Assembly (NCBI RefSeq): GCF_018390735.1
Contig: NZ_JAHBCL010000006.1
Coordinates: forward strand, 1 to 64,000
DNA from: Fusibacter paucivorans
Lineage (GTDB): Bacteria; Bacillota; Clostridia; Peptostreptococcales; Acidaminobacteraceae
DNA: 64,000 nucleotides
Reading direction: 5' to 3'
Shown: positions 1 through 64,000 of the stretch, piece after piece
How the letters are laid out: each line of letters opens with the position of its first letter
Numbering within the stretch: position 1 is the stretch's first letter
The notes under the pieces: generated by a model
Told to the model about the DNA's origin: nothing
The model's input: only the letters and a program-made list of their open reading frames with translations
Database searches by the model: none
Program-made: the position numbers and the translations under genes

Positions 1-222
1 CGTACCGGGCATTGGTGCCGATACGCCTTCTTCGCCTGCTGACGGCGCTGCTGCTGGTGCCGCTTTTGGTGCTGGCGCTGCTTTTGCTGCCGGTGCCGCT
101 TTTGGCGCTGGTGCTGCTTTTTCTGCCGGCGCCGCCGCTCTTGGCGCGCTTTGTACTGATCCCATTTCCTCTACTTCTACTTCATAGCTTACGCCATTGA
201 CCGTTATATTATACTTTTTCAT
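1..222 (-). CDS. Biotin carrier subunit of a decarboxylase (partial)
   Basis: Partial gene: 74 codons are visible and the frame is still open at base 1. The protein begins MKKYNITVNGVSYEVEVEE, the first strand of a biotinyl/lipoyl carrier protein. Residues 26-60 are an Ala/Pro/Lys-rich hinge of repeated APKAAPA-like units, followed by SAPMPGT, where the carrier fold normally starts. The biotinylated MKM lysine would lie outside the window. A GGAGGAA ribosome site sits 7 bases before the ATG. In methylmalonyl-CoA, glutaconyl-CoA and oxaloacetate decarboxylases this subunit shuttles CO2 on biotin from the carboxyltransferase to the membrane decarboxylase. It is the last visible gene of the malonate operon. 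Confidence 0.85.
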   Translation of the reverse strand, partial: MKKYNITVNGVSYEVEVEEMGSVQSAPRAAAPAEKAAPAPKAAPAAKAAPAPKAAPAAAPSAGEEGVSAPMPGT

Positions 223-333
223 GTGATTCTTTCCTCCATTATTTTACATGTGCCGAATCGCCTGAGCGAATGGTACACTCATTGATACGAAACGCTTCAA
301 TGCCGCATCATTCCCTTTAGCACATAATGCTGT

Positions 334-750
334 TTACAGACGCGATTGCATAATGTCGCTGCGTCCCTTTTGTCCCCAAACCGGTGTACCGTCACCCGTT
401 CTGCGAATACTCGTTACCACAATGTTGTGCATGGATGTCTGCATGCTCGCCGCAATCGCCGCACTGATGACGGCGATGAGTTCACCCGGATCTTCTTCGG
501 CTGTTTCAACAACTGCCGGTGCAGGTGTTGAAGCGGCTGCTTTTGGTGCAGGCATGACGGCTGGCTGTGACTTTTTCTCAATGCTTTGAACAACCTTTGA
601 GAGTAGTGCTGTCATCGCCCAGATGAGCACAAGGGCAGTAAAGGTTATACCCATCCCAAGGAGAATGACGTACATGGTCGCAGCTAGGCGCTCGCCGAGT
701 GTCATCTGAACAAAGGTGTCCGCATGCTTAAAGTTTTCCAGTAATTGCAT
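334..750 (-). CDS. OadG/MmdD-type small membrane subunit of sodium-pump decarboxylase
   Basis: 138 residues. One N-terminal membrane helix (about residues 24-50, within LAATMYVILLGMGITFTALV) is followed by a Pro/Ala-rich linker and a conserved C-terminus (IAASMQTSMHNIVVTSIRR, then WGQKGRSDIMQSR). This is the layout of delta/gamma subunits that anchor the carboxyltransferase to the membrane decarboxylase. The ribosome site is GAGGTGAAGAA-ATG. It lies 19 bases after the carboxyltransferase gene and before the biotin carrier gene, the usual order in such operons. It has no catalytic role of its own; in the family it organises the complex. Confidence 0.85.
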   Translation of the reverse strand: MQLLENFKHADTFVQMTLGERLAATMYVILLGMGITFTALVLIWAMTALLSKVVQSIEKKSQPAVMPAPKAAASTPAPAVVETAEEDPGELIAVISAAIAASMQTSMHNIVVTSIRRTGDGTPVWGQKGRSDIMQSRL

Positions 751-769
751 TTCTTCACCTCAATTTCTT

Positions 770-2314
770 TTACAGCGGTATGTTGCCGTGTTTCTTCGCT
801 GGTCTCGCTTCCCTTTTCGATGCTAACATGTCAAAGGCGTCCGCCAGTCTCGGTCTCGTTGCCGCAGGTTCGATGACATCGTCTACGAAGCCGCGTTCTG
901 CCGCTTTGTATGGTGTTGCAAATTCGTCTGTGTATGCTTTAATGACGCGCTCACGCGTCGCTTTTGGATCATCGGATTCTTTAATTTCATTTCTAAAAAC
1001 AATATTCGCTGCACCCTGCGGCCCCATAACGGCAATTTCTGCCGTCGGCCACGCCAGTAGGATATCTGCACCGAGGTGTCGGGAACCCATTGCAATATAC
1101 GCACCGCCGTAAGCCTTGCGAACGATCAGCGTTACCATTGGCACCGTTGCCTCTGAATACGCATAGAGCATCTTCGCACCATGGCGAATAATGCCGCCGT
1201 ATTCTTGCTGCGTGCCCGGTAAAAATCCCGGTGTATCCACAATGGTTAAGATCGGAATATTAAACGCATCACACGTTCTGATAAAACGTGCCGCCTTGTC
1301 TGAAGCACTAATATCCAAACAGCCTGCCAAATACTTAGGTTGGTTGGCGATGATTCCCACTGTTTTACCGTCTATTCTTGCAAAACATGTGACAATATTC
1401 TTGCCAAAATGCGACATGTATTCATAATAATCTCCATCGTCCACAATGGTTCGAATGATGTCATACATATCGTATGGTTTGTTAGGATTATCCGGCATCA
1501 TTTCATTCAACCATGGCGCCGTCTCGTTGACATCTTGCGCTGAAGCGTATTCGGGCGCCGTCTCCATGTTATTGGATGGCAGGAAGCTTAACAGCCTTCT
1601 GATTTCAGCGATACACGCTTCATCGTCAGCGGCAATAAACTGCGCCACACCGCTGACGCTGTTATGCGTCATGGCGCCGCCAAGTGCTTCTGCGGTCACC
1701 TCTTCACCTGTTACGGTTTTAATGACCTGCGGTCCTGTGATAAACATTTGCGAGGTTTGATCCACCATAAAGATGAAATCTGTCAGCGCAGGTGAATACA
1801 CTGCACCGCCGGCACAAGGCCCCATAATCGCCGTAATTTGAGGAATAACACCTGAACCAATGGTATTGCGGTAAAAGATATCACCATACCCTTTCAGCGC
1901 ATCGATACCTTCCTGAATTCTGGCACCACCAGAATCGTTAATGCCCACTACCGGTGCACCGACCTTTAGCGCATTATCCAACACCTTGCAGATTTTGGCC
2001 GCGTGCATTTCGCCCAGCGATCCACCGATCACCGTAAAATCCTGGGAGTAAGCATAAACCAATCTGCCGTCTACTTTTCCGTAGCCTGTGACGACGCCTT
2101 CGCCGGCACCTTCTACTTTCTCCATGCCAAAGTTGGTACAGCGATGCTTCACATAGGCATCCAGCTCGACAAATGTCCCTGCATCAAAAAGCAGGGACAA
2201 CCGTTCACGTGAACTCAGTTTCCCCTTCGCATGCTGCTTGGCAATGGCTTTTTCACCGCCGCCTGCCAGCACTTTCGCCTTACGACTTTCAAGTTCTTTC
2301 ATTTTTTCACTCAA
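770..2314 (-). CDS. mmdA: Carboxyltransferase subunit, MmdA type (probable malonyl-CoA decarboxylase alpha)
   Basis: About 514 residues, as in methylmalonyl-CoA decarboxylase alpha subunits. It has the acyl-CoA carboxyltransferase double crotonase fold, with SGGARIQEG in the N-half, AYGGAYIAMGSR in the C-half and the family C-terminus KKHGNIPL. It transfers the free carboxyl of an acyl-CoA to biotin. I prefer the TTG start at 2314, preceded by GGAGGAAG at 6 bases and giving the usual N-terminus; an ATG at 2338 has no good ribosome site. The family includes methylmalonyl-CoA and propionyl-CoA enzymes, so the sequence alone does not fix the substrate. Malonate transport and CoA-transferase genes in the same operon point to malonyl-CoA (inference). 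Confidence 0.88.
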   Translation of the reverse strand: MSEKMKELESRKAKVLAGGGEKAIAKQHAKGKLSSRERLSLLFDAGTFVELDAYVKHRCTNFGMEKVEGAGEGVVTGYGKVDGRLVYAYSQDFTVIGGSLGEMHAAKICKVLDNALKVGAPVVGINDSGGARIQEGIDALKGYGDIFYRNTIGSGVIPQITAIMGPCAGGAVYSPALTDFIFMVDQTSQMFITGPQVIKTVTGEEVTAEALGGAMTHNSVSGVAQFIAADDEACIAEIRRLLSFLPSNNMETAPEYASAQDVNETAPWLNEMMPDNPNKPYDMYDIIRTIVDDGDYYEYMSHFGKNIVTCFARIDGKTVGIIANQPKYLAGCLDISASDKAARFIRTCDAFNIPILTIVDTPGFLPGTQQEYGGIIRHGAKMLYAYSEATVPMVTLIVRKAYGGAYIAMGSRHLGADILLAWPTAEIAVMGPQGAANIVFRNEIKESDDPKATRERVIKAYTDEFATPYKAAERGFVDDVIEPAATRPRLADAFDMLASKREARPAKKHGNIPL

Positions 2315-2455
2315 TTTTTCTTCCTCCGCATTGTTCATTAAATCTTCAATGCAATAGCGAGATTTACAATCCCGCTATTTTAAACATTGTCTTTTTGCAC
2401 AAATGCCGAGGCAAAGATTGGCTAATGTCAATCCTCGCCCCGGTTCCTTTATGCA

Positions 2456-3217
2456 TTATAAAAACATTTTAACAATCATATAGCCAATCGACGGGCAAAT
2501 CAAGCTGCCCAATCCCGTGTAAAATGTCGCCGTCATTGCACCATAAGGTACGAGCTTTGAATCAGTTGCCGCAAGACCGCCGGCTACGCCGCTGGTTGTA
2601 CCAATTAACCCGCCGTATACCATTGCAGTCGTCGGATTATCAAGTTTAATCGACTTTGCAATAAGTGGGGTGATAATCATGGTAACAACTGATTTGACAA
2701 CCCCGGCGGCAATTGATAGCGCCACCACCTCTGAACTGGCACCAAGTGCCGTCCCAGTAACTGGTCCAACAATAAATGTAACTGTTCCGGCACCAATTGT
2801 CGCTGCGTCAACCGCGTTGTTATAGCCAAGGGCTACAGCAATGATAACGCCTACAAAGAACGAGAATGCAACGCCGATCAACAATGAAACAACACCAGGT
2901 AATCCAGCTTTTTTAAGATTTTCGAGCTTAACGCCAAATGCTGTCGAGACGATTGCGTAATCTCTAAGCATCGAACCTCCCAAAAGTGCAAACCCGGAAA
3001 AGTAAGTGACATCGGAGATGCCCTTAGCACCACCTGTCGTTTTGCCGGCAACAAACGCCAGCGCTAATGATATTACAATTGCGATAGCGGATCCCATACG
3101 CTTTTGACCAATGAGATTCGCAAACCAGTAAGAAAATGCCATGATAATTGCAACGGCGCCAATGGCACCGACCAAAGGAAATTTTGAAAACAGCGTCGTA
3201 ATAATTTCACCAATCAT
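2456..3217 (-). CDS. madM: Malonate transporter subunit MadM
   Basis: 253 residues, hydrophobic throughout, with repeated Gly-rich helices (for example GAGTVTFIVGPVTGTALG and GGLIGTTSGVAGGLAATDS). It matches the MadM subunit of the two-component MadL/MadM malonate carrier described in Malonomonas rubra, which couples malonate uptake to sodium. The ribosome site is GGGGGG before ATG. It follows madL by 17 bases and precedes the carboxyltransferase gene by about 140 bases with no terminator, so one transcript is likely. Confidence 0.85.
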   Translation of the reverse strand: MIGEIITTLFSKFPLVGAIGAVAIIMAFSYWFANLIGQKRMGSAIAIVISLALAFVAGKTTGGAKGISDVTYFSGFALLGGSMLRDYAIVSTAFGVKLENLKKAGLPGVVSLLIGVAFSFFVGVIIAVALGYNNAVDAATIGAGTVTFIVGPVTGTALGASSEVVALSIAAGVVKSVVTMIITPLIAKSIKLDNPTTAMVYGGLIGTTSGVAGGLAATDSKLVPYGAMTATFYTGLGSLICPSIGYMIVKMFL

Positions 3218-3234
3218 GTAAATGCCCCCCTTTA

Positions 3235-3606
3235 TTATTCTATTGTCTCGTCTTTGTCGAGTTTACCGATTAACGGTACCAGCAGCATTGAACCAATCGT
3301 CGCAATACCGCCTGCTAAAAAAGCAACGGCACCGCCACTAAATGCGGCAACCACGTTTTGGATACCGGCCATGGCCACAACAATAGGAATATAGAGTGCA
3401 CTTAACAACAAAATTCCATTCTGAGTACGCTCAGACCAACCACCTTTTTTTGTCTCGTAATAGTTGCTGAGCAATACCAACAATAACATGGCGAAGCCAA
3501 CGCCGCCCACGTTACCGGAAACACCCAATAGTTTACCGATAAAGTAGCCGGCAAATGAGCCAATGTACATACAAAATGCAACAATACCTAAACCGTAAAT
3601 TTCCAT
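3235..3606 (-). CDS. madL: Malonate transporter subunit MadL
   Basis: 123 residues with about four membrane helices. It begins MEIYGLGIVAFCMYIGSFAG, which resembles the start of the MadL family. MadL and MadM together form the malonate carrier, and the pair is directly adjacent here. The ribosome site is AGGAGGGG before ATG. It lies 15 bases downstream of the CoA-transferase gene. Confidence 0.85.
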   Translation of the reverse strand: MEIYGLGIVAFCMYIGSFAGYFIGKLLGVSGNVGGVGFAMLLLVLLSNYYETKKGGWSERTQNGILLLSALYIPIVVAMAGIQNVVAAFSGGAVAFLAGGIATIGSMLLVPLIGKLDKDETIE

Positions 3607-3621
3607 AATACCCCTCCTAAA

Positions 3622-4809
3622 TTAGAAGATTCCTTCTGCTACCAGTGCATCGATTTCCTCTTGCGTTTTGCCGAGAAGCGATTTTAATATCTCTGTAGTG
3701 TCTTCTCCGAGGATTGGTGCTGCTTTACGCACGGCGCCTTGTGTTTCGCTCATCTTAATTGGAACACCTGGTATGTGTGTCACGCCTGCGATCTTATGTT
3801 CTATCTCTACGATCATATCGCGTGAAGTCACTTGTTCGTCCTTTGTGAGCATTTCAATGTTATTAATCGGACCGCATGGAACGCCCGCATCTGTTAACCG
3901 TTTGTACCACGTTGCCGTAGACTCAGATGCCATTTTTTCCGCGATCATTGGCCGAAGCGTCTCATAGTTTTCAAGACGTTTTGGATTGGTGATAAATCTT
4001 TCATCTTCAATGAGTTCTTGAATACCTAATTCTGTACAGAATTTTTTCCATAAACCATCGTTCCCGACTGCCACCATAATTTCGCCATCGCTTGTGTCAA
4101 ATGGCTCAAAAGGCACAATGGAAGCATGCTTATTGCCGGCGGGTTTTGGTGATTTACCAGTGGCAAAGTAACGTGCCATCGCATTTTCTAAAATTGCCAC
4201 CTGGCAATCCAGCATTGCCACATCTACTTTTTGGCCTTTGCCGGTGACATTTCTGTAATTAACAGCTGCCAGCACGCCAATGGCTGTAAAGAGTCCCGCC
4301 GTAATATCGCCGATTGACGGTCCAACGCGCGTCGGTTTGCCGCCAACTTGACCTGTGATACTCATAATGCCGCCCATTGCCTGTACAACGCCGTCATACG
4401 CAGGTCTTGTACTGTACGGTCCCGTATGACCAAAGCCAGAACTTGCCGCATAAATCAAGCTTGGATTGATCTCCTTCAGAACATCATAACCTAACCCCAA
4501 TTTTTCCATCGTTCCGGGTCTAAAGTTTTCGACGACAACGTCGAACTGTTGAATAAGTTCTAAAAATAACGCTTTCCCGGATGGACTTTTTAAATTGAGC
4601 GTCATGCTGCGCTTATTTCGGTTAATGCTCATGAAATAGGCACTCTCACCATTGACATAAGGCCCAAATTGTCTTGAATCATCCCCTTTGACAGGTGCTT
4701 CAATCTTGATGACATCGGCCCCAAGGTCTGCAAGAACCATCGTACAGTACGGCCCAGCTAAAACTCTTGTCATATCGAGCACTTTCAGACCGCTTAGTGA
4801 TAAATCCAT
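3622..4809 (-). CDS. Family III CoA-transferase (probable acetyl-CoA:malonate)
   Basis: 395 residues, typical of the CaiB/BaiF/formyl-CoA transferase family. The N-terminus GLKVLDMTRVLAGPYCTMVLAD and the motif GPSIGDITAG are conserved, and Asp168 in GDITAG corresponds to the catalytic Asp that forms the acyl anhydride. First gene of the malonate operon, with ribosome site AAAGGAGG and a sigma-54 promoter about 50 bases upstream. Proposed role: moving CoA from acetyl-CoA to malonate so that decarboxylation regenerates the donor. That substrate is inferred from the neighbours; the family also uses formate, oxalate, carnitine and succinate derivatives. Confidence 0.85.
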   Translation of the reverse strand: MDLSLSGLKVLDMTRVLAGPYCTMVLADLGADVIKIEAPVKGDDSRQFGPYVNGESAYFMSINRNKRSMTLNLKSPSGKALFLELIQQFDVVVENFRPGTMEKLGLGYDVLKEINPSLIYAASSGFGHTGPYSTRPAYDGVVQAMGGIMSITGQVGGKPTRVGPSIGDITAGLFTAIGVLAAVNYRNVTGKGQKVDVAMLDCQVAILENAMARYFATGKSPKPAGNKHASIVPFEPFDTSDGEIMVAVGNDGLWKKFCTELGIQELIEDERFITNPKRLENYETLRPMIAEKMASESTATWYKRLTDAGVPCGPINNIEMLTKDEQVTSRDMIVEIEHKIAGVTHIPGVPIKMSETQGAVRKAAPILGEDTTEILKSLLGKTQEEIDALVAEGIF

Positions 4810-4858
4810 TTGAAAACCTCCTTTACCTTTTATTAAAACCTTTGCAATATACTATATT

Positions 4859-4874
4859 TGCAAAAGTGATGCCA
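4859..4874 (-). promoter_or_regulatory. Sigma-54 promoter of the malonate operon
   Basis: On the minus strand the site reads TGGCATCACTTTTGCA: a -24 TGGCA and a -12 TTGCA with the invariant GG and GC exactly 10 bases apart. It lies about 50 bases upstream of the CoA-transferase ATG and after the terminator of the preceding regulator gene. The two-component regulator just upstream belongs to the sigma-54-dependent class, so it is the obvious activator. Confidence 0.85.
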
Positions 4875-4918
4875 AATTGAAAATCCCTTCATTTCAACGA
4901 TTCAGGACGCTGTTTCGC

Positions 4919-4968
4919 AAAAAAAGTGGTAAGAAAGTTACCGATCCGGTAACTTTCTTACCACTTTA
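4919..4968 (-). terminator. Rho-independent terminator of the response regulator gene
   Basis: Perfect 20-bp inverted repeat with a 3-base loop (arms near 4924-4943 and 4947-4966), followed on the minus strand by seven T. It separates the regulator operon from the malonate operon. The long perfect palindrome lies 50-95 bases upstream of the sigma-54 promoter, so it could also serve as an activator site, but the T-run favours a terminator. Confidence 0.85.
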
Positions 4969-5064
4969 ACAAAAGGTCATCACCAATGTTATAGATAGAA
5001 AATAAACAATTATTACATTTCGACATTGAAGGATGCGTTAAAAAACATTTTAAGATTTTATCAC

Positions 5065-6390
5065 TTACGGACGACTGTCAATACCGTATTTATCAATTTT
5101 ACGTCGCAATGTCAGCCTCGATATCCCCAGCGCTTCAGCCGCTTTGGTAATATTCCACTGATGTTTGGAGAGTGCTCTCAGCACCACTTCCTGCTCCGCC
5201 TGCTCAAGATGCGACAGCTCATTTCGACTGCTAATCGCTTCTTCATTGATGAGTTCATAAGGAAGTTCTTCCAACGAAAGGGTTTCACTATCGCTTAAGA
5301 TCATCAGTCGTTCAATGATATTTTTCAGTTCTCGTATATTGCCCGGCCAGTTGTAACGTTCAAAGAGATGCATCATTTCCTCTGGAATGGATACAACACT
5401 TTTCCCTAACAAATCGTTATAATTTCTAACAAAGTACTGCACGAGTTTTGGAATATCCTCACGACGTTCACGAAGCGGCGGAATTTCGATAGGAATGATA
5501 TTTAGACGATAATAAAGGTCCTTACGAAAACGCGCTCGTTCAATTTCCTGCAATAGATTTTTATTAGTCGCTGCCACGACAAGGGCATTAAAAGGAATCT
5601 CAACGTTGCCGCCAATGCGTCTAAAGACGCGTTCCTGTAGCACGCGAAGCAACTTTGCCTGCAAATCAAGATCCATATCGCCAATTTCATCTAAAAACAA
5701 AATCCCATCTTTTGCAAGTTCAAAGAGCCCCGTTCGCGTATGCTTTGCATCGGAAAAAGCCCCCTGTTCATGCCCAAATAGCTCACTCTCTTGCAAATGC
5801 TTTGGAATCGCAGCACAGTTAATGGCAATATAGGGTCTGTCAGCAGAAAATTTTCTATGAATTTGCTTTGCAACGCGTTCTTTACCCGTACCGCTCTCAC
5901 CAGTAATCAGAACGCATGTAAAAAACTGTACCCGCGTTACTTTTTCAATTTTTGTCTTTATTTGTTCCATCGCCAGAGATTCGCCGATAATTGCTTCCGC
6001 TTCCGCATTACTTTGCAGTCTTTGCCGATCCTTGAGATAGGCGTCCATCTGTTTGAGTGAAGACAGCATTTCTTCAATGGAAAACGGTTTTGTATAATAA
6101 TCATATGCCCCCAGTTTCATCGCTTCCACAGCCAGTTTAACTTCACTGAGATGCGTCATCATAATAACCGTACAAGCCCGGTCAATCTGCTTGATTTGGC
6201 GCAAAACTTCAATGCCGTCAATATCCGGAAGATTAATATCCAAAATAACCAAATCAATGGTCTGATTTCGAACATTTTGAATGGCCGTCATACCGTTTTC
6301 GGCACTAAGCACTTCCACTGATAAGCTCTTTAAGGCCATCGTCAGTGATAAGCGAATGCTCTTTTCGTCATCTACTACCATTATGGTCAT
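5065..6390 (-). CDS. Sigma-54-dependent response regulator (NtrC family)
   Basis: 441 residues from the ATG at 6390 (AAGGAG ribosome site 10 bases away). The N-terminus MTIMVVDDEKS starts a receiver domain, with the phospho-acceptor Asp in LVILDINLPDIDG. The central AAA+ domain has Walker A GESGTGKE and Walker B GILFLDEIGDMD. The C-terminus is a Fis-type helix-turn-helix (WNITKAAEALGISRLTLRRK). The sigma-54-contact loop reads GAFSDA rather than GAFTGA. It overlaps the histidine kinase gene by 23 bases, so the two are co-translated. It probably drives the malonate operon from the promoter at 4859-4874. Confidence 0.92.
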   Translation of the reverse strand: MTIMVVDDEKSIRLSLTMALKSLSVEVLSAENGMTAIQNVRNQTIDLVILDINLPDIDGIEVLRQIKQIDRACTVIMMTHLSEVKLAVEAMKLGAYDYYTKPFSIEEMLSSLKQMDAYLKDRQRLQSNAEAEAIIGESLAMEQIKTKIEKVTRVQFFTCVLITGESGTGKERVAKQIHRKFSADRPYIAINCAAIPKHLQESELFGHEQGAFSDAKHTRTGLFELAKDGILFLDEIGDMDLDLQAKLLRVLQERVFRRIGGNVEIPFNALVVAATNKNLLQEIERARFRKDLYYRLNIIPIEIPPLRERREDIPKLVQYFVRNYNDLLGKSVVSIPEEMMHLFERYNWPGNIRELKNIIERLMILSDSETLSLEELPYELINEEAISSRNELSHLEQAEQEVVLRALSKHQWNITKAAEALGISRLTLRRKIDKYGIDSRP

Positions 6391-8581
6391 AATACAAAGA
6401 CTCCTTCTTAAAAACAATTTTAAAACGCGTTCCATTGCCGAGTGATGACGTTACCGTCAATTGACAGCCATTCTCTTTTAAAGCATTGTAGGCAATAAAC
6501 AGGCCGAGACCTGTACCGTCTTTTTTCGTGGTATAGAACGGGTGAAAGAGTTTGGACTTCGTCTCTTCAGACATGCCCTTGCCATCGTCTCCAATTTCTA
6601 GTGTTACTGTCTTTTCCTGGACTGACAGGACGATTTCAATGGTACCGCTTCCCTCCGTTGCTTGAATGGCATTTTTGATAATATTGATAATCGCCTGTTT
6701 AATGCTCCTCGATTCAATATTGACAACCACTGGTGCATCCGGCAGTGTTTTCACCAACTGCAACGCCTCTTCAGAGAATTCGCCTTTAAAGAGCTCTATA
6801 CAGCTCTTGACCGTTTTCACGAGATCCTTTGGCTTTCGTTCGACATCACCGCTTCTGACAAAATCCAAGAAATTAATGACGAGAATATTGAGATCATTGA
6901 CTTCTTCACTTAAAAGCGCTAAGACATCTTCCTGCGATTCCCCAGACAATTCCGGCTTTTTGAGAAGTTCAATCAATGTCGACATCCCTGCCAGCGGATT
7001 ACCGATATCGTGAATAATCGATGCAGACAATTCACCGAGTGTATGAATGCGGTCTTCCTTTTTTAATTCATTTTCAATCGCCTTGATTCGCGTAATGTCT
7101 CTAAACTGTAAAACGGTCCCAATATTGTTGCCATTTCGATCTGTAACACGTGAACAGGAATAACTAATGGTGAGGAAATTACCGGCACGATCTTTTAATG
7201 TCGTCTCGACATCATTGATCACGGCATCACATTCAATGACCTTTTTAATTGCCGCAACGATATCGAGTTCCAGCATATTGAGCAATTCAAAAAAGTCATT
7301 GCGAACGACTTCCAATTCAGGAATACCTGTAATTTTCTTTGCCTGATCGTTCATCATCGTAATCACATGCTTGGAATCAGCAACGATAATGCCGCTGTGA
7401 ACACTCGCCAAAATATTGTTGAGGTACTGTTGAATACGGTTTTCCCTTAAAATAGCACTTTCGAGTTCATCAATATTTTGACTGAGTTGGCTGCCCATTT
7501 CACTAAATGCATGACTGAGCTCCGCTATCTCGCTGTTCGGATCTTCCAGCGGCGCCACGGCAATCTGCTCTTTTTTGGTAAGTGCACTTGGCAAACCGCG
7601 AACATACTGCACCAACTGTTCAATTGGTGCAGTTATCCAATTGGCAATGACAAATCCCAGCAGCAACGCAAAGAAAATTACGATGATCTGAATGAGAATC
7701 ATCTGTTTTAATGTATCATATATCTCACGGTTAACCGTAATTTCATCCTGCTCGACAACGACCATCCAGTCACTGCCTTCAACAAAAGTCACAGCCGCAT
7801 AATAATTGTGTCCATTGGCAACGTATCTTAGATTTTCATTGATCCCACGCTTAAGAACTTCATCAATAGTCATACCGTTGCTAACTTGTTCAATACCCAA
7901 TGTATCAATTTTTATCAGCGAATCCGTCATTTTGCAGTCAGGATGAATAAAGAGACTGCCCGACCCGTCGGAAAGCCATATTTTACCGTCAAACTGCATA
8001 TCAACTCCACTGACGATATCTTCAATGTTGCTAAGTGGAATTCCAGCACCAATCAGTCCCGTGACTTCACTCTTTGAATCACTTACCGGCGCCGCAATAA
8101 TAAAGTGCGGCTTATTTAAAACACTGCTTACCAACAGTTTGCTGAGTGTATGTGTTTTTTCATCTCCGAAAATATCCCAATAATAATCTCTGTCCGTGTA
8201 GAGGCGTCCCTGTACATTTTCGTTCGAAGGTTTGGAAAAGACCATCTGCGCATCGCGATTCATAAAAAAGATTAAATCAAAATAGTCAAAATTATCATAA
8301 ATTCTAAAGATTTCTTCTTTTATTTTATTTAAATCACCATGACTCTGTGTCGAAAAGTTAGCAGATGTAATGACGGTATCCGTTGCATTTTCAAGGTAAA
8401 GACTCAACTCATCGGAAACCATTTCCGAAATAATGAGGTTTTTACGGGCAATGCTCTCTTCAAACTTTAGTCGAAAGATAAATAGAAAAATAACGCCCGT
8501 AACCATGACACACATCAGGGCAAAAAGTGAAATCAAAAATGGAATTCTGAATTTTATACTATTGCGCTTCAGTTTTATCAC
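6368..8581 (-). CDS. Membrane sensor histidine kinase with Cache and PAS domains
   Basis: About 737 residues if it starts at the GTG at 8581. Membrane helices at about 12-37 and 293-315 flank an extracellular double-Cache domain with YTDRDYYWDIF and PHFIIAAPVS motifs, typical of small-acid sensing. HAMP and PAS (about 387-497) domains follow, then a phospho-acceptor motif (IIHDIGNPLAGM, His near 524) and an HATPase domain with N-box NIIKNAIQA and GTGLGLFIA. The frame is open up to an ATG at 8650, but a promoter lies at 8599-8627, so the true start must be downstream: GTG at 8581, or CTG at 8572 behind AAGAGGTGA. Partner of the overlapping response regulator and likely malonate sensor (inference). 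Confidence 0.9.
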   Translation of the reverse strand: MIKLKRNSIKFRIPFLISLFALMCVMVTGVIFLFIFRLKFEESIARKNLIISEMVSDELSLYLENATDTVITSANFSTQSHGDLNKIKEEIFRIYDNFDYFDLIFFMNRDAQMVFSKPSNENVQGRLYTDRDYYWDIFGDEKTHTLSKLLVSSVLNKPHFIIAAPVSDSKSEVTGLIGAGIPLSNIEDIVSGVDMQFDGKIWLSDGSGSLFIHPDCKMTDSLIKIDTLGIEQVSNGMTIDEVLKRGINENLRYVANGHNYYAAVTFVEGSDWMVVVEQDEITVNREIYDTLKQMILIQIIVIFFALLLGFVIANWITAPIEQLVQYVRGLPSALTKKEQIAVAPLEDPNSEIAELSHAFSEMGSQLSQNIDELESAILRENRIQQYLNNILASVHSGIIVADSKHVITMMNDQAKKITGIPELEVVRNDFFELLNMLELDIVAAIKKVIECDAVINDVETTLKDRAGNFLTISYSCSRVTDRNGNNIGTVLQFRDITRIKAIENELKKEDRIHTLGELSASIIHDIGNPLAGMSTLIELLKKPELSGESQEDVLALLSEEVNDLNILVINFLDFVRSGDVERKPKDLVKTVKSCIELFKGEFSEEALQLVKTLPDAPVVVNIESRSIKQAIINIIKNAIQATEGSGTIEIVLSVQEKTVTLEIGDDGKGMSEETKSKLFHPFYTTKKDGTGLGLFIAYNALKENGCQLTVTSSLGNGTRFKIVFKKESLYYDHNGSR

Positions 8582-8598
8582 CTCTTCTTTGTACTGAG

Positions 8599-8627
8599 AT
8601 TTTATCCTATTCAGTGCATTTTGTAAA
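8599..8627 (-). promoter_or_regulatory. SigA-type promoter of the kinase-regulator pair
   Basis: On the minus strand TTTACA and TAAAAT are separated by 17 bases. Expected transcription start is near 8592, downstream of the terminator at 8665-8718. This placement means the kinase cannot start at the ATG at 8650. Confidence 0.65.
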
Positions 8628-8664
8628 TCGCTGCCCCTATCGCACTTCAAATACTGTAAGACAG

Positions 8665-8718
8665 CAAAACAAAAGCACGCTTTTCGTATAACCTCATGGT
8701 ATCCGAAATCAGCGTGCT
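8665..8718 (-). terminator. Terminator of the EAL gene
   Basis: AGCACGCT/AGCGTGCT arms enclose a further pairing (TTTCG/CGAAA and ATACC/GGTTAT), followed on the minus strand by a T-rich tract. It lies about 30 bases after the stop of the c-di-GMP gene. Confidence 0.75.
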
Positions 8719-8749
8719 CGTCTATTAGGTAAGAAAATATTTTGGTCTG

Positions 8750-10801
8750 TTATACGATCGGCGTTTTTCGATAATCAAGCTGTGGTTCAAGATTTATCAG
8801 TTCTTCTATCGGCGCTGGCTTCGCCATGAGAAATCCCTGACCAAAGTCACAACCCATACGGCACAGCTGCTGGTACTGACATTCGTCTTCAATGCCTTCA
8901 GCCACCGACTTCAACCCCAGCGCGCGACTCATCTGAATAATGTGTTCAACGACGATGGCATGTGCCGTTTCATCAACAATTTGATCAATATACGATTTGT
9001 CAATCTTTAATAGGTCAAAAGGCATCTTTACTAAATAGTTCAGCGACGAAAAGCGCGTGCCGAAATCATCAAGTGATATCCTAAAGCCCATTTGTTTTAA
9101 ACGCATCACAGCCGTTTTTGCTTTATCAAAATCGTCGATAAATGAGTACTCTGTAATCTCGAAAGCGATTCGCGAAGGCTCTATACCGTATTTTGCCACC
9201 TCGTCTTCAAGGAATTCTATCAGCTTTTCAGATTTAAAAGTTTGCACCGATAAATTGATTGCTACTGTGTACGGCAAGACTTTTGTTTTCATTTTGGCGA
9301 CGAACTGAAAGACATTGTCAATCACCCATTCGTCAATTTCTAAAATATGACCTGTCCGTTCAGCGACATTGATAAAATCCTGCGTCGATATTTCGAGTGG
9401 ATTGTCCTGCCATCTAAGCAGTACTTCAACGGTTACCACCTTACCGGCCCTCATATCGTAAATCGGTTGGTAATAGAGTTTAAAAGCCGATCGCTTCAAC
9501 GCTTCGACGATAGCATTTTCTATGGTAATTAAACGTTCTACCTCATATTGTAAAGCTACTTCATAATTTACATTCAGACCTTTCCCAAGCGATTTGGCCT
9601 TGTATAGCGCCATATCAATCGTCATTAACAGCGCCTGCGCATCTTCGCCATCCTCAGGAAAGGCAGTTGTACCAATACTGATACTTGGCTGATAGACCAC
9701 ATCTTCCAATAACCATTCGCGCTGCGTCAGCCTGCGAATCGCTTCAACGGTTTTTTCACGATCTGTTTCATCATTCCGGCGTTCAATGATGAGAAATTCA
9801 TCTTCACACCATCTGAATACTTCCATGTCTTTAAACTGCTGTGTCAGCATCATACCATACTGCTTAAGAAAGAGATTGCCCTTATGATGACCGTGAATAT
9901 CGTTGAGCATTTTAAAGTCGTCAACGTCCACATAATAGATATAAAATGGCTTTTTCGAACGTGTATACCGCTCAAGTTTTGACTCATACACAACGCGGTT
10001 TTGAAGGCCTGTCAAGCCGTCAATATAGGCCATGCTTTGCAGTGCGCGTTCACTCTCGCGCTGCTTTGTAATATCCATGCCAAAAGAAACGACACTGGTC
10101 TCATTCGTCATTGGATTCTGAATAATAGCATTATTCCATAACACGATCAGAACACTGCCGTCAGATGCCAGTACTTCATTTTCAACATTCGTAACGCGAT
10201 AGCCTACCTTCAACCGATCGATCATGTCGACAACAACGGGTTCTGCAGATTCGGGTATTAAAAAATCCATCCAGTTTCGTCCCCGAATGTCTTCGAGTTT
10301 ATACCCTAGTACCTCAACAAACTGATCATTGACATCCAATATCTCACCACTGAGATTCCAAACGCTGATAATCGCATTACTGCTATTGTATATTTCATCA
10401 ACATACTTTTTTTGTTCTGTTAAAGCATCGGTTGTCTCATAGAGCGTCGTCAACTTTTGATGCAGTTCTTCTTCCATTGCAATGAGTTCTTCATTATAAG
10501 TCGTCAACTGCTGATTACGATCTGAAACATCTGCGTTGAGTTTAAGCACTTTTCGATAATCAAGCTTGATGATGAAGTAGAGACAAACCGACGTTAGCAC
10601 AACATAAATCCAGCCCTTGTAGGTTTGAATCTCCTGATAGAGTTCTGGATCTTGAACCATCATGGCAAGTAGGCGATCTGAAAACAAAATCCATAAGAAA
10701 CCGAAGATAAAATAGATTATAACGGATCGGATTGGATTACGTTCGACAACTTTTGGTGACTGCGTCAAATCACTTTCGATTTCTTTTATGCGTTTATCCA
10801 T
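8750..10801 (-). CDS. PAS-GGDEF-EAL membrane protein (probable c-di-GMP phosphodiesterase)
   Basis: 683 residues: two membrane helices (about 25-47 and 65-82), a coiled-coil stretch (about 85-135), PAS (about 140-255), GGDEF (about 262-420) and EAL (about 435-675). The GGDEF signature reads RWCEDEF, so the two glycines of the active loop are lost and cyclase activity is unlikely. The EAL domain keeps its catalytic set: EVL, INLS, FEITE, SLDDFGT, LLKIDKSYI, VAEGIED and GQGFLMAKP. It should hydrolyse c-di-GMP, with the GGDEF perhaps acting as a GTP sensor. It follows the PAS gene by 36 bases, probably as one operon. Ribosome site AGGAAGG. Confidence 0.92.
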   Translation of the reverse strand: MDKRIKEIESDLTQSPKVVERNPIRSVIIYFIFGFLWILFSDRLLAMMVQDPELYQEIQTYKGWIYVVLTSVCLYFIIKLDYRKVLKLNADVSDRNQQLTTYNEELIAMEEELHQKLTTLYETTDALTEQKKYVDEIYNSSNAIISVWNLSGEILDVNDQFVEVLGYKLEDIRGRNWMDFLIPESAEPVVVDMIDRLKVGYRVTNVENEVLASDGSVLIVLWNNAIIQNPMTNETSVVSFGMDITKQRESERALQSMAYIDGLTGLQNRVVYESKLERYTRSKKPFYIYYVDVDDFKMLNDIHGHHKGNLFLKQYGMMLTQQFKDMEVFRWCEDEFLIIERRNDETDREKTVEAIRRLTQREWLLEDVVYQPSISIGTTAFPEDGEDAQALLMTIDMALYKAKSLGKGLNVNYEVALQYEVERLITIENAIVEALKRSAFKLYYQPIYDMRAGKVVTVEVLLRWQDNPLEISTQDFINVAERTGHILEIDEWVIDNVFQFVAKMKTKVLPYTVAINLSVQTFKSEKLIEFLEDEVAKYGIEPSRIAFEITEYSFIDDFDKAKTAVMRLKQMGFRISLDDFGTRFSSLNYLVKMPFDLLKIDKSYIDQIVDETAHAIVVEHIIQMSRALGLKSVAEGIEDECQYQQLCRMGCDFGQGFLMAKPAPIEELINLEPQLDYRKTPIV

Positions 10802-10837
10802 TACTGCAACCTTCCTAGTATTATCACTATAGCATTG

Positions 10838-11791
10838 TTATGGCATATATCGGCCGACACCTTCACCAGTCATCGCATCTATGTATTCAATCCATCGATC
10901 AACTTCATCCATTAAAATATCATTTATCAAATTGGGATTCATACGCGCCGGTTTAACATCAATTTTTAAGATTTTATGCTTAAAACGACATTGGTGCTCA
11001 TAATTCAAATCACAAAACTGCCGCAGCCTCGTGTTAAAACTACCAAGTCTAGCTTCGTCATGGTCGTTGAAAAACAGCAATAGCTGTTCTGGTGCATAAT
11101 GTGTAAACACCATTTGCTGATCAAGCTGCTGAATAACAAAATTCGAAAAGCTATGGAGCATTTCTCTAATCTGTCCTTCTGATTTTTGCCAGTCTTCGCC
11201 CACGGCAATGGAAACGAGATAAACGTCATCTCCAGCTTTATCATCACGGCCTCTAATAAGTGCGGCAACTTGCTCTTTAAAGCGCAATTTGACATCTCCA
11301 GCCATCTTCTTGCCTACCATACCAGATAGTTCATTCTCAATACGGCGCTGCATCGAATCCGTCTGATCATTCATCATCAGAATAAAATACTGATGTCTTT
11401 CGACATTAACCGGCAGCACTGACAAATCAAACCACTTAATGACATTTGTTCCCTGCGATGAAAATGAATGTTTAATTTTTATATTGCTGACCACGCGCTG
11501 TAAGAGGCCGGCACTTAAAATTGTATTCCGAATTTTACAGTTATCACACTGTCTCGTCGTACCGCACACACTCTCTGTTTGTGATACAACGCTGCACTGA
11601 AAAAGATTGCCGAATTTTTCTGAGTGCGGTTCATCGCTTATATGTATTAATTGCTTCAGTTGTTCATTGCCATACACGTAATTAAAAGCATCATCCAAAA
11701 TAACGACGCCTAGCGGCGCAGCCTCTAATAAATGGCTTAACAGCGCCTCTGATTGAGTCTTCTCTAAGGCTCGAAAAATCTTATGTATCAT
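10838..11791 (-). CDS. PAS-domain protein of unknown function
   Basis: 317 residues, soluble. An N-terminal PAS-like domain (LLEAAPLGVVILDDAFNYVYGN) contains a cysteine group (CSVV, then CGTTRQCDNCKIR) of the type seen in PAS sensors with an internal Cys cluster, possibly redox- or metal-sensitive. The C-terminal half (from about residue 160) has no motif I recognise and no helix-turn-helix or kinase signature. Ribosome site GAGGTGAT-ATG. It heads an operon with the EAL protein, so a role in setting c-di-GMP output is plausible. Confidence 0.7.
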   Translation of the reverse strand: MIHKIFRALEKTQSEALLSHLLEAAPLGVVILDDAFNYVYGNEQLKQLIHISDEPHSEKFGNLFQCSVVSQTESVCGTTRQCDNCKIRNTILSAGLLQRVVSNIKIKHSFSSQGTNVIKWFDLSVLPVNVERHQYFILMMNDQTDSMQRRIENELSGMVGKKMAGDVKLRFKEQVAALIRGRDDKAGDDVYLVSIAVGEDWQKSEGQIREMLHSFSNFVIQQLDQQMVFTHYAPEQLLLFFNDHDEARLGSFNTRLRQFCDLNYEHQCRFKHKILKIDVKPARMNPNLINDILMDEVDRWIEYIDAMTGEGVGRYMP

Positions 11792-11830
11792 TAAATCACC
11801 TCAAACCTTACAATATTGAAAGATATCTTA

Positions 11831-11859
11831 AGTATACCAAATCAGCCTGCTGTTTTCAA
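11831..11859 (-). promoter_or_regulatory. SigA-type promoter of the PAS-EAL operon
   Basis: Minus-strand TTGAAA and TATACT with 17-base spacing, about 40 bases before the PAS gene. A GTTAACA sequence lies next to the -35 and reappears inverted (TGTTAAC) some 45 bases further upstream, which could be an operator. Confidence 0.7.
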
Positions 11860-11978
11860 CGTTAACAGTATCACGGCAACACTGTCCAATCGTTGTGTAT
11901 ATCGCGTTTACAGCGTGTTAACAAACTGTTTCCACTCTGTCGACTAGCCGCATCGTGAAATAAGTTCTGACTGCGGTT

Positions 11979-12023
11979 AAAAACGACTAGGACAGCCGAT
12001 TCACAGGCATTGTCCTAGTCGTT
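11979..12023 (-). terminator. Terminator of the first chemoreceptor gene
   Basis: 13-bp stem (AACGACTAGGACA with its complement) and 16-base loop, followed on the minus strand by five T. It lies about 33 bases after the stop codon. Confidence 0.8.
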
Positions 12024-12055
12024 ATTTGAGACACTATTGAAGTAAAAATAATGAC

Positions 12056-14134
12056 TTAAATTTTAAATTTTTGTATTAGTGACTGTAAATCCTGCGCCAG
12101 TCTTGAAAGATCTTCGCTGGAATTTGCAATTTCCTCTACTGATGAAGTCTGTTCCTGCATTGAAGCAGAAGCTTCTTCAGTCGAAGCCGCATTCTCCTCA
12201 GCCACCGCCGACAGTGTTTCAAGCGTTTCAGCAACGACATCTTTACGAGCTGCCATCTCATCATTAATACTGTTGAGTTTAAGCGCTATGGACGTCGATG
12301 TCTCCGCTGCACTTGCAATTTCATTGAATTTTGTTTCAGAAGCCTTGACGCTGTCTACTTGAGCACTGACAATATCTCTTATTTCCGTCATCTTCGTCAC
12401 AGCGGTTTGAGCATCAACCGTAAGTTGCGCAACCATCTGGTCAATAGTCTGTGTCGAATGTCCCGACTGCTCGGCAAGTTTTCTAATTTCATCAGCAACA
12501 ACGGCAAACCCTCGTCCGTGTTCACCAGCCCTTGCCGCTTCAATCGCTGCATTCAACGCCAACAGATTTGTTTGATCTGCAATAGAAGCGATAAGCTGAC
12601 TCGCCTCACTAATTCGCGTTGAGCTCTCGTTGGTTTTAATAATGGCATCGTAAGCAATTCCCGTTGCAACACTATTGGATTCTGATGTTTCTATGAGTTC
12701 GTCGACGAGCGCCAATCCCTCCTTGACAAGCGTCTGTGTTTTTCCCGATGCATCGCCCAGTACCAATGTTTCATGCTTACTGGTTTCAATATGTTCACCG
12801 AGTACAATCAGCTGCTCAGTGCCCTGCATGGTTTGTGCCGCCTGATCAGATGCACCTCTTGCAATTTCTTCAATCGTCTCTGCTACCTCCGTCGCCGCAG
12901 AGGATGACTGCTGTGACGTTGCCGTGAGCTGCTCCGAAGAAGCTGCTACCATTTCAGCTGTCTTGAGAATCTCAGACAACAGCGTTTTAAGATTTTTAAT
13001 CACTTGGTTCAGTGCACTTGCAATATCGCCAATTTCATCCTTGCGTTTAGTATAAGCTTCTGGAATATCATTGGCAATGTTGTAATTGGCAATTTCGTCT
13101 GCGTGGATTACGAGTTCGTTAATCGGTTTTGTAATAGATCTGGAAATCAGGATACTGATGACCAATGCAAAGATAATGGCAACTACGGCCAGTGTACCTT
13201 GTGTCATCATGAGCCGCTGTGTTCCAGCAAAGACTTCATCGGCATTGACTTCAATAATCAGACCACCGTGCAGTCTGCCGAACTGAACAACAGAGAGTGT
13301 CCCCAAAACCTGATTCTCGCCGATATCATTGTAATGTCCTGAGTGACGGTAGGCAATATTGCCATTTAGAATTTCCTGTTTTAACAACTGTACGGCTTCG
13401 GTATCAATCGTTGCATTCATCGCCGCATTAGATTGATACTCACCAATTGTCATATCTGTTAAGAGCATGCCTTCTGCATTAATAATATAAGCATTGCCCG
13501 TAACGCCAATTTCGTCAACTGCATACTGAACGATATTGTTCAATGCCGTTTGGTCAAACACAATGTTGATGGTTCCAACAATTTTGCCGCCGGTATCTAA
13601 CTGATAAATCGGCTGGCTATAGAGCATAACATTTTCTTTGACGACATCGGAATAGAAAAGTTCCGACCACTGCGGTGTGCCAGTAAGCGAACTCTTAAGA
13701 TAGTCTCGCGAAGAAAGGTCTGCGTCCATTAAACTTTCAGCCATTGTATTGGCAACGACAACCGTTCCCTTGGCATCTGTAATAAAGACTTCCGTATAGC
13801 CCAACGTATCAATCATTGATTCTACAAAAGTAGTCATCGCTTCTTGTGCTGATTTTAAATCCGCCTCTGTCGCATGGGGATTTTCACTTGCAACCAACAT
13901 ATTCCTCACATTTTCTGTTGTAGATGCAAGCTCAGCATTGGCTTTAATCGATTCAAAGTGATCGTTAAGCTTTTGAATAGCGAGATTGGAAAAAATCGTT
14001 GTTTGCTTGTCAACTGCCGTCTCTAGCTCAATACGTGCGTAAATAAAACTTAAGCTCGCCATTATGATTAACGGGAGCAATCCAATTAAGACAGCCATGA
14101 CAATTAACTTTCGCCCCATTTTGATGTTTTTCAT
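12056..14134 (-). CDS. Methyl-accepting chemotaxis protein with Cache domain
   Basis: 692 residues. Membrane helix at about 13-35, extracellular double-Cache sensor (about 40-300, with [19 protein letters not shown] and MLYSQPIY), second helix near 310-335, HAMP, and a cytoplasmic signalling hairpin with the conserved tip [20 protein letters not shown]. The ATG at 14134 has GGAGGTACA 7 bases before it. It senses a small extracellular ligand and signals to CheA/CheW; no other chemotaxis or flagellar gene is in the window. It is monocistronic, with its own terminator. The ligand cannot be read from the sequence, though amino acids or carboxylates are common for double-Cache receptors. Confidence 0.93.
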
Positions 14135-14498
14135 CACTGTACCTCCTGATTGCAGATGTATTTGTTTCCATACCTATATGTTTATTTGATATGTATGCGC
14201 AAATCATCAAATGGTGCAGACGTCTTCGCTGTAATCTTTTTAATTTCTTATGTGGTAAATGATTAATGATGTTATTTTATTTAATACCTATTATTCTAAA
14301 AAATAATCATTTATTTTTATCACCCTTTCATAAAAATGCTCTTAAATCCTTTCTATTTCAATACTTACACAGGTAGTTTGAATATAAAAAAGGTATTCTT
14401 TCATAAGAAAATTAACTTCATGCGAAAGAATACCTTCAACAGCTTATAAACATTGACGTTTACATCCAACGATACAGCGGTTTTATTGGACTGCTCAT
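14135..14498. other. Intergenic region between two chemoreceptor genes
   Basis: About 360 AT-rich bases. It holds the terminator of the upstream chemoreceptor (14384-14436) and must hold the promoter of the downstream one. I see no convincing -35/-10 pair, no sigma-28 motif and no open reading frame with a ribosome site. Confidence 0.6.
14384..14436 (-). terminator. Terminator of the second chemoreceptor gene
   Basis: 13-bp perfect stem (AAGGTATTCTTTC and complement, 14390-14402 and 14424-14436) followed on the minus strand by TTTTTTATA. It is about 60 bases after the stop codon. Confidence 0.85.
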
Positions 14499-16013
14499 CT
14501 ATGCTTTTAAATCAAGTCCAATAACACCAATAATTTTGCCATCTGTGTCTTTGATTGGAAATGATACCGTTTGACATGGTTGTTTGGTAATAGCGGATAT
14601 ATACATGGGCGAATAGTAAATTTCACCTTTGCTGCTGTGTTTAAACCAGTCTCGCACGCTGCCGTTAACAATGCCCGCAGGTGGTATTGAGTGCAAAAAC
14701 CGACCTTTGATGTCATTGGTCCATATTGCTTCCACTTCACTGTATTGATTGAGTACCCCCTTCAGCAGTCCTTCATGTGCGCCTGCTTCCATGGTCGCCA
14801 ATCGACGATCGCCAAAGATGGCCTTTTCTATTTTCTGTATCAGCTGCTTCGTTGTATCACTGATGATGACTTCCTGATCACTTTGCTGATCGTAGAAAAC
14901 ATTTTTAAGGTTTTCTGAGGCATCATTCAACCGCTTGCTCATTTCATCCATTTCCGCCATGCCCTCTTTCTGCTTGGCAACTGAATGATAGACGGCATCA
15001 ACGCTTTCATTGGCATGTGTCATCATTTCTTCAACGTGTTCAATCTTCTCTTTGATCTCGTCTGACTTATCGACCTGATCTTTTGAAAGCCCACTGACAC
15101 GGTTGATCAACCCGCTGACTTCTTCAAAGGATGCACTGATATTTTTCAAGTTGTGCTCGACTTTAGACGATATGGCAACGCCTTTTTCGACACGTGTCGA
15201 GTTTTCATCAACCTGCCTGGTCACACGCTTCACTTCGTCTTGAATCGTATTGATAAGCTTACTGATATCTTTCGCCGCATTATTCGTATCTGTCGACAAT
15301 TTGCGAATTTGCTCAGCTACGACGCCAAACCCGCGCCCCGCTTCACCAGCTCTAGCCGATTCAATTGTCGCATTAAGGGCTAAGAGCTGTGTTTGTTCAG
15401 AAATGCTTTCAACGGTATCCAAGATATAAATAATCTGTTCAGTCGCTTCATGGAGTCTGCCAACATAAGCGATGGTCTCTATAGATGATTCTTGAATATC
15501 ATTAACCGTTTTAACAATTTCAAGAATTTCCGTAAGACTGCTAAAAATAATTTTTGATGAATCATCGCTCTTTTGTTCCATGTCCTGCGTAATACCCATG
15601 ACATCGTTCAACATCGCGTTGATCTGATTGACGTGACCAACCATCTCCTTGATATTTTGGGAGACATCATTATTAATTTTAGACATAGATTGCGTCTGAT
15701 TGAACAAGTGCGTTGTAAATTCATTGTTTTCATCAAGTGTTATACAAAGTTGCTCAGAGATCGCCGACACTTGGCTTGAAGCAACTTGCGCTTCGCCGTT
15801 CAGCTGTTCAAGAGCCACTTCAGCTGACACAGCTTCCTCTTTTGCCGTTTCGACGTGTCCATTGCCCATCTTATGGCGAATAATAATCCATATAATGCCC
15901 ACGAACATAAAAATAATCACTTTTGGCAGCCAAAGTGATTCTGGAAAGAATTTGAAATAGGCAACAGTCAACGCCAGCAGCACAATTTGAAAGGCCATTC
16001 CTCCTTTTTTCAA
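14499..16013 (-). CDS. Methyl-accepting protein with C-terminal Cache-like sensor
   Basis: About 504 residues from a TTG at 16013 (GGGGGG six bases upstream); an ATG at 16082 has a badly placed ribosome site. Two close N-terminal membrane segments are followed by a long coiled coil and the signalling tip [19 protein letters not shown]. The last 90 residues form a Cache/PDC-like module ([19 protein letters not shown], then [20 protein letters not shown]). The sensor is therefore at the C-terminus, inside the cell, whereas most receptors carry it outside at the N-terminus. It probably monitors a cytoplasmic metabolite. Confidence 0.88.
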
Positions 16014-16182
16014 CGTAATCCCCCCATTCTTTCTTCTACTTTGCTTGAAACATCTGTTCCTGCAAGCGCCAAATAATGACATACTTCCTGAGCGCCTGCC
16101 TCTTTAAATAACGGCGCATCACCATGACAATTGTTGACACTTTGATCATTGTTTCAATTTTCTATCTTTTTAATTGATACTG

Positions 16183-16192
16183 ATTATACCAT
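16183..16192 (-). promoter_or_regulatory. Extended -10 promoter of the second chemoreceptor
   Basis: Minus-strand TGGTATAAT, an extended -10. No good -35 is visible 17 bases upstream. It would give a leader of over 150 bases before the TTG start. Confidence 0.4.
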
Positions 16193-16225
16193 AATATAAA
16201 GACAACGGATACCCTTTGTGTATAC

Positions 16226-16257
16226 AAAAAACGGCACCTGCAAAAGCGCAGCTGCCG
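16226..16257 (-). terminator. Terminator of the SemiSWEET gene
   Basis: 10-bp stem with one mismatch (CGGCACCTGC against GCAGCTGCCG), followed on the minus strand by six T. It lies about 70 bases after the stop codon. Confidence 0.75.
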
Positions 16258-16329
16258 CTAAGTAAAATAACATCATCAATCCGCATGTTAATGGATTTCT
16301 GAATAAAAACAATATCGCTTTTTAGGCAA

Positions 16330-16590
16330 TCACTTTGATTTCCCCCTGACTTCACGATATTTATAAAACAAGATAACGCTGGCAAAAACAAAGGTAATGA
16401 CATTGGCTCCCGCAATCGAGACGTCTCTTAGCCAAATGCCGTAAACGGCCCAGAAAAACACACCCGTTGTAAACATTAAGTACATCATAAACGAGATACT
16501 TGTCGTGTCTTTCGTCCTTATTACTTGAATCGCCTGCGGCAAAAATGAAATTGTCGTTAAACAAGCTGCAATGACACCTAGATACGCCAT
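16330..16590 (-). CDS. SemiSWEET/PQ-loop small transporter
   Basis: 86 residues from the ATG at 16590 (AAAGGGTGG upstream), the usual size of bacterial SemiSWEETs. It has three membrane helices with the PQ motif TISFLPQAIQVIRTKDT and FWAVYGIWL in helix 2. Bacterial SemiSWEETs form dimers that move sugars down their gradient. Upstream in-frame starts at 16608 and 16647 are less likely. It has its own terminator. The substrate is unknown. Confidence 0.88.
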   Translation of the reverse strand: MAYLGVIAACLTTISFLPQAIQVIRTKDTTSISFMMYLMFTTGVFFWAVYGIWLRDVSIAGANVITFVFASVILFYKYREVRGKSK

Positions 16591-16694
16591 ACAAACCACC
16601 CTTTCCATCACGTCTTTTTCTAAGTTTATTGTAAGCGCATCCACCAATAAATACCAGCAATATTATGTGATTGTTCAACAATATATTATCCACT

Positions 16695-17375
16695 TTAATC
16701 CAGCATTAGCAAATCGTAGCTGTGATTCAGCAAATCTACGTAAAGGACTTGATTTCGTAATAGCTCACCTTTTCCCACGATACATTTAATCGCCTCGGAA
16801 ACTTGAATCCCCGCAATAATCGCCGGCGTGAACGAAGGATTCCCCAGCTTCGCTTCAACCCCTTGATACGCCGTGTTGGCATAGAGTTTTAAAAGCGTTT
16901 CATCACCGGGATAAACAACGGCTATTTGTCCAAACCACCCGCCAATAGCACCGTGTACCATTGGCACTTGACATGCTGCACACGCTTCACCAAGCGCCAA
17001 CCGCGCCGGTATGCGATCCAGTGCATCGACGACGAGATCATGTCCCTTAACCAGCGATTTTGCGTTGGCCGCTTCTAAAAAGACTGCTTCTGTCTGAATG
17101 GACACTTCGCTGTTGATCGCTTCAATGCGCCGTTTAGCCGCCTCTACTTTCTGCATGCCGACATTTGCTTCTTCTGATAAGAGCTGACGATTCAAGTTGG
17201 TTACATCAAAGCAGTCACCGTCAATCACAGTGAGGTGACCCACGCCAATCCGTGCAAGCATTTCAATAATATAACCACCCAAGCCGCCACACCCAACAAC
17301 GCAAATTCGCTTTGTCTTCAAGGCTGCCTGATCTGCCTCTGTCAACATTTCGTGATTGCGATCATAGCGGTTCAT
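16695..17375 (-). CDS. ThiF/MoeB/HesA-family adenylyltransferase
   Basis: 226 residues. The nucleotide-binding motif VVGCGGLGGYIIEML, the arginine-finger region DGDCFDVTNLNRQLL and the metal-ligand region VVDALDRIPAR are all present. The enzyme should adenylate the C-terminal glycine of a ubiquitin-like sulfur carrier such as MoaD. It lacks the paired CxxC zinc motifs found in classical MoeB and ThiF. It is the last gene of the pterin-cofactor operon, 62 bases after the MOSC gene. No MoaD or MoaE gene is in the window, so its partner must be elsewhere. Confidence 0.85.
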   Translation of the reverse strand: MNRYDRNHEMLTEADQAALKTKRICVVGCGGLGGYIIEMLARIGVGHLTVIDGDCFDVTNLNRQLLSEEANVGMQKVEAAKRRIEAINSEVSIQTEAVFLEAANAKSLVKGHDLVVDALDRIPARLALGEACAACQVPMVHGAIGGWFGQIAVVYPGDETLLKLYANTAYQGVEAKLGNPSFTPAIIAGIQVSEAIKCIVGKGELLRNQVLYVDLLNHSYDLLMLD

Positions 17376-17437
17376 CGTCCTTCACCATCCCCTTTTAGCA
17401 TTTATAAAAGTCAGCGCAAATGGTCAGATTATTCATT

Positions 17438-17896
17438 TTACGCTTCTTCTTTTTCGAGCAGCATGATGGCATCTCCAACTTTTACCATGCCACCGGATAT
17501 AACGCGTGTAAAGATCCCTTCTTTTGGCATAATGCATTGACCTACCTGAACGCGAATAGCGCATCCCGCATGACATTCTTTGCCTATTTGAGCAATTTCC
17601 TGAATGGTCTCGCCAATGCGCAGCATCGTGCCAACAGGTAATAAATGCAGTGCAACACCTTCTGTTGTAATATTCTCAGCAAATTTACCGCTGCAAAGTC
17701 CCTTTATTCCCGTCTCAGTCATTTTATCAATGCTCTCTTGCGCCAAAAGGCTGACCTGCCGATGCCATTTCCCAGCGTGCGCATCACCCTCCAGGCCAAA
17801 GTCTGCAATGAAATGCCCCTCGGGGATCGGTTTTTTAACAACGCCCTTTTTTTCGCTGATATTAATCCCCTTCACTTTCCCCAACAACTTTGCCAC
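17438..17896 (-). CDS. MOSC-domain protein
   Basis: 152 residues from the GTG at 17896, chosen because AAAGGAGGGG lies 4 bases before it; the frame stays open further upstream inside moaC. Conserved MOSC features are visible: FGLEGDAHAGKWHRQVSLLA and IGKECHAGCAIRVQVGQC with candidate sulfur-carrying cysteines. MOSC proteins are linked to sulfur transfer onto the molybdenum or tungsten cofactor. The gene overlaps the end of moaC by 35 bases, so translation is coupled. Confidence 0.85.
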   Translation of the reverse strand: MAKLLGKVKGINISEKKGVVKKPIPEGHFIADFGLEGDAHAGKWHRQVSLLAQESIDKMTETGIKGLCSGKFAENITTEGVALHLLPVGTMLRIGETIQEIAQIGKECHAGCAIRVQVGQCIMPKEGIFTRVISGGMVKVGDAIMLLEKEEA

Positions 17897-18380
17897 GGTA
17901 CCCCTCCTTTGTATAATCACCACTCTTGCCGCCGCGTTTTGCCAGCAGTTCAATGCGTTCAATCACCATTTCCTTGTCAATGGCCTTACACATATCGTAG
18001 AGCGTCAATGCCGCTGTGGATACCGCCATCAGCGCTTCCATTTCAACACCCGTTTTGCCAATTGTTTTAACCGTCGCGATAATCTCAATACCATCAGACT
18101 GCATTGCAAAGTCTAAATCAACACCAGTGAGCATCAGCGGATGGCACATTGGAATGACATCACTTGTGCGTTTGGCTCCCATAATGCCTGCAACTTGTGC
18201 AACACCAATCACATCGCCTTTTTTCATCTCGCCTCGGCCAATTGCATCAAGCGTCTCCGGCTGCATGCGAATAAAACCGCCTGCAATGGCAACGCGATGT
18301 GTATCGCCTTTATCGGTTACTGATACCATGCGTGCGTAGCCATCAGCATTGAGATGTGTCAAATGCTTGTCTTCTGACAT
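17862..18380 (-). CDS. moaC: Cyclic pyranopterin monophosphate synthase MoaC
   Basis: 172 residues from the ATG at 18380, 6 bases after GGAGG. MoaC motifs MCHPLMLTGVDLDF and GKTGVEMEALMAVSTAALTLYDMCKA are present, including the catalytic His and Lys region. It converts the MoaA product, 3',8-cyclo-GTP, to cyclic pyranopterin monophosphate. It overlaps the MOSC gene, and its ATG follows the moaA stop directly. Confidence 0.96.
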   Translation of the reverse strand: MSEDKHLTHLNADGYARMVSVTDKGDTHRVAIAGGFIRMQPETLDAIGRGEMKKGDVIGVAQVAGIMGAKRTSDVIPMCHPLMLTGVDLDFAMQSDGIEIIATVKTIGKTGVEMEALMAVSTAALTLYDMCKAIDKEMVIERIELLAKRGGKSGDYTKEGYRGKVVGESEGD

Positions 18381-18382
18381 TT

Positions 18383-19339
18383 TCAACCTCCTACTTGGAA
18401 CATATTGCGCTTAACAGACTCAGAGCTGCCGATCTGATGTGCCTCCGGTTTTTCGAGAATATAATGTGCGATGACGTCTCGAAGTGCCGCTTCATCTTCA
18501 AGATACGGCGTAAGGTCCACTTCTTCATCTGCATGCAGACAATATTTTAGTTTGCCCTCTGCTGTTAAACGAACGCGATTGCAGTCGGCGCAGAACTTAC
18601 AGCTAATGGGACTAATCAACCCGACCCTGCCTTTTGCATTCGGCAGCTGATAATACTTTGCCGGTGAAGCGGGATCACTTGCCGGAACTGCCGCTAAAGC
18701 CGGCACCCGTTTTAAGACAGTATCATTCGGCAAAAATTGCGCGGTACTCCAGTTTGCCACTTCGCCTATGGGCATCAGTTCAATAAACCGCACGTCAATC
18801 GCTTCATCCCGCGTCATCATCACAAAGCGTTCAATTTCGTTTTCATTAAAGCCGCCAATGAGGACAACATTGAGTTTGATCGGCGTCAAACCCACGCGTT
18901 TAGCCGCATCAATACCGTTTAATACCAAACCCAAATCCCCGCCTCTGGTAATTTTTGCGTATTTTTTTGAATCAAGTGTATCCAAGCTAATATTGACGCG
19001 TTTTAAACCAGCTGCCTTTAAATCATCTGCATATTTCGACAATAGGATGCCATTTGTGGTCATGGCAAAATCCGTTACTTTCGGATTGGCGCCAATATGC
19101 TCCACGAGGTTTAAAATACCCTTTCGAACCAATGGCTCGCCACCTGTTAATCTAATCTTTTCGACGCCGAGGTCGATAAATGTATCTGCAAGTTTACCAA
19201 GTGCCTCCATGGATAAAATCGCTTGGTGCGGCAATTTTTCAATACCAAAAGCAGGCATGCAATATTGACATCTCAAATTGCATCGATCTGTTACCGACAG
19301 TCTTAAATACTTCACCTGTCGTCCGAATTGATCTTTCAT
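18383..19339 (-). CDS. moaA: GTP 3',8-cyclase MoaA
   Basis: 318 residues. The N-terminal radical-SAM motif CNLRCQYCM binds the first [4Fe-4S] cluster. The C-terminal CKFCADCNRVRLTAEGK with a later KYC binds the second cluster that holds GTP. LTGGEPLVRKG is the usual SAM-contact segment. The terminal double glycine (QVGG) matches the GG end needed for activity in MoaA proteins. First step of pterin cofactor synthesis. It overlaps the upstream moeA-like gene by 4 bases. Confidence 0.97.
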   Translation of the reverse strand: MKDQFGRQVKYLRLSVTDRCNLRCQYCMPAFGIEKLPHQAILSMEALGKLADTFIDLGVEKIRLTGGEPLVRKGILNLVEHIGANPKVTDFAMTTNGILLSKYADDLKAAGLKRVNISLDTLDSKKYAKITRGGDLGLVLNGIDAAKRVGLTPIKLNVVLIGGFNENEIERFVMMTRDEAIDVRFIELMPIGEVANWSTAQFLPNDTVLKRVPALAAVPASDPASPAKYYQLPNAKGRVGLISPISCKFCADCNRVRLTAEGKLKYCLHADEEVDLTPYLEDEAALRDVIAHYILEKPEAHQIGSSESVKRNMFQVGG

Positions 19340-21225
19340 GCCGTACCTCCGTTCCAGCGAATGCTGCCTGGATTTTCCAGTACATAGCCGCCGAGCGCCT
19401 CAACAGCACTTGCGAATCCAGCTGATTCCAGTACTTTCATGAAACGTTTACAACGCTCATCATTTAAAAAAATCTTTTTTACTGCAAAGTCATATGATTC
19501 AAACCCAAGGGGAATAAAGTCCAGATTCATTGCCTTCGCCGCTGCGTAAACGCCGAGTCCGACATCAATCCCTTCTGATGCCACTGCAACTGCGACGCCG
19601 AGATGCGTTGTCAGCTCCCTTGAATAACCCGCAATGGTTTCTGCATCAATTTGATTCTGCCGAAGCTGATAATCTAAAAGCTGACGTGTTCCGGACCCCC
19701 TTTGACGATTGACAAAGACGACGTCATCACGCGTTAGATCTTCAAAACGTTCAATGGCTTTGGGGTTGCCCTTTTTAACAATGAGCCCCTGTAAACGTTT
19801 GACCCCTTCAATTAGTACAACTTCATCTGCTGGAAAGTAACGCTGTAGAAAGGCAACATTGTATTCACCCGTTTTCTCATCGAGCAAATGAACAGGGGCT
19901 AAATGACATTCACCGCGTTTTAACGCCATAATCCCACCCATGCTGCCGACATGCGCTGAGGAAAGCGGCATCTTATCCTGAATATCATCTATAATAATAT
20001 CATGGCTGCCGATCACGACAATCCGCGGCATTACATCTTGAAGCGGCCTCATCAGATCTACAGTTACTTCTGTTCCCGATTCCAGCCCTTCAATGTGACG
20101 CGGAATGCGTACAATGCCGTCTGCCTTGACGAGACTCATTGTAGCACCGGCACCTCGATGAAGCGGCGTTGCAATGATCTTGCCATTCACACTCCCAAGC
20201 GTCACGCGAACGAGCTCCTCATGTTTTAGCGAGGAAACAACGCGCTGTGTCAAAACAGCTTGTGCTGTTTTCTGCACATTTGAAAAACCCAAATAGGTTT
20301 CGAGCATTGGCTTCACAAATGTTTCGAATGCAAAGTACGCGGATACCGGATACCCCGGCAGTCCGATGACCCCTTTGCCGTTTACATTGCCGAGTATGGT
20401 CGGTTTGCCGGGCTTCAGTGCAATACCATGGATCATCACTTCACCCAATTCTTCAATAATCTTTGAAGTAAAGTCCTTCGTCCCTGCCGAAGAACCCGCA
20501 TTGACAAGTAATATGTCGTTTTCTGACAGCGCTTTGATAATTTGTGCCTTTAACAATTCATAATCATCCGGCACTGGCGCATAACGTTTTGGCAACGCGC
20601 CAAGTTCTATCGTCAATCCTTCAATCACACTGGAATTCGAATCAATGATAAAACCCTCCTGAATCGAATCAGCATGCTCAACAATCTCGCTTCCCGTTGG
20701 CAGTATACCGACGCGCGGCCGACCATATACCGGTACTTCCGAGATACCCGCGCTAATGAGCGCGCCCAAGTCGACCGGTCTAATACGATGCTGTGACGTA
20801 AGAATCATCTCACCTTGTGCAATATCCTCACCAACGACGCGAACATGTTGCCATTCATGCGCCGGTTCAATAATTTGAACACAATCCTCTGACAACGCCA
20901 CGACGTCTTCAATCATGATGACGGCATCACAGGTCTTAGGCATGGGATTGCCCGTATTGACATAAACATATTGAGCGGGTGTCAATTTTTTTGGCAATCG
21001 CTCCGATGCGCCGAAAGTATCAACTGATCGAACGGCTATCCCATCCATTGCTGCACAGTGGTAGCTAGGCGAGGATACCTCCGCTTTAATCGCTGCTGCG
21101 GTTACGCGGTTAAGCGATTCTCTAACGGGAACTGTTTCGATTTCCGGCGTTGGCGACAGCATTTTTCGATACGCCGCTAGCGCTTCTTCAATTGGTATAT
21201 TTGAAATATAGACATTGCGTTTCAT
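19336..21225 (-). CDS. MoeA fused to a periplasmic-binding-protein-like domain
   Basis: 629 residues: a MoeA part (about 1-400, with CAAMDGIAV, NTGNPMP, NAGSSAGTKDF, KPGKPTILG, GLPGYPVS) and a C-terminal PBP-like domain (about 405-625, with IVVIGSHDIIID, GSMGGIMAL, FVNRQRGSGTRQLLDYQL). MoeA inserts metal into adenylylated molybdopterin. The extra domain resembles molybdate/tungstate or LysR-type ligand-binding folds and may select or sense the metal. It is the second of two moeA genes in tandem, overlapping its neighbours by 4 bases on each side. Confidence 0.92.
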   Translation of the reverse strand: MKRNVYISNIPIEEALAAYRKMLSPTPEIETVPVRESLNRVTAAAIKAEVSSPSYHCAAMDGIAVRSVDTFGASERLPKKLTPAQYVYVNTGNPMPKTCDAVIMIEDVVALSEDCVQIIEPAHEWQHVRVVGEDIAQGEMILTSQHRIRPVDLGALISAGISEVPVYGRPRVGILPTGSEIVEHADSIQEGFIIDSNSSVIEGLTIELGALPKRYAPVPDDYELLKAQIIKALSENDILLVNAGSSAGTKDFTSKIIEELGEVMIHGIALKPGKPTILGNVNGKGVIGLPGYPVSAYFAFETFVKPMLETYLGFSNVQKTAQAVLTQRVVSSLKHEELVRVTLGSVNGKIIATPLHRGAGATMSLVKADGIVRIPRHIEGLESGTEVTVDLMRPLQDVMPRIVVIGSHDIIIDDIQDKMPLSSAHVGSMGGIMALKRGECHLAPVHLLDEKTGEYNVAFLQRYFPADEVVLIEGVKRLQGLIVKKGNPKAIERFEDLTRDDVVFVNRQRGSGTRQLLDYQLRQNQIDAETIAGYSRELTTHLGVAVAVASEGIDVGLGVYAAAKAMNLDFIPLGFESYDFAVKKIFLNDERCKRFMKVLESAGFASAVEALGGYVLENPGSIRWNGGTA

Positions 21226-22460
21226 AGGCGCACCTCTTGCAGCAGATAAACATCGACTGCCGTTCCAGCCGATAATCCTTCTTTTTCATTGGTCATGTGA
21301 ATGTACCCCGATGCCGTTGCAAGCAATGACATCATTCCGGACTTCGCATAAATAGGCTTGCAGTGCCACGATGATCCTTCTCGGTAGAGCTGAACCATCT
21401 GAAAAGTATCCTTTCCGGGGGATGCATGTACATTTTCCGACAACAGCGCCTCGATCACAAATGGCGTCGGCGCGTGGGGCATCAGCTGATAAATGAGCGG
21501 CTTAACCACCGCGTTAAAAATAATTAATGCCGATGCAGGATGCCCTGGTAAACCAATGATAAACTTGTCGTCAATTTTGCCAACAATCGTCGGCTTCCCA
21601 GGCTTTATTGCAATACCGTGTGTGATGAGACGACCACCTTCAAACGATTCGATAACACGTGCGGTAAAATCGCGTGTACCAACGGAGCTGCCGCCGGAAA
21701 GAATGACAATATCCGCTTTTGCCAGACTGGTTTCAACCGTTTCCCTAAGCATTTCATAATTGTCACTGACCAGTGCTTTTTCTACCACATCACAGCCGAG
21801 CTCTAATAGACGCGCAGAAATCGTGTAGCCATTGACATCATAAATTTGCCCAAATGTTATGGGTTCTCCAACCGGTCTAACCTCATCTCCTGTTGAGATA
21901 ACGGCAACCTTAGGTTTTCGATAAACGCAGACAGTATCATAGCCGGCACCTGCCAGCATGCCGATATCATAGGAATCTATTCGACGTCCGGCGGCAACGA
22001 CGATATCCCCTTTTCGCACATCATCGCCGCGATAGGAAATATGCGCCCCCGGAGGCGATGGCTTATAAACCAGCAGTGTTTCATGATCCATCTTTTCTGT
22101 AAATTCAATCATAACCATTGCATCCGCACCAGGCGGCAGCATACCGCCAGTGGGCACGTAGACCGCTTGCCCTGATTGCAGTTGCTGCTCAATCGCTTCG
22201 CCCATCAGACTTTCACCAGCGAGCTGGAAAAATCCTGGGATTGCCTCTGACGCTCCGGCGCTTTCTCGGCCAATGATCGCATAGCCGTCAACCGTAGAGC
22301 GGTCGAACATCGGCATATCCTCTGGCGCAAGACAATCAGAAGCTGCAATACGTCCAAGTGCATCTAAAAGCGATACCGTTTCAAAGTGAGCTGCTGTTAT
22401 CCCAGAATCAGTTAAATGTGCCAATACTTGCGGCAGTGTCAACGTCTTAAAAAATTCCAT
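21222..22460 (-). CDS. moeA: Molybdopterin molybdenumtransferase MoeA
   Basis: 412 residues, the normal MoeA length. Motifs include MFDRSTVDGYAI, YVPTGGMLPPGADAMVMIE, SGGSSVGTRDF and IKPGKPTIVG, then GLPGHPAS. It catalyses metal insertion into adenylylated molybdopterin. The ribosome site is AAGGAGA. It lies 36 bases after mog and overlaps the second moeA. Two MoeA paralogs beside a tungstate transporter suggest separate handling of W and Mo (inference). Confidence 0.95.
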   Translation of the reverse strand: MEFFKTLTLPQVLAHLTDSGITAAHFETVSLLDALGRIAASDCLAPEDMPMFDRSTVDGYAIIGRESAGASEAIPGFFQLAGESLMGEAIEQQLQSGQAVYVPTGGMLPPGADAMVMIEFTEKMDHETLLVYKPSPPGAHISYRGDDVRKGDIVVAAGRRIDSYDIGMLAGAGYDTVCVYRKPKVAVISTGDEVRPVGEPITFGQIYDVNGYTISARLLELGCDVVEKALVSDNYEMLRETVETSLAKADIVILSGGSSVGTRDFTARVIESFEGGRLITHGIAIKPGKPTIVGKIDDKFIIGLPGHPASALIIFNAVVKPLIYQLMPHAPTPFVIEALLSENVHASPGKDTFQMVQLYREGSSWHCKPIYAKSGMMSLLATASGYIHMTNEKEGLSAGTAVDVYLLQEVRL

Positions 22461-22496
22461 ACCCCTGTCTCCTTCACATATGCGCTCGCTTCATCA

Positions 22497-23000
22497 TTAC
22501 TTCTGCTTCATCGGTTCTGCACACTCAGCGGCATCACCCATGAGAATTTCCAGCCCGTGTTCGATTGGACCTATAATAAAACCAAGATGCTCCCGAACTG
22601 CTTTTGGACTTCCCGGCAAATTAACGATCAGCGTATTGCCGCGAATACCCGCCACAGCCCTTGAAAGCATTGCTTTTGGCGTAATATTCAAACTCAGTTG
22701 ACGCATGGCCTCCGGAATGCCTCGCGCTTCCCTTTCAATAACCTTAAGTGTTGCTTCAGGCGTTACATCACGCTTGCTAAAGCCAGTACCGCCAGTCGTT
22801 AAAATTAAATTGACACCCAATTCATCTGCAAACTTCATCATACAATCAGTTAGTGCGGACATTTCATCCGGCACAATTTCATAAGCCGCCACGTGATAAC
22901 CCGCTTCGACAACCATCGCGCGAATCACTTCTGCACTTTTATCTTCCCGTTCGCCTCTGGCACCTTTATCACTTGCCGTAATAATGCCTACTGTGTACAT
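22497..23000 (-). CDS. mog: Molybdopterin adenylyltransferase, MogA/MoaB family
   Basis: 167 residues. MYTVGIITASDKGARGERED, LILTTGGTGFSKRDVTPEAT and TLIVNLPGSPKAVREHL are the conserved family motifs. It adenylates molybdopterin before metal insertion by MoeA. Ribosome site GGAGG. It is 74 bases downstream of tupC, in the same direction. Confidence 0.94.
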   Translation of the reverse strand: MYTVGIITASDKGARGEREDKSAEVIRAMVVEAGYHVAAYEIVPDEMSALTDCMMKFADELGVNLILTTGGTGFSKRDVTPEATLKVIEREARGIPEAMRQLSLNITPKAMLSRAVAGIRGNTLIVNLPGSPKAVREHLGFIIGPIEHGLEILMGDAAECAEPMKQK

Positions 23001-23074
23001 GTGCCGCCTCCTTCTGTCTCAAACATTGCCTTTCATGCGTCGTACTTGTATTGTATTAGAACAGGAACATGATA

Positions 23075-23716
23075 TCAAGTCCCTTTCATTGCCGCCTGAA
23101 CAAGCCGCCCTCCAGAAAGCTTAATCACCGTATCGCAAAGCCGTTCAACCTGATCGCGATTATGTGAAATATGCAGCGTCATCATACCATGCCGATTGCG
23201 CAATACGCTTTCAATCAACTCAATTGTATCCTGATCAATATTTGCCGTTGGTTCATCGAGCAAGAGGACATCCGGTTCAAATACAAGTGCTCTGGCCAAC
23301 GCAACTTTCTGCGTTTCACCTGCTGAAAGCATTTGTGCGTTTCGTTTGGCCAACGATTCGATTTGAAGCATCGCCAACATATTTTTGACTTTTTCGGTAC
23401 AGCGTTCAGGCGACATGTTTCTGATTTTAAGCGGATAAGCCACATTTTCAAAGACACTTCGCTTTAATAAATAAGGTGTTTGGCTGACATAGGTGATGCG
23501 CTTGATTACTGCCGAAGACATTGACTCGCCATCATAGGCAATGGTTCCTGAAGATGGCGCCTCCAGTCCGGCTATTAATTTTAGCAGTGTCGATTTGCCG
23601 GCACCGTTTTCACCGACCACACCGTATATTTGCTGTTTATCCAAATTTAATGCTTCAATCTCCAGAACGCATTTATCGCCATAGCATTTTTGTACGTTTA
23701 TTAACTCAATGTTCAT
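23075..23716 (-). CDS. tupC: Tungstate ABC transporter ATP-binding protein TupC
   Basis: 213 residues from the ATG at 23716, with GGAGGTTCGCG upstream; the frame extends into tupB, but that part is not coding here. Walker A GENGAGKST, ABC signature LSAGETQKVALARAL, Walker B VLLLDEPTANID and the switch His in LHISHNRDQ are intact. It powers tungstate uptake with TupB. It overlaps tupB by 11 bases. Confidence 0.92.
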   Translation of the reverse strand: MNIELINVQKCYGDKCVLEIEALNLDKQQIYGVVGENGAGKSTLLKLIAGLEAPSSGTIAYDGESMSSAVIKRITYVSQTPYLLKRSVFENVAYPLKIRNMSPERCTEKVKNMLAMLQIESLAKRNAQMLSAGETQKVALARALVFEPDVLLLDEPTANIDQDTIELIESVLRNRHGMMTLHISHNRDQVERLCDTVIKLSGGRLVQAAMKGT

Positions 23717-24407
23717 CGCGAACCTCCATGCCAAATTGGTATAAAAGCGTATTGACAAGAAAAGAGATTCCCAGAAGCACGAGCCCCATTGCCAAAGCTT
23801 TGGCATAATTACCCATACCATTGTTCATTGCGATATAAGTCGTCATAACGCGCGTATGATACTTGATATTCCCGCCGACGATCATCACCGCACCAACTTC
23901 AGAAACGGCTCTGCCAAACCCCGTCACCACAGCGATCAACAAGTTAACCCTCAGTTCTGCAATCAGCAGCCAGATGACATCCACTGCATTGCCGCCCAGT
24001 GTTCTGCAAACGCGCTGAATGCCTTCACCATGTGCCTTAGCCGCATTAAAGACGATGCCCGTGACAATTGGCGTTACCAAAACAGTCTGTGCAATAATCA
24101 TCGCCGTAGGCGTATACAGCAGCCTGAAACTGCCCAGTGCACCACGCCTGGATAAGATGATGGCCACTGCCAAACCCACAACAACAGGCGGCAAACTCAT
24201 CATCGTATAGAGAATGCGCGTGACAATCCCTTTCCCGCGAAATGAACGAAGTCCCAACGTCAACCCCAGCGGTATCCCCATAACAGTTGCAATCACCGTC
24301 GAAGAAAACGACACAAAGAGGGACAGCAAAATAATGCCGTACACCTCTTGGTCGAATGTTGTCAATAATGTAATTGCCTCTTTAAAACTATCCGAAAAAT
24401 AGGTCAT
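23706..24407 (-). CDS. tupB: Tungstate ABC transporter permease TupB
   Basis: 233 residues with five to six membrane helices and the ABC-coupling loop segment (CRTLGGNAVDVIWLLIAELR, then GFGRAVSEVGAVMIVGGN). Family features match TupB/WtpB-type permeases. It lies between tupA (19 bases upstream) and tupC (overlapping). Confidence 0.93.
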   Translation of the reverse strand: MTYFSDSFKEAITLLTTFDQEVYGIILLSLFVSFSSTVIATVMGIPLGLTLGLRSFRGKGIVTRILYTMMSLPPVVVGLAVAIILSRRGALGSFRLLYTPTAMIIAQTVLVTPIVTGIVFNAAKAHGEGIQRVCRTLGGNAVDVIWLLIAELRVNLLIAVVTGFGRAVSEVGAVMIVGGNIKYHTRVMTTYIAMNNGMGNYAKALAMGLVLLGISFLVNTLLYQFGMEVRDEH

Positions 24408-24426
24408 TCACTGCCTCAGCATAAAT

Positions 24427-25347
24427 TTATTTTGCATTTGGTGTAAAGAGTGCTTGACCAAACGTCTCTTTGCCATATTCAGCAATCAGCGCCTGTGTAT
24501 CATCTGATAAAATCCAGTCGATAAATGCCTGAGCACCCTCTGCATTAATCAGATCGCTCTTATTGGGATTGACGGCAATTACACCATATTGATTGAATAA
24601 ATTTGAATCGCCCTCCACGATAATGTCCAGTTCCAAGTGATCGCGAAGCGCCAAGTAAGTTGCGCGGTCTGTCATGGTGTAAGCTTGAAGTTCACTGGCC
24701 ATTTGAAGCACATCGCCCATTCCCTTGCCCGCAGAAATATACCAGTCTCCCTCCGGTGTCAGCTCATAACTTTCCCAAAAAGCCTTTTCTTTTTTATGTG
24801 TTCCCGAATCATCGCCCCTTGAAACAAAAGGAAGCTGTTTCTCATAAATTGATTTCAGCGCCGCTTCAACATTATCGCCGCTCAGGCCATCCGGATCGCC
24901 TTTCGGCCCTACGATGACAAAATCATTGTACATCACATCAAATCGTTCAAGACCGTCGCCATTTGCGACAAATGCTTCTTCACTGCTCTTTGCATGTACC
25001 AACAGTACATCGGCTTCACCGTCAACGCCCATTTGAAGTGCCTTGCCCGTCCCAACGGCAATCACTTGCGGCTCAATACCTGTCTTCGCCTGAAAATCCG
25101 GTAAAATAGCGTCCAGCAACCCACTGTCTCGCGTACTGGTGGTTGTCGCAATGATAATGCTTGAAGCATCACTTGCATTTTCTTCTGTACTTTGATTCTC
25201 CGATGCGTCTGGTGTTTCTGCTGTCGCTTCGACAACCGCCGGCGCTGTCTCAGCAGCAGAAGATTCCGCTGCTGCCTTTGTCGTATTGGCACATCCCGAA
25301 AGCACCAATACCATTATGAACAATCCCAATAATAATTTGTTTCTCAT
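24427..25347 (-). CDS. tupA: Tungstate-binding lipoprotein TupA
   Basis: 306 residues. A lipoprotein signal (LFIMVLVLSGCANT, Cys near 19) is followed by a low-complexity Ala/Glu/Ser linker and the substrate-binding domain. The motif ATTTSTRDSGLLDAILP is the TupA oxyanion signature. VSRGDDSGTHKKEKAFW is the second conserved segment. It captures tungstate at the membrane surface for TupB and TupC. Ribosome site AAAGGAG. First gene of the tungstate and pterin-cofactor transcription unit. Confidence 0.94.
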   Translation of the reverse strand: MRNKLLLGLFIMVLVLSGCANTTKAAAESSAAETAPAVVEATAETPDASENQSTEENASDASSIIIATTTSTRDSGLLDAILPDFQAKTGIEPQVIAVGTGKALQMGVDGEADVLLVHAKSSEEAFVANGDGLERFDVMYNDFVIVGPKGDPDGLSGDNVEAALKSIYEKQLPFVSRGDDSGTHKKEKAFWESYELTPEGDWYISAGKGMGDVLQMASELQAYTMTDRATYLALRDHLELDIIVEGDSNLFNQYGVIAVNPNKSDLINAEGAQAFIDWILSDDTQALIAEYGKETFGQALFTPNAK

Positions 25348-25373
25348 CCCACAACTCCTTTAACAGTTCTACT

Positions 25374-25425
25374 TGCATGCACGTCTTTATGTATGCATTT
25401 TCATTATAAAAACATTCTCATTATA
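25374..25425 (-). promoter_or_regulatory. Putative tupA promoter region with tandem -10 boxes and inverted repeat
   Basis: On the minus strand TATAAT occurs twice, 17 bases apart, in the repeated context TTTTATAATGAGAATG / TTTTATAATGAAAATG. An imperfect inverted repeat, TGCATGCA to TGTATGCA, spans 25374-25397 between these boxes and the gene. No good -35 is visible. I see no molybdenum-cofactor riboswitch; the leader would be too short. Confidence 0.45.
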
Positions 25426-25471
25426 AAACTAACTTATATTTCATAAAAATGCGCTATATTTATAACACGCA

Positions 25472-25500
25472 TTGAGAATAAACGTCCTCTGTGTTATGAT
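25472..25500 (+). promoter_or_regulatory. SigA-type promoter of the AraC-family gene
   Basis: TTGAGA and TATGAT with exactly 17 bases between them. Expected start is near 25507, about 30 bases before the ATG, which has GGGAGGG 5 bases upstream. Confidence 0.75.
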
Positions 25501-25536
25501 GTTGCTAGACAATCGGGCATTATCTGGGAGGGTATT

Positions 25537-26367
25537 ATGCTTCAAAACTTTGATCGGCGTTTTGAAAAAAACCATGATTACGAGACCGAATACTTAAAAG
25601 TTTTGTATTACGATCTCAGACCAAATTATAAAGAGATTTATAAATCTTATCAGTACAATCGCCTTTGCACCATTGTTCACGGAACAAAGCACGTTAAAAT
25701 TAACAACGGTGATGAATTCGACTATTCGACATCTGACTTTATTCTGTTGCCCCCAAATTCCAGCGTGGACATGGAAATCAAAGATCCAACCATTGCGATT
25801 GTGTATGAAATCAGCGATAAACTCATTGACGATACCCGTAAAAAAATTCAGCTCAATCACGATGTCGATTTCAAGCCAAACGATTCTAACATTATTCGCG
25901 AAAAGCTCTACAGTATCGAAATGCCCGTTAAACGCATTAATCAGCTATGTATGAGCAGTGATCCCAACAGAGCGTTCTTAGTCGATCTCTGTTCACAGGA
26001 ACTCGTCTATGATCTCTTGAAAAAACACTATATCAAAACGGATCAAACGGATCCCGTGGCCTTTGCGATTTCAAGAATTATGGATAACCTTTACAACAGC
26101 CAGTTTACACTTAAAGAAATTGCCGCTGAATTAAAAATATCCTCGTCAGCACTTGTAACGATATTTAAGCGCAAAACCGGTTACACGCCAAAGGAATACC
26201 AGAATATTGTCAAACTAAAAATTGCCGTGCACAAGCTCAAGGAAAAAAGTGTGACGGAAGTCTGCTTTGATTTAGGGTTTGAAAACATTTCCTACTTCAT
26301 CAAACTCTTTAAGGCCTACTATGGGGAAACACCCAAACAATACGCCTTGAAATACCGAGAAATGTAA
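25537..26367 (+). CDS. AraC-family transcriptional regulator
   Basis: 276 residues. The N-terminal part looks like a cupin-type ligand domain (CTIVHGTKHVKINNGDEF, then FILLPPNSSVDMEI). The C-terminal 100 residues carry two helix-turn-helix motifs (FTLKEIAAELKISSSALVTI; VCFDLGFENISYFIKLFKA) and the AraC ending GETPKQYALKYRE. Divergent from tupA across a 190-base gap, so it may control tungstate and cofactor genes, but a distant target is also possible. One of the few plus-strand genes. Confidence 0.88.
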   Translation: MLQNFDRRFEKNHDYETEYLKVLYYDLRPNYKEIYKSYQYNRLCTIVHGTKHVKINNGDEFDYSTSDFILLPPNSSVDMEIKDPTIAIVYEISDKLIDDTRKKIQLNHDVDFKPNDSNIIREKLYSIEMPVKRINQLCMSSDPNRAFLVDLCSQELVYDLLKKHYIKTDQTDPVAFAISRIMDNLYNSQFTLKEIAAELKISSSALVTIFKRKTGYTPKEYQNIVKLKIAVHKLKEKSVTEVCFDLGFENISYFIKLFKAYYGETPKQYALKYREM

Positions 26368-26401
26368 TCATGTAAATCATCGCCTCATCTATTATTAACA
26401 T

Positions 26402-26440
26402 AAAAAACCAGTGCCTTTTATTAACTGCACTGGTTTTAAA
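26402..26440. terminator. Bidirectional terminator between convergent genes
   Basis: AAAACCAGTGC (near 26404-26414) pairs with GCACTGGTTTT (near 26427-26437). A-run on one side and T-rich tract on the other, so it can serve the AraC gene and the minus-strand DUF2164 gene. Confidence 0.8.
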
Positions 26441-26458
26441 CGTTTTTGTTTTGTAATG

Positions 26459-26713
26459 CTATCGCGTATTGCGATAGAGCATATCATATTCCAGATCCAT
26501 ATCTTCCATTTTCTTTCGATGCCATCCTCTGACATGATCGAGTGCTAAGTTGTACGCATGAGGACCAATGTGTTCAATCATGAAGTCAATCATCGCTTCG
26601 GCTTGAAACATGCCCAGCGTTTCTCCCGTTTCATGTTCATAAAAATCCTGAAATGCCAACATAATCGATTTTCGTGTCGCATCGTCTAATTGAACACCGT
26701 ATAAATCGCGCAT
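26459..26713 (-). CDS. DUF2164 family protein
   Basis: 84 residues, acidic and soluble. The segment FQDFYEHETGETLGMFQAE, followed by IDFMIEHIGPHAYNLALDH, matches the DUF2164 family, small proteins of unknown function. Last gene of a minus-strand set of small genes. Ribosome site GAGAGGAA about 11 bases away. Confidence 0.75.
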   Translation of the reverse strand: MRDLYGVQLDDATRKSIMLAFQDFYEHETGETLGMFQAEAMIDFMIEHIGPHAYNLALDHVRGWHRKKMEDMDLEYDMLYRNTR

Positions 26714-26735
26714 TTATGATAATTCCTCTCTTTCT

Positions 26736-27314
26736 TTAAGGCAAATACACCTGTTCAATCTGTGTAATTTCGCCATTGAGTATGCGAATATTAAAAGGAT
26801 AATTAAACCCTTCCGACTCCATATAATCGACAAATTCCCATAAAACGCTTTCATCCGCTTTCATCGGTGTCGATTCATTAAGTGTATAATAACAAAGCGC
26901 ATCTGATACCGGCAATTGTTCTTTCACGATTCCCGCATCGTAAATATAGAAACCGCCAGGCATGTCTCTGTCGTAATCAATGCCCACTTCGGATGCGCGT
27001 TCCGGCGTATCAATCCACTCAACTGCATTGAACGCAAGCGTCCGCGCGACTCTATCAAAAGCATCAATAAAAATCATCGCCTCGTAAGCAACACCGTCCT
27101 GCATCCCCAGTGACGCAATCGTGTAGACATCTGTTTGTTCATCTGTTTCACCGTTCGTATGCATTTGTGCATCCTCTTCAGGAGAGACAGATTCCATTTC
27201 TGCCGACATGCCTGCTTCTGTTTCAGAAAGCGCCTCATCAGCTTGACGCGCACAGCTGCATCCCGCCAACAATACCGCGATTATCATAACGCCGATTATC
27301 ATTTTCCTGTTCAT
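26736..27314 (-). CDS. Hypothetical lipoprotein
   Basis: 192 residues from the ATG at 27314 (GGAG 6 bases upstream). A lipoprotein signal MIIGVMIIAVLLAGCSC is followed by an acidic linker (about 25-60) and a folded domain of about 130 residues that I do not recognise (includes FNAVEWIDTPERASEVGIDY and PGGFYIYDAG). Likely anchored on the outer face of the membrane. Function unknown. Confidence 0.8.
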   Translation of the reverse strand: MNRKMIIGVMIIAVLLAGCSCARQADEALSETEAGMSAEMESVSPEEDAQMHTNGETDEQTDVYTIASLGMQDGVAYEAMIFIDAFDRVARTLAFNAVEWIDTPERASEVGIDYDRDMPGGFYIYDAGIVKEQLPVSDALCYYTLNESTPMKADESVLWEFVDYMESEGFNYPFNIRILNGEITQIEQVYLP

Positions 27315-27386
27315 CTGTTTCTCCAATCTGTATTGTCAATTCGCTTAACCGTCATTACTCTGAATGAAAATGATACCCTGCCTGGG

Positions 27387-27746
27387 TTACTGATCTACGT
27401 TGTCATTATTTTGCTTTTCGTATGTTGCCATTTCTTGGTTGAATCGGCGCTGAACTTCTGTCATCCCTGTTCGCGGTGGTACGATTACCGGTTGCTCCGA
27501 TTCATCCGAGGCTTCAGAAGCGGCTTCAAATGCAGCTTGATCAATGGTTTCAAAATAACCGCATATTGGACACACTGTAACGTATTTCACTTGATACGGT
27601 AAAATAGGAATAAAAAACAACGTAAACCAATACGTAATTTTTTTATATGGCCATCGCTTTGTATTGCCGCATCGCGGGCACGTTCTAACCTCTTCTGCCC
27701 ATCGCGTTTTAATCGTCTGCTTGCCGAATCCAAATACGAAAAACAT
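27387..27746 (-). CDS. Zinc-ribbon protein with membrane-associated segment
   Basis: 119 residues. It begins MFFVFGFGKQT, has a zinc ribbon split by a hydrophobic stretch (CPRCGNTKRWPY, then WFTLFFIPILPY, then CPICGYFETID), and ends in an acidic tail. It belongs to the zinc-ribbon families with the phrase FFIPILP between the two CxxC pairs. Function unknown. Ribosome site AGGAGG; 11 bases after the NYN gene. Confidence 0.75.
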   Translation of the reverse strand: MFFVFGFGKQTIKTRWAEEVRTCPRCGNTKRWPYKKITYWFTLFFIPILPYQVKYVTVCPICGYFETIDQAAFEAASEASDESEQPVIVPPRTGMTEVQRRFNQEMATYEKQNNDNVDQ

Positions 27747-27757
27747 CCCTGTACCTC

Positions 27758-28477
27758 CTATCGCCCGCCGTTAATCACTCTGATAAAAATATGAACATTG
27801 GAAGAACCGTCGTTGAATTCCTTTTCTTCCGTTTCAATATAGTTGAGATTTTTAACCAGCTTACCCAATTTGTCATAACCATAATTTCTTGGATCAAATG
27901 AAGGATTATTCTTTGTAATATGTCCTCCAACCCTAGAGAGCAATGCCCAGCCGTCATCGCGGGAAACCGCTTCAATTGCAGACGTAATCAATTGTCTCAG
28001 ACTTGCATTTTCAGATTCATCTTCCGTGTGCTTTTGCTCTCGCAATATTTCAGTATAGATAAACTTGTCACAAGCCGATATAAAAGGTTCCGGTGTCTTT
28101 TCTTCTCCAAAACCATAAACAAATAACCCAGCTTCTCTGATTCGCGTTGCAAGTCTCGTAAAATCACTGTCTGATGAAACAAGACAAAAACCATCTAAAC
28201 GGCTTTCGTGAAGTAAATCCATCGCATCGATAATCAATGCTGAATCGGTTGCATTCTTCCCCTGTGTATAGCTAAACTGCTGGATGGGTTGAATAGCATA
28301 TTTATGCAAATAATCTTTCCAGCTCTTTAAATTTGATGTCGTCCAATCGCCATAAGCGCGTTTGACGCTTGCAATACCAAATTTCGCTACCTCTGCCAAT
28401 AACTCGCTGCAAACAGTTGCCTGTGCATTATCTGCATCGATGAGTACGGCCAACTTCTTGCTTTCTGCTTCCGACAT
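27758..28477 (-). CDS. NYN-domain protein with OST-HTH/LOTUS-like C-terminus
   Basis: 239 residues from the ATG at 28477 (GGGGAGG upstream). The N-terminal NYN/PIN-like nuclease fold has its acidic residues in LAVLIDADNAQ, ATDSALIIDAMDLLH and LVSSDSDFTRLATRIRE. The C-terminal region (about 165-239, DPRNYGYDKLGKLVKNL) matches OST-HTH/LOTUS domains. Such proteins are predicted RNA-processing enzymes of the LabA/DUF88 type. The target RNA is unknown. Confidence 0.85.
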   Translation of the reverse strand: MSEAESKKLAVLIDADNAQATVCSELLAEVAKFGIASVKRAYGDWTTSNLKSWKDYLHKYAIQPIQQFSYTQGKNATDSALIIDAMDLLHESRLDGFCLVSSDSDFTRLATRIREAGLFVYGFGEEKTPEPFISACDKFIYTEILREQKHTEDESENASLRQLITSAIEAVSRDDGWALLSRVGGHITKNNPSFDPRNYGYDKLGKLVKNLNYIETEEKEFNDGSSNVHIFIRVINGGR

Positions 28478-28523
28478 GCCAATCCTCCCCTGTTGGAGCT
28501 GTAGACTCCCTCGATTTTCCATT

Positions 28524-29012
28524 TTATTTTAACTGCCTCCTAGACTGTTTTCGTTTCACTGCCGGCAGCAAACGACGATCCACTTCGATTCTATAGAGAT
28601 GCTGTTCAATCGTCTCACCGTCACTTACAATACTATTTAACTTTTCAATCAGCCTGAGCTCTGCACGTCGGCGTTTTCCACTCGCACTGAGTACGCGATT
28701 CTTTCTCAGCACCTCGAGACGTTCCACAAAATGCATAAGCGCCTCAGCTTCAGTACTGCCGCTTTCTTTAATACCCGTCTTTTCATGACATATAACATAA
28801 CTTTCGAATTGCTTTTCCTGTTTCACAAAAATGCGTTTCAAGCGTTCACGCTGTTTCGAATAGCCGTCATCAACAATGGGCTTTACAATTTTCCCTGTTG
28901 TTTCAACCACATCAAGTGTTGACAGCAAGTGACCGACTGCCGGTGCAAATCGCTTGGCATGTGTCAGTAGTTTTGCTGCAGATTTTGATGCTTTTCGTTT
29001 TATTGCAGACAT
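28524..29012 (-). CDS. Hypothetical basic protein
   Basis: 162 residues, strongly basic and mostly helical, with a Lys/Arg-rich start (SAIKRKASKSAAKLL) and end (KRKQSRRQLK) and one central Cys. No domain recognised. It sits 4 bases after an acetyltransferase gene and upstream of the NYN gene. Nucleic-acid binding is conceivable from the charge, but nothing proves it. Ribosome site GAGGGGTGATG. Confidence 0.65.
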   Translation of the reverse strand: MSAIKRKASKSAAKLLTHAKRFAPAVGHLLSTLDVVETTGKIVKPIVDDGYSKQRERLKRIFVKQEKQFESYVICHEKTGIKESGSTEAEALMHFVERLEVLRKNRVLSASGKRRRAELRLIEKLNSIVSDGETIEQHLYRIEVDRRLLPAVKRKQSRRQLK

Positions 29013-29016
29013 ATCA

Positions 29017-29496
29017 TCACCCCTCAGAGAGTGTTTGCAGTGCTTGACCCGTTATGCGGTAAACAGTCCAGTCCGACATTGGCACAGCGCCCATATGCTT
29101 ATAAAATGCGATAGAGGGTTCATTCCAATTGAGACAAGCCCATTCAAATCTGCCGCAGTGGCGTGCCACAGCTATTTTAGCAACTTGTTGAAGAAGCATT
29201 TTGCCAAGCCCTTTGCCGCGATAAGCGTCAAGAACATATAAATCTTCCAGATAGATGCCTGCTCCACCAACAAATGTAGAATAATTTTGGAAGAACAACG
29301 CAAATCCGACGGCCTCTTCATTGTATTCAACAAAGATAACTTCAGCTGCTTCTTGGTCAAAAAGTGACTGTTCAAGTCCGGCTTCTGTCGCTTCAACAGC
29401 ATCCAGCAAGTGCTCATAAGCCGCAAGTTCCTTAATAAAGTATAATATCAATGCGACATCATCACGTGTCGCCTTTCGAAAACTGATTTTTGCCAT
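29017..29496 (-). CDS. GNAT-family N-acetyltransferase
   Basis: 159 residues, full GNAT fold. The acetyl-CoA binding motif is LEDLYVLDAYRGKGLGKMLL, followed by the C-terminal CLNWNEPSIAFYKHMGA. It resembles diamine/spermidine-type acetyltransferases (FFQNYSTFVGGAGIYLEDLYV), so a polyamine or amine substrate is likely but not proven. Confidence 0.88.
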   Translation of the reverse strand: MAKISFRKATRDDVALILYFIKELAAYEHLLDAVEATEAGLEQSLFDQEAAEVIFVEYNEEAVGFALFFQNYSTFVGGAGIYLEDLYVLDAYRGKGLGKMLLQQVAKIAVARHCGRFEWACLNWNEPSIAFYKHMGAVPMSDWTVYRITGQALQTLSEG

Positions 29497-29579
29497 TCAC
29501 CATTTCATCCTTTTTATCAAAATCGTCAAACAATTATAATATCGATTGCCATCATTAAATATCTAAGGCCATATTCTTT

Positions 29580-30356
29580 TCAAAACAATTGACTGAATCC
29601 TTCTAAGTCTTCAAAGCAAAAGGAGACGTCCGGCAATTCCGCATCGCCGCTTTGATACTTGCCCGTTTTAATCAAGCAGCCGATACTGCCCGTGGCAGCA
29701 GCCCCTCGCATATCAGTCGATACGTCATCGCCAACGACATAAACAAATTCCGGCGACTTCCCAAGCAGTTTATAAGCCATTTGAAAATAAAGCGGTGAAG
29801 GTTTCCCCATGATCTGAATTTTCCGATCCGATGCCAATTCCAAAAGTTTTACAAACGCACCGGTATCAATATGTCGAATCCCATTCTTAGTATAGTAACA
29901 TGAGCCTGAGGCGGCCAAGAACGGAGTATTCTGCCTGCAAAGTATCATCAGCTTCTGAAGCAGCCGATAATCTGCATTAATCTCTTCAAAATCCAGCAGC
30001 ACAACCGCATCAGGTATTTCTGTATCTGACACGTGCAATAGTTGACAACGCTCCCTTTCACTGCCAATACATTTCACCGCAGACCATTTTTGACTTTGAA
30101 TATACGCATTGACTGCAACAATGGGATTGAGTATATTTTCAATTGACAAATGCATTCCACACCTTTGAAGACGCTTGATCACTGCATCTGGAGATAAAAC
30201 ACTGTTCGTCATAACGAGCAGTGGTATCCCCAGTGACTGCAGGCGATTGACTAACGCCGCAGCACCCGCATGTGCCTGTGCACCATCCATTAGTGTGCCA
30301 TCTAAGTCTAAAATAACACCGTGCTTCAAATGCATATCATGACTTGCCTGTATCAT
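29580..30356 (-). CDS. HAD-IIA family sugar phosphatase (NagD-like)
   Basis: 258 residues. Motif I GVILDLDGTLMDG, motif II LVMTNS, Lys and Asp of motifs III/IV in IMGKPSPLYF and YVVGDDVSTDMRGAAATG. The cap position fits class IIA phosphatases that act on phosphorylated sugars or nucleotides. The start overlaps the stop of the Dabb gene (ATGA), so translation is coupled. Confidence 0.88.
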   Translation of the reverse strand: MIQASHDMHLKHGVILDLDGTLMDGAQAHAGAAALVNRLQSLGIPLLVMTNSVLSPDAVIKRLQRCGMHLSIENILNPIVAVNAYIQSQKWSAVKCIGSERERCQLLHVSDTEIPDAVVLLDFEEINADYRLLQKLMILCRQNTPFLAASGSCYYTKNGIRHIDTGAFVKLLELASDRKIQIMGKPSPLYFQMAYKLLGKSPEFVYVVGDDVSTDMRGAAATGSIGCLIKTGKYQSGDAELPDVSFCFEDLEGFSQLF

Positions 30357-30649
30357 GGCAGCAAATAGTCGACAGCCGTTCGAGCTTCTTTGACAGACCC
30401 AATAAATTCCGCTGCAACAACATGTTTCGGGTGCGTTTTATAGCGTTCAAAAGCTGTTTGATCCTCGAAAACGGCAATGAGTACAACATCATAAGCCTGT
30501 GGGTCCGGCAATGCGGTAACGCCCGCCTCAATGCTGATAAGGCCTTCGATTTCACCTGCCAGTGCTTCAAGATCTGTTTTTATTTTCAATGCATTTGCCA
30601 TTTTATCATGTGACGCCTTTAAACGCCACATCACGACATGTTTAATCAT
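30353..30649 (-). CDS. Dabb-family (stress-responsive alpha/beta barrel) protein
   Basis: 98 residues from the ATG at 30649 (GGAGGA upstream). MIKHVVMWRLKA, an acidic central part and YKTHPKHVVAAEFIGSV match the dimeric alpha/beta barrel fold. These proteins have no agreed function. Translation is coupled to the HAD phosphatase downstream. Confidence 0.85.
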   Translation of the reverse strand: MIKHVVMWRLKASHDKMANALKIKTDLEALAGEIEGLISIEAGVTALPDPQAYDVVLIAVFEDQTAFERYKTHPKHVVAAEFIGSVKEARTAVDYLLP

Positions 30650-30681
30650 ATTGTCCTCCAGTGTTTTTAAGTATTTTATCA

Positions 30682-30963
30682 TCATTTGACACTTACGTGC
30701 GTTAAAAATTGATTAAATATCACAACGATTCCGATACATATGATGAATCCAATTATGTAATGAAGCCAATATTCTCTTAAATGCTTCGAAGTCAACAGCG
30801 TCTTTGATTTTGCCATGGAAGTGCCGGGTACATAAGCCGTTCCGCGAAGTCCTTTCTTCGACAAATTAAAGCGCAATCCCTTTAACCCCGTCAAACTGAT
30901 TCCCCTTTGATTAAAATTGATTTTTAACCAATTGCCAAGTGCAATCGACTTTCGTTTCGCCAT
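30682..30963 (-). CDS. DUF4236-like small membrane protein
   Basis: 93 residues from the ATG at 30963 (AAAGGAGATGAC upstream). The basic N-terminal region, with NLSKKGLRGTAYVPGTSM, resembles DUF4236, and a C-terminal membrane helix (WLHYIIGFIICIGIVVIF) follows. Function unknown. Confidence 0.65.
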   Translation of the reverse strand: MAKRKSIALGNWLKINFNQRGISLTGLKGLRFNLSKKGLRGTAYVPGTSMAKSKTLLTSKHLREYWLHYIIGFIICIGIVVIFNQFLTHVSVK

Positions 30964-31018
30964 GTCATCTCCTTTCTGTTCAAACACGATCAAATCGCTA
31001 TTTTTGCGATGATGCCAT

Positions 31019-31606
31019 TCAACCGTTTGTCAATGCCGAAACCGTTTCTTCAGCAAATTTTGTCAATCTCGCTTTGTCGTCCTCTGTAAAAAAAGCATAC
31101 TGCTTGCCTTTGTCCCGCGCATTATAATGCCCGATGTAGACGAGATCAGAATGTTTTGCATAGCGTTTAATGCCCGTTTCAAACAAATCTGCACCATAAT
31201 GATCCGGATACCCGCATGTTGTGATAATGCCTAATTTTTTACCTGCCCAAAAACTGCCGCCGCGCGTTTCACCATAGTACTTATTCATCATATAAACAAG
31301 TCGATCCATTAATGACTTTACTGGCGTCGTACAATACCATGAATAAATGGGGGTTGTAAAAAAGACAGCATCTGCGGACTGCACCTTTTCAAAGATATCT
31401 GGCACATCGTCGCGTATCACACAGCCATGTGCATTTAAAACATTTTGACAAGTCGCACACCCTGTACATGCTTTGATATCGTATTTGACCAACGGCAAAT
31501 ATTCTACCGATGCATTTCTATCTGTCAACATGGCTTCAAATGCTTTTGTCACTTCTGCTGTACGGCCGTTTTGACGCATGCTTCCCATTAACAACAATAT
31601 TTTCAT
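31019..31606 (-). CDS. Flavodoxin-fold NAD(P)H-dependent reductase
   Basis: 195 residues from the ATG at 31606 (GGGAGG upstream). MKILLLMGSMRQNGRTAEV is the FMN phosphate-binding loop; ACTGCATCQNVLNAHGCVIRDD and FFTTPIYSWYCTTPVKSLMDR are typical of this FMN reductase family. The CxxC pair is common in clostridial members. Role probably in general redox or quinone/iron reduction. Confidence 0.87.
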   Translation of the reverse strand: MKILLLMGSMRQNGRTAEVTKAFEAMLTDRNASVEYLPLVKYDIKACTGCATCQNVLNAHGCVIRDDVPDIFEKVQSADAVFFTTPIYSWYCTTPVKSLMDRLVYMMNKYYGETRGGSFWAGKKLGIITTCGYPDHYGADLFETGIKRYAKHSDLVYIGHYNARDKGKQYAFFTEDDKARLTKFAEETVSALTNG

Positions 31607-31743
31607 GGCCTTTCCTCCCTTGTCCATATCACAATGATGCTTTCAAGTGCCACTAATCCACTCGATATCTCAGCATGGAGCTAATGCATCGTTGAGCATT
31701 GCCATTGTGATGGCTATCCTTTGGTTGTCTAAATAGAGTCTTT

Positions 31744-32358
31744 TTAATCGTGCAGTTCCGACAGTGATGACTGGTACGAATAAGGCTTTTTCATCGAAAG
31801 CCATTCCGTGATACATGACAACGCGTTTTCAACAGACAATTTCCATATCATATGCCGCGTTCCCTCACCCCATCGATCAATCAGTTCAAACTGCGGCTTC
31901 CCAAATCGCTTTTGCCATGTCTGTTGAGCAAACGGATAACCGCTGTCAAAACACAGCAACGTCTCACCACTCTTTTGGAACTGCATAACCGCAGCCAGCC
32001 AAAGTACCGCACCAAGACCACAGCCCCTTCTATCCGGCGCGACAAATAATGATCCGACTTCATGAATATTCTGGCATTCAGCTTCTTTTACCGACGTAAT
32101 ATCGTCATTAGGGTTCGTAATGCTGACGCTTCCTACTATCTGATGTCCGTCAACTGCAAGCAGGACAATCCTTTTTTCATTATCGGTACACAGCGCCAAG
32201 GTACTGCGAAATAATGCCTTCTTGCTATCAATTTCAGATTTGAGCAGCGCCTGCATATGCCAAATGTCATTTGCTTCAAATGTTTCTTTAAGAACGTCTT
32301 CAATGAATATTTCAGCACTTTGTATATCATCTGCTCTGAGTTTTCGAACAATCAACAT
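31744..32358 (-). CDS. GNAT-family N-acetyltransferase
   Basis: 204 residues from the ATG at 32358 (GAGAGG 5 bases upstream). The central motif EVGSLFVAPDRRGCGLGAVLW binds acetyl-CoA. The C-terminal part, including FAQQTWQKRFGKPQFEL, is longer than in minimal GNATs. Divergent from thiW. Substrate unknown. Confidence 0.8.
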   Translation of the reverse strand: MLIVRKLRADDIQSAEIFIEDVLKETFEANDIWHMQALLKSEIDSKKALFRSTLALCTDNEKRIVLLAVDGHQIVGSVSITNPNDDITSVKEAECQNIHEVGSLFVAPDRRGCGLGAVLWLAAVMQFQKSGETLLCFDSGYPFAQQTWQKRFGKPQFELIDRWGEGTRHMIWKLSVENALSCITEWLSMKKPYSYQSSLSELHD

Positions 32359-32420
32359 CCACACCTCTCAATCAACTGAAATCAATCGACCTATAATGCT
32401 TATTATACCATAATTTTACA

Positions 32421-32449
32421 TTGCCATTTAACTTGAACTATGCTAAATT
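32421..32449 (+). promoter_or_regulatory. Promoter of the thiW leader
   Basis: TTGCCA and TAAATT with a 17-base spacer, placing the start near 32456, about 65 bases before the riboswitch. An overlapping alternative is TTTACA with TATGCT at 18 bases. Confidence 0.5.
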
Positions 32450-32521
32450 ATATTTAAAGTTTGATTGTATCGTTTTTCGGCCTATCTTTTATGCCTGAAC
32501 GTTGCAATCAAGTATATTTTA

Positions 32522-32615
32522 AGCTAGGGGTGCTGCATAAAGGGCAGCTGAGAAAAATAGCCGACTATTTTACTCTCTTAACCTGATCCAGATTATACTG
32601 GCGTAGGGAAGCTAA
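32522..32615 (+). ncRNA. TPP (thiamine pyrophosphate) riboswitch
   Basis: Conserved thi-box elements are in order: CTAGGGGTGC, GCTGAGA, a variable stem, then CTTAACCTGATCCAGATTA and GGCGTAGGGAAGCTA. P1 forms between AGCTAGGGG and the closing GGGAAGCTA. It is followed 15 bases later by a strong terminator, so TPP binding should stop transcription of thiW. Confidence 0.95.
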
Positions 32616-32629
32616 GCCGTGAAATGACG

Positions 32630-32659
32630 AAGCATCAACCTATGGTTGATGCTTTTTTT
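32630..32659 (+). terminator. Riboswitch-controlled terminator
   Basis: Perfect stem AGCATCAACC/GGTTGATGCT with a 3-base loop and seven T. It forms the expression platform of the TPP riboswitch; the region between aptamer and stem is short, so P1 probably competes with an antiterminator. Confidence 0.9.
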
Positions 32660-32705
32660 ACTTTTTAGGCACCCTGCGAAACAAACCACATTAGGAGGTC
32701 AAATA

Positions 32706-33203
32706 ATGAATAACACACAGAAAGTGGTCGGTTCCGGCCTGCTCGTCGCCATTGGCGTTCTCCTCGGTTCGAATTTCTATATTCCAATCGGTGTCGCAAA
32801 AGCTTTTCCCATTCAGCATCTTATAAACGTCATTGCCGCAGTCATCTTCGGTCCCGCCTATGCCGTCATGTGCGCCTTTGGCATTTCACTGCTGCGCAAC
32901 ATGATGGGAACCGGCAGTCTGCTGGCTTTTCCAGGCAGTATGATCGGCGCATTTTTAGCGGGTATCTTCTATCTGAAAACTCGACATCATCTCGCTGCAT
33001 GTCTCGGCGAAGTCATTGGAACGGGAATCATTGGCAGCATCGTTGCATATCCAATGGCAAAATGGTTTTTAGGTATGGACAACGGCGCCTTCTATTTTGT
33101 CATTCCCTTTGCCTTGAGCTCTGTTGTCGGCGCCCTCTTGGGGCTCCTCATGCTCAAAACACTGTTGCGTCGCTTACCCGTTCGTCCTTCTAAGCATCAT
33201 TAA
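32706..33203 (+). CDS. thiW: ECF transporter substrate-binding protein ThiW
   Basis: 165 residues from the ATG at 32706 (AGGAGGT 6 bases upstream). Six hydrophobic segments; motifs VGSGLLVAIGVLLGSNFYIP and GISLLRNMMGTGSLLAFPGS are those of ThiW, an S-component for a thiamine precursor (thiazole or related). Control by a TPP riboswitch agrees. No ECF energizing module (EcfA/EcfT) is nearby, so it must use a shared one elsewhere. Convergent and overlapping by 4 bases with the next gene. Confidence 0.9.
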   Translation: MNNTQKVVGSGLLVAIGVLLGSNFYIPIGVAKAFPIQHLINVIAAVIFGPAYAVMCAFGISLLRNMMGTGSLLAFPGSMIGAFLAGIFYLKTRHHLAACLGEVIGTGIIGSIVAYPMAKWFLGMDNGAFYFVIPFALSSVVGALLGLLMLKTLLRRLPVRPSKHH

Positions 33204-33547
33204 ATGGTATGATCATTATCTAGATATTTCATATAGTAAATCGGTATTGCAATGACATTGAGTACCCATAGCACAATCACCCAAATAAGCTTCTGTAAGG
33301 AGCTTATTTTTTTATTAAAGACGACGGCGTGAAAAACAAAAGCGACCATCAGCGCCATCACGATAAAGATAGAAAAGAGCAGCAGTACCAGCCAATACGA
33401 AAGGATTCCCTGAAACATCGTTTCAACGGGCTGCTGACTGATTCCCAGCAATCGCCTGCCATAGATAAACACCATGCTGATTATGACAATAACCGATGGT
33501 ACAAAACTCGCAAACCGAAGCACATTGGCTTTAAAAGTTGAACGCAT
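33200..33547 (-). CDS. Hypothetical membrane protein
   Basis: 115 residues with three membrane helices (about 15-32, 45-72 and 85-105), ending WVIVLWVLNVIAIPIYYMKYL. The last helix resembles short membrane modules of the PLDc_N type. Function unknown. Ribosome site GGGAGG. It overlaps thiW convergently at the stops. Confidence 0.75.
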   Translation of the reverse strand: MRSTFKANVLRFASFVPSVIVIISMVFIYGRRLLGISQQPVETMFQGILSYWLVLLLFSIFIVMALMVAFVFHAVVFNKKISSLQKLIWVIVLWVLNVIAIPIYYMKYLDNDHTI

Positions 33548-33575
33548 ATTACCTCCCTCGTCATCTTGTCAAACA

Positions 33576-34910
33576 TTAAGGAACATTCGGTGCAAGCAAC
33601 TCTTCATAGAGGCCGGCATAACCATCCCAGCGATTGACCAATGCATAATTGACAAATATAATATCTGTTATCTGATGTTCGCTAATCAATTGATCGACAT
33701 CGTCAGTGTAAAGCCTAGGGTCAATGACAATGATTTCATCGGCAATCATTGTTAAAAAAGGCGTAAAAGCATTGGCATAAGAATCTTTCAATACCAAGAA
33801 ACGCCTTCCTGTTCCCGCGTGCGTTTCAATCTGTGTATAAGCTCTGTCACCGCCTAGAAATACGCCGTATTTCTGCGGTGTATCCAACCATCTTAACGCG
33901 TAAACCCTACCGTTCTCAATGACCTTCCCTTTATCATCCCTCATTTCATGATCGGGTAATCCCTTATAGTAGGTAACCGTATCAGGATGATTCGTCAAAT
34001 TTTCAAGCGAGGTCGCCGTATACAGGCTGCCCAAGTAACCATGTACCTCTATTGGCTCTAAACGATCAAGCTGCTGCGGCACTTCACCGTTAATGGCCTC
34101 CGCCAATACTTCAAAAGCGTATTTCGCCCCTAACTGAGTCCAGTGGTGATCAGTTCTAAAATAAATGTATTCAGAAGCATGCGCTGCCAATGTATCGTAA
34201 ACATCGATAAACTGAACGCCTTGATCCAGTTTTGTTCGCATATCATCAATGGTATCGCGTTGCGAGGCACTCATCTCACGGTAATCATCATCTTTTAAAA
34301 ACTCAATACGCGTCGGAATCAAAAGACTATAGACATTGCACGTATCTTTAAACCGAGCCCAATAAGTGTTAATAGCCGCTGCATAATGTGCGTTTGCTTC
34401 CGGATTCGATGTATTGATCTCCATTACGGAATCGCCGTAAACCAACAACTTTCCCCAATTGTCAAATTGCCGCGCATCACCTTCAATTGCTTCCATCTCT
34501 TCAGATTGTGCGCCGGCATTCTCTGTTGATTGCAGTGCTGCCTTTAGATCATCAGTTTCATCGGTATCAGCTGTCTCTGCTTCCGCCGTCCATTTTACCG
34601 CAACATTTGCACCTTCAAACGTCATCACTTGTGGTGCGCTGTCACCACTGCTGCCGGCTAACGAAGAGACCGTTCTGCTGACGCCTAGCCATTTATCCCG
34701 CAGGATAAAATGATCTGCAAAATAGTTTTCATAAGTACTGAAATAGGTACCGTCAAAAACGTGTGCTGCCGTCAGCACGGGTTTTTGTGTCGCCATCCGA
34801 TTTTCAGTTTTTAAAAGTTCAGCAGGGGCCGGTGCAACTGCATTAGCAACTGCCAATAAACACAGCATCCCAATAAAAACCCATACATTGACATACCTGA
34901 ATGGTTTCAT
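33576..34910 (-). CDS. DHHW-family (AlgX/AlgJ-like) surface protein
   Basis: 444 residues. An N-terminal signal anchor (VNVWVFIGMLCLLAVANAVA) and an external domain with the DHHW signature (YFRTDHHWTQLGAKYAFE), plus GDSVMEIN and VLKDSYANAF resembling SGNH-like catalytic blocks. Such proteins partner with MBOAT acyltransferases to O-acetylate exported glycans. The MBOAT gene is directly upstream (24 bases). An acidic low-complexity insert lies near residues 110-145. Confidence 0.87.
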   Translation of the reverse strand: MKPFRYVNVWVFIGMLCLLAVANAVAPAPAELLKTENRMATQKPVLTAAHVFDGTYFSTYENYFADHFILRDKWLGVSRTVSSLAGSSGDSAPQVMTFEGANVAVKWTAEAETADTDETDDLKAALQSTENAGAQSEEMEAIEGDARQFDNWGKLLVYGDSVMEINTSNPEANAHYAAAINTYWARFKDTCNVYSLLIPTRIEFLKDDDYREMSASQRDTIDDMRTKLDQGVQFIDVYDTLAAHASEYIYFRTDHHWTQLGAKYAFEVLAEAINGEVPQQLDRLEPIEVHGYLGSLYTATSLENLTNHPDTVTYYKGLPDHEMRDDKGKVIENGRVYALRWLDTPQKYGVFLGGDRAYTQIETHAGTGRRFLVLKDSYANAFTPFLTMIADEIIVIDPRLYTDDVDQLISEHQITDIIFVNYALVNRWDGYAGLYEELLAPNVP

Positions 34911-34934
34911 CCTATCTCTCGACTTTCGTTAAAG

Positions 34935-36335
34935 TTAAAATCTAAAATACAAAAATGGATTATATGAGCTGCCCACGAGAAAAGCAGTTGCCAGCAAAAG
35001 TGTTCCACCAACCATCAACGCATCAAGCAAATCGCCCTGTTGCGTTTTTAGCGCAGCTTTTACTTTGATGTAACCCACTTTAAAAATCGGCGTACAGGCG
35101 ATTACTGCCAGTATAAAAAATCGCCAGTTTTGCCGCATCAGCAAAGCGATCTCTGTTTGAATTACTGGAAGCCCTTGCATGCCAAACATCGTGCTAATGA
35201 CGTAAATCGCATCCGGCAAAGATTCATAGTAGAAAAATACCCAGCCAATCAGCATGGCAATAAGGAGATAGCCATGTCTTAGCCACGATGGTATTTTTGC
35301 AAGCCTGGCCGCTCCAATCAGTTTTTCCATATAAATCAGGATGCCGTAAAACAATCCCCATACAATAAAATTCCAGCTTGCACCATGCCAAAGCCCCGTC
35401 AAAAACCAAACGATAAAAATATTGCGAAGCTGAAAGCGTCGTTTCCCACCCAATGGAATATAGACATAATCCCTAAAGAAACTTCCTAATGAAATATGCC
35501 AGCGCCGCCAAAAATCCGTTGCCGATGTTGCCATATATGGATAGTTAAAATTTTCTTTGTAGGTAAAGCCAAACATACGCCCCAAACCAATGGCCATATC
35601 TGAATACCCAGAAAAGTCAAAATAAATTTGAAAAGCAAACATGGCGATCCCAAACCACATACCGATAACAGTTGGACTCGTCTGTCTAATATCCAATACT
35701 TGACTTGCCACCGCCCCAGCCGTATTGGCAATGAGAACCTTTTTGGCTAGCCCTAGCGCAAAACGATTAACGCCATAAGAAAATTTAGCCAATGTCACTT
35801 TTCGGTGTTCAATTTCCGCAGCAATATCTTTATAACGCACAATCGGTCCTGCAACCAGTTGGTGAAAGAGCGAGACAAATAAAAGAAATTTTAAATAAGA
35901 ACGCTGCGCCTTCACCTCTCCGCGATAGACATCAATCGTATACGAGAGCGTCTGAAAGGTGTAAAATGAAATGCCTATGGGTAATGCATAGTGGTGTGTA
36001 GGCAACAAAATACCTGATAACGCATAAAAATTTTCTGTAAAAAAATGCCAGTACTTAAAGAAACCCAGCAGCGACAAATTAACGACGAGCGAACTTATCA
36101 ACGCCAGCTTGCTTTGAATACTGCCGCGATAGCGTTCAATGATCTTGCCATGCCAGAAATCAACTGTAGCACTAAAAATCAAAAGCGTTACCCATACCGG
36201 TTCACCATATGCATAAAACATCAATGAAAATAAAATAAGAATGCCGTTTCGAACTTGTTCACGTTTCGTACTGAAATAGAGAACCAAGTTAATCGGCAAA
36301 AACAAGTATAAAAACGTTAAACTGGAGAATACCAA
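34935..36335 (-). CDS. MBOAT O-acyltransferase (AlgI/DltB-like)
   Basis: About 466 residues from a TTG at 36335, which gives the family N-terminus (M)VFSSLTFLYLFLP; another TTG at 36353 is possible. Many membrane helices; MBOAT motifs FFRDYVYIPLGGKRR and WFLTGLWHGASWNFIVWG contain the catalytic His. It transfers acyl (usually acetyl) groups across the membrane. Paired with the DHHW gene: cell-surface polysaccharide acetylation is the most likely role. The polymer itself is not encoded here. Confidence 0.92.
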   Translation of the reverse strand: MVFSSLTFLYLFLPINLVLYFSTKREQVRNGILILFSLMFYAYGEPVWVTLLIFSATVDFWHGKIIERYRGSIQSKLALISSLVVNLSLLGFFKYWHFFTENFYALSGILLPTHHYALPIGISFYTFQTLSYTIDVYRGEVKAQRSYLKFLLFVSLFHQLVAGPIVRYKDIAAEIEHRKVTLAKFSYGVNRFALGLAKKVLIANTAGAVASQVLDIRQTSPTVIGMWFGIAMFAFQIYFDFSGYSDMAIGLGRMFGFTYKENFNYPYMATSATDFWRRWHISLGSFFRDYVYIPLGGKRRFQLRNIFIVWFLTGLWHGASWNFIVWGLFYGILIYMEKLIGAARLAKIPSWLRHGYLLIAMLIGWVFFYYESLPDAIYVISTMFGMQGLPVIQTEIALLMRQNWRFFILAVIACTPIFKVGYIKVKAALKTQQGDLLDALMVGGTLLLATAFLVGSSYNPFLYFRF

Positions 36336-36429
36336 ACAGTCCCCGCCTTCCAAACAATATTTATCTAAGAAAATCGAACGATGGCATTTACTTACCAGAT
36401 TCGTATCCTTTTATCATATAATGATCACT

Positions 36430-37299
36430 TTATACAGCACGCTTATGGCAGTCTTTAAAAAAGTGCTGAAGATCAAGTGCATCAAAGGCTATTTGCATCT
36501 CACCAATATCTGTATTGCCGAAAGTGCCATGACAATCAGATCCCGTGGTGATATAAAGACCTTCCGATCGACAAAATGTCACACAAGCTTTCGTTAATGC
36601 CTCACTATGCTTGGGATAGTGACATTCAATACCATCTATTCCGCGCGTGCTTACATATTCAAGAAACGCGGGTACTTCCGCTTCACTTACAGTCACACCA
36701 GGATGCGCCAGAACAGCAATGCCGCCAGCCGCATGTATCTTTTCACAAACCGACTGAATATCTGAAAACGGCGCTTGATCATAGCCGCAGTTATATGTTT
36801 CATACAAACGCATGCCTTCATAAAGGGATGATGTCAAACCAACCGCCATAAAATAATGCAGCGCTTTCCAGCCGCCTCTGCTTCGATCGTAACAAAAATC
36901 GCGATAACCCGTTGTCGAAACAGCTGTTTGATGATGTTGTCGCACCATCTTTTCAATCAAACGATCGCTAATTGCATCGAGATGTGCACGGTTCTCATTT
37001 ACGAAATGATGAAAATCCCTATTTTCAAGCGACATGCCATAGCCTAGAATATGAACATCTTTACCATTTTCAAGCGTGTCAAGCTCAACGCCTGAGCATG
37101 CACAAATACCGTAATCATCTGCAATTTTTAAAAGTTCGGCAGTACCTTTCAATGTATTATGATCGGCAATTGCCAAATACCGCACACCATTTTGAGCTGC
37201 GCGCTTCAAAATAGCTTCCGGCGACATTGTGCCGTCTGAATAATAAGAATGAACGTGCATATCTACATAACTGCACAATTCCTGCGCTTTGGTTTTCAT
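36430..37299 (-). CDS. PHP-domain phosphoesterase
   Basis: 289 residues. Metal motifs VDMHVHSYYSDGTMSP, IADHN, SGVELDT, LAHPGV and GSDCHG are all present. This subtype resembles the RNase AM/YciV-like 3',5'-nucleotide phosphatases. Its start overlaps the upstream acetyltransferase stop by one base (TAATG). Confidence 0.88.
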   Translation of the reverse strand: MKTKAQELCSYVDMHVHSYYSDGTMSPEAILKRAAQNGVRYLAIADHNTLKGTAELLKIADDYGICACSGVELDTLENGKDVHILGYGMSLENRDFHHFVNENRAHLDAISDRLIEKMVRQHHQTAVSTTGYRDFCYDRSRGGWKALHYFMAVGLTSSLYEGMRLYETYNCGYDQAPFSDIQSVCEKIHAAGGIAVLAHPGVTVSEAEVPAFLEYVSTRGIDGIECHYPKHSEALTKACVTFCRSEGLYITTGSDCHGTFGNTDIGEMQIAFDALDLQHFFKDCHKRAV

Positions 37300-37763
37300 T
37301 AATCCTCCATTGGATTTTTATGCATTAGATAGGTCTTTCTTGGAAAAAAATTAAACCGCTGGTAGAAATCAAAAACTTGTTCGTTTCCCTGTGAAACTGC
37401 CAGTCCAATCTGATCACTGCCGTTTGCCTTTAACCATTTTAAGGCATTGATCATGAGATTACTGCCAATACCGTGCTCACGAGATCGTTCATCGACATAA
37501 AGCGAATCGATCTCACCAAGACCATTGCGAATAGCAGAAATACAATAGCCAATCACTTCTTGTTTTCTATTTTTAACCACTTCGATAAAAACATCATCCG
37601 GTGCATAATCTCGATAAATTGAAAATCGTTCTTCAAATGTACGATTGGCATAAAACTTTTTAAAATAGCGTGATCGCTCCTGATGCTCCTCATTGAGCCG
37701 TTCCCAAGCCTCACGTATTTCATCAATTGATTCCAGACTTAAATCATTAAACGTATACTCCAT
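37299..37763 (-). CDS. GNAT-family N-acetyltransferase
   Basis: 154 residues from the ATG at 37763 (AGGAGG upstream). Acetyl-CoA motif IDSLYVDERSREHGIGSNLM and C-terminal NEQVFDFYQRFNFFPRKTYL. Translation is coupled to the PHP gene. Substrate unknown. Confidence 0.87.
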   Translation of the reverse strand: MEYTFNDLSLESIDEIREAWERLNEEHQERSRYFKKFYANRTFEERFSIYRDYAPDDVFIEVVKNRKQEVIGYCISAIRNGLGEIDSLYVDERSREHGIGSNLMINALKWLKANGSDQIGLAVSQGNEQVFDFYQRFNFFPRKTYLMHKNPMED

Positions 37764-37854
37764 TTCAACCTCCTTGGTCATACTACAAAAGCGTTTAATT
37801 TTTTTGGTCTCATTTCATGCGCTCCCACAGAAGGGCCATGCCAATTGAAGCTGT

Positions 37855-38349
37855 TTACCACAAGTTTTTAAGACAGTCAATCACATGCTGATTCTTAATA
37901 AAGACACCACTGTCCAATAGCGCCAAAAGCGCCGATTGATCAACACGTTTCACCTCACTGACTTCTTCTGGCTGACAGATGATTGACGCCATATCAACTT
38001 CTGCTTTAAACAGCCAAATATCGCCAAAATAAGAAAACTCGGAATATTGGATAAAACGTTTGATGCGTTTGCCATCACCTCGTTTAAACGTAATGCCGAG
38101 CTCTTCTTTAATTTCTCTGAGGACTGCCGATTCACTGTCGTCGCCACTGACTGCTGCACCGCCTGTAATTTCCCAGTGATTGGGGAATGTTTTATTGGGC
38201 GTTCGTTTGGAAACGATAATCTCCCCTTTTGCGTTCATAATCACAGCAAAGACGACTAGGTGAAATTCACCTTCACCAAGCGGTACGCCCCTGACGACCT
38301 TCTTGCCCGTACGACACCGATTGGCATCGTATATATCCCATAACTCCAT
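37855..38349 (-). CDS. NUDIX hydrolase
   Basis: 164 residues. The Nudix box is near residues 63-86 (starting GGAAVSGDD and ending REIKEELGI), with the first acidic residue Asp instead of Glu. The start MELWDIYDANRCRTGKKVVRG resembles IDI-type Nudix proteins acting on diphosphates. Ribosome site AAAAGG. Confidence 0.88.
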   Translation of the reverse strand: MELWDIYDANRCRTGKKVVRGVPLGEGEFHLVVFAVIMNAKGEIIVSKRTPNKTFPNHWEITGGAAVSGDDSESAVLREIKEELGITFKRGDGKRIKRFIQYSEFSYFGDIWLFKAEVDMASIICQPEEVSEVKRVDQSALLALLDSGVFIKNQHVIDCLKNLW

Positions 38350-38421
38350 CGGCCTTTTACACCTTTCTGCCTTCTTTTACTGCCCATCGGATCAATCGTT
38401 CCGATCTTTTTCCATTATACC

Positions 38422-38472
38422 AAAAAAGTGATGAAAACGCTTTAGCAAAAATGCAGAAAGCGCTTTCATCAT
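38422..38472 (-). terminator. Terminator of the small cysteine-rich gene
   Basis: Imperfect long stem (GATGAAA..CGCTTT with AAAGCG..TTTCATC) and, on the minus strand, a run of six T. It is 27 bases after the stop of the small gene. Confidence 0.75.
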
Positions 38473-38498
38473 TCTTAATTCGGGACATATGTACGATA

Positions 38499-38672
38499 CT
38501 ATGCTTCTTCTGAAGCCTTTATGTAGCTGACACACGATTCGCAAATACACGTTTCTTTAAACGTCACGAGCTTTTCACTTGATTCACAAATGATACATTT
38601 CGGTCGCTCAATCACAGACTTGCGTTCTACTAAAATCAGCCCTTCCTGCATACGCTCTAATACGATTGTCAT
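38499..38672 (-). CDS. Small zinc-finger protein, possibly Gin (anti-sigma-G)
   Basis: 57 residues. Two CxxC pairs, KCIICESSEKLVTF and TCICESCVSYI, 14 residues apart, form one zinc-binding unit. Size and pattern resemble the sporulation protein Gin/CsfB, which inhibits sigma-G early in the forespore; similarity to other small zinc proteins cannot be excluded. The ATG follows a G-rich ribosome site (GGGGGG). A strong SigA-type promoter and a terminator make it monocistronic. Confidence 0.7.
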   Translation of the reverse strand: MTIVLERMQEGLILVERKSVIERPKCIICESSEKLVTFKETCICESCVSYIKASEEA

Positions 38673-38723
38673 CACCCCCCCATGAATAAATGGCCGCCAC
38701 CATTAGGTCTGTAGCTTTAGTCC

Positions 38724-38752
38724 ATTTTAACCAACATTTACCATCGTGTCAA
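38724..38752 (-). promoter_or_regulatory. SigA-type promoter of the small zinc-finger gene
   Basis: Minus-strand TTGACA and TAAAAT with exactly 17 bases between. The start would be near 38717, about 45 bases before the ATG. This is the best SigA-type promoter in the window and shows no forespore-type (sigma-F/G) elements. Confidence 0.8.
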
Positions 38753-38805
38753 TAGAGTTATAGTAATATAATTGTATTTATATCATTTTTTTGCAATATC
38801 ATCAT

Positions 38806-38841
38806 CAAAAAGCCATCGACAGCTATTATGCCGTCAATGGC
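38806..38841 (-). terminator. Terminator of the RuBisCO-like/PTS/enolase transcription unit
   Basis: 12-bp stem (fully paired with two G-U pairs on the minus strand, GCCATTGACGGC and GCTGTCGATGGC) followed by five T. It lies about 190 bases after the CoA-transferase stop codon. Confidence 0.7.
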
Positions 38842-39027
38842 CGTTATAAAACAAACCCTTTATTCAGTTTTCTATATCAATAGAATCTCTCTCTTTAGCC
38901 AAACCGTTTACCGTCATTCACGCTTTCTGTCTTCATTCCATCGGTCTATCTTGCTTTGGGCTTCTTTTCCTTATACGACATCTTCGCCCGTCTTCATCGC
39001 TCTTGTTCCACCATCATCACAATCATT

Positions 39028-40326
39028 TTATTGTGGTTTAAAGCGCCTTTCAACCATTTCGGCGAGTTCACTTCTGAACCTTGGGTGCGCAATGTCGATA
39101 AGCGCTTTTGCACGGGCTTTTAATGTTTTACCGCGAAGATCTGCAATGCCATATTCCGTAACAATAAAATGAACATCATTTCGCGACGTTGTGACTGCTG
39201 ATCCTTCTTTTAACAACGGGACTATACGCGACATGGTACCGCGTTTTGCCGTCGAGGGCATTGCGATGATCGACTTGCCCCCTTTTGCCATACGCGTTCC
39301 CCTTACATAATCTACTTGACCGCCAGTGCCGCTGAACTGTTTATAGCCAATGCTTTCTGACGACACCTGACCCATCAGGTCGACTTCGATACACGAATTA
39401 ATCGAAACCATTTTATGATTTTTAGCAATCACTGCCGGGTGATTCACATAATCTACTGGATAAAAGGCAACCATTGGATTGTCGTTGATAAATCGATACA
39501 GCCGATCCGTCCCCATTACAAACGTCACCACCATTTGACCTTTGTGCAATGTCTTATTCTGATTGGTAATAACGCCAGCTTCATATAAGTCGACGACACC
39601 ATCAGAAAACATTTCCGAATGGATTCCCAAACCGCTTTTATCTGTGAGGGATAACAGCACTGCATCGGGAATACCGCCAATCCCAAGCTGTAGTGTTGAC
39701 CCATTCTCTATGAGTTCAGAACAGTATCCGCCGATTGCGCGCTCTGCGTCGCCAATTGCCGCTCTAGGCATTTGAAGCAGCGGTACTGAAGTCTCTACGA
39801 TACAATCGAGTTCGGATACGTGGATAAAATTGTCTCCAAACGTTCTCGGCATTTGATCGTTCACTTCTGCAATTACAACTTCAGCTGCTTCAGCTGCAGG
39901 CTTTGTGTAATCATTAGAGAGACCAAAACTGCAATAGCCGTGGTCATCCGGCTTACTCACTTGGATAAGTGCGGCGTCAACCGGCAGCTGTCCTTCTCGA
40001 AACAACTGCGGTACTTCATAAAAAAAGCACGGCGTATAATCTGCTCTGTTTGCTTGAACCGCAGCTCTCGTACTGCCGCCTACGAACAGTGCATTATGTC
40101 GAAAATACTTTTCCATTCCCGGTTCTGTATAAGCACTCTTGCCCATCGCTACCATGTGTACGATCTCAAGCGCATGAAACAGTGTCTTCTGTGCGATGAG
40201 CGCATCTATCAACGTTGTCGGCTCACTGCACGCATGACCGACGACAATGCGCCGCATACCTTGAAGTTTTTTAATTGCAGCTTCAGCACTGACACATTTT
40301 TTACGATAATCATCTTGCCACATCAT
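39028..40326 (-). CDS. Acetyl-CoA hydrolase/transferase family CoA-transferase
   Basis: 432 residues from the ATG at 40326 (AAAGGAA upstream). The segment GLGIHSEMFSDGVVDLYEAG contains the catalytic Glu and closely resembles 4-hydroxybutyrate CoA-transferases, while butyryl-CoA:acetate enzymes read differently here. Other family motifs: LQLGIGGIPDAVL and GSAVTTSRNDVHFIVTEYG. It exchanges CoA between acetyl-CoA and a carboxylate. It follows enolase by 74 bases; membership of the upstream catabolic operon is possible, though not certain. Confidence 0.88.
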   Translation of the reverse strand: MMWQDDYRKKCVSAEAAIKKLQGMRRIVVGHACSEPTTLIDALIAQKTLFHALEIVHMVAMGKSAYTEPGMEKYFRHNALFVGGSTRAAVQANRADYTPCFFYEVPQLFREGQLPVDAALIQVSKPDDHGYCSFGLSNDYTKPAAEAAEVVIAEVNDQMPRTFGDNFIHVSELDCIVETSVPLLQMPRAAIGDAERAIGGYCSELIENGSTLQLGIGGIPDAVLLSLTDKSGLGIHSEMFSDGVVDLYEAGVITNQNKTLHKGQMVVTFVMGTDRLYRFINDNPMVAFYPVDYVNHPAVIAKNHKMVSINSCIEVDLMGQVSSESIGYKQFSGTGGQVDYVRGTRMAKGGKSIIAMPSTAKRGTMSRIVPLLKEGSAVTTSRNDVHFIVTEYGIADLRGKTLKARAKALIDIAHPRFRSELAEMVERRFKPQ

Positions 40327-40400
40327 CTCATTCCTTTCCATTATTGCTTTCGCCGTCAAATGATGATTCAGTCTCCTGTGGTGATCTCGACAATGATGTT

Positions 40401-41702
<1,302 letters not shown>

Positions 41703-41732
41703 CTACCTCCAAGATACTGCGCTTACTGCTAT

Positions 41733-42524
41733 TTATAATGACACAAAAACAGGTTTTCTGTCTTGGTACAGTGTTCGATATTTATAACCCAGTGTTTTTA
41801 GGAGTTCTACCGCAAAATCAATATCGCTGCCCACTTCCGCTGCGCGATGCGAATCAGATCCAATTGTAACGATCTCACCACCCATGGCTCGAAAAAGTTT
41901 CAGCATTTCTATCGTCGGCGTATAATGTTCCCCCATGCCATAACGAATACTGGACGTATTGAGTTCGATTCCCTTGCCCATTTCAATCAATCGTTTGAAA
42001 ATCCCCTCAACCAGTTCCCGATAAGTATGAAATGCCGGGATCGCAGTTGCATATCGATCAATGATATTGACATGCCCCATAACATCAAACTGATCATATT
42101 TTAAAATCACGCGATAACAGTTTTCATAAAATTTTTGGTATACGGCTTCAGCAGGATAACCTGCATAAAATGTTTCACCGTAGAGTTCCATGCCGTCAGC
42201 AACGTGAAAAGAGCCGAGTACAAAATCAAAGTGATAGCTTTCGACTGCACGCTGCAGCAATGCCGTCACTTGATCTTGAAGCCCCAGTTCAATCCCCTTT
42301 ACAATGTGAATAACGTCTTTATAAGCTTCTGCAGCATTTGTCAGCTCAAGAAAATACGCATCCAGATCAATCGTGGTATCTTTTAACAGATTGGGATAAT
42401 CAGGATCGTAATGATCCGTAATGGCAATGCTTTTAAGTCCTCTACGGACTGCCGCTTCAATGACCGCCGTCATTGGCGCTTCACTGTCATGTGAAAAAGC
42501 GGTATGGTTGTGATAATCAAACAT
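41733..42524 (-). CDS. PHP-family phosphatase (HisJ-like)
   Basis: 263 residues. Metal-binding motifs MFDYHNHTAFSHDSE, ITDHYD, GIELGL, GSFHV, GHVNIIDRY and GSDSHRA match histidinol-phosphatase-type PHP enzymes. It starts at the base after the stop of the LevR-type regulator gene. No histidine genes are near, so in this operon it may dephosphorylate an intermediate of the PTS substrate pathway (inference). Confidence 0.88.
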   Translation of the reverse strand: MFDYHNHTAFSHDSEAPMTAVIEAAVRRGLKSIAITDHYDPDYPNLLKDTTIDLDAYFLELTNAAEAYKDVIHIVKGIELGLQDQVTALLQRAVESYHFDFVLGSFHVADGMELYGETFYAGYPAEAVYQKFYENCYRVILKYDQFDVMGHVNIIDRYATAIPAFHTYRELVEGIFKRLIEMGKGIELNTSSIRYGMGEHYTPTIEMLKLFRAMGGEIVTIGSDSHRAAEVGSDIDFAVELLKTLGYKYRTLYQDRKPVFVSL

Positions 42525-45425
42525 CTAGGATCTCCTGTTGGTGACGATACTGATAATCTCTGACGCATTACCTTCTTTGATGCGCTTTAGCGTCACCTCA
42601 TTGTTAATCAGCTTGCTAAGGCCTTTTAGTGCTTTGGTATCTTCATCTTTGAGCGCAACCAGAAACATCATGTCGCAAAGATAATTCTCTGCCCAATAGA
42701 TTGGCGTTTCCAGCTTAGCAATAGCAATAACTGACTTAATGACATATTTTGAATACGTATGCGGAATAGCCGTGCCGTTTTTATAATGGGTACTGATGGC
42801 TTTTTCTCGTGCGATGACATTCTCTCGAAATGCATCCGTTACATATTGCATGTCGCAGAGTTTATCAGCAATCTTAGCAATCGCCTCTTCTTTGTTCCTG
42901 CAAGACACTTTCTCAAAGATCGCATTTTTATAGTAACAATTAACCTGCGTCCCGTTATCCGGCAAGAGCTTTGGCAATGTACTGTCGATGATCTTGTTCA
43001 ACATATCGCTGCCGTTTGGCTGCATAATATCCTCAATTTTAATAAACGGCACTTCTTCAATTTGAACCGTCACCGCGCCAATACATGCAATGATGCGATT
43101 ATGTTTTCTAATTTCATTGATGTAAGCTTCAAGATCCTGTCCCAAGACACCAATTGGCAGCACTTTAATGCCCCGAGCTGTAATGTTGGGATAGTTGTCT
43201 TCAATATAAGTTTTGATTCCAATCGCCGCGCCTTGTCCCGTTATACAGGATACAACAATGATATTGTCGCCTTGTTTTGCTTTGCCAATGTCTTTACGAT
43301 CATCTACCCGTGCTTTTCTTTTGATATAATCATAGATTTCCGTCAATGTAATATTTTCTTGCTTTAATTTCACAGCCGCTTCAAGTGCAATCGCCAAGTC
43401 TACGCGGCTAATCGTCTTCGTCTGCTTTTCAGTATGATTGGCAATAATTTCTCCCAGCATCAGCAATGAACCAATATCAACTAAGAGTAACAGATTATCC
43501 TCTTCAATCACTGCAATTTTTTCAAGGACGTATTCGACATACGTTTCTCTTTTTAAATTGAGCGGAATACTAATCCAATCCAATATCTGCTCGCTCAAAA
43601 ATGTATTCACCACTTTTGCAATCTCCCTCCCGATATCGCCATGGGTGATGACAACAATTCTGACAAGCCGTTCTTTTTCTGTTCGATCGGCGTTGTTTTT
43701 CAAATAGAGGGCTATAATTCCCATCAGTTCCATTGGGAATACCCTGCCATAGTGATTTTCAAGATCTTCCATCACTTCCTGTGCAATGCTGTATTCCATC
43801 AATAACGTTTTTTCAACGCGTGTCATTCTATAATTGATAAATTGCCATTCCGCTTTTACTTTTTGGATGACGTCTTCAAATGTAATGAACATGCATCGTT
43901 TAATATCCGGGTCGATGCTGCCCACTTTTCGTTCGAGGCCATCTATAATTTGTATAGCATAAGGATTGCAACCAGCCGTTTCATGTTTGTATGCTTTTAT
44001 AAAAGGTCCATTTTTTGATTTAATCGTCTTGATCATTTTAATCAGGCGATAATCAAACTCCCTGTAAATAAGATTGTCTACCAGTGACATCGGAAGCCCC
44101 TGTGATACAAAACGCTCATAACGATCCTTAAACGTCGTGAATATTTCATTTGGCATAACATAAATATTTTTTTCATCAACATATTCGACTTCATCATTGC
44201 CCGGTTTAATGGTAATACCGTGTTCACGGTAAAATTCAACGGATTCAAGTAGCAGATCTTTTGTAAACCCATCTTGAACACTTTTTCCAAAATCGATGAT
44301 TTCCAGTTTAATCGTATCGCTTAAATCTTCAATTGTTCGCAGAAAACCGTTTGCAACGGCAACTCTGATATCACTCTTGAGCTGTCCAATATTGCCTTTG
44401 CACGGATAAGTGAGTAAATTGACGAGGCATTCGGATCGGACGCAAATACTCTTTTGAATCGCATTGGCTTCACATTGCAAACACCTTGCGACTAACATAA
44501 ATCGTTCATCAATGGTGCGATGCTTAAGCGAAGGAAGCTCAATCAGCATTGGAATGCGCCGCTTAAAGGTTTCGAGCAATGAAGAATTAACGTTCTCCGT
44601 CGTCGCTCCAATGATCATAATGTTAATATCAGAGGGTTTGGAGCTTTGACCAAGTTTACGGTATTTGCCTTCATCAATGACGGTGAAAAGCATTTCCTGA
44701 CCTTCACTAGACAGTCTATGAATTTCATCGAGAAACAGAATACCGCCGTCCGCTTCCCGAATCAATCCCTCTTTTTCGCTATCTGCGCCGGTAAAGGCAC
44801 CTTTCACATAACCAAAGAGCTGCGATGCCAGCAATTGTGGATTATTTGCATAATCGGCACAGTTGTATTTAATGATTTTTTTATCGCTTGAAATCAAGCC
44901 TTCTCGTTTGAGTTGTTTAAACGTCAAATCCACGAGCATCGATTTCCCCGTCCCCGTTTCACCGGAGACAATGGTGTGCAAACCATATGGCGGATAGAGA
45001 ATCGCCGCTTTCATCTTCTTGATTTGCTGTTCAATACTGCCGTGTTGACCAATCATTTCATCTTTTCTATCAATATGATACTGCGGTTCCGAAAATAATG
45101 CCGCTTCCGGAACCGCTAATGTTTCTTCAATTGTCTCTCTTAACTCAGAGACAAGGAAACGAGATACATTAAAACCGTTTTCTACCAGTCGACTGGTCAA
45201 ATCTGCCGTGGTCATATGCTTCTGTACTTCAATCATCTGTTTAATGGTTTCATACAGCACTGGCAATCGACGCTTGCGATAGTCGAGAATACCGTATTTC
45301 TTACGCAGCCTTATGACTTCATAGCGCGTTGTATGAAGCAGCGACGCAAGTTCCGTATCATTGTACGGATTCTTAGGATTCTCATCGTTGATTAATGCCA
45401 GAAGCTTTTGCTTCACATTGATCAC
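42525..45425 (-). CDS. LevR-type sigma-54 activator with PTS regulatory domains
   Basis: 966 residues. N-terminal helix-turn-helix (about 10-50), AAA+ sigma-54 domain (about 125-360) with Walker A GETGTGKS, loop GAFTGAD and Walker B GGILFLDEIHRL, a PRD-like helical region, a mannose-class EIIA-like domain (VVITHGDIGREIAKVV), an EIIB-like part (VVSCITGQGAAIG) and a C-terminal fructose-class EIIA domain with phosphorylatable His (GTAIPHTYSKY). PTS phosphorylation should tune its activity according to substrate flow. It probably acts at the sigma-54 promoter 51883-51897. The start is GTG at 45425 or at 45416. Confidence 0.92.
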   Translation of the reverse strand: MINVKQKLLALINDENPKNPYNDTELASLLHTTRYEVIRLRKKYGILDYRKRRLPVLYETIKQMIEVQKHMTTADLTSRLVENGFNVSRFLVSELRETIEETLAVPEAALFSEPQYHIDRKDEMIGQHGSIEQQIKKMKAAILYPPYGLHTIVSGETGTGKSMLVDLTFKQLKREGLISSDKKIIKYNCADYANNPQLLASQLFGYVKGAFTGADSEKEGLIREADGGILFLDEIHRLSSEGQEMLFTVIDEGKYRKLGQSSKPSDINIMIIGATTENVNSSLLETFKRRIPMLIELPSLKHRTIDERFMLVARCLQCEANAIQKSICVRSECLVNLLTYPCKGNIGQLKSDIRVAVANGFLRTIEDLSDTIKLEIIDFGKSVQDGFTKDLLLESVEFYREHGITIKPGNDEVEYVDEKNIYVMPNEIFTTFKDRYERFVSQGLPMSLVDNLIYREFDYRLIKMIKTIKSKNGPFIKAYKHETAGCNPYAIQIIDGLERKVGSIDPDIKRCMFITFEDVIQKVKAEWQFINYRMTRVEKTLLMEYSIAQEVMEDLENHYGRVFPMELMGIIALYLKNNADRTEKERLVRIVVITHGDIGREIAKVVNTFLSEQILDWISIPLNLKRETYVEYVLEKIAVIEEDNLLLLVDIGSLLMLGEIIANHTEKQTKTISRVDLAIALEAAVKLKQENITLTEIYDYIKRKARVDDRKDIGKAKQGDNIIVVSCITGQGAAIGIKTYIEDNYPNITARGIKVLPIGVLGQDLEAYINEIRKHNRIIACIGAVTVQIEEVPFIKIEDIMQPNGSDMLNKIIDSTLPKLLPDNGTQVNCYYKNAIFEKVSCRNKEEAIAKIADKLCDMQYVTDAFRENVIAREKAISTHYKNGTAIPHTYSKYVIKSVIAIAKLETPIYWAENYLCDMMFLVALKDEDTKALKGLSKLINNEVTLKRIKEGNASEIISIVTNRRS

Positions 45426-45432
45426 ACTCCCG

Positions 45433-46164
45433 TTAGATTCTGCCTCCAGAAACGCGGACGGTTTCGCCAGTCATATAGCTCGCCATATCCGACGCCATAT
45501 AGAGTACCATATTTGCCACTTCCGCAGGTTCGGCAATTCTTTTCACCGGAATATTTCCCACGCGTTTTTCGCGTGATTCTTCTGTCTTAAAGAGATCGTA
45601 AAACATATCGGTTTTCATCTCGCCCGGCGCAACACAATTCGTAAGAATACCATGCGGCGCATATCTTCTGCCAAGTGACTGTGTCAGCGCAATAAGGCCG
45701 GCTTTCGACACCCCATAGTGAGGACTGACACTGCCGCCGGTAATACCTGCTGTCGAAGCTATGTTGACAATGCGCCCATATTGCTGAATCATCATTTGTT
45801 TGATAGCCTCTTGGCAGCAAAAAAACGATCCTTTCAGATTAACAGACAGCACTTTATCATATTCCTGTTCTTCGATCTCGAGAAAATCCGTCATTGTACT
45901 AATACCGGCATTATTGATAAGAATATCAATTCTGCCGAATTTTTCAATGACCTGATGCATTGCCGCTTCAACATCACTGCGTTTTGCAACATCACCTTGT
46001 ATATAGAGGGGGCCTTCGAGATCACAGACACCCGAATTACTGACTACGACGACATTTTGACAGCCGTTTGCCATCAGTTGTTCTGTACACGCTTTGCCAA
46101 GGCCGCGATTACCGCCTGTTACAACAGCCGTTTTACCTTGAAAATCAAATACTTGTTTCATCAT
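45433..46164 (-). CDS. Short-chain dehydrogenase/reductase
   Basis: 243 residues, classical SDR. Cofactor motif VTGGNRGLGKA, INNAGIS, catalytic Ser in NIASTAG and YGVSK with Tyr and Lys; GGRI at the end. The ADVA-like segment after the first strand does not settle NAD versus NADP. It is 3 bases after the EIIA gene, within the PTS operon, so it most likely oxidises the phosphorylated sugar (acid) delivered by the permease (inference). Confidence 0.9.
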   Translation of the reverse strand: MMKQVFDFQGKTAVVTGGNRGLGKACTEQLMANGCQNVVVVSNSGVCDLEGPLYIQGDVAKRSDVEAAMHQVIEKFGRIDILINNAGISTMTDFLEIEEQEYDKVLSVNLKGSFFCCQEAIKQMMIQQYGRIVNIASTAGITGGSVSPHYGVSKAGLIALTQSLGRRYAPHGILTNCVAPGEMKTDMFYDLFKTEESREKRVGNIPVKRIAEPAEVANMVLYMASDMASYMTGETVRVSGGRI

Positions 46165-46167
46165 TCA

Positions 46168-46659
46168 TTACCTCAACTTTCCGGCTATTTCATTGATGAC
46201 CATCTCATAAACGCGATCCGTACTATTTTCTAGTATCAAATTTTCTCTAAAACTGCTGCTCGCCAAACATCTCGCGAGTACTGCCAATATCTTAAGATGA
46301 TCATTGCCTTTGCTTTGACCCGGTACCAATATCATAAAGACCAATTTGACACGATCTTCCGGTACGCTTTCGTCAAAATTAGCGTTTTCACGCCAGTCGA
46401 CCCCTGCATCTGATTTGCCGATGAGTACCATTGGCTCCTTAATGCTGTCTGATTTTGCATGTGGGATCGCGACAAAAGCCATAACTTTTGTCGTAAATGA
46501 GGCTTCGCGATCCAACAAGTCCTTCAGAACGGCTTCCTGATTCGCAATATGCTTTTGCGCAGCAGATGTTTTAAGCAGCTCCATTAGCGCATCATTTCTG
46601 TTTTTTGATTCCATGCTGACTTTGACATATGCTTTTTTGATTACGTCTTTTATCTCCAT
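46168..46659 (-). CDS. PTS EIIA component, fructose/nitrogen class
   Basis: 163 residues. The phosphorylation-site motif is FVAIPHAKSDSIKEP (His at about 95), followed by LVFMILVPGQSKGNDHLKIL. It receives phosphate from HPr and gives it to the EIIB domain of the permease. Translated separately from EIIBC here, unlike many FruA fusions. 18 bases after ptsI. Confidence 0.92.
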   Translation of the reverse strand: MEIKDVIKKAYVKVSMESKNRNDALMELLKTSAAQKHIANQEAVLKDLLDREASFTTKVMAFVAIPHAKSDSIKEPMVLIGKSDAGVDWRENANFDESVPEDRVKLVFMILVPGQSKGNDHLKILAVLARCLASSSFRENLILENSTDRVYEMVINEIAGKLR

Positions 46660-46677
46660 TCTATCACGTCTCCCGTA

Positions 46678-48381
46678 CTATTCGTTCATTAAAGCTAAAA
46701 CAGCTTCCGCCGTTTCCATATTGAGTGCTTTTTGTGCCAGTTTTTTTGCTTCTTCATAATGGATGTTGACGACATTTTTTCGTACACTCAGAATCGAGCT
46801 CGCCGTCATGCTGAGTTCATCGAGTCCAATGCCGATCAATAGTTTTGTTAAATTTGCTTCACCTGCTAATTCACCGCACATACCGGTCCATTTTCCCGCT
46901 TTATGTGAAGCGTCGACGACCATTTTGATCAGCCTTAGAACTGCCGGATGATAGGGTGTGTACAAATCGGCAATTTTCTCATTACCTCTGTCTACAGCCA
47001 ATGTGTATTGCGTTAAATCATTGGTACCAATACTGAAAAAATCTACATATTTAATGAGAGAATCTGCTGTAACAGCAGCCGCTGGCGTCTCAATCATGAT
47101 TCCGACTTGAATCGCCTCATCGAAAGGCAGGTTTTCTGCCTTTAGCGATGCCTTGACTTCTTCCAACAGCGCATTGGCACGCTTCACTTCTGTCACATTA
47201 ATAATCATTGGGTACATAATCATCAGTTTGCCATAAGCACTTGCGCGTAAAATAGCCCTAAATTGCGTTTTCAACACATCTGTTTTATCAAGGCACATGC
47301 GCATGGCGCGCCACCCTAAAAACGGATTTTCTTCTTTGCCAAAATCAATGTAAGACAATTCTTTATCACCGCCAATATCGAGCGTTCGAATAATCGTCGC
47401 CTTATCTTGCATCAGCTCTGCAACTTTCTTGTATTCCTCAAATTGTTCGTCTTCACTCGGCCAGTTTGACTTGCCCATGTACAGAAACTCCGTTCGAAAG
47501 AGTCCGACGCCATTAGGCCCAAATTTCATGCTGTTACCCGCATCGGAGGCATTGCCAATATTGGCACAAATTTCAACGTTTCGCCCGTCGACTGTGTTAG
47601 AAGCAGTCGTCGCATATTTTCTAAGTTCCGTCATCGCTTCAAGATAGTCCAAGCGCTTTTGCTCAAACATCTCTTTCATCGCATCATCGGGTTCAATACA
47701 GATTTCGCCCGATTCACCATCAAGACAAACGAACTGTCCGTTCTCTGCAAGCGCCGTCATTGACTTCGCACCAACAACTGCGGGTATTTCCAAAGATCTC
47801 GCCATAATCGCCGTATGTGATGTTCTACCACCGGCTTCGACAATGATCCCTACGACTTTTGACACATCCATTTGCACCGTATCGGAAGGTGTTAAATTCT
47901 CCGCGATAACAATCGTATTTGCTTCGAGATCCGAGAGTGTTGGTAACGTCATGCCTTTTAAACAGTAGATGATACGCGTGCAAACGTCCTTAATATCCAG
48001 TGCACGCTCTTTCATAACGGCATTTTCCATCATTTGAAACATATTGAAAAGTTCATCTTGTACCAACGAAACAGCATATGCTGCACGATACTGCTTGTCT
48101 TGAATGTATTTTATCACACGTTTATCTAAACCCGGATCTTTCAAAACATTGAGATGCGCGTCAAAAACTTTCGCTTCACTTGCTTTTAATATCAGTGACG
48201 CACGTACTTTGATTTTTAGTATTTGCTGCGTTGCCAATGTTTTCGCCGAATGATATGATTCGATTTCCCTTTTCACCTCATCGGGTTCGATCGGCGTCTT
48301 ATCAATTGTCAATTGCTGCTGCTTGTATATGAAAGCCCTTCCAATACCGTATCCGGAAGAAGCGCCTATTCCCTTTTCCAT
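46678..48381 (-). CDS. ptsI: PTS enzyme I
   Basis: 567 residues, normal EI length. The phospho-His is in GRTSHTAIMARSLEIPAVVG; the PEP-binding domain has GVGLFRTEFLYMG, MIETPAAAVTADSL and FFSIGTNDLTQYTLAVDRGN; MCGELAGE is near the C-terminus. It starts the phosphorelay from PEP to HPr. 11 bases after ptsH. Confidence 0.96.
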   Translation of the reverse strand: MEKGIGASSGYGIGRAFIYKQQQLTIDKTPIEPDEVKREIESYHSAKTLATQQILKIKVRASLILKASEAKVFDAHLNVLKDPGLDKRVIKYIQDKQYRAAYAVSLVQDELFNMFQMMENAVMKERALDIKDVCTRIIYCLKGMTLPTLSDLEANTIVIAENLTPSDTVQMDVSKVVGIIVEAGGRTSHTAIMARSLEIPAVVGAKSMTALAENGQFVCLDGESGEICIEPDDAMKEMFEQKRLDYLEAMTELRKYATTASNTVDGRNVEICANIGNASDAGNSMKFGPNGVGLFRTEFLYMGKSNWPSEDEQFEEYKKVAELMQDKATIIRTLDIGGDKELSYIDFGKEENPFLGWRAMRMCLDKTDVLKTQFRAILRASAYGKLMIMYPMIINVTEVKRANALLEEVKASLKAENLPFDEAIQVGIMIETPAAAVTADSLIKYVDFFSIGTNDLTQYTLAVDRGNEKIADLYTPYHPAVLRLIKMVVDASHKAGKWTGMCGELAGEANLTKLLIGIGLDELSMTASSILSVRKNVVNIHYEEAKKLAQKALNMETAEAVLALMNE

Positions 48382-48392
48382 GCCATCACTTC

Positions 48393-48659
48393 CTAATCCT
48401 CTATCGTATCCAACAGTGTTACAATTGCTTCGACGGCATGTATTTCATCTGGACCCTCTGCTTCAAAAATAAGGTTAGCCCCTTGAAATGCACCCAATGA
48501 CAATATCTCGATGATGCTCTTTCCATCCGCATGCATATCGTTTTCTATGTTTCTTACATTTATTTCACTTTCAAAATTTTGCGTCAAGCTGACGAGCTCC
48601 GATGCCGGTCGAGCGTGAAGCCCCGTTTCAAACTTGATCACATATTCCTTTGTCGTCAT
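48393..48659 (-). CDS. ptsH: PTS phosphocarrier HPr
   Basis: 88 residues. EI-phosphorylated His is in ETGLHARPASELVSL; the regulatory Ser region DGKSIIEILSLG is preserved, so HPr kinase control is possible. Ribosome site GAGAGGGT. It begins the HPr-EI-EIIA-SDR-regulator gene block after a 328-base gap. Confidence 0.96.
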   Translation of the reverse strand: MTTKEYVIKFETGLHARPASELVSLTQNFESEINVRNIENDMHADGKSIIEILSLGAFQGANLIFEAEGPDEIHAVEAIVTLLDTIED

Positions 48660-48987
48660 AATTTACCCTCTCTTACACATTTTCTGTCTTTATTGTTCGC
48701 AGCGGATGTTAAAGCACCCTAAAACATCTTGTTATTGACGGTACTGCGATTTCAATACATATCGTCCATTAATCCCAGTACCGCCAAATGTTTAAAAATA
48801 TAATTGTAAAATAAGACACACAGCAGCGTTTTATTTTCAAATAATTGACGTTGTTGCCAGCATTGTGCTGTAAGACTTGATCGTCATCGGCATTGTTATA
48901 TAAATGAATCATTCATAAATCACTAAGCCATCACCAAATTATGAATGTGTCGGATCAAGTATACATCAGACAGTTGCTGTCCTTATT
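48660..48987. other. Gap between PTS permease and HPr genes
   Basis: 328 bases. I see an 8-bp inverted repeat (CGGTACTG at 48739-48746, CAGTACCG at 48776-48783), an odd palindrome ATGAATCATTCAT (48904-48916) with another ATGAAT nearby, and a short GGACAG/CTGTC hairpin beside the permease stop. None has a T-run. No sigma-54 GG-N10-GC site and no clear SigA-type promoter. It may hold a secondary promoter or an operator for the HPr-EI block. Confidence 0.5.
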
Positions 48988-50430
48988 TTATTGAAACGCT
49001 TCTGCTTTTTGCGCTTTTCTCTGTGTTCTTGACATCTTCGGTGATACATCCTTTTTCAATACGGCTGTAAGACCTACTGTAACGGCGACGCCAACCGCGA
49101 CAGACAACAAATACATCGGAACATTGCCAATGGCCCCCGGCACCGGCATAACCCAGATACCGCCATGCGGTACAGATTGCGTACATCCGAAAAATGCTGT
49201 AAGCGCGCCTGTGACCCCAGCACCTAATGTGACTGCCGGAACAACTGCTTTAATATCTCTCGCTGCAAATGGAATAACCCCTTCGACGATAAAGGATGCT
49301 CCTAGTACCCAGCAGCCTTTGCCTGCTTCAATTTCATCATCTGTAAATTTATGCGGCATTATTACCGTTGCAAGCGCTATTGCCGTAGAAGGCACCAAAC
49401 CACCTGCCATTGCCGCTGCCATTGCCACTGAAGGCTGACCAGTCGCAAGTGTCGCTACCGCAAAGGCATAACCAACCCTGCAAAATACACCACCGAGATC
49501 GACTGCGATCATTGCCGCAACAATAAAACCTAAGACGACAGCACTGCCGCCAGATAAAGAATTAAGCCAATTTGTCAGAAAGTCATTGACGATTGCCACT
49601 GGTTTGCCAATGACAAACAGCATGATAATGCCCGTAATCAATGTTGAAAACAAAGGTAAAATCAATATCGGCATCATGGCGCGTAAACCGCCTTTGAATC
49701 GAAAGATCTTCTTGAGCAATTGAACGGAGTAACCTGCAATGAACCCTGCCAAAACACCGCCAATGAAGCCGGACGCCGTTACACCCGATGCTAAAAAGCC
49801 GCCGACGATCCCAGGTACAAGCCCAGGTCGATCTGCAATGGACTGCGCAATAAATCCAGCCATAATCGGCAGCATCATGCCAAACGCCAAATCCCCAATC
49901 GTTCCCAAGATGCCTGCAATTTCTGGATTAGATTCAGCAAATGCAAAGGATAATGCCATAATAATACCGCCGGATACGACAAATGGTATCAAATAAGAAA
50001 TCCCGCACATTAAGTGCCTATATATTTCAGACCAGATAACATTTTTCCCACCATCACCTTGAGGCTCTGCCGATTCTGCTTTTGCTTCTTTTGGCGCAGT
50101 CATCGTCTCTTTGCCAGGCTGATAATTTTCTGAAAACTTCAGCGCCTTTTCAATTATTTCTCCCGCTTTGTTTACCACTTCATGCGTACCGGCTTCATAA
50201 ACGGGTTTGCCTTTGAAGCGTTCCTTTGGAATACTGAGATCCGCCGCGATAATGACAACTTGTGCCTCACGAATTTCACGTTCTGTTAAAACATTTTCTG
50301 CACCAATTGATCCCCGTGTTTCGACTTTGATTTGATGGCCTAATGCTTTGCCGGCATTTTCAAGTGCTTCTGCTGAAAGGTAGGTATGTGCTATGCCCGA
50401 AATACAAGCCGTTACTGCAACAATTTTCAT
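48988..50430 (-). CDS. PTS fructose-class EIIBC permease
   Basis: 480 residues from the ATG at 50430 (GGGGAGG upstream). The EIIB domain begins MKIVAVTACISGIAHTYLSAE, with phospho-Cys at residue 9; typical members read TACPTGIAHT. A linker leads to the membrane EIIC domain, about ten helices, with SEIYRHLMCGISYLIPFVV and the substrate-site motif IVEGVIPFAARD. It takes up and phosphorylates a fructose-like substrate. The operon's RuBisCO-like and dehydrogenase genes argue that the substrate is not simply fructose. 80 bases after the RuBisCO-like gene. Confidence 0.93.
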   Translation of the reverse strand: MKIVAVTACISGIAHTYLSAEALENAGKALGHQIKVETRGSIGAENVLTEREIREAQVVIIAADLSIPKERFKGKPVYEAGTHEVVNKAGEIIEKALKFSENYQPGKETMTAPKEAKAESAEPQGDGGKNVIWSEIYRHLMCGISYLIPFVVSGGIIMALSFAFAESNPEIAGILGTIGDLAFGMMLPIMAGFIAQSIADRPGLVPGIVGGFLASGVTASGFIGGVLAGFIAGYSVQLLKKIFRFKGGLRAMMPILILPLFSTLITGIIMLFVIGKPVAIVNDFLTNWLNSLSGGSAVVLGFIVAAMIAVDLGGVFCRVGYAFAVATLATGQPSVAMAAAMAGGLVPSTAIALATVIMPHKFTDDEIEAGKGCWVLGASFIVEGVIPFAARDIKAVVPAVTLGAGVTGALTAFFGCTQSVPHGGIWVMPVPGAIGNVPMYLLSVAVGVAVTVGLTAVLKKDVSPKMSRTQRKAQKAEAFQ

Positions 50431-50510
50431 ATAATACTTCCTCCCCATTTTTTATATCATGTCGGGTGTGCATCAACAGACGCACGACCCGACATTGATG
50501 ATTCAATTTT

Positions 50511-51833
50511 CTAGATCAAATAGTTGTCTTTCACCCCATCTTCATAAACACCCCAGACGCGAATCGCTTCTTCGAGTTCTTTTTTGCCTACGGCTTCAGT
50601 CTTTAAATCTTTGCCTGCAATAATAATATCAATCGCCTGTCTCATTGCAATCGCACCGGCTTTTGGTCCCATCGGATGCGCGTGGACACCAGCACCAACT
50701 CCCAATATACAGTCGATTCCAGCATCGGTTAACGTTTGCTTAACGAGCCCCGGAATTACACCGCCGCCATAAAGCGGCAAAGAAGGTTTGATGTCATAAA
50801 GATCGCTGGTAAGCGCTTGTGTAATCTTCATGTATTTACTATGAAGAATATCAAACTTACCATAAGGTGATGAATTAACGACCAAGTCAGCACCACACAA
50901 GCGAATCATTTTATTCAGTACATGCGAGCTCATCCCTTGCAGTTCAGAGGTAAACCAAGCGCCGCCGCCACATGCGTGCGCTAAAATTGGTACATTGATT
51001 TCCGGATCTTCAGCAAGCATTCTCAGTGCTGACAATCCTGTTCCAACCACATTGACCATAATACAATTTGTTCCCGCTTCAATTGCCTTCATTGCGTTGG
51101 CTTTTAGTTTACTCATTTCATCAGTAATATTACAGCAGTAAAGTGTCATTTCACCTTTGACAGCATCTGCTTTTTTTGCTGCTGCCATGTTTAATTTTAC
51201 CCTGTCTTCAATTCTATTGAAAGCCGTATCACCTGCAATGAGTTCGTCGTCTTTAATGATATCAACACCGCCAACAGCTGCTTCGTAGAACAATTTAGCA
51301 CCAACTTCAGGCGTATAACCTGTACAAGGTTTGATCATATTATTCAGGAACGGTCTGCCTTGCACACCCATGAGTTTACGCATGCCTTCAATACCGAATT
51401 TCGGCCCTTTAAATTTTTCAACAAATTTTTTACCGAACTCGATATCGAGCAGTTTTAAATCAGGCAATGCCGCAATATTGCCGATAACTGATGACAGCAT
51501 CAACGGCAAGTTGTCATCAAAATTGACAACCGGGAATGCAATCCGCATCACATACCAGCGCTTTTCTACACCATGGAGGTTTTCCATGTTTTCATAGTCA
51601 GGCACTTCATAGACGCCAATTGTTTTCGCAGCGTATTTTTCCCTCAATTCAGGTGTTTCTTCAGGAATGTCAACCCATGAACCAGTCGTTTGCTCGATGG
51701 CAATACTCGCTGCCTTGATAATTGGGTCTTCGTTGAGTTTGGCACCAACCAAATAGGTTCCAATGACATAATCATCTGGATTGATGCCCTCAAACATTCG
51801 ATTTAATTCTTTACTGTAAAACGCATTTCTCAT
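50511..51833 (-). CDS. RuBisCO-like protein (form IV)
   Basis: 440 residues from the ATG at 51833 (GGAGGAAG upstream). The RuBisCO fold is clear: N-domain IEQTTGSWVDIP, barrel segments NNMIKPCTGYTPE, VDIIKDDELIAGD, ILAHACGGGAW, CGADLVVNSSPYGK, LYGGGVIPG and GAGVHAHPMGPKAGA. The carbamylation/metal triad KDDE and the loop-6 Lys (YGK) are kept. Several carboxylase residues are changed: Lys177 is Cys, Arg295 is Ala, His327 is not His, Ser379 is Gly. It is therefore a RuBisCO-like enzyme, probably acting on a phosphorylated keto-sugar acid by enolisation or decarboxylation. It is the first gene of the PTS operon. Confidence 0.92.
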   Translation of the reverse strand: MRNAFYSKELNRMFEGINPDDYVIGTYLVGAKLNEDPIIKAASIAIEQTTGSWVDIPEETPELREKYAAKTIGVYEVPDYENMENLHGVEKRWYVMRIAFPVVNFDDNLPLMLSSVIGNIAALPDLKLLDIEFGKKFVEKFKGPKFGIEGMRKLMGVQGRPFLNNMIKPCTGYTPEVGAKLFYEAAVGGVDIIKDDELIAGDTAFNRIEDRVKLNMAAAKKADAVKGEMTLYCCNITDEMSKLKANAMKAIEAGTNCIMVNVVGTGLSALRMLAEDPEINVPILAHACGGGAWFTSELQGMSSHVLNKMIRLCGADLVVNSSPYGKFDILHSKYMKITQALTSDLYDIKPSLPLYGGGVIPGLVKQTLTDAGIDCILGVGAGVHAHPMGPKAGAIAMRQAIDIIIAGKDLKTEAVGKKELEEAIRVWGVYEDGVKDNYLI

Positions 51834-51882
51834 TTTTCTTCCTCCATTTGGCAAGATTAAGTTTCACACGCCCTATATAAAC

Positions 51883-51897
51883 GCAACATTAATGCCA
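51883..51897 (-). promoter_or_regulatory. Sigma-54 promoter of the RuBisCO-like/PTS operon
   Basis: Minus-strand TGGCATTAATGTTGC: -24 TGGCA and -12 TTGC with GG and GC exactly 10 bases apart. The predicted start is about 38 bases before the ATG. The LevR-type activator encoded in the same operon fits this promoter class. Confidence 0.82.
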
Positions 51898-51979
51898 ACA
51901 AAATGCAGAAATTGTTGATTTTACGATCAATACTTGAAATGCCAATGGTTAAAAAATAATACATTCTTTTGTATTCGCC

Positions 51980-52059
51980 ACATTTTATGCATTTTCCACT
52001 ACAAAGCTGCACATAATATTCATCGAGCACATTTTATGCGCTTTTTGTACATGATATGC
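51980..52059 (-). promoter_or_regulatory. Repeated enhancer-like sites upstream of the sigma-54 promoter
   Basis: On the plus strand ACATTTTATGC occurs at 51980-51990 and 52029-52039, ACATGATATGC at 52049-52059, and weaker relatives near 52010 and 52071-52083. They lie about 85-160 bases upstream of the -24 element, the normal place for activator sites of sigma-54 promoters. They are the likely binding sites of the LevR-type activator. Confidence 0.6.
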
Positions 52060-52100
52060 ATTAAAATTCAAATATGATTTTGCATTCTTTTTTAGACTTT

Positions 52101-52147
52101 AAAAAAACCGCTGGTACAGCTTCATCACTGCCACCAACGGTTTTTTT
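52101..52147 (-). terminator. Terminator of the def gene
   Basis: AAAACCG-type stem enclosing GGT/ACC pairs, with A and T runs of seven on either side; on the minus strand the stem pairs fully with one G-U. It is about 40 bases after the def stop codon. Confidence 0.85.
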
Positions 52148-52185
52148 GCTTCCTTTAACGCATTAAACAAGTTTTTTTCACGCTC

Positions 52186-52638
52186 TTAAATTTCGATATA
52201 ACTAATAATATCATCAATATACAAAATACCGTCCAAATGGTCTATTTCATGGCATAGGCATTTCGCATAATCATCTTCTCCTTCAATTGTGTACCGATTG
52301 CCTTCGACATCCTGCGCTTCAACCACGACGTGTGCAGGCCTTTTTCTGATTGCCGTTCTGTTTGGAACACTCAGACACGCTTCCATAACTTCCTGTTCGC
52401 CAGACTGAGAAACAATTTTGGGATTAATCAGCACTTTGAGACCATCTCCCATATCAATGACAACAACACGCTTTAAAATGCCAATCTGCGAAGCTGCCAA
52501 TCCAGCCCCTTCCTCAAAGTACATCGTCTCAGTCATATCGTCCACAAGCTGTTTCAAGCGATCGTCAAAACGATCTACAGGCCTGCATTTTCGCCTAAGC
52601 ATTTCATCCCCCAACGTTCTAAGCTTTCTAAGCCCCAT
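52186..52638 (-). CDS. def: Peptide deformylase
   Basis: 150 residues. Motif 1 GAGLAASQIG, motif 2 MEACLSVPN (Ala where EGCLS is usual) and motif 3 HEIDHLDG, which together hold the metal through Cys and two His. It removes the formyl group from new proteins. The Ala substitution in motif 2 is known in some Firmicute homologs and should not abolish metal binding. Ribosome site GAGGAGG. Confidence 0.95.
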   Translation of the reverse strand: MGLRKLRTLGDEMLRRKCRPVDRFDDRLKQLVDDMTETMYFEEGAGLAASQIGILKRVVVIDMGDGLKVLINPKIVSQSGEQEVMEACLSVPNRTAIRKRPAHVVVEAQDVEGNRYTIEGEDDYAKCLCHEIDHLDGILYIDDIISYIEI

Positions 52639-52718
52639 TCCGCTGCGCCTCCTCTTTATTATAAAATATCCTTGATTTCAGGCTCTTCAACGACGCCATC
52701 ATCGCCATCACATACAAT

Positions 52719-53252
52719 CTAAGGATTAATACCGCTGTCGTTTAACGAAACACCTCTGACGCGCGCCATAATATAATCATCAACATAAGCACCACTGCGA
52801 ATCGCAGCAGCCTTTCGCGTCCCCTCAATCACAAAGCCATGTTTTTTATAGAGATTAATAGCAGGCGCATTATCTGTAAAAACATCAAGTTCTAAGCGAA
52901 CGAGCATTAGCCAATTATCTGCTATATCGAGAAGTGTCGTCATTAGCGCATCGCCGATACCCATCCCCTGATATGCCGTATGTACCATCATCCCAATGCT
53001 GGCACTGTGTCTGAGTCGGTGGTTTGAAGCGACTATAAGCCCTGCCGTTCCCACGATGATTTCTTCCCCATCCACTTCTGAAACAGCAACGAACTGATGT
53101 GTATTGGGGTCGATACTTTTCAAATAATCTTCATTGCGCTTCAAGCGTTCAGAAGGTATCCCTAATATATTTTCAAACGTACCCGGCATACGTCTTAAAA
53201 GATTAATGCCCGGTGCATCTTTTACCTCAATTGGTCTAATGACATATTTCAT
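52719..53252 (-). CDS. GNAT-family N-acetyltransferase (RimI/SpeG-like)
   Basis: 177 residues from the ATG at 53252 (GGGAGG 8 bases upstream). Acetyl-CoA motif IGMMVHTAYQGMGIGDALM and C-terminal LDVFTDNAPAINLYKKHGFVIEG are typical of this family. It ends at a TAG, after which the same frame continues for 19 codons to a TAA. Confidence 0.87.
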   Translation of the reverse strand: MKYVIRPIEVKDAPGINLLRRMPGTFENILGIPSERLKRNEDYLKSIDPNTHQFVAVSEVDGEEIIVGTAGLIVASNHRLRHSASIGMMVHTAYQGMGIGDALMTTLLDIADNWLMLVRLELDVFTDNAPAINLYKKHGFVIEGTRKAAAIRSGAYVDDYIMARVRGVSLNDSGINP

Positions 53253-53280
53253 ACAGATTGCCTCCCTTACTAAACAGCAC

Positions 53281-53424
53281 TTACCTCGGATCACGATGTT
53301 CCCAAATATATAGATCCAGCGCTTTTATACCACGATGCATCAACTTCACCAGCAATACCATCAAATATATATAAAATACAAACAACGCTACCATTGCAAC
53401 AATGTATAAACTTCTAAAAATCAT
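53281..53424 (-). CDS. Small membrane protein
   Basis: 47 residues. MIFRSLYIVAMVALFVFYIY begins a single membrane helix (about 5-27) followed by a basic, amphipathic tail ending LYIWEHRDPR. GGAGG lies 4 bases before the ATG. An extended -10 (TGATATAAT, minus strand) lies about 130 bases upstream. No family recognised; precedes the acetyltransferase gene. Confidence 0.7.
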   Translation of the reverse strand: MIFRSLYIVAMVALFVFYIYLMVLLVKLMHRGIKALDLYIWEHRDPR

Positions 53425-53715
53425 TTATCCTCCAAAATAGGTACTTATAGAAACAACCTTCGACAGGCCTCCAAACACACGTCCTGAACGCCTTGGCATT
53501 TAAGCAGCAGTCACGCATTTCCGACAATTTATATTCAGTATCAATAGCATAAACAATTATATCATAGCCGTCAACCACCCATTCGTGTTGCCATTATCAG
53601 GAATTGTATCCTTTTTTGAACTTTTGTTAATATTTTACAATCTTGTTTTATTAAAAAACGTGCAATTTAACACGAAGATAATAAAATAGCATATGTTCAT
53701 TTGCCTATTATCATA

Positions 53716-53721
53716 TATAAT
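53716..53721 (+). promoter_or_regulatory. Probable -10 box of the hydrogenase-chemoreceptor gene
   Basis: A perfect TATAAT, with a weak -35 (TGTTCA) 16 bases upstream. The start would fall near 53728, about 30 bases before the ATG. Apart from this site and the small gene's own promoter, bases 53425-53758 show nothing. Confidence 0.45.
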
Positions 53722-53758
53722 GAAAACATCCGCATGTAAATATTCGACAAAGGAGTAT

Positions 53759-55702
53759 ATGAACATCATGGCTTTACTTGAAACCCTTTATTTAAAGGAA
53801 GAGAATTGTACCGGATGCAATCAGTGCGTTGCCAACTGCCCTATTCCCGGTGCAAACATCGCCTATTTAAACGAGGACGGCGTTAATAAGGTGAAATTGG
53901 ATTCTGAGCGTTGCATCCACTGTGGTGAATGCATTCGCGTATGCGAACACGAGGCAAGACAATACCGGGATGATACAGAGCTGTTTTTCGAAGCCCTCCA
54001 AAAAGGGCAAAAAATTTCTATTATTGCAGCACCGGCAATCGCAGTCAACTTTAGTCGCTTTAAACAACTGTTCGGCTATTTAAAAACACTTGGCGTCAAC
54101 GTTATTTACGATGTATCCTTTGGTGCAGATATCACCGTTTGGGCCTATCTTAAGGCTGCCAAAAAATCCGGCATGTCCAGCATCATCGCACAACCGTGTC
54201 CACCAATCGTCAATTTTATCGAAAAATATGCCAGCGACCTCATTAAAGATTTAGCGCCAATACACAGTCCGATGTCCTGTACGGCAATTTATCTTAAAAA
54301 ATATGCGCATATCAAAGATGAAATTGCCTTCCTCTCACCATGTATCGGCAAACGTGACGAAATTCGCGACGCGAACACAGAAGACCTCATCACCTACAAT
54401 GTCACCTTCAAAAAACTCGAAGATTATTTGAAAGCAAAAGGCATTGACCTCAATCGTTACCCCGAAAAAGATTTTGATGATTTAGGCACGACACTTGGTT
54501 TCCTTTTCAGTCGGCCTGGCGGTTTAAAGGAGAACGTCCTCTATTTTGAACCCAATGCTTGGATACGCCAAATAGAAGGACCTCATCACGTCTATGAGTA
54601 CCTTCAGGAATATAGCGGTCTGCAAAACAGCACAAAGCCATTTTTAGTGGATATTCTCAATTGCAGTTATGGATGTAATTTTGGAACAGGGACAAAACAC
54701 AATGCACTTGAACGCTCCACCAGCATTGACTACGTTGAAAAATTCTTCAACGACCGCAAAAAGGAGCAAGCCGACAAAAAAGCTGGGCTATTTCGAAAAA
54801 AACGCGTTGACGAACTCTATCGATATTTGGATAAAAATTTACAACTTGACGATTTCGTCAGACACTACAGCGCCAAAGGCCTAAAGCTAAACCACGATGT
54901 ACCGTCTGCCGCAACACTCAATGTCATTTACGAGAGTATGAACAAAGAAGATCAGGAGAGCAGAAAAATCAATTGCGTTGCCTGCGGTTATCAATCTTGT
55001 GAAAAAATGGCGACTGCCATTTACCACGGTTTCAATATCCCAAACAACTGCATTGATTACAACAAAAAAACAGTCTCAATGGAAAAAGATATGCTCTCAG
55101 CACGAGAAGCACAGCTCCAAGCCGCAGAAGATATGAAAGCGTTAACCGAAAAACGCCTCGAAGATGCAATGGCAATCGGCAAGAGTATTAAAATCATCGT
55201 CGCTTCAATTGACAATGTCTTTGCCGGGAATGAAGAAAATGCCAACGCGGTTGAGAATATCCGCAATCAGTCAATCGACATTTTGAAAATGGTCGAAACG
55301 CTAAAAGCATCTATGACTGAGATGGATGCCAAACTCGTTGACTTCACAAAAGCCAACCAACAAATCGTCTCCATTGCAGATCAGACGAATATGCTGGCGC
55401 TAAATGCAGCCATCGAAGCCGCCAGAGCCGGTATACACGGTCTTGGCTTTTCTGTTGTCGCAGAAGAGGTTAAAAAGCTCGCTGAACAAACAAAATTTTT
55501 AGCGACGAGTACGCAAGAAGGTCAAAATGACATTCACAACGCGATGGTTTCCTTATCCGGTATTTCCAACACCATTGAATCTAAAATGAATAGTATGGAT
55601 CAAGCCGTTTCCAGCATTTCGGCCTCTTTGCAAGAAATTACTTCTTATACCGAGGAAATGTCAGAATCTGCCGCACACGTCATCGAGCGCTTGGATCAAT
55701 AA
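53759..55702 (+). CDS. Soluble sensory [FeFe]-hydrogenase fused to a chemoreceptor domain
   Basis: 647 residues (ATG at 53759; ATG at 53768 also possible; ribosome site AAAGGAG). No membrane helix. Order: two [4Fe-4S] ferredoxin motifs ([23 protein letters not shown]); H-cluster domain (about 55-370) with [22 protein letters not shown] and [13 protein letters not shown]; an extra Fe-S motif ([13 protein letters not shown], later Cys); coiled coil; and a methyl-accepting signalling tip [20 protein letters not shown]. The four H-cluster cysteines are present but the proton-shuttle Cys is Pro, as expected for a sensor rather than a catalyst. It should report hydrogen or redox state to CheA/CheW. 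Confidence 0.9.
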
Positions 55703-56012
55703 TTGTTTTGTATTGGCATTTTTTTAGTCGTAAAACCCTACGAACGCCCTTAAAGTGCTATGTATACGAAAACACTTCCTACAATGTGCCAGATTGCTAA
55801 AAGCCATACCTACAACTAATACCAATAGGCTTAGCCGCCGATAGCAGTACATCATAGACAACACTTGATGACAATCGCTTAATTGAATAGCACTTTGTCA
55901 GTTTAGCTCACGTCCTTAAGGAAGTTGTCTCATCGTCTATCGGCGGTTCATATTTTTCTCTACATGTGTGCGCCGTGCAGCACATTTTCAAACACGATCA
56001 CACCACGCCCTC
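55703..56012. other. Gap containing a possible structured RNA
   Basis: 310 bases after the hydrogenase-chemoreceptor gene without a coding frame that has a ribosome site. A set of nested inverted repeats lies inside (see 55783-55986). No clear terminator directly follows the 55702 stop, though TTTTTTTA occurs within the first 30 bases. Confidence 0.55.
55783..55986 (+). ncRNA. Candidate structured non-coding RNA
   Basis: Nested pairings: AATGTGC (55783-55789) with GCACATT (55980-55986); AAGCC with GGCTT (55801-55832); a 12-bp stem 55833-55844 with 55937-55948 (core CCGCCGATAG); AGACAAC (55856-55862) with GTTGTCT (55924-55930); TGACAA with TTGTCA (55869-55900), holding a GCT/AGC hairpin. On the plus strand it ends with a small TGTGC/GCACA hairpin and TTTT. 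Strand and borders are uncertain, and it matches no RNA family I can name with confidence; the size and long closing helix are loosely like 6S RNA. Confidence 0.35.
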
Positions 56013-56183
56013 TCAGCCTTTATAGTGCTTCACATAAAAAACGCCAAGCATTAAATAAACGAGCGTTAATGCCAGAAAGATAAATCCCAAAAGCACTTTC
56101 CCGCCGATAAAATATAAGACAGATGATATGCCAAATAATATGCCCGCTAAAAACTGTATCACAATTGTCGCATTTCGCCGCAT
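56013..56183 (-). CDS. Small two-helix membrane protein
   Basis: 56 residues: two membrane helices (VIQFLAGILFGISSVLYFI and GFIFLALTLVYLMLGVFYV) joined by a GGK turn. GAGGGTG lies 5 bases before the ATG. It follows the HAD phosphatase gene by 10 bases in the same direction, so it is the last gene of that operon. Function unknown. Confidence 0.75.
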   Translation of the reverse strand: MRRNATIVIQFLAGILFGISSVLYFIGGKVLLGFIFLALTLVYLMLGVFYVKHYKG

Positions 56184-56193
56184 CACTTCACCC

Positions 56194-56841
56194 TCACATC
56201 TTTGTTAACAGTCGCTCAAGTGCGTTAAGATCCTCTACAATCCAAGCCGCACCCGCTGTATTCAATTCTTCATAACCGCCATAGCCATAAGTCACACCAA
56301 CACATTTTAATCCGGCTTTCCGTGCACCAATGACATCGTGTTCTCGATCACCAACCATAACGGCCTGTTCTCGATCATCACATCGAAGTAATTGAAGCGT
56401 CGCTTCGACCACTTCATCTTTATGGGTTCGCGTACCGTCAAGATTACTGCCGACGATCACTTCAAAGTACTGCGCCAGATTAAAATGCTCAAGAATACGC
56501 TCTGCAAACGGCGTCGGCTTTGACGTCGCAACCGCCAATACTTTGCCAGTCTTTTTTAGCCTTTCCAACAACTGTTCAATGCCCTCATACGCAAAATTAT
56601 CAAGCATCCCTGAATCTTTAAAATATGTACGATAATGCTCAATCGCTTGAAGCGCCTCTGATTCTGTCATGCCATAAAAAGTCATAAACGATTCCTTCAA
56701 CGGCGGCCCAATAAAATGCGTCAGTGTTTCAGGATCGACGTCTGTGTCAATCATACGCTTGAGTGCATAGGCTACCGATTTGGTGATTCCCGCTTTGGGG
56801 TCTGTTAAAGTACCGTCCAAATCAAATAAAATATATTGCAA
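56194..56841 (-). CDS. HAD phosphatase, phosphoglycolate phosphatase-like
   Basis: 215 residues from a TTG start (AATGGGGTGA upstream). Motif I ILFDLDGTLTDPKAG, motif II VATSKPT, and motif IV MVGDREHDVIGARKAG. Length and cap match the Gph/PpaX group. The substrate could be phosphoglycolate, pyrophosphate or another small phosphate ester. Confidence 0.88.
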   Translation of the reverse strand: MQYILFDLDGTLTDPKAGITKSVAYALKRMIDTDVDPETLTHFIGPPLKESFMTFYGMTESEALQAIEHYRTYFKDSGMLDNFAYEGIEQLLERLKKTGKVLAVATSKPTPFAERILEHFNLAQYFEVIVGSNLDGTRTHKDEVVEATLQLLRCDDREQAVMVGDREHDVIGARKAGLKCVGVTYGYGGYEELNTAGAAWIVEDLNALERLLTKM

Positions 56842-56956
56842 TGGTTCACCCCATTTCTTTATTTCTGCTTTTTTTGTCGCATTACTGTTTTATTCATTTG
56901 CCGTTTCGCTGTTTTCTCATTCCTAAGCTCGCATTGAGGCTAACTGTATTTCGCCG

Positions 56957-57664
56957 TTAGCGTGAAAGCTGCATAAAGCGCTTCAATAGTTCCCGCCCTG
57001 TCCTGAGGTTCCCATCCGCTTCTGATAATGCATCTGCTTGTATACGCTTTACACAGCGTTTATCTTCCAGCCTTGCAATACCGTTTTTAATCACTTCATC
57101 TGTGAACTCGGGATGAAACTGAAATCCATAAATATTGGCTCCCCATTTAATAATGTGATTAGGCTCATAATCACTGCTCCCGAGGCAAACCGCCGTCTCT
57201 GGATAAGCTAAAACACTCTGCGTGTGCGCCACATAGCCGGCAAAACGCTTTGGAATCCCTGCGAAGAGGGGATCGTTTACGCCCGCTTCATTTAACGCAA
57301 CTACTGACGTTCCCATTTCTGTTCCCATCGGATGGTCGCCTACTGAACCGCCAAAAGCCATCGCCAGCATCTGATGTCCAAAGCAAATACCTAAAATCGG
57401 CACACCTGCTGCCGCGGCATTTCTAAGCCACGCCTCTGTTTGCAGCATCCACGGCATGCGTTCTGTCGCCATGCTGAGCGATCCCGTGACAATTACCCGA
57501 TCAACTGCCGAAAACGCGTTTGGAGGCACTTCACCTTCAAAGACATTACAGATTTTTATATGCCTATTGCCAACAACTGCTTGGAACATATCACTAAAAT
57601 CAGGGCCTTTTTTCAGTATGTACTCATTCGTGTGCCCCGTTTGAATAATCAATGTTTGCTTCAT
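56957..57664 (-). CDS. Class I glutamine amidotransferase-like protein
   Basis: 235 residues. Nucleophile elbow ILGICFGHQMLAMAFGG (Cys) and C-terminal FQFHPEFTDEV (His, Glu) give a complete triad. It resembles stand-alone GATase1 proteins related to GMP synthase or gamma-glutamyl hydrolases; no synthetase partner is adjacent. Substrate unknown. Confidence 0.86.
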   Translation of the reverse strand: MKQTLIIQTGHTNEYILKKGPDFSDMFQAVVGNRHIKICNVFEGEVPPNAFSAVDRVIVTGSLSMATERMPWMLQTEAWLRNAAAAGVPILGICFGHQMLAMAFGGSVGDHPMGTEMGTSVVALNEAGVNDPLFAGIPKRFAGYVAHTQSVLAYPETAVCLGSSDYEPNHIIKWGANIYGFQFHPEFTDEVIKNGIARLEDKRCVKRIQADALSEADGNLRTGRELLKRFMQLSR

Positions 57665-57776
57665 TTACGCCGTTTCCACCTTTTCATCAATTTGCCGACA
57701 GCTGTCACTTCAAATATCATTTAATTTCTTCAAATACAACGGCTGCATGGCAGCGTTTCTTATCTGATCTTTTTGC

Positions 57777-58130
57777 TTATCGTAAGTTTTTTTGCTGTTT
57801 TTGACTTAATTTGCTCAGTACCAACTCATAAGAATCGGCGATCATTTCTTGCATTGTTGTCACCGGAACATCACCGTTTAAATCAATCGAATTCCATAAT
57901 CGCTTGTTCATATAATAGCCAGGATAGATATCCTTATATTTTTCTCTGAGTACGACCGCTTCCACTGGATCGCTTTTTAAGGTTATAATGCTTCGCTTCG
58001 CCTTGTCTTCACCGATCATGGCAAACATTTTACCGCCAATAAAATAGCGCGTCGCCTCCCATTCCGGCTGGTAATCTTTTGTCGCGTTTTTTAACGACAG
58101 ACAATATGCATCAATCCATTCATGTGTCAT
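57777..58130 (-). CDS. MmcQ/YjbR family protein
   Basis: 117 residues. FIGGKMFAMIGED, ITLKSDPVEAVVLREKY, PGYYMNKRLWNSIDL and the C-terminal helix are the family pattern (CyaY-like fold, often called DNA-binding). Role not established. Ribosome site GGAGGGATC. Confidence 0.88.
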   Translation of the reverse strand: MTHEWIDAYCLSLKNATKDYQPEWEATRYFIGGKMFAMIGEDKAKRSIITLKSDPVEAVVLREKYKDIYPGYYMNKRLWNSIDLNGDVPVTTMQEMIADSYELVLSKLSQKQQKNLR

Positions 58131-58195
58131 TCGATCCCTCCAAACTTATGTGCCCTAACGATGATAAAACCGTCATTCGCTATGCGGCGGTATCA

Positions 58196-58621
58196 TCATA
58201 GTGTTTTCTTTAAAAAATAGCGCTTCACATCATCTTCATATCCATTTAGAATTCCAAACGTTTCAAAGCCATTTGCAAGATAAAAATCAGGCGCCTGAAA
58301 ACTGAATGTATCTAAATGGATAAAGGTACATTTTGCCTCTCTCGCAAACGCCTCTGCCGATTCGAGAAGCGCCTTGCCGTATCCTGCACCTCTGCAGGTT
58401 TCTTCAATCCACAAGATATCAATAAAAAGGCAGCCGCGATAAGCCTTTCCAAGCATGCCGCCATACACTTTAGAATCGTCATCCATCAATACTAGTCTGA
58501 GCGGCAGGCTGTAAAAAGGCTGCAACGTTGGCGCCTGTCTTTGATTATAAGCAAAGAGCCCTTCACGAATAGCCTCGTCAAAACGATCATCTGTCGGTAC
58601 CTGAATATGCATTGATTCCAT
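58196..58621 (-). CDS. GNAT-family N-acetyltransferase
   Basis: 141 residues from the ATG at 58621 (AAGGATGG upstream). The substrate strand MLGKAYRGCLFIDILWIEE, then CRGAGYGKALLESAEAFA (acetyl-CoA site), FQAPDFYLANGFETFGIL. Closest in look to YncA/antibiotic-type small acetyltransferases; substrate unknown. Confidence 0.85.
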   Translation of the reverse strand: MESMHIQVPTDDRFDEAIREGLFAYNQRQAPTLQPFYSLPLRLVLMDDDSKVYGGMLGKAYRGCLFIDILWIEETCRGAGYGKALLESAEAFAREAKCTFIHLDTFSFQAPDFYLANGFETFGILNGYEDDVKRYFLKKTL

Positions 58622-58736
58622 CAACTGCCATCCTTTCTCGTCACCATCTCACAGCATCACTCACCTATTATAGAATCACCTATAACACAACCCACTTCAT
58701 GCCAGCACCACTGCTTGGCAGTCATTATCCAAGCCT

Positions 58737-59120
58737 CTATTTTAACGGTCGTCCGCACGAGGGACAAAACGTGTAACCATGTTTTAATTTTTTACCGCAG
58801 TATGGGCAAAAGTGTACTTCAACTTCAGCGCCTTCCATATGGTCCGTCTGAACTGCTTTGCGCTTCGGATGATTCTCTTCTTCATCGTCCGTAATATCGT
58901 ATAAGGACATACGCTTTTTACCGGTTGTATTCTTCATGTGATAAATAAATTGTACAACACCTAAGATGATAAAGAGAATCCCAAAAAACACCATTGGATT
59001 ACGAACACCAAAAGGCGTCGCAGCAACCGTAAACGTCCAAAAAATACCAAAGATGATGGCGACGATTGAACCTACTGCACTCATTGCAGACGGCCCTCTG
59101 CCTGGTTTAATATGCCTCAT
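58737..59120 (-). CDS. Membrane protein with C-terminal zinc ribbon
   Basis: 127 residues. Two membrane helices (about 13-32 and 42-60), a charged linker, and a zinc ribbon CPYCGKKLKHGYTFCPSCGRPLK at the C-terminus. Function unknown. Ribosome site GAGGAGG. Confidence 0.8.
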   Translation of the reverse strand: MRHIKPGRGPSAMSAVGSIVAIIFGIFWTFTVAATPFGVRNPMVFFGILFIILGVVQFIYHMKNTTGKKRMSLYDITDDEEENHPKRKAVQTDHMEGAEVEVHFCPYCGKKLKHGYTFCPSCGRPLK

Positions 59121-59254
59121 ATAATTGTTGCCTCCTCATTATATGCAATCAGTTAAAGTCTTACTTTTCATTATAGCATTTTTGCCGTCTTGCGCCTTAT
59201 GAAATTATTGTCATCTCTCGCACTGATGATCAATATGGCAATTGCCTCAATTGC

Positions 59255-59296
59255 AAAAAAAGAGGAGGGGATCGCGTGATGAATCGCGATCCCCTC
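59255..59296 (-). terminator. Terminator of the KdgT/UxaA/DRE-TIM operon
   Basis: 12-bp perfect GC-rich stem (GAGGGGATCGCG with its complement, 8-base loop) followed on the minus strand by CTC and seven T. It is about 115 bases after the stop of the last gene. The rest of 59121-59413 shows no gene. Confidence 0.85.
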
Positions 59297-59413
59297 AGGC
59301 AAGTATTAGGTTTATCAGAAATTTTCTTGTAAGTCTTTTCATGATGCATACAAGCACTGTCAAACAATGCGTTTATTACATCTTAAAATTTGTAAGGCTT
59401 CAAAAGAAACGGC

Positions 59414-60625
59414 TTAGCGATATGCTTCAATAAGCGTCATAAAGTCTGATTCATTTAAGAGTCCATTTTTCTTGTACGCCGTTAATTTGATCTGATCAAG
59501 CAATGCAATTTTTTCTGTTTCGTTAAGTTTAACATTACACTTATCAAGCCAGTATTCGATAGATGGCGCCCCACTGTGTTTGCCTAAGACAATTTCTGTC
59601 GCTTGATGACCTGTTAATTCCGGCAAGTATGGACTGACCAGCAACGGATTGTCATTTTTAACATTTTGGAACCAGCCTGCAACAATACCGGATTCGATTT
59701 TAAAAATATCGTCGCCAACAATACCGCGATTGGGTCTGACCGGGAAATTCACCATGCTTCTAAAGAGTTTTGAAAGCGGATAAATCTCATCGTATTTGAG
59801 CCCGAGATCAATCCCATACATGGTCAGAAGTGAAAGGGCGATATCTTCGTATGAAGCATTGCCGGCACGCTCGCCTGCCGCGGAAATCGTTGTGTGTACA
59901 ACATCGGCTCCTGCTGCAAGACCCATGATACTGTTGGCGCTTCCCAGACCATAGTCATCATGGAAATGCAATTCAACAGGTTTTTGAATGCGCTTTTTGA
60001 CGACATCTACCAAGTAAGGCACCGTATGCGGCGCCAGTCCGCCTAAGGTATCCACAATTGCCAGCGCATCCATATGCCCTTCTGTCGCAACCCTCTCGAT
60101 GAGTTTTAAGACCCAGTCAATGTTCGCACGGCTCATATCAATCGGAAAGAACACGGTATATAATCCAGCTTCTTTAGCTGCCGTCGTCGCTTTGATGGAA
60201 AGTTCAATCGCTTTTTCCAAAGACCAGCCATATGCTTCTGTAATCATCTGTTCATTGGAAGGAATTTCGATGACGAGACCCGATACGCCACAATCAGCCG
60301 CACGCTTGACATCTTCTACCATACATCTTGCAAAGCCAAAAATTTCAGGCCCCATATTCATTTTGACAATGGTCTTGATGGCATCCGAATCCGCTTTAGA
60401 CACCGCCGGCATGCCGGCTTCAATTCTGTGAATTCCGGTTTCGGCCATTTTTTCTGCGAGTCTAATTTTTTGCTCTGTATTCATAATAAGTCCCGCTTGT
60501 TGCTCGCCATCCCGCAAGGTGACGTCGTGAATTTTTATCTGATCCTGAAAGTTAAATTGTTTTGCCACCTCATCGAGATGATTCCACTGGCTCGTATACC
60601 ATTTGTCCGAATGCCATTTTTCCAT
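59414..60625 (-). CDS. DRE-TIM metallolyase / 2-isopropylmalate synthase-like enzyme
   Basis: 403 residues. IKIHDVTLRDGEQQAG is the metal and substrate motif; HFHDDYGLGSANSIMGLAAGAD replaces the usual HxHND; GERAGNAS and LGKHSG are kept. The regulatory LeuA domain is absent. The canonical SGIHxDG reads ESGIVAGW, so acetyl-CoA handling may differ. Homologs condense acetyl-CoA with 2-oxo acids or split such adducts. In an operon with a UxaA-type dehydratase, its substrate could be a 2-keto-3-deoxy acid (inference). Ribosome site GGAGG. Confidence 0.85.
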   Translation of the reverse strand: MEKWHSDKWYTSQWNHLDEVAKQFNFQDQIKIHDVTLRDGEQQAGLIMNTEQKIRLAEKMAETGIHRIEAGMPAVSKADSDAIKTIVKMNMGPEIFGFARCMVEDVKRAADCGVSGLVIEIPSNEQMITEAYGWSLEKAIELSIKATTAAKEAGLYTVFFPIDMSRANIDWVLKLIERVATEGHMDALAIVDTLGGLAPHTVPYLVDVVKKRIQKPVELHFHDDYGLGSANSIMGLAAGADVVHTTISAAGERAGNASYEDIALSLLTMYGIDLGLKYDEIYPLSKLFRSMVNFPVRPNRGIVGDDIFKIESGIVAGWFQNVKNDNPLLVSPYLPELTGHQATEIVLGKHSGAPSIEYWLDKCNVKLNETEKIALLDQIKLTAYKKNGLLNESDFMTLIEAYR

Positions 60626-60639
60626 TTTCGTCCTCCATA

Positions 60640-61800
60640 CTAAATAAATCTACATATTCTGTCGATGCATATATCCGAGAAGCCATATGTCTCTGCCTTG
60701 GTCAACTTGCCGTTAACCACGGTCATCAGCTCATCGAACAAGTATTTTCCCGCATCATCAATCGTTGTTTCACCAGAAATGATGCCGCTGACATCGCAAT
60801 CCATGTTGTCTTGCATCATTTCGAATGTGCCGTGATTACCTGTGATCTTAATCACAGGTGCCAGTGCATGCCCTGTTGGCGTTCCTCTACCAGTCGTAAA
60901 GGCAATCACTTGACACCCACCGGCAATCATTGCCGTAACCGACGCAATATCATAACCGGGTGTATCCATGATAATAGCACCTTGTTTCGTTGGCGTATCC
61001 GCATATGCAAGCACCTCAACGACCGGGCGCGTACCGCCTTTATAAATACATCCAAGCGATTTTTCTTCAATGGTCGAAAGACCACCATCCTTATTGCCTG
61101 GTGTTGGCTGACCCGTTCGAAGGTCTTGACCGACGCCGGCGAGATGCGTTTCGAAATCTTTACAAATCTGAATGATTTGATCGTGGATTGCCGGTGTTGC
61201 ACCGCGCTTTGCCAAGATATGTTCTGCACCTATAAATTCAGGCGTTTCACTCATAATCGTCGACGCACCCATATCCACGAGTTGATCACTCAAAAATCCT
61301 ACGGCAGGATTCGCCGCCAAACCCGATGTTGCATCTGACCCACCACATTCAATGCCCATCATTAATTTTGAGATGGGAACGGAAACGCGTACCTGCATTG
61401 ATGCCTGTTCTGCCATTTCACGAGCAGCCTTTACTGCTTTTTCAATTGTTTTCACCGTACCGCCTTCTTCCTGAATGCCAAAAGAGACAACCGGCTTATT
61501 CGTAACAGCTTGAATAGAAGCTTTCACACTTTTATGCGAATGATTTTCACAGCCGAGGCCGATGACGACAACGCCAAAGACATTTGCATTCGATGCAAAA
61601 CCTTTTAATACGCGTTGTGTAATGTCCTCATTGCCCTTGACTTCTGCACAGCCCACTTGATTAATGATATTGACACATCCCTTAACTTGTGAGGTAACAA
61701 TACGGCAAGTCTCACTGGCACATGCACATGTCGGCAAAATGAGAACGTGATTCCTAACGCCTACTTTGCCGTCTTCTCTTACATAGCCCATAAACTCCAT
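60640..61800 (-). CDS. UxaA-type dehydratase, large (C-terminal) subunit
   Basis: 386 residues. FMGYVREDGKVGVRNHVLIL, then GIECGGSDATSGLAANPAVG and FTTGRGTPTGHALAPVIKITGNH belong to the altronate/galactarate dehydratase and sulfolactate-lyase family, which uses Fe2+. The N-terminal SAF domain is a separate gene 4 bases upstream, as in SuyA/SuyB and split UxaA enzymes. It removes water (or sulfite) from a hydroxy-acid. Ribosome site GAGGTAACG. Confidence 0.9.
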   Translation of the reverse strand: MEFMGYVREDGKVGVRNHVLILPTCACASETCRIVTSQVKGCVNIINQVGCAEVKGNEDITQRVLKGFASNANVFGVVVIGLGCENHSHKSVKASIQAVTNKPVVSFGIQEEGGTVKTIEKAVKAAREMAEQASMQVRVSVPISKLMMGIECGGSDATSGLAANPAVGFLSDQLVDMGASTIMSETPEFIGAEHILAKRGATPAIHDQIIQICKDFETHLAGVGQDLRTGQPTPGNKDGGLSTIEEKSLGCIYKGGTRPVVEVLAYADTPTKQGAIIMDTPGYDIASVTAMIAGGCQVIAFTTGRGTPTGHALAPVIKITGNHGTFEMMQDNMDCDVSGIISGETTIDDAGKYLFDELMTVVNGKLTKAETYGFSDICIDRICRFI

Positions 61801-61804
61801 AACG

Positions 61805-62101
61805 TTACCTCATTTCCTTATCATAATCTCGGGGGAGACTCTCAATGTTAAGATGAGAGACATAAGCGCCCTTGGTAATCTTTTGCAGGGATGCGCCAAT
61901 AATTTCGCCGTATTTGACAATTGGCGATTGTTCTGCAATATCTTCAATGGCAACCTTATTCCACGCCGGGATGGCTTCTATAGCATTAATGCTTTTCAGT
62001 TTGTTATCGAAAAAAAAGATAACGGCCTCCCCAGCAGCAATATCTTGTGTTGCTGTCACGACATTGTCGCGCTGATTTAGTAATACTGTGTTGGTCTTCA
62101 T
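61805..62101 (-). CDS. UxaA-type dehydratase, small (SAF-domain) subunit
   Basis: 98 residues from the ATG at 62101; an upstream ATG at 62119 lacks a ribosome site. LLNQRDNVVTATQDIAAGEAV and IPAWNKVAIEDIAEQSPIVKYGEIIGA are the SAF/UxaA N-domain pattern, with the later YVSHLNIES loop. It partners with the large subunit directly downstream. Confidence 0.88.
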   Translation of the reverse strand: MKTNTVLLNQRDNVVTATQDIAAGEAVIFFFDNKLKSINAIEAIPAWNKVAIEDIAEQSPIVKYGEIIGASLQKITKGAYVSHLNIESLPRDYDKEMR

Positions 62102-62147
62102 TTTTCTTTTACACTCCATTTTTTTGGGATGACTGTGTGTACTGATT

Positions 62148-63146
62148 TTAAGCTTCGCTGACTTTCGTTTTTTTCATGAACCTCTCTTCAAAATCTGACA
62201 TGCCGGTTTTCACTGATCCAAACCGTTTGGCGACAAAAGTGGTAATAACCGGTGTTAAGAGCGTCGTTACAATTACCGCAGCTGCAATTTGTGTTGTCGC
62301 CACTTCAACCAATGGTGCCATAGCGGGAACCGCCAACGCAACAGCTGCCGGCGTCGCTACCGAATTGCCTGCCGCACTCGAAGCCGCAGCTGCAGCATAG
62401 CCCGGACGGCGATTGATGTAGCGATCTGCGAAAAACATCGGAATACCGCTAACGAAAACGACTAATAATCCGAGCAGTACACCTGAAGCACCTGCACTTA
62501 CAACATTTGTGAGCTTAATGCCGGCACCGAGGCCAAAAGCAAAAAACGGAATGAGCAACGAGACACCCGGTGTTAAAAATGTTTTGATTTTCGGATCGAG
62601 ATTACCGAGCAAACAACCGAAGAGAATTGGGGAAATTGCAGCAAACAGACTCATGAAAGGTATATTTGCCATCCCTGTAGCACCTAATGCCACCAATGTT
62701 AAAAACGGTCCATCATTGATATTCATAACAGCCTGTGATGCAATGTCTGTCGAATCACCGTATTCGCTGGCGAGCGCCATAAAAAGGCCGCCATTTGAAT
62801 TTGTCACACTGCTGATAATAGCCAGTGTTGAAATGCCCATGAAACCAGCTGGACCCGTAACACGTCCAACGATGTAGCCAAACAAGGCACCTGCAATAAA
62901 TTTGGTGATCAATAAGACGCCGCCGCGTTTGATCGCCGCCGGAGCATTTTTAAAATCAATTTGCGCCCCTACGCAAACCAGAAAAAATGCAATGGCAGGC
63001 GTCGCTGCTGCCTTTGAAAAATACGCACTATGCAGGCCGCCAAGTTCCAATACCTGCGGCAAAAAAGTGTTGAGCAGTGAACCAATCAGAAGCGGTATAA
63101 CCATTAGGCCACCCGGCACCCTCTTGACGTTATCCAATATGTTCAT
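62148..63146 (-). CDS. KdgT-type 2-keto-3-deoxygluconate permease family transporter
   Basis: 332 residues from the ATG at 63146 (AAGGATGG 8 bases upstream); an earlier ATG at 63158 overlaps the ribosome site. VKRVPGGLMVIPLLIGSLLNTF, about ten membrane helices and GYAAAAASSAAGNSVATPAA are family hallmarks. Known members import keto-deoxy sugar acids by proton symport. First gene of the operon, so the pathway substrate is likely a sugar acid or related hydroxy-acid. Confidence 0.92.
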   Translation of the reverse strand: MNILDNVKRVPGGLMVIPLLIGSLLNTFLPQVLELGGLHSAYFSKAAATPAIAFFLVCVGAQIDFKNAPAAIKRGGVLLITKFIAGALFGYIVGRVTGPAGFMGISTLAIISSVTNSNGGLFMALASEYGDSTDIASQAVMNINDGPFLTLVALGATGMANIPFMSLFAAISPILFGCLLGNLDPKIKTFLTPGVSLLIPFFAFGLGAGIKLTNVVSAGASGVLLGLLVVFVSGIPMFFADRYINRRPGYAAAAASSAAGNSVATPAAVALAVPAMAPLVEVATTQIAAAVIVTTLLTPVITTFVAKRFGSVKTGMSDFEERFMKKTKVSEA

Positions 63147-63195
63147 AACGCTAACCATCCTTTTTTTGAGTATTTAGAATAAACATTTGACCGGT

Positions 63196-63211
63196 CGATA
63201 TTTGAATATCG
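63196..63211. promoter_or_regulatory. Palindrome overlapping the sigma-54 promoter
   Basis: Perfect CGATATTTGAATATCG (7-bp arms, 2-base centre), ending on the first base of the -12 element and reaching to about +1, next to a GACCGGTC palindrome (63188-63195). It is well placed for a repressor that blocks transcription start, or for DNA melting; no repressor gene is nearby. Confidence 0.45.
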
Positions 63212-63225
63212 CAATTCTCGTGCCA
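63211..63225 (-). promoter_or_regulatory. Sigma-54 promoter of the KdgT operon
   Basis: Minus-strand TGGCACGAGAATTGC, which matches the consensus TGGCACG-N4-TTGC at every position. It lies about 65 bases upstream of the permease ATG. The adjacent sigma-54 activator gene is its likely partner. Confidence 0.92.
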
Positions 63226-63347
63226 ACTGTCTAAAAAACACCTTTTGAATCCCTGCCATCCCATGCTGAAACCATTCAAAACACAATTCTTTATTTAAAT
63301 ATACACGACTTGCCCACGCATCAATCAGCAATGGGTAAGGCTATCAT

Positions 63348-63385
63348 AAAAAAACGGCAGCTATGGTATTCTGCCATAGCTGCCG
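63348..63385 (-). terminator. Terminator of the sigma-54 activator gene
   Basis: Perfect 12-bp stem (CGGCAGCTATGG and complement) followed on the minus strand by seven T, about 20 bases after the stop codon. Confidence 0.9.
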
Positions 63386-63406
63386 CTGTATATTGCTACA
63401 GTTATC

Positions 63407-64000
63407 TTATAATGGGATCGAAAGCAATTTGATTTTACGAACCAGCGTCGTTCGGTCGATACCGAGCGCAAGCGCCGCCTTTGTACGATTGCCGTCATTT
63501 CGCTTTAGCGCCATTTCGATCGCCTGTCGCTCAATAGCCGCCAACGTCTGATCAAAAGGGTCTTTCAAGTCATCATTCAGTTGTCGCTGAAAGCAGTTTC
63601 GAATAAACGATACCATCGATTCACCAACAATCCCTCGCTGTTGAATGACAATAACCTTTTCAACGACATTTTCAAGTTCGCGAATATTCCCAGGCCAGCT
63701 GTATTGTTCAAACAGCTGAATAACGTCTTTTGAAAAACCTTCAACACGCCGATCAAGTTTCTGATTGATACGCTTGCGCAGGCTGTCCATTAAAATGGGA
63801 ATATCACCCTTTCGCTCCCGAAGCGGTGGTAAAATCAAATTCAAAACGTTCAATCGATAATAGAGATCTTCTCGATAGCGCCCCTGACGCATCTCATCCA
63901 GCAAGTCGCGATTGGTCGCTGCGATGACGCGAACATCTACGGGGATCACTCTAATATCACCAATCCGCATGACTTCTTGCTCCTGCAAAACACGCAGCAA
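63407..64000 (-). CDS. Sigma-54-dependent transcriptional activator (partial, C-terminal part)
   Basis: The last 197 residues are in the window; the frame is open at base 64000. The visible part includes the second half of the AAA+ domain (AATNRDLLDEMRQGRYREDL, LPPLRERKGDIPIL and SWPGNIRELENVVE) and a Fis-type helix-turn-helix (GNRTKAALALGIDRTTLVRK). The sensory domain, Walker A and GAFTGA loop lie outside. Likely regulator of the KdgT operon from the consensus promoter at 63211-63225. Confidence 0.93.
   Translation of the reverse strand: MLRVLQEQEVMRIGDIRVIPVDVRVIAATNRDLLDEMRQGRYREDLYYRLNVLNLILPPLRERKGDIPILMDSLRKRINQKLDRRVEGFSKDVIQLFEQYSWPGNIRELENVVEKVIVIQQRGIVGESMVSFIRNCFQRQLNDDLKDPFDQTLAAIERQAIEMALKRNDGNRTKAALALGIDRTTLVRKIKLLSIPL

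Follow-up and report, generated by a model that had tools for sequence, protein, structure and literature searches.

Sensory [FeFe]-hydrogenases have long been called 'putative' because direct physiological evidence on them is sparse and they offer no easily measured output; that proteins of this kind, which form a family of several hundred, steer anaerobes by hydrogen or redox level has already been suspected. HydDB lists [FeFe] group C2 as 'Chemotactic (putative)', acting possibly via methyl-accepting chemotaxis proteins (PMC5037454), so that the general idea of a chemotactic sensory hydrogenase is already in print. TamHydS (M2e, group D) binds an H-cluster, carries a [4Fe-4S] cluster on a Cx2Cx4Cx16C motif, the role of which was left open by Land et al., and has an affinity for H2 near 0.1 mM (PMC8163306). 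Both TamHydS and TmHydS, with similar residue losses, still convert H2 (PMC8163306, PMC10055695), and proline stands at the proton-shuttle position in about 10% of the sensory sequences of HydDB (PMC10055695). In the literature searched, we found no experiment on any member of the family described below.

A hydrogenase and a signalling domain in one gene

Within the window, the whole 64,000-nucleotide stretch of Fusibacter paucivorans DNA analysed here, the original prediction had read a sensory [FeFe]-hydrogenase and a methyl-accepting chemotaxis protein (MCP) signalling domain in a single open reading frame (ORF), and Pfam searches, alignments and AlphaFold2 modelling bore this out. The enclosing ORF (53693-55702, + strand) encodes one protein in which Pfam matched two ferredoxin-like (Fer4) clusters (aa 8-63), Fe_hyd_lg_C (aa 82-306, E 5e-30), the FeS domain PF04060 (aa 400-429) and MCPsignal (aa 507-636, E 3e-22). 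No PAS match was obtained in Pfam scans of the fusion protein, and the lack of a predicted sensor or HAMP domain, together with our reading of the sequence, suggests that it is cytoplasmic. The additional cluster motif between the hydrogenase and MCP domains had been overlooked in the original prediction, as had the breadth of the fusion. The gene and the block preceding it are:

53768..55702, + strand: coding sequence of the sensory hydrogenase-MCP fusion, 644 aa, predicted soluble (ORF list, Pfam, start conservation)
53655..53767, + strand: upstream block, almost identical in a congeneric genome (alignment of upstream regions)

The best start is probably the ATG at 53768, 9 nt inside the start at 53759 that had been proposed at first and that now appears to lie too early, because the congeneric sequence has ATA at 53759 and keeps the ATG at 53768; residues are numbered from 53768 throughout. 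A ribosome-binding site (AAGGAG) lies at 53750-53755, and the conserved block likely holds the gene's own promoter, as its near-identity between the two genomes suggests. Promoter and terminator scans around the gene gave scores no higher than the shuffled background, and a flagellar sigma-factor promoter upstream of the gene was dropped from consideration, as the best scores reached only 9/12. Two congeneric homologues, L037 (in genome G001) and L054, have one T fewer after codon 6 than the gene in the window, so that the conserved ATG and the remainder of the gene are in different frames; this may reflect an assembly error, a damaged gene or the use of another start.

The fusion gene stands alone, flanked on one side by genes for a GNAT-like acetyltransferase and a peptide-deformylase-like protein (both named from sequence alone) and on the other by one for a HAD hydrolase. 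Membership of a hydrogenase operon was ruled out, the flanking genes being unrelated and on the opposite strand, and so was a chance ORF or a chimeric assembly, since the congeneric genome has this fusion between the same neighbours. Elsewhere in the window we noted an MCP (14499-16082, - strand) in which the usual order is reversed, the signalling domain (aa 172-353) preceding Cache/PDC matches at the C-terminus (aa 426-526); a RuBisCO-like protein with the large-chain catalytic domain (50511-51854, - strand) adjoining a fructose-type PTS gene set; and a 317-aa ORF (10838-11791, - strand) without a Pfam match at E 1e-5, which has a GGDEF-EAL protein on one side and a dCache MCP on the other.

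Active-site residues, relatives and host genomes

The hydrogenase input module comprises the following features:

53789..53956, + strand: N-terminal ferredoxin-like domain, aa 8-63, with two [4Fe-4S] motifs (C14, C17, C20, C24; C49, C52, C55, C59) (Pfam, conservation)
54011..54685, + strand: H-domain (Fe_hyd_lg_C), aa 82-306 (Pfam, structure matches)
54194..54199, + strand: P143-C144, proline in place of the proton-shuttle Cys (CpI C299), followed by the first H-cluster Cys (C300) (alignments; Pro in 72/73 relatives)
54335..54352, + strand: S190-P191-C192...K195, Ser for CpI Met353, ligand C355 and the Lys358 equivalent (invariant, 73/73)
54656..54676, + strand: L297...C299...C303, Leu for CpI Met497 and ligands C499 and C503 (conservation, alignment)
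54974..55051, + strand: C-terminal cluster motif Cx2Cx4Cx16C (C403, C406, C411, C428) at the joint between hydrogenase and output (PF04060; four Cys invariant in 73 relatives)

A phmmer alignment to solved hydrogenases placed P143 at the first and C144 at the second Cys of the TSCCP motif (CpI C299 and C300), and alignment to solved enzymes and to the group A enzymes of this genome equated C144, C192, C299 and C303 with CpI C300, C355, C499 and C503. The claim that all four H-cluster cysteines are kept while the shuttle Cys has given way to Pro (P143) thus held. Equivalents of the proton-path residues C299, E279 and E282 are absent in the alignment with this genome's group A enzymes, which sets the protein apart from catalytic group A (CpI numbering); the Glu pair of the relay is replaced. 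The features of a sensory hydrogenase (HydS) are present, namely two N-terminal [4Fe-4S] motifs, the four ligand cysteines, loss of the shuttle Cys and a C-terminal Cx2Cx4Cx16C motif.

We scanned 84,980 species, each represented by a single genome, and recovered 456 relatives, so that the fusion is not the exception it had been taken for, all the more as HydDB already has its C2 'chemotactic (putative)' group. We retained 80 of these relatives, which belong to Bacillota, Spirochaetota, Melainabacteria/Cyanobacteriota, Calditrichota and a few other groups, and aligned 73 full-length members. In the organism's own taxonomic family the protein occurs in only 3 of 41 genomes (E below 1e-40), and a plasmid collection held two relatives, one of the MCP type and the other an R. 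albus HydS. All 73 aligned members retain the H-cluster ligands (C144, C192, C299 and C303), the equivalents of Lys358 and Ser323, the Ser for Met353 and the four C-terminal cysteines; the ferredoxin cysteines are likewise invariant (one row being truncated). Judged from the alignment, the invariant ligands and the invariant equivalents of Lys358 and Ser323 speak for retention of the H-cluster pocket. In favour of an H-cluster is also that the exchanges Met353 to Ser and Met497 to Leu (the latter in 72/73) are those of TamHydS, which binds one (PMC8163306). Since Pro occupies the shuttle position in 72 of the 73, it reads as a family signature and not as a lesion.

The output is MCPsignal in 63 of the aligned members, a histidine kinase (HisKA, HATPase) in six and GGDEF in four. 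In a tree of the input part, built by a quick method and with SH-aLRT support only, three separate histidine-kinase groups and one GGDEF group are nested among members with MCP outputs, and six changes of output (between kinds of MCP, histidine kinase and GGDEF) suffice, compared to 23 in shuffles, as expected for an input module. One sequence (L082, JADPRS010000005.1), titled Lutibacter sp. B2 (Bacteroidota), groups with Clostridium sequences in this tree, and the record may be mislabelled or mixed.

The maturases HydE, HydF and HydG, whose absence had been named in advance as evidence against a hydrogen sensor, are all encoded in this genome (G000; 4.43 Mb, 97.5% complete), with matches above curated cut-offs. 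The genome also encodes seven Fe_hyd_lg_C proteins. The chemotaxis and flagellar genes sought alongside the maturases were found as well: two CheA, 31 MCP domains, FliF, and CheW, CheR and CheB genes. A flagellar cluster on contig C32 includes cheB, cheA and cheW, and a second set (cheA, cheW, MCP, cheR, cheB) lies away from it on contig C16; the genes of both clusters other than those for CheA and MCPs were named from translated sequence. On contig C14, a PAS-type HydS is encoded beside a SpoIIE-type phosphatase and a group B-like hydrogenase, in a gene order matching that of the HydS and phosphatase genes of R. albus. Two further hydrogenase-like proteins are encoded on contig C6: a group A-like enzyme (L001) with the L1 motif TSCSPGW, in which Ser takes the ligand position of CpI C300 and the shuttle Cys is retained, and a 432-aa protein (L006, 23557-24240) of TamHydS-like layout, with a C-terminal four-Cys motif, no output domain and Tyr at the proton-shuttle position.

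Across 50 host genomes of relatives, HydG was found in 42, HydF in 45 and at least one of the two in 46. The HydG count of 42/50 compares with 128/196 (65%) in the class (Fisher p 0.01), the hosts lying partly outside the class used for the base rate and possessing other hydrogenases too. This co-occurrence supports H-cluster occupancy, as weak evidence, because the other hydrogenases of a genome such as this one need the maturases anyway. Neither HydF nor HydG was found in four of the 50 host genomes, drafts of which contigs of 3 kb and above were searched; these are two MAGs, a 1.5-Mb draft and an isolate draft (Desulfocucumis palustris). In the genomes of Clostridium ragsdalei and C. ljungdahlii (L096, L101), HydF was found and HydG had no match at E 1e-60, which may be due to draft gaps or a divergent HydG; both species are known to possess [FeFe]-hydrogenases. 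CheA is present in 47 of the 50 hosts, and one of the three exceptions has a GGDEF output.

The signalling hairpin and the readings of its signal

The AlphaFold2 model, built from 42 sequences (mean pLDDT 85.7), has [FeFe]-hydrogenases as its best PDB matches (E 6e-17), and its C-terminal third forms one long hairpin, with a continuous helix at 429-553, a turn and a second helix at 555-643. The long helix begins one residue past the last FeS cysteine, C428, so that a signalling hairpin of 215 residues follows the C-terminal cluster (Pfam, model); the antiparallel hairpin and the conserved tip are those of an MCP.

55052..55426, + strand: long helix (aa 429-553) that forms the N-terminal arm of the signalling hairpin (AlphaFold2, spacing analysis)
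55286..55675, + strand: MCP signalling domain, aa 507-636, with the tip (Pfam MCPsignal, tip comparison)
55643..55681, + strand: stretch with a near-consensus methylation-like motif, 79 residues past the tip Glu

Many relatives have a full methylation motif at the position where the fusion protein has the near-consensus only. From the last FeS Cys to the tip Glu there are 122-123 residues in 32 of the 63 MCP members. In members with other hairpin types this distance is 172, 192 or 60, mostly whole-heptad shifts that keep the register, and 51 of the 63 fall within the same two register classes, a count inflated by kinship, with few independent cases behind it. The phosphorylated His of histidine-kinase members lies 23 to 58 residues past the last cluster Cys, and in GGDEF members the DxLT motif lies about a dozen residues past it, which leaves no room for a further sensor domain. 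From these spacings we infer that transmission is the role of the C-terminal cluster domain.

The C-terminal arm, counted from the tip Glu, measures 94 residues. Most MCPs of this genome have arms of 134-171 residues (about 160), and the short arm should not fit their arrays; other soluble receptors in the genome are about as short (arms of 88-89 residues), and four MCPs (L017, L027, L031, L138) have very long parts beyond the tip. As a difference of one heptad excludes a receptor from the array in E. coli (PMC7534058), the short hairpin likely sits, by analogy, in a separate cytoplasmic array. At the tip, Ile and Leu occupy the positions of two charged residues of E. coli Tsr, presumably E391 and R394, where relatives have Glu (42/58) and Lys or Arg (55/58); a few other MCPs of this genome deviate likewise. 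Judged from the tip sequence, coupling to CheA appears plausible.

The observations to be accounted for are the domain order, the residues, the maturation and chemotaxis genes and the interchangeable outputs, and we consider it probable that they describe a cytoplasmic receptor in which a PAS-less sensory hydrogenase passes the state of its H-cluster through the C-terminal cluster to an in-register coiled coil and thereby controls CheA. HydE, HydF and HydG would insert the H-cluster into the H-domain. Lacking the proton-shuttle Cys and the acidic relay, the H-domain is expected to turn over slowly and, by analogy with characterised HydS enzymes, to rest in a state determined by dissolved H2 and the redox level of the cell. 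The two N-terminal clusters would relay electrons, and the C-terminal [4Fe-4S] domain, whose last Cys leads directly into the 125-residue helix, would feel the redox or ligand state. Movement or a change of charge at this cluster may then alter the packing of a presumably dimeric coiled coil, such that the hairpin tip changes control of CheA through CheW and biases swimming. That hydrogen, and not general redox state or CO, is the signal and chemotaxis the output is what we infer. Counting against the receptor as described are the four hosts without HydF and HydG, the Ile and Leu at the tip, the 94-residue arm and the affinity of TamHydS, which is modest for a sensor.

Other readings differ on the signal or on the output. 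It is rather unlikely that the protein is a redox receptor, in which the N-terminal clusters bring the H-cluster, or its [4Fe-4S] part, into equilibrium with ferredoxin and the receptor reports the level of reduced ferredoxin, with H2 acting only through the pool. Energy taxis via cytoplasmic receptors is an established theme, three conserved [4Fe-4S] sites connect the H-domain to soluble electron carriers, and the proton relay for fast H2 chemistry is absent; on the other hand, a sensor of ferredoxin redox state alone would have no need of the diiron pocket, whose ligands and equivalents of Lys358 and Ser323 have been retained, and the similarly depleted TamHydS and TmHydS still convert H2 (PMC8163306, PMC10055695). 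An H-domain that carries [4Fe-4S] clusters only and senses oxygen or iron-sulphur status is highly improbable: while the Pro at the shuttle position and the four of 50 hosts missing both HydF and HydG would suit it, HydF and/or HydG occur in the other 46, this genome has all three maturases, the diiron-site residues are invariant, and some 10% of the sensory sequences in HydDB have Pro at this position (PMC10055695).

Either signal would be compatible with a receptor uncoupled from flagellar motility, through an own cytoplasmic array, perhaps with the CheA of contig C16, or through poor coupling due to the tip. The short arm set against those of most MCPs of this genome, the exclusion by a single heptad in E. 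coli (PMC7534058), the Ile and Leu at the tip and the second cheA-cheW-MCP-cheR-cheB cluster all point this way; yet four or more further MCPs of the genome are short or soluble, so that short receptors are normally used, and ordinary tips dominate among relatives. We regard such uncoupling as somewhat unlikely. A broader proposal, which we put forward tentatively as the lesser chance, is that these proteins are a separate branch of hydrogen receptors, one that lacks PAS, and that the C-terminal [4Fe-4S] cluster itself transmits the signal and drives any helix attached in register, so that the same input could be plugged into a chemoreceptor, a histidine kinase or a diguanylate cyclase. If true, the proposal would explain the signalling of sensory hydrogenases that lack PAS and would provide a dedicated intracellular receptor for H2-taxis.

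Domain content, conservation, genome content and the swapped outputs within the family support the soluble sensory hydrogenase with MCP output that was first proposed; the observation is confirmed and its interpretation correct in outline, its rarity having been overstated. With input and chemoreceptor, kinase or diguanylate cyclase fused in one protein, an effect of H2 on phosphorylation or c-di-GMP becomes assayable by standard means, and a long-open question on H2 sensing becomes directly testable, even if specialists would broadly expect such a fusion. An answer would show whether hydrogen guides the movement of fermenting anaerobes, a matter that bears on syntrophy and on gut and sediment ecology.

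Comparison with described sensory hydrogenases

The fusion protein shares with HydDB group C2 the link to methyl-accepting chemotaxis, here as MCPsignal in the same ORF (and in 63/73 relatives), and we class it as a sensory [FeFe]-hydrogenase of the chemotactic kind, with probable membership of C2; the paper describing C2 is silent on the domain anatomy, a Pro signature and the mechanism of the group (PMC5037454). With TamHydS it has in common two N-terminal clusters, the loss of the shuttle Cys, Ser for M353, Leu for M497, the Cx2Cx4Cx16C motif and the lack of a PAS domain (PMC8163306). By contrast, TamHydS ends past the C-terminal cluster and is encoded upstream of a bifurcating hydrogenase, whereas in the fusion protein the MCP hairpin follows and no hydrogenase gene is adjacent. 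Likewise, the Ser or Thr that replaces M353 in M2e/group D is present (S190, in 73/73), but the group's lack of an output domain is not. The input layout and the C-terminal cluster motif are also those of TmHydS and RaHydS (M2f, group C with PAS; PMC10055695, PMC6776011), which have a PAS domain and a separate partner (a SpoIIE-type phosphatase beside RaHydS) in place of the fused, PAS-less output seen here. In its active-site residues, Ser and Leu for the two methionines, the fusion protein is closer to TamHydS than to TmHydS. Short (about 24H) soluble MCPs, finally, have a similarly short hairpin without a transmembrane segment, and it is the hydrogenase input that distinguishes the fusion protein from them.
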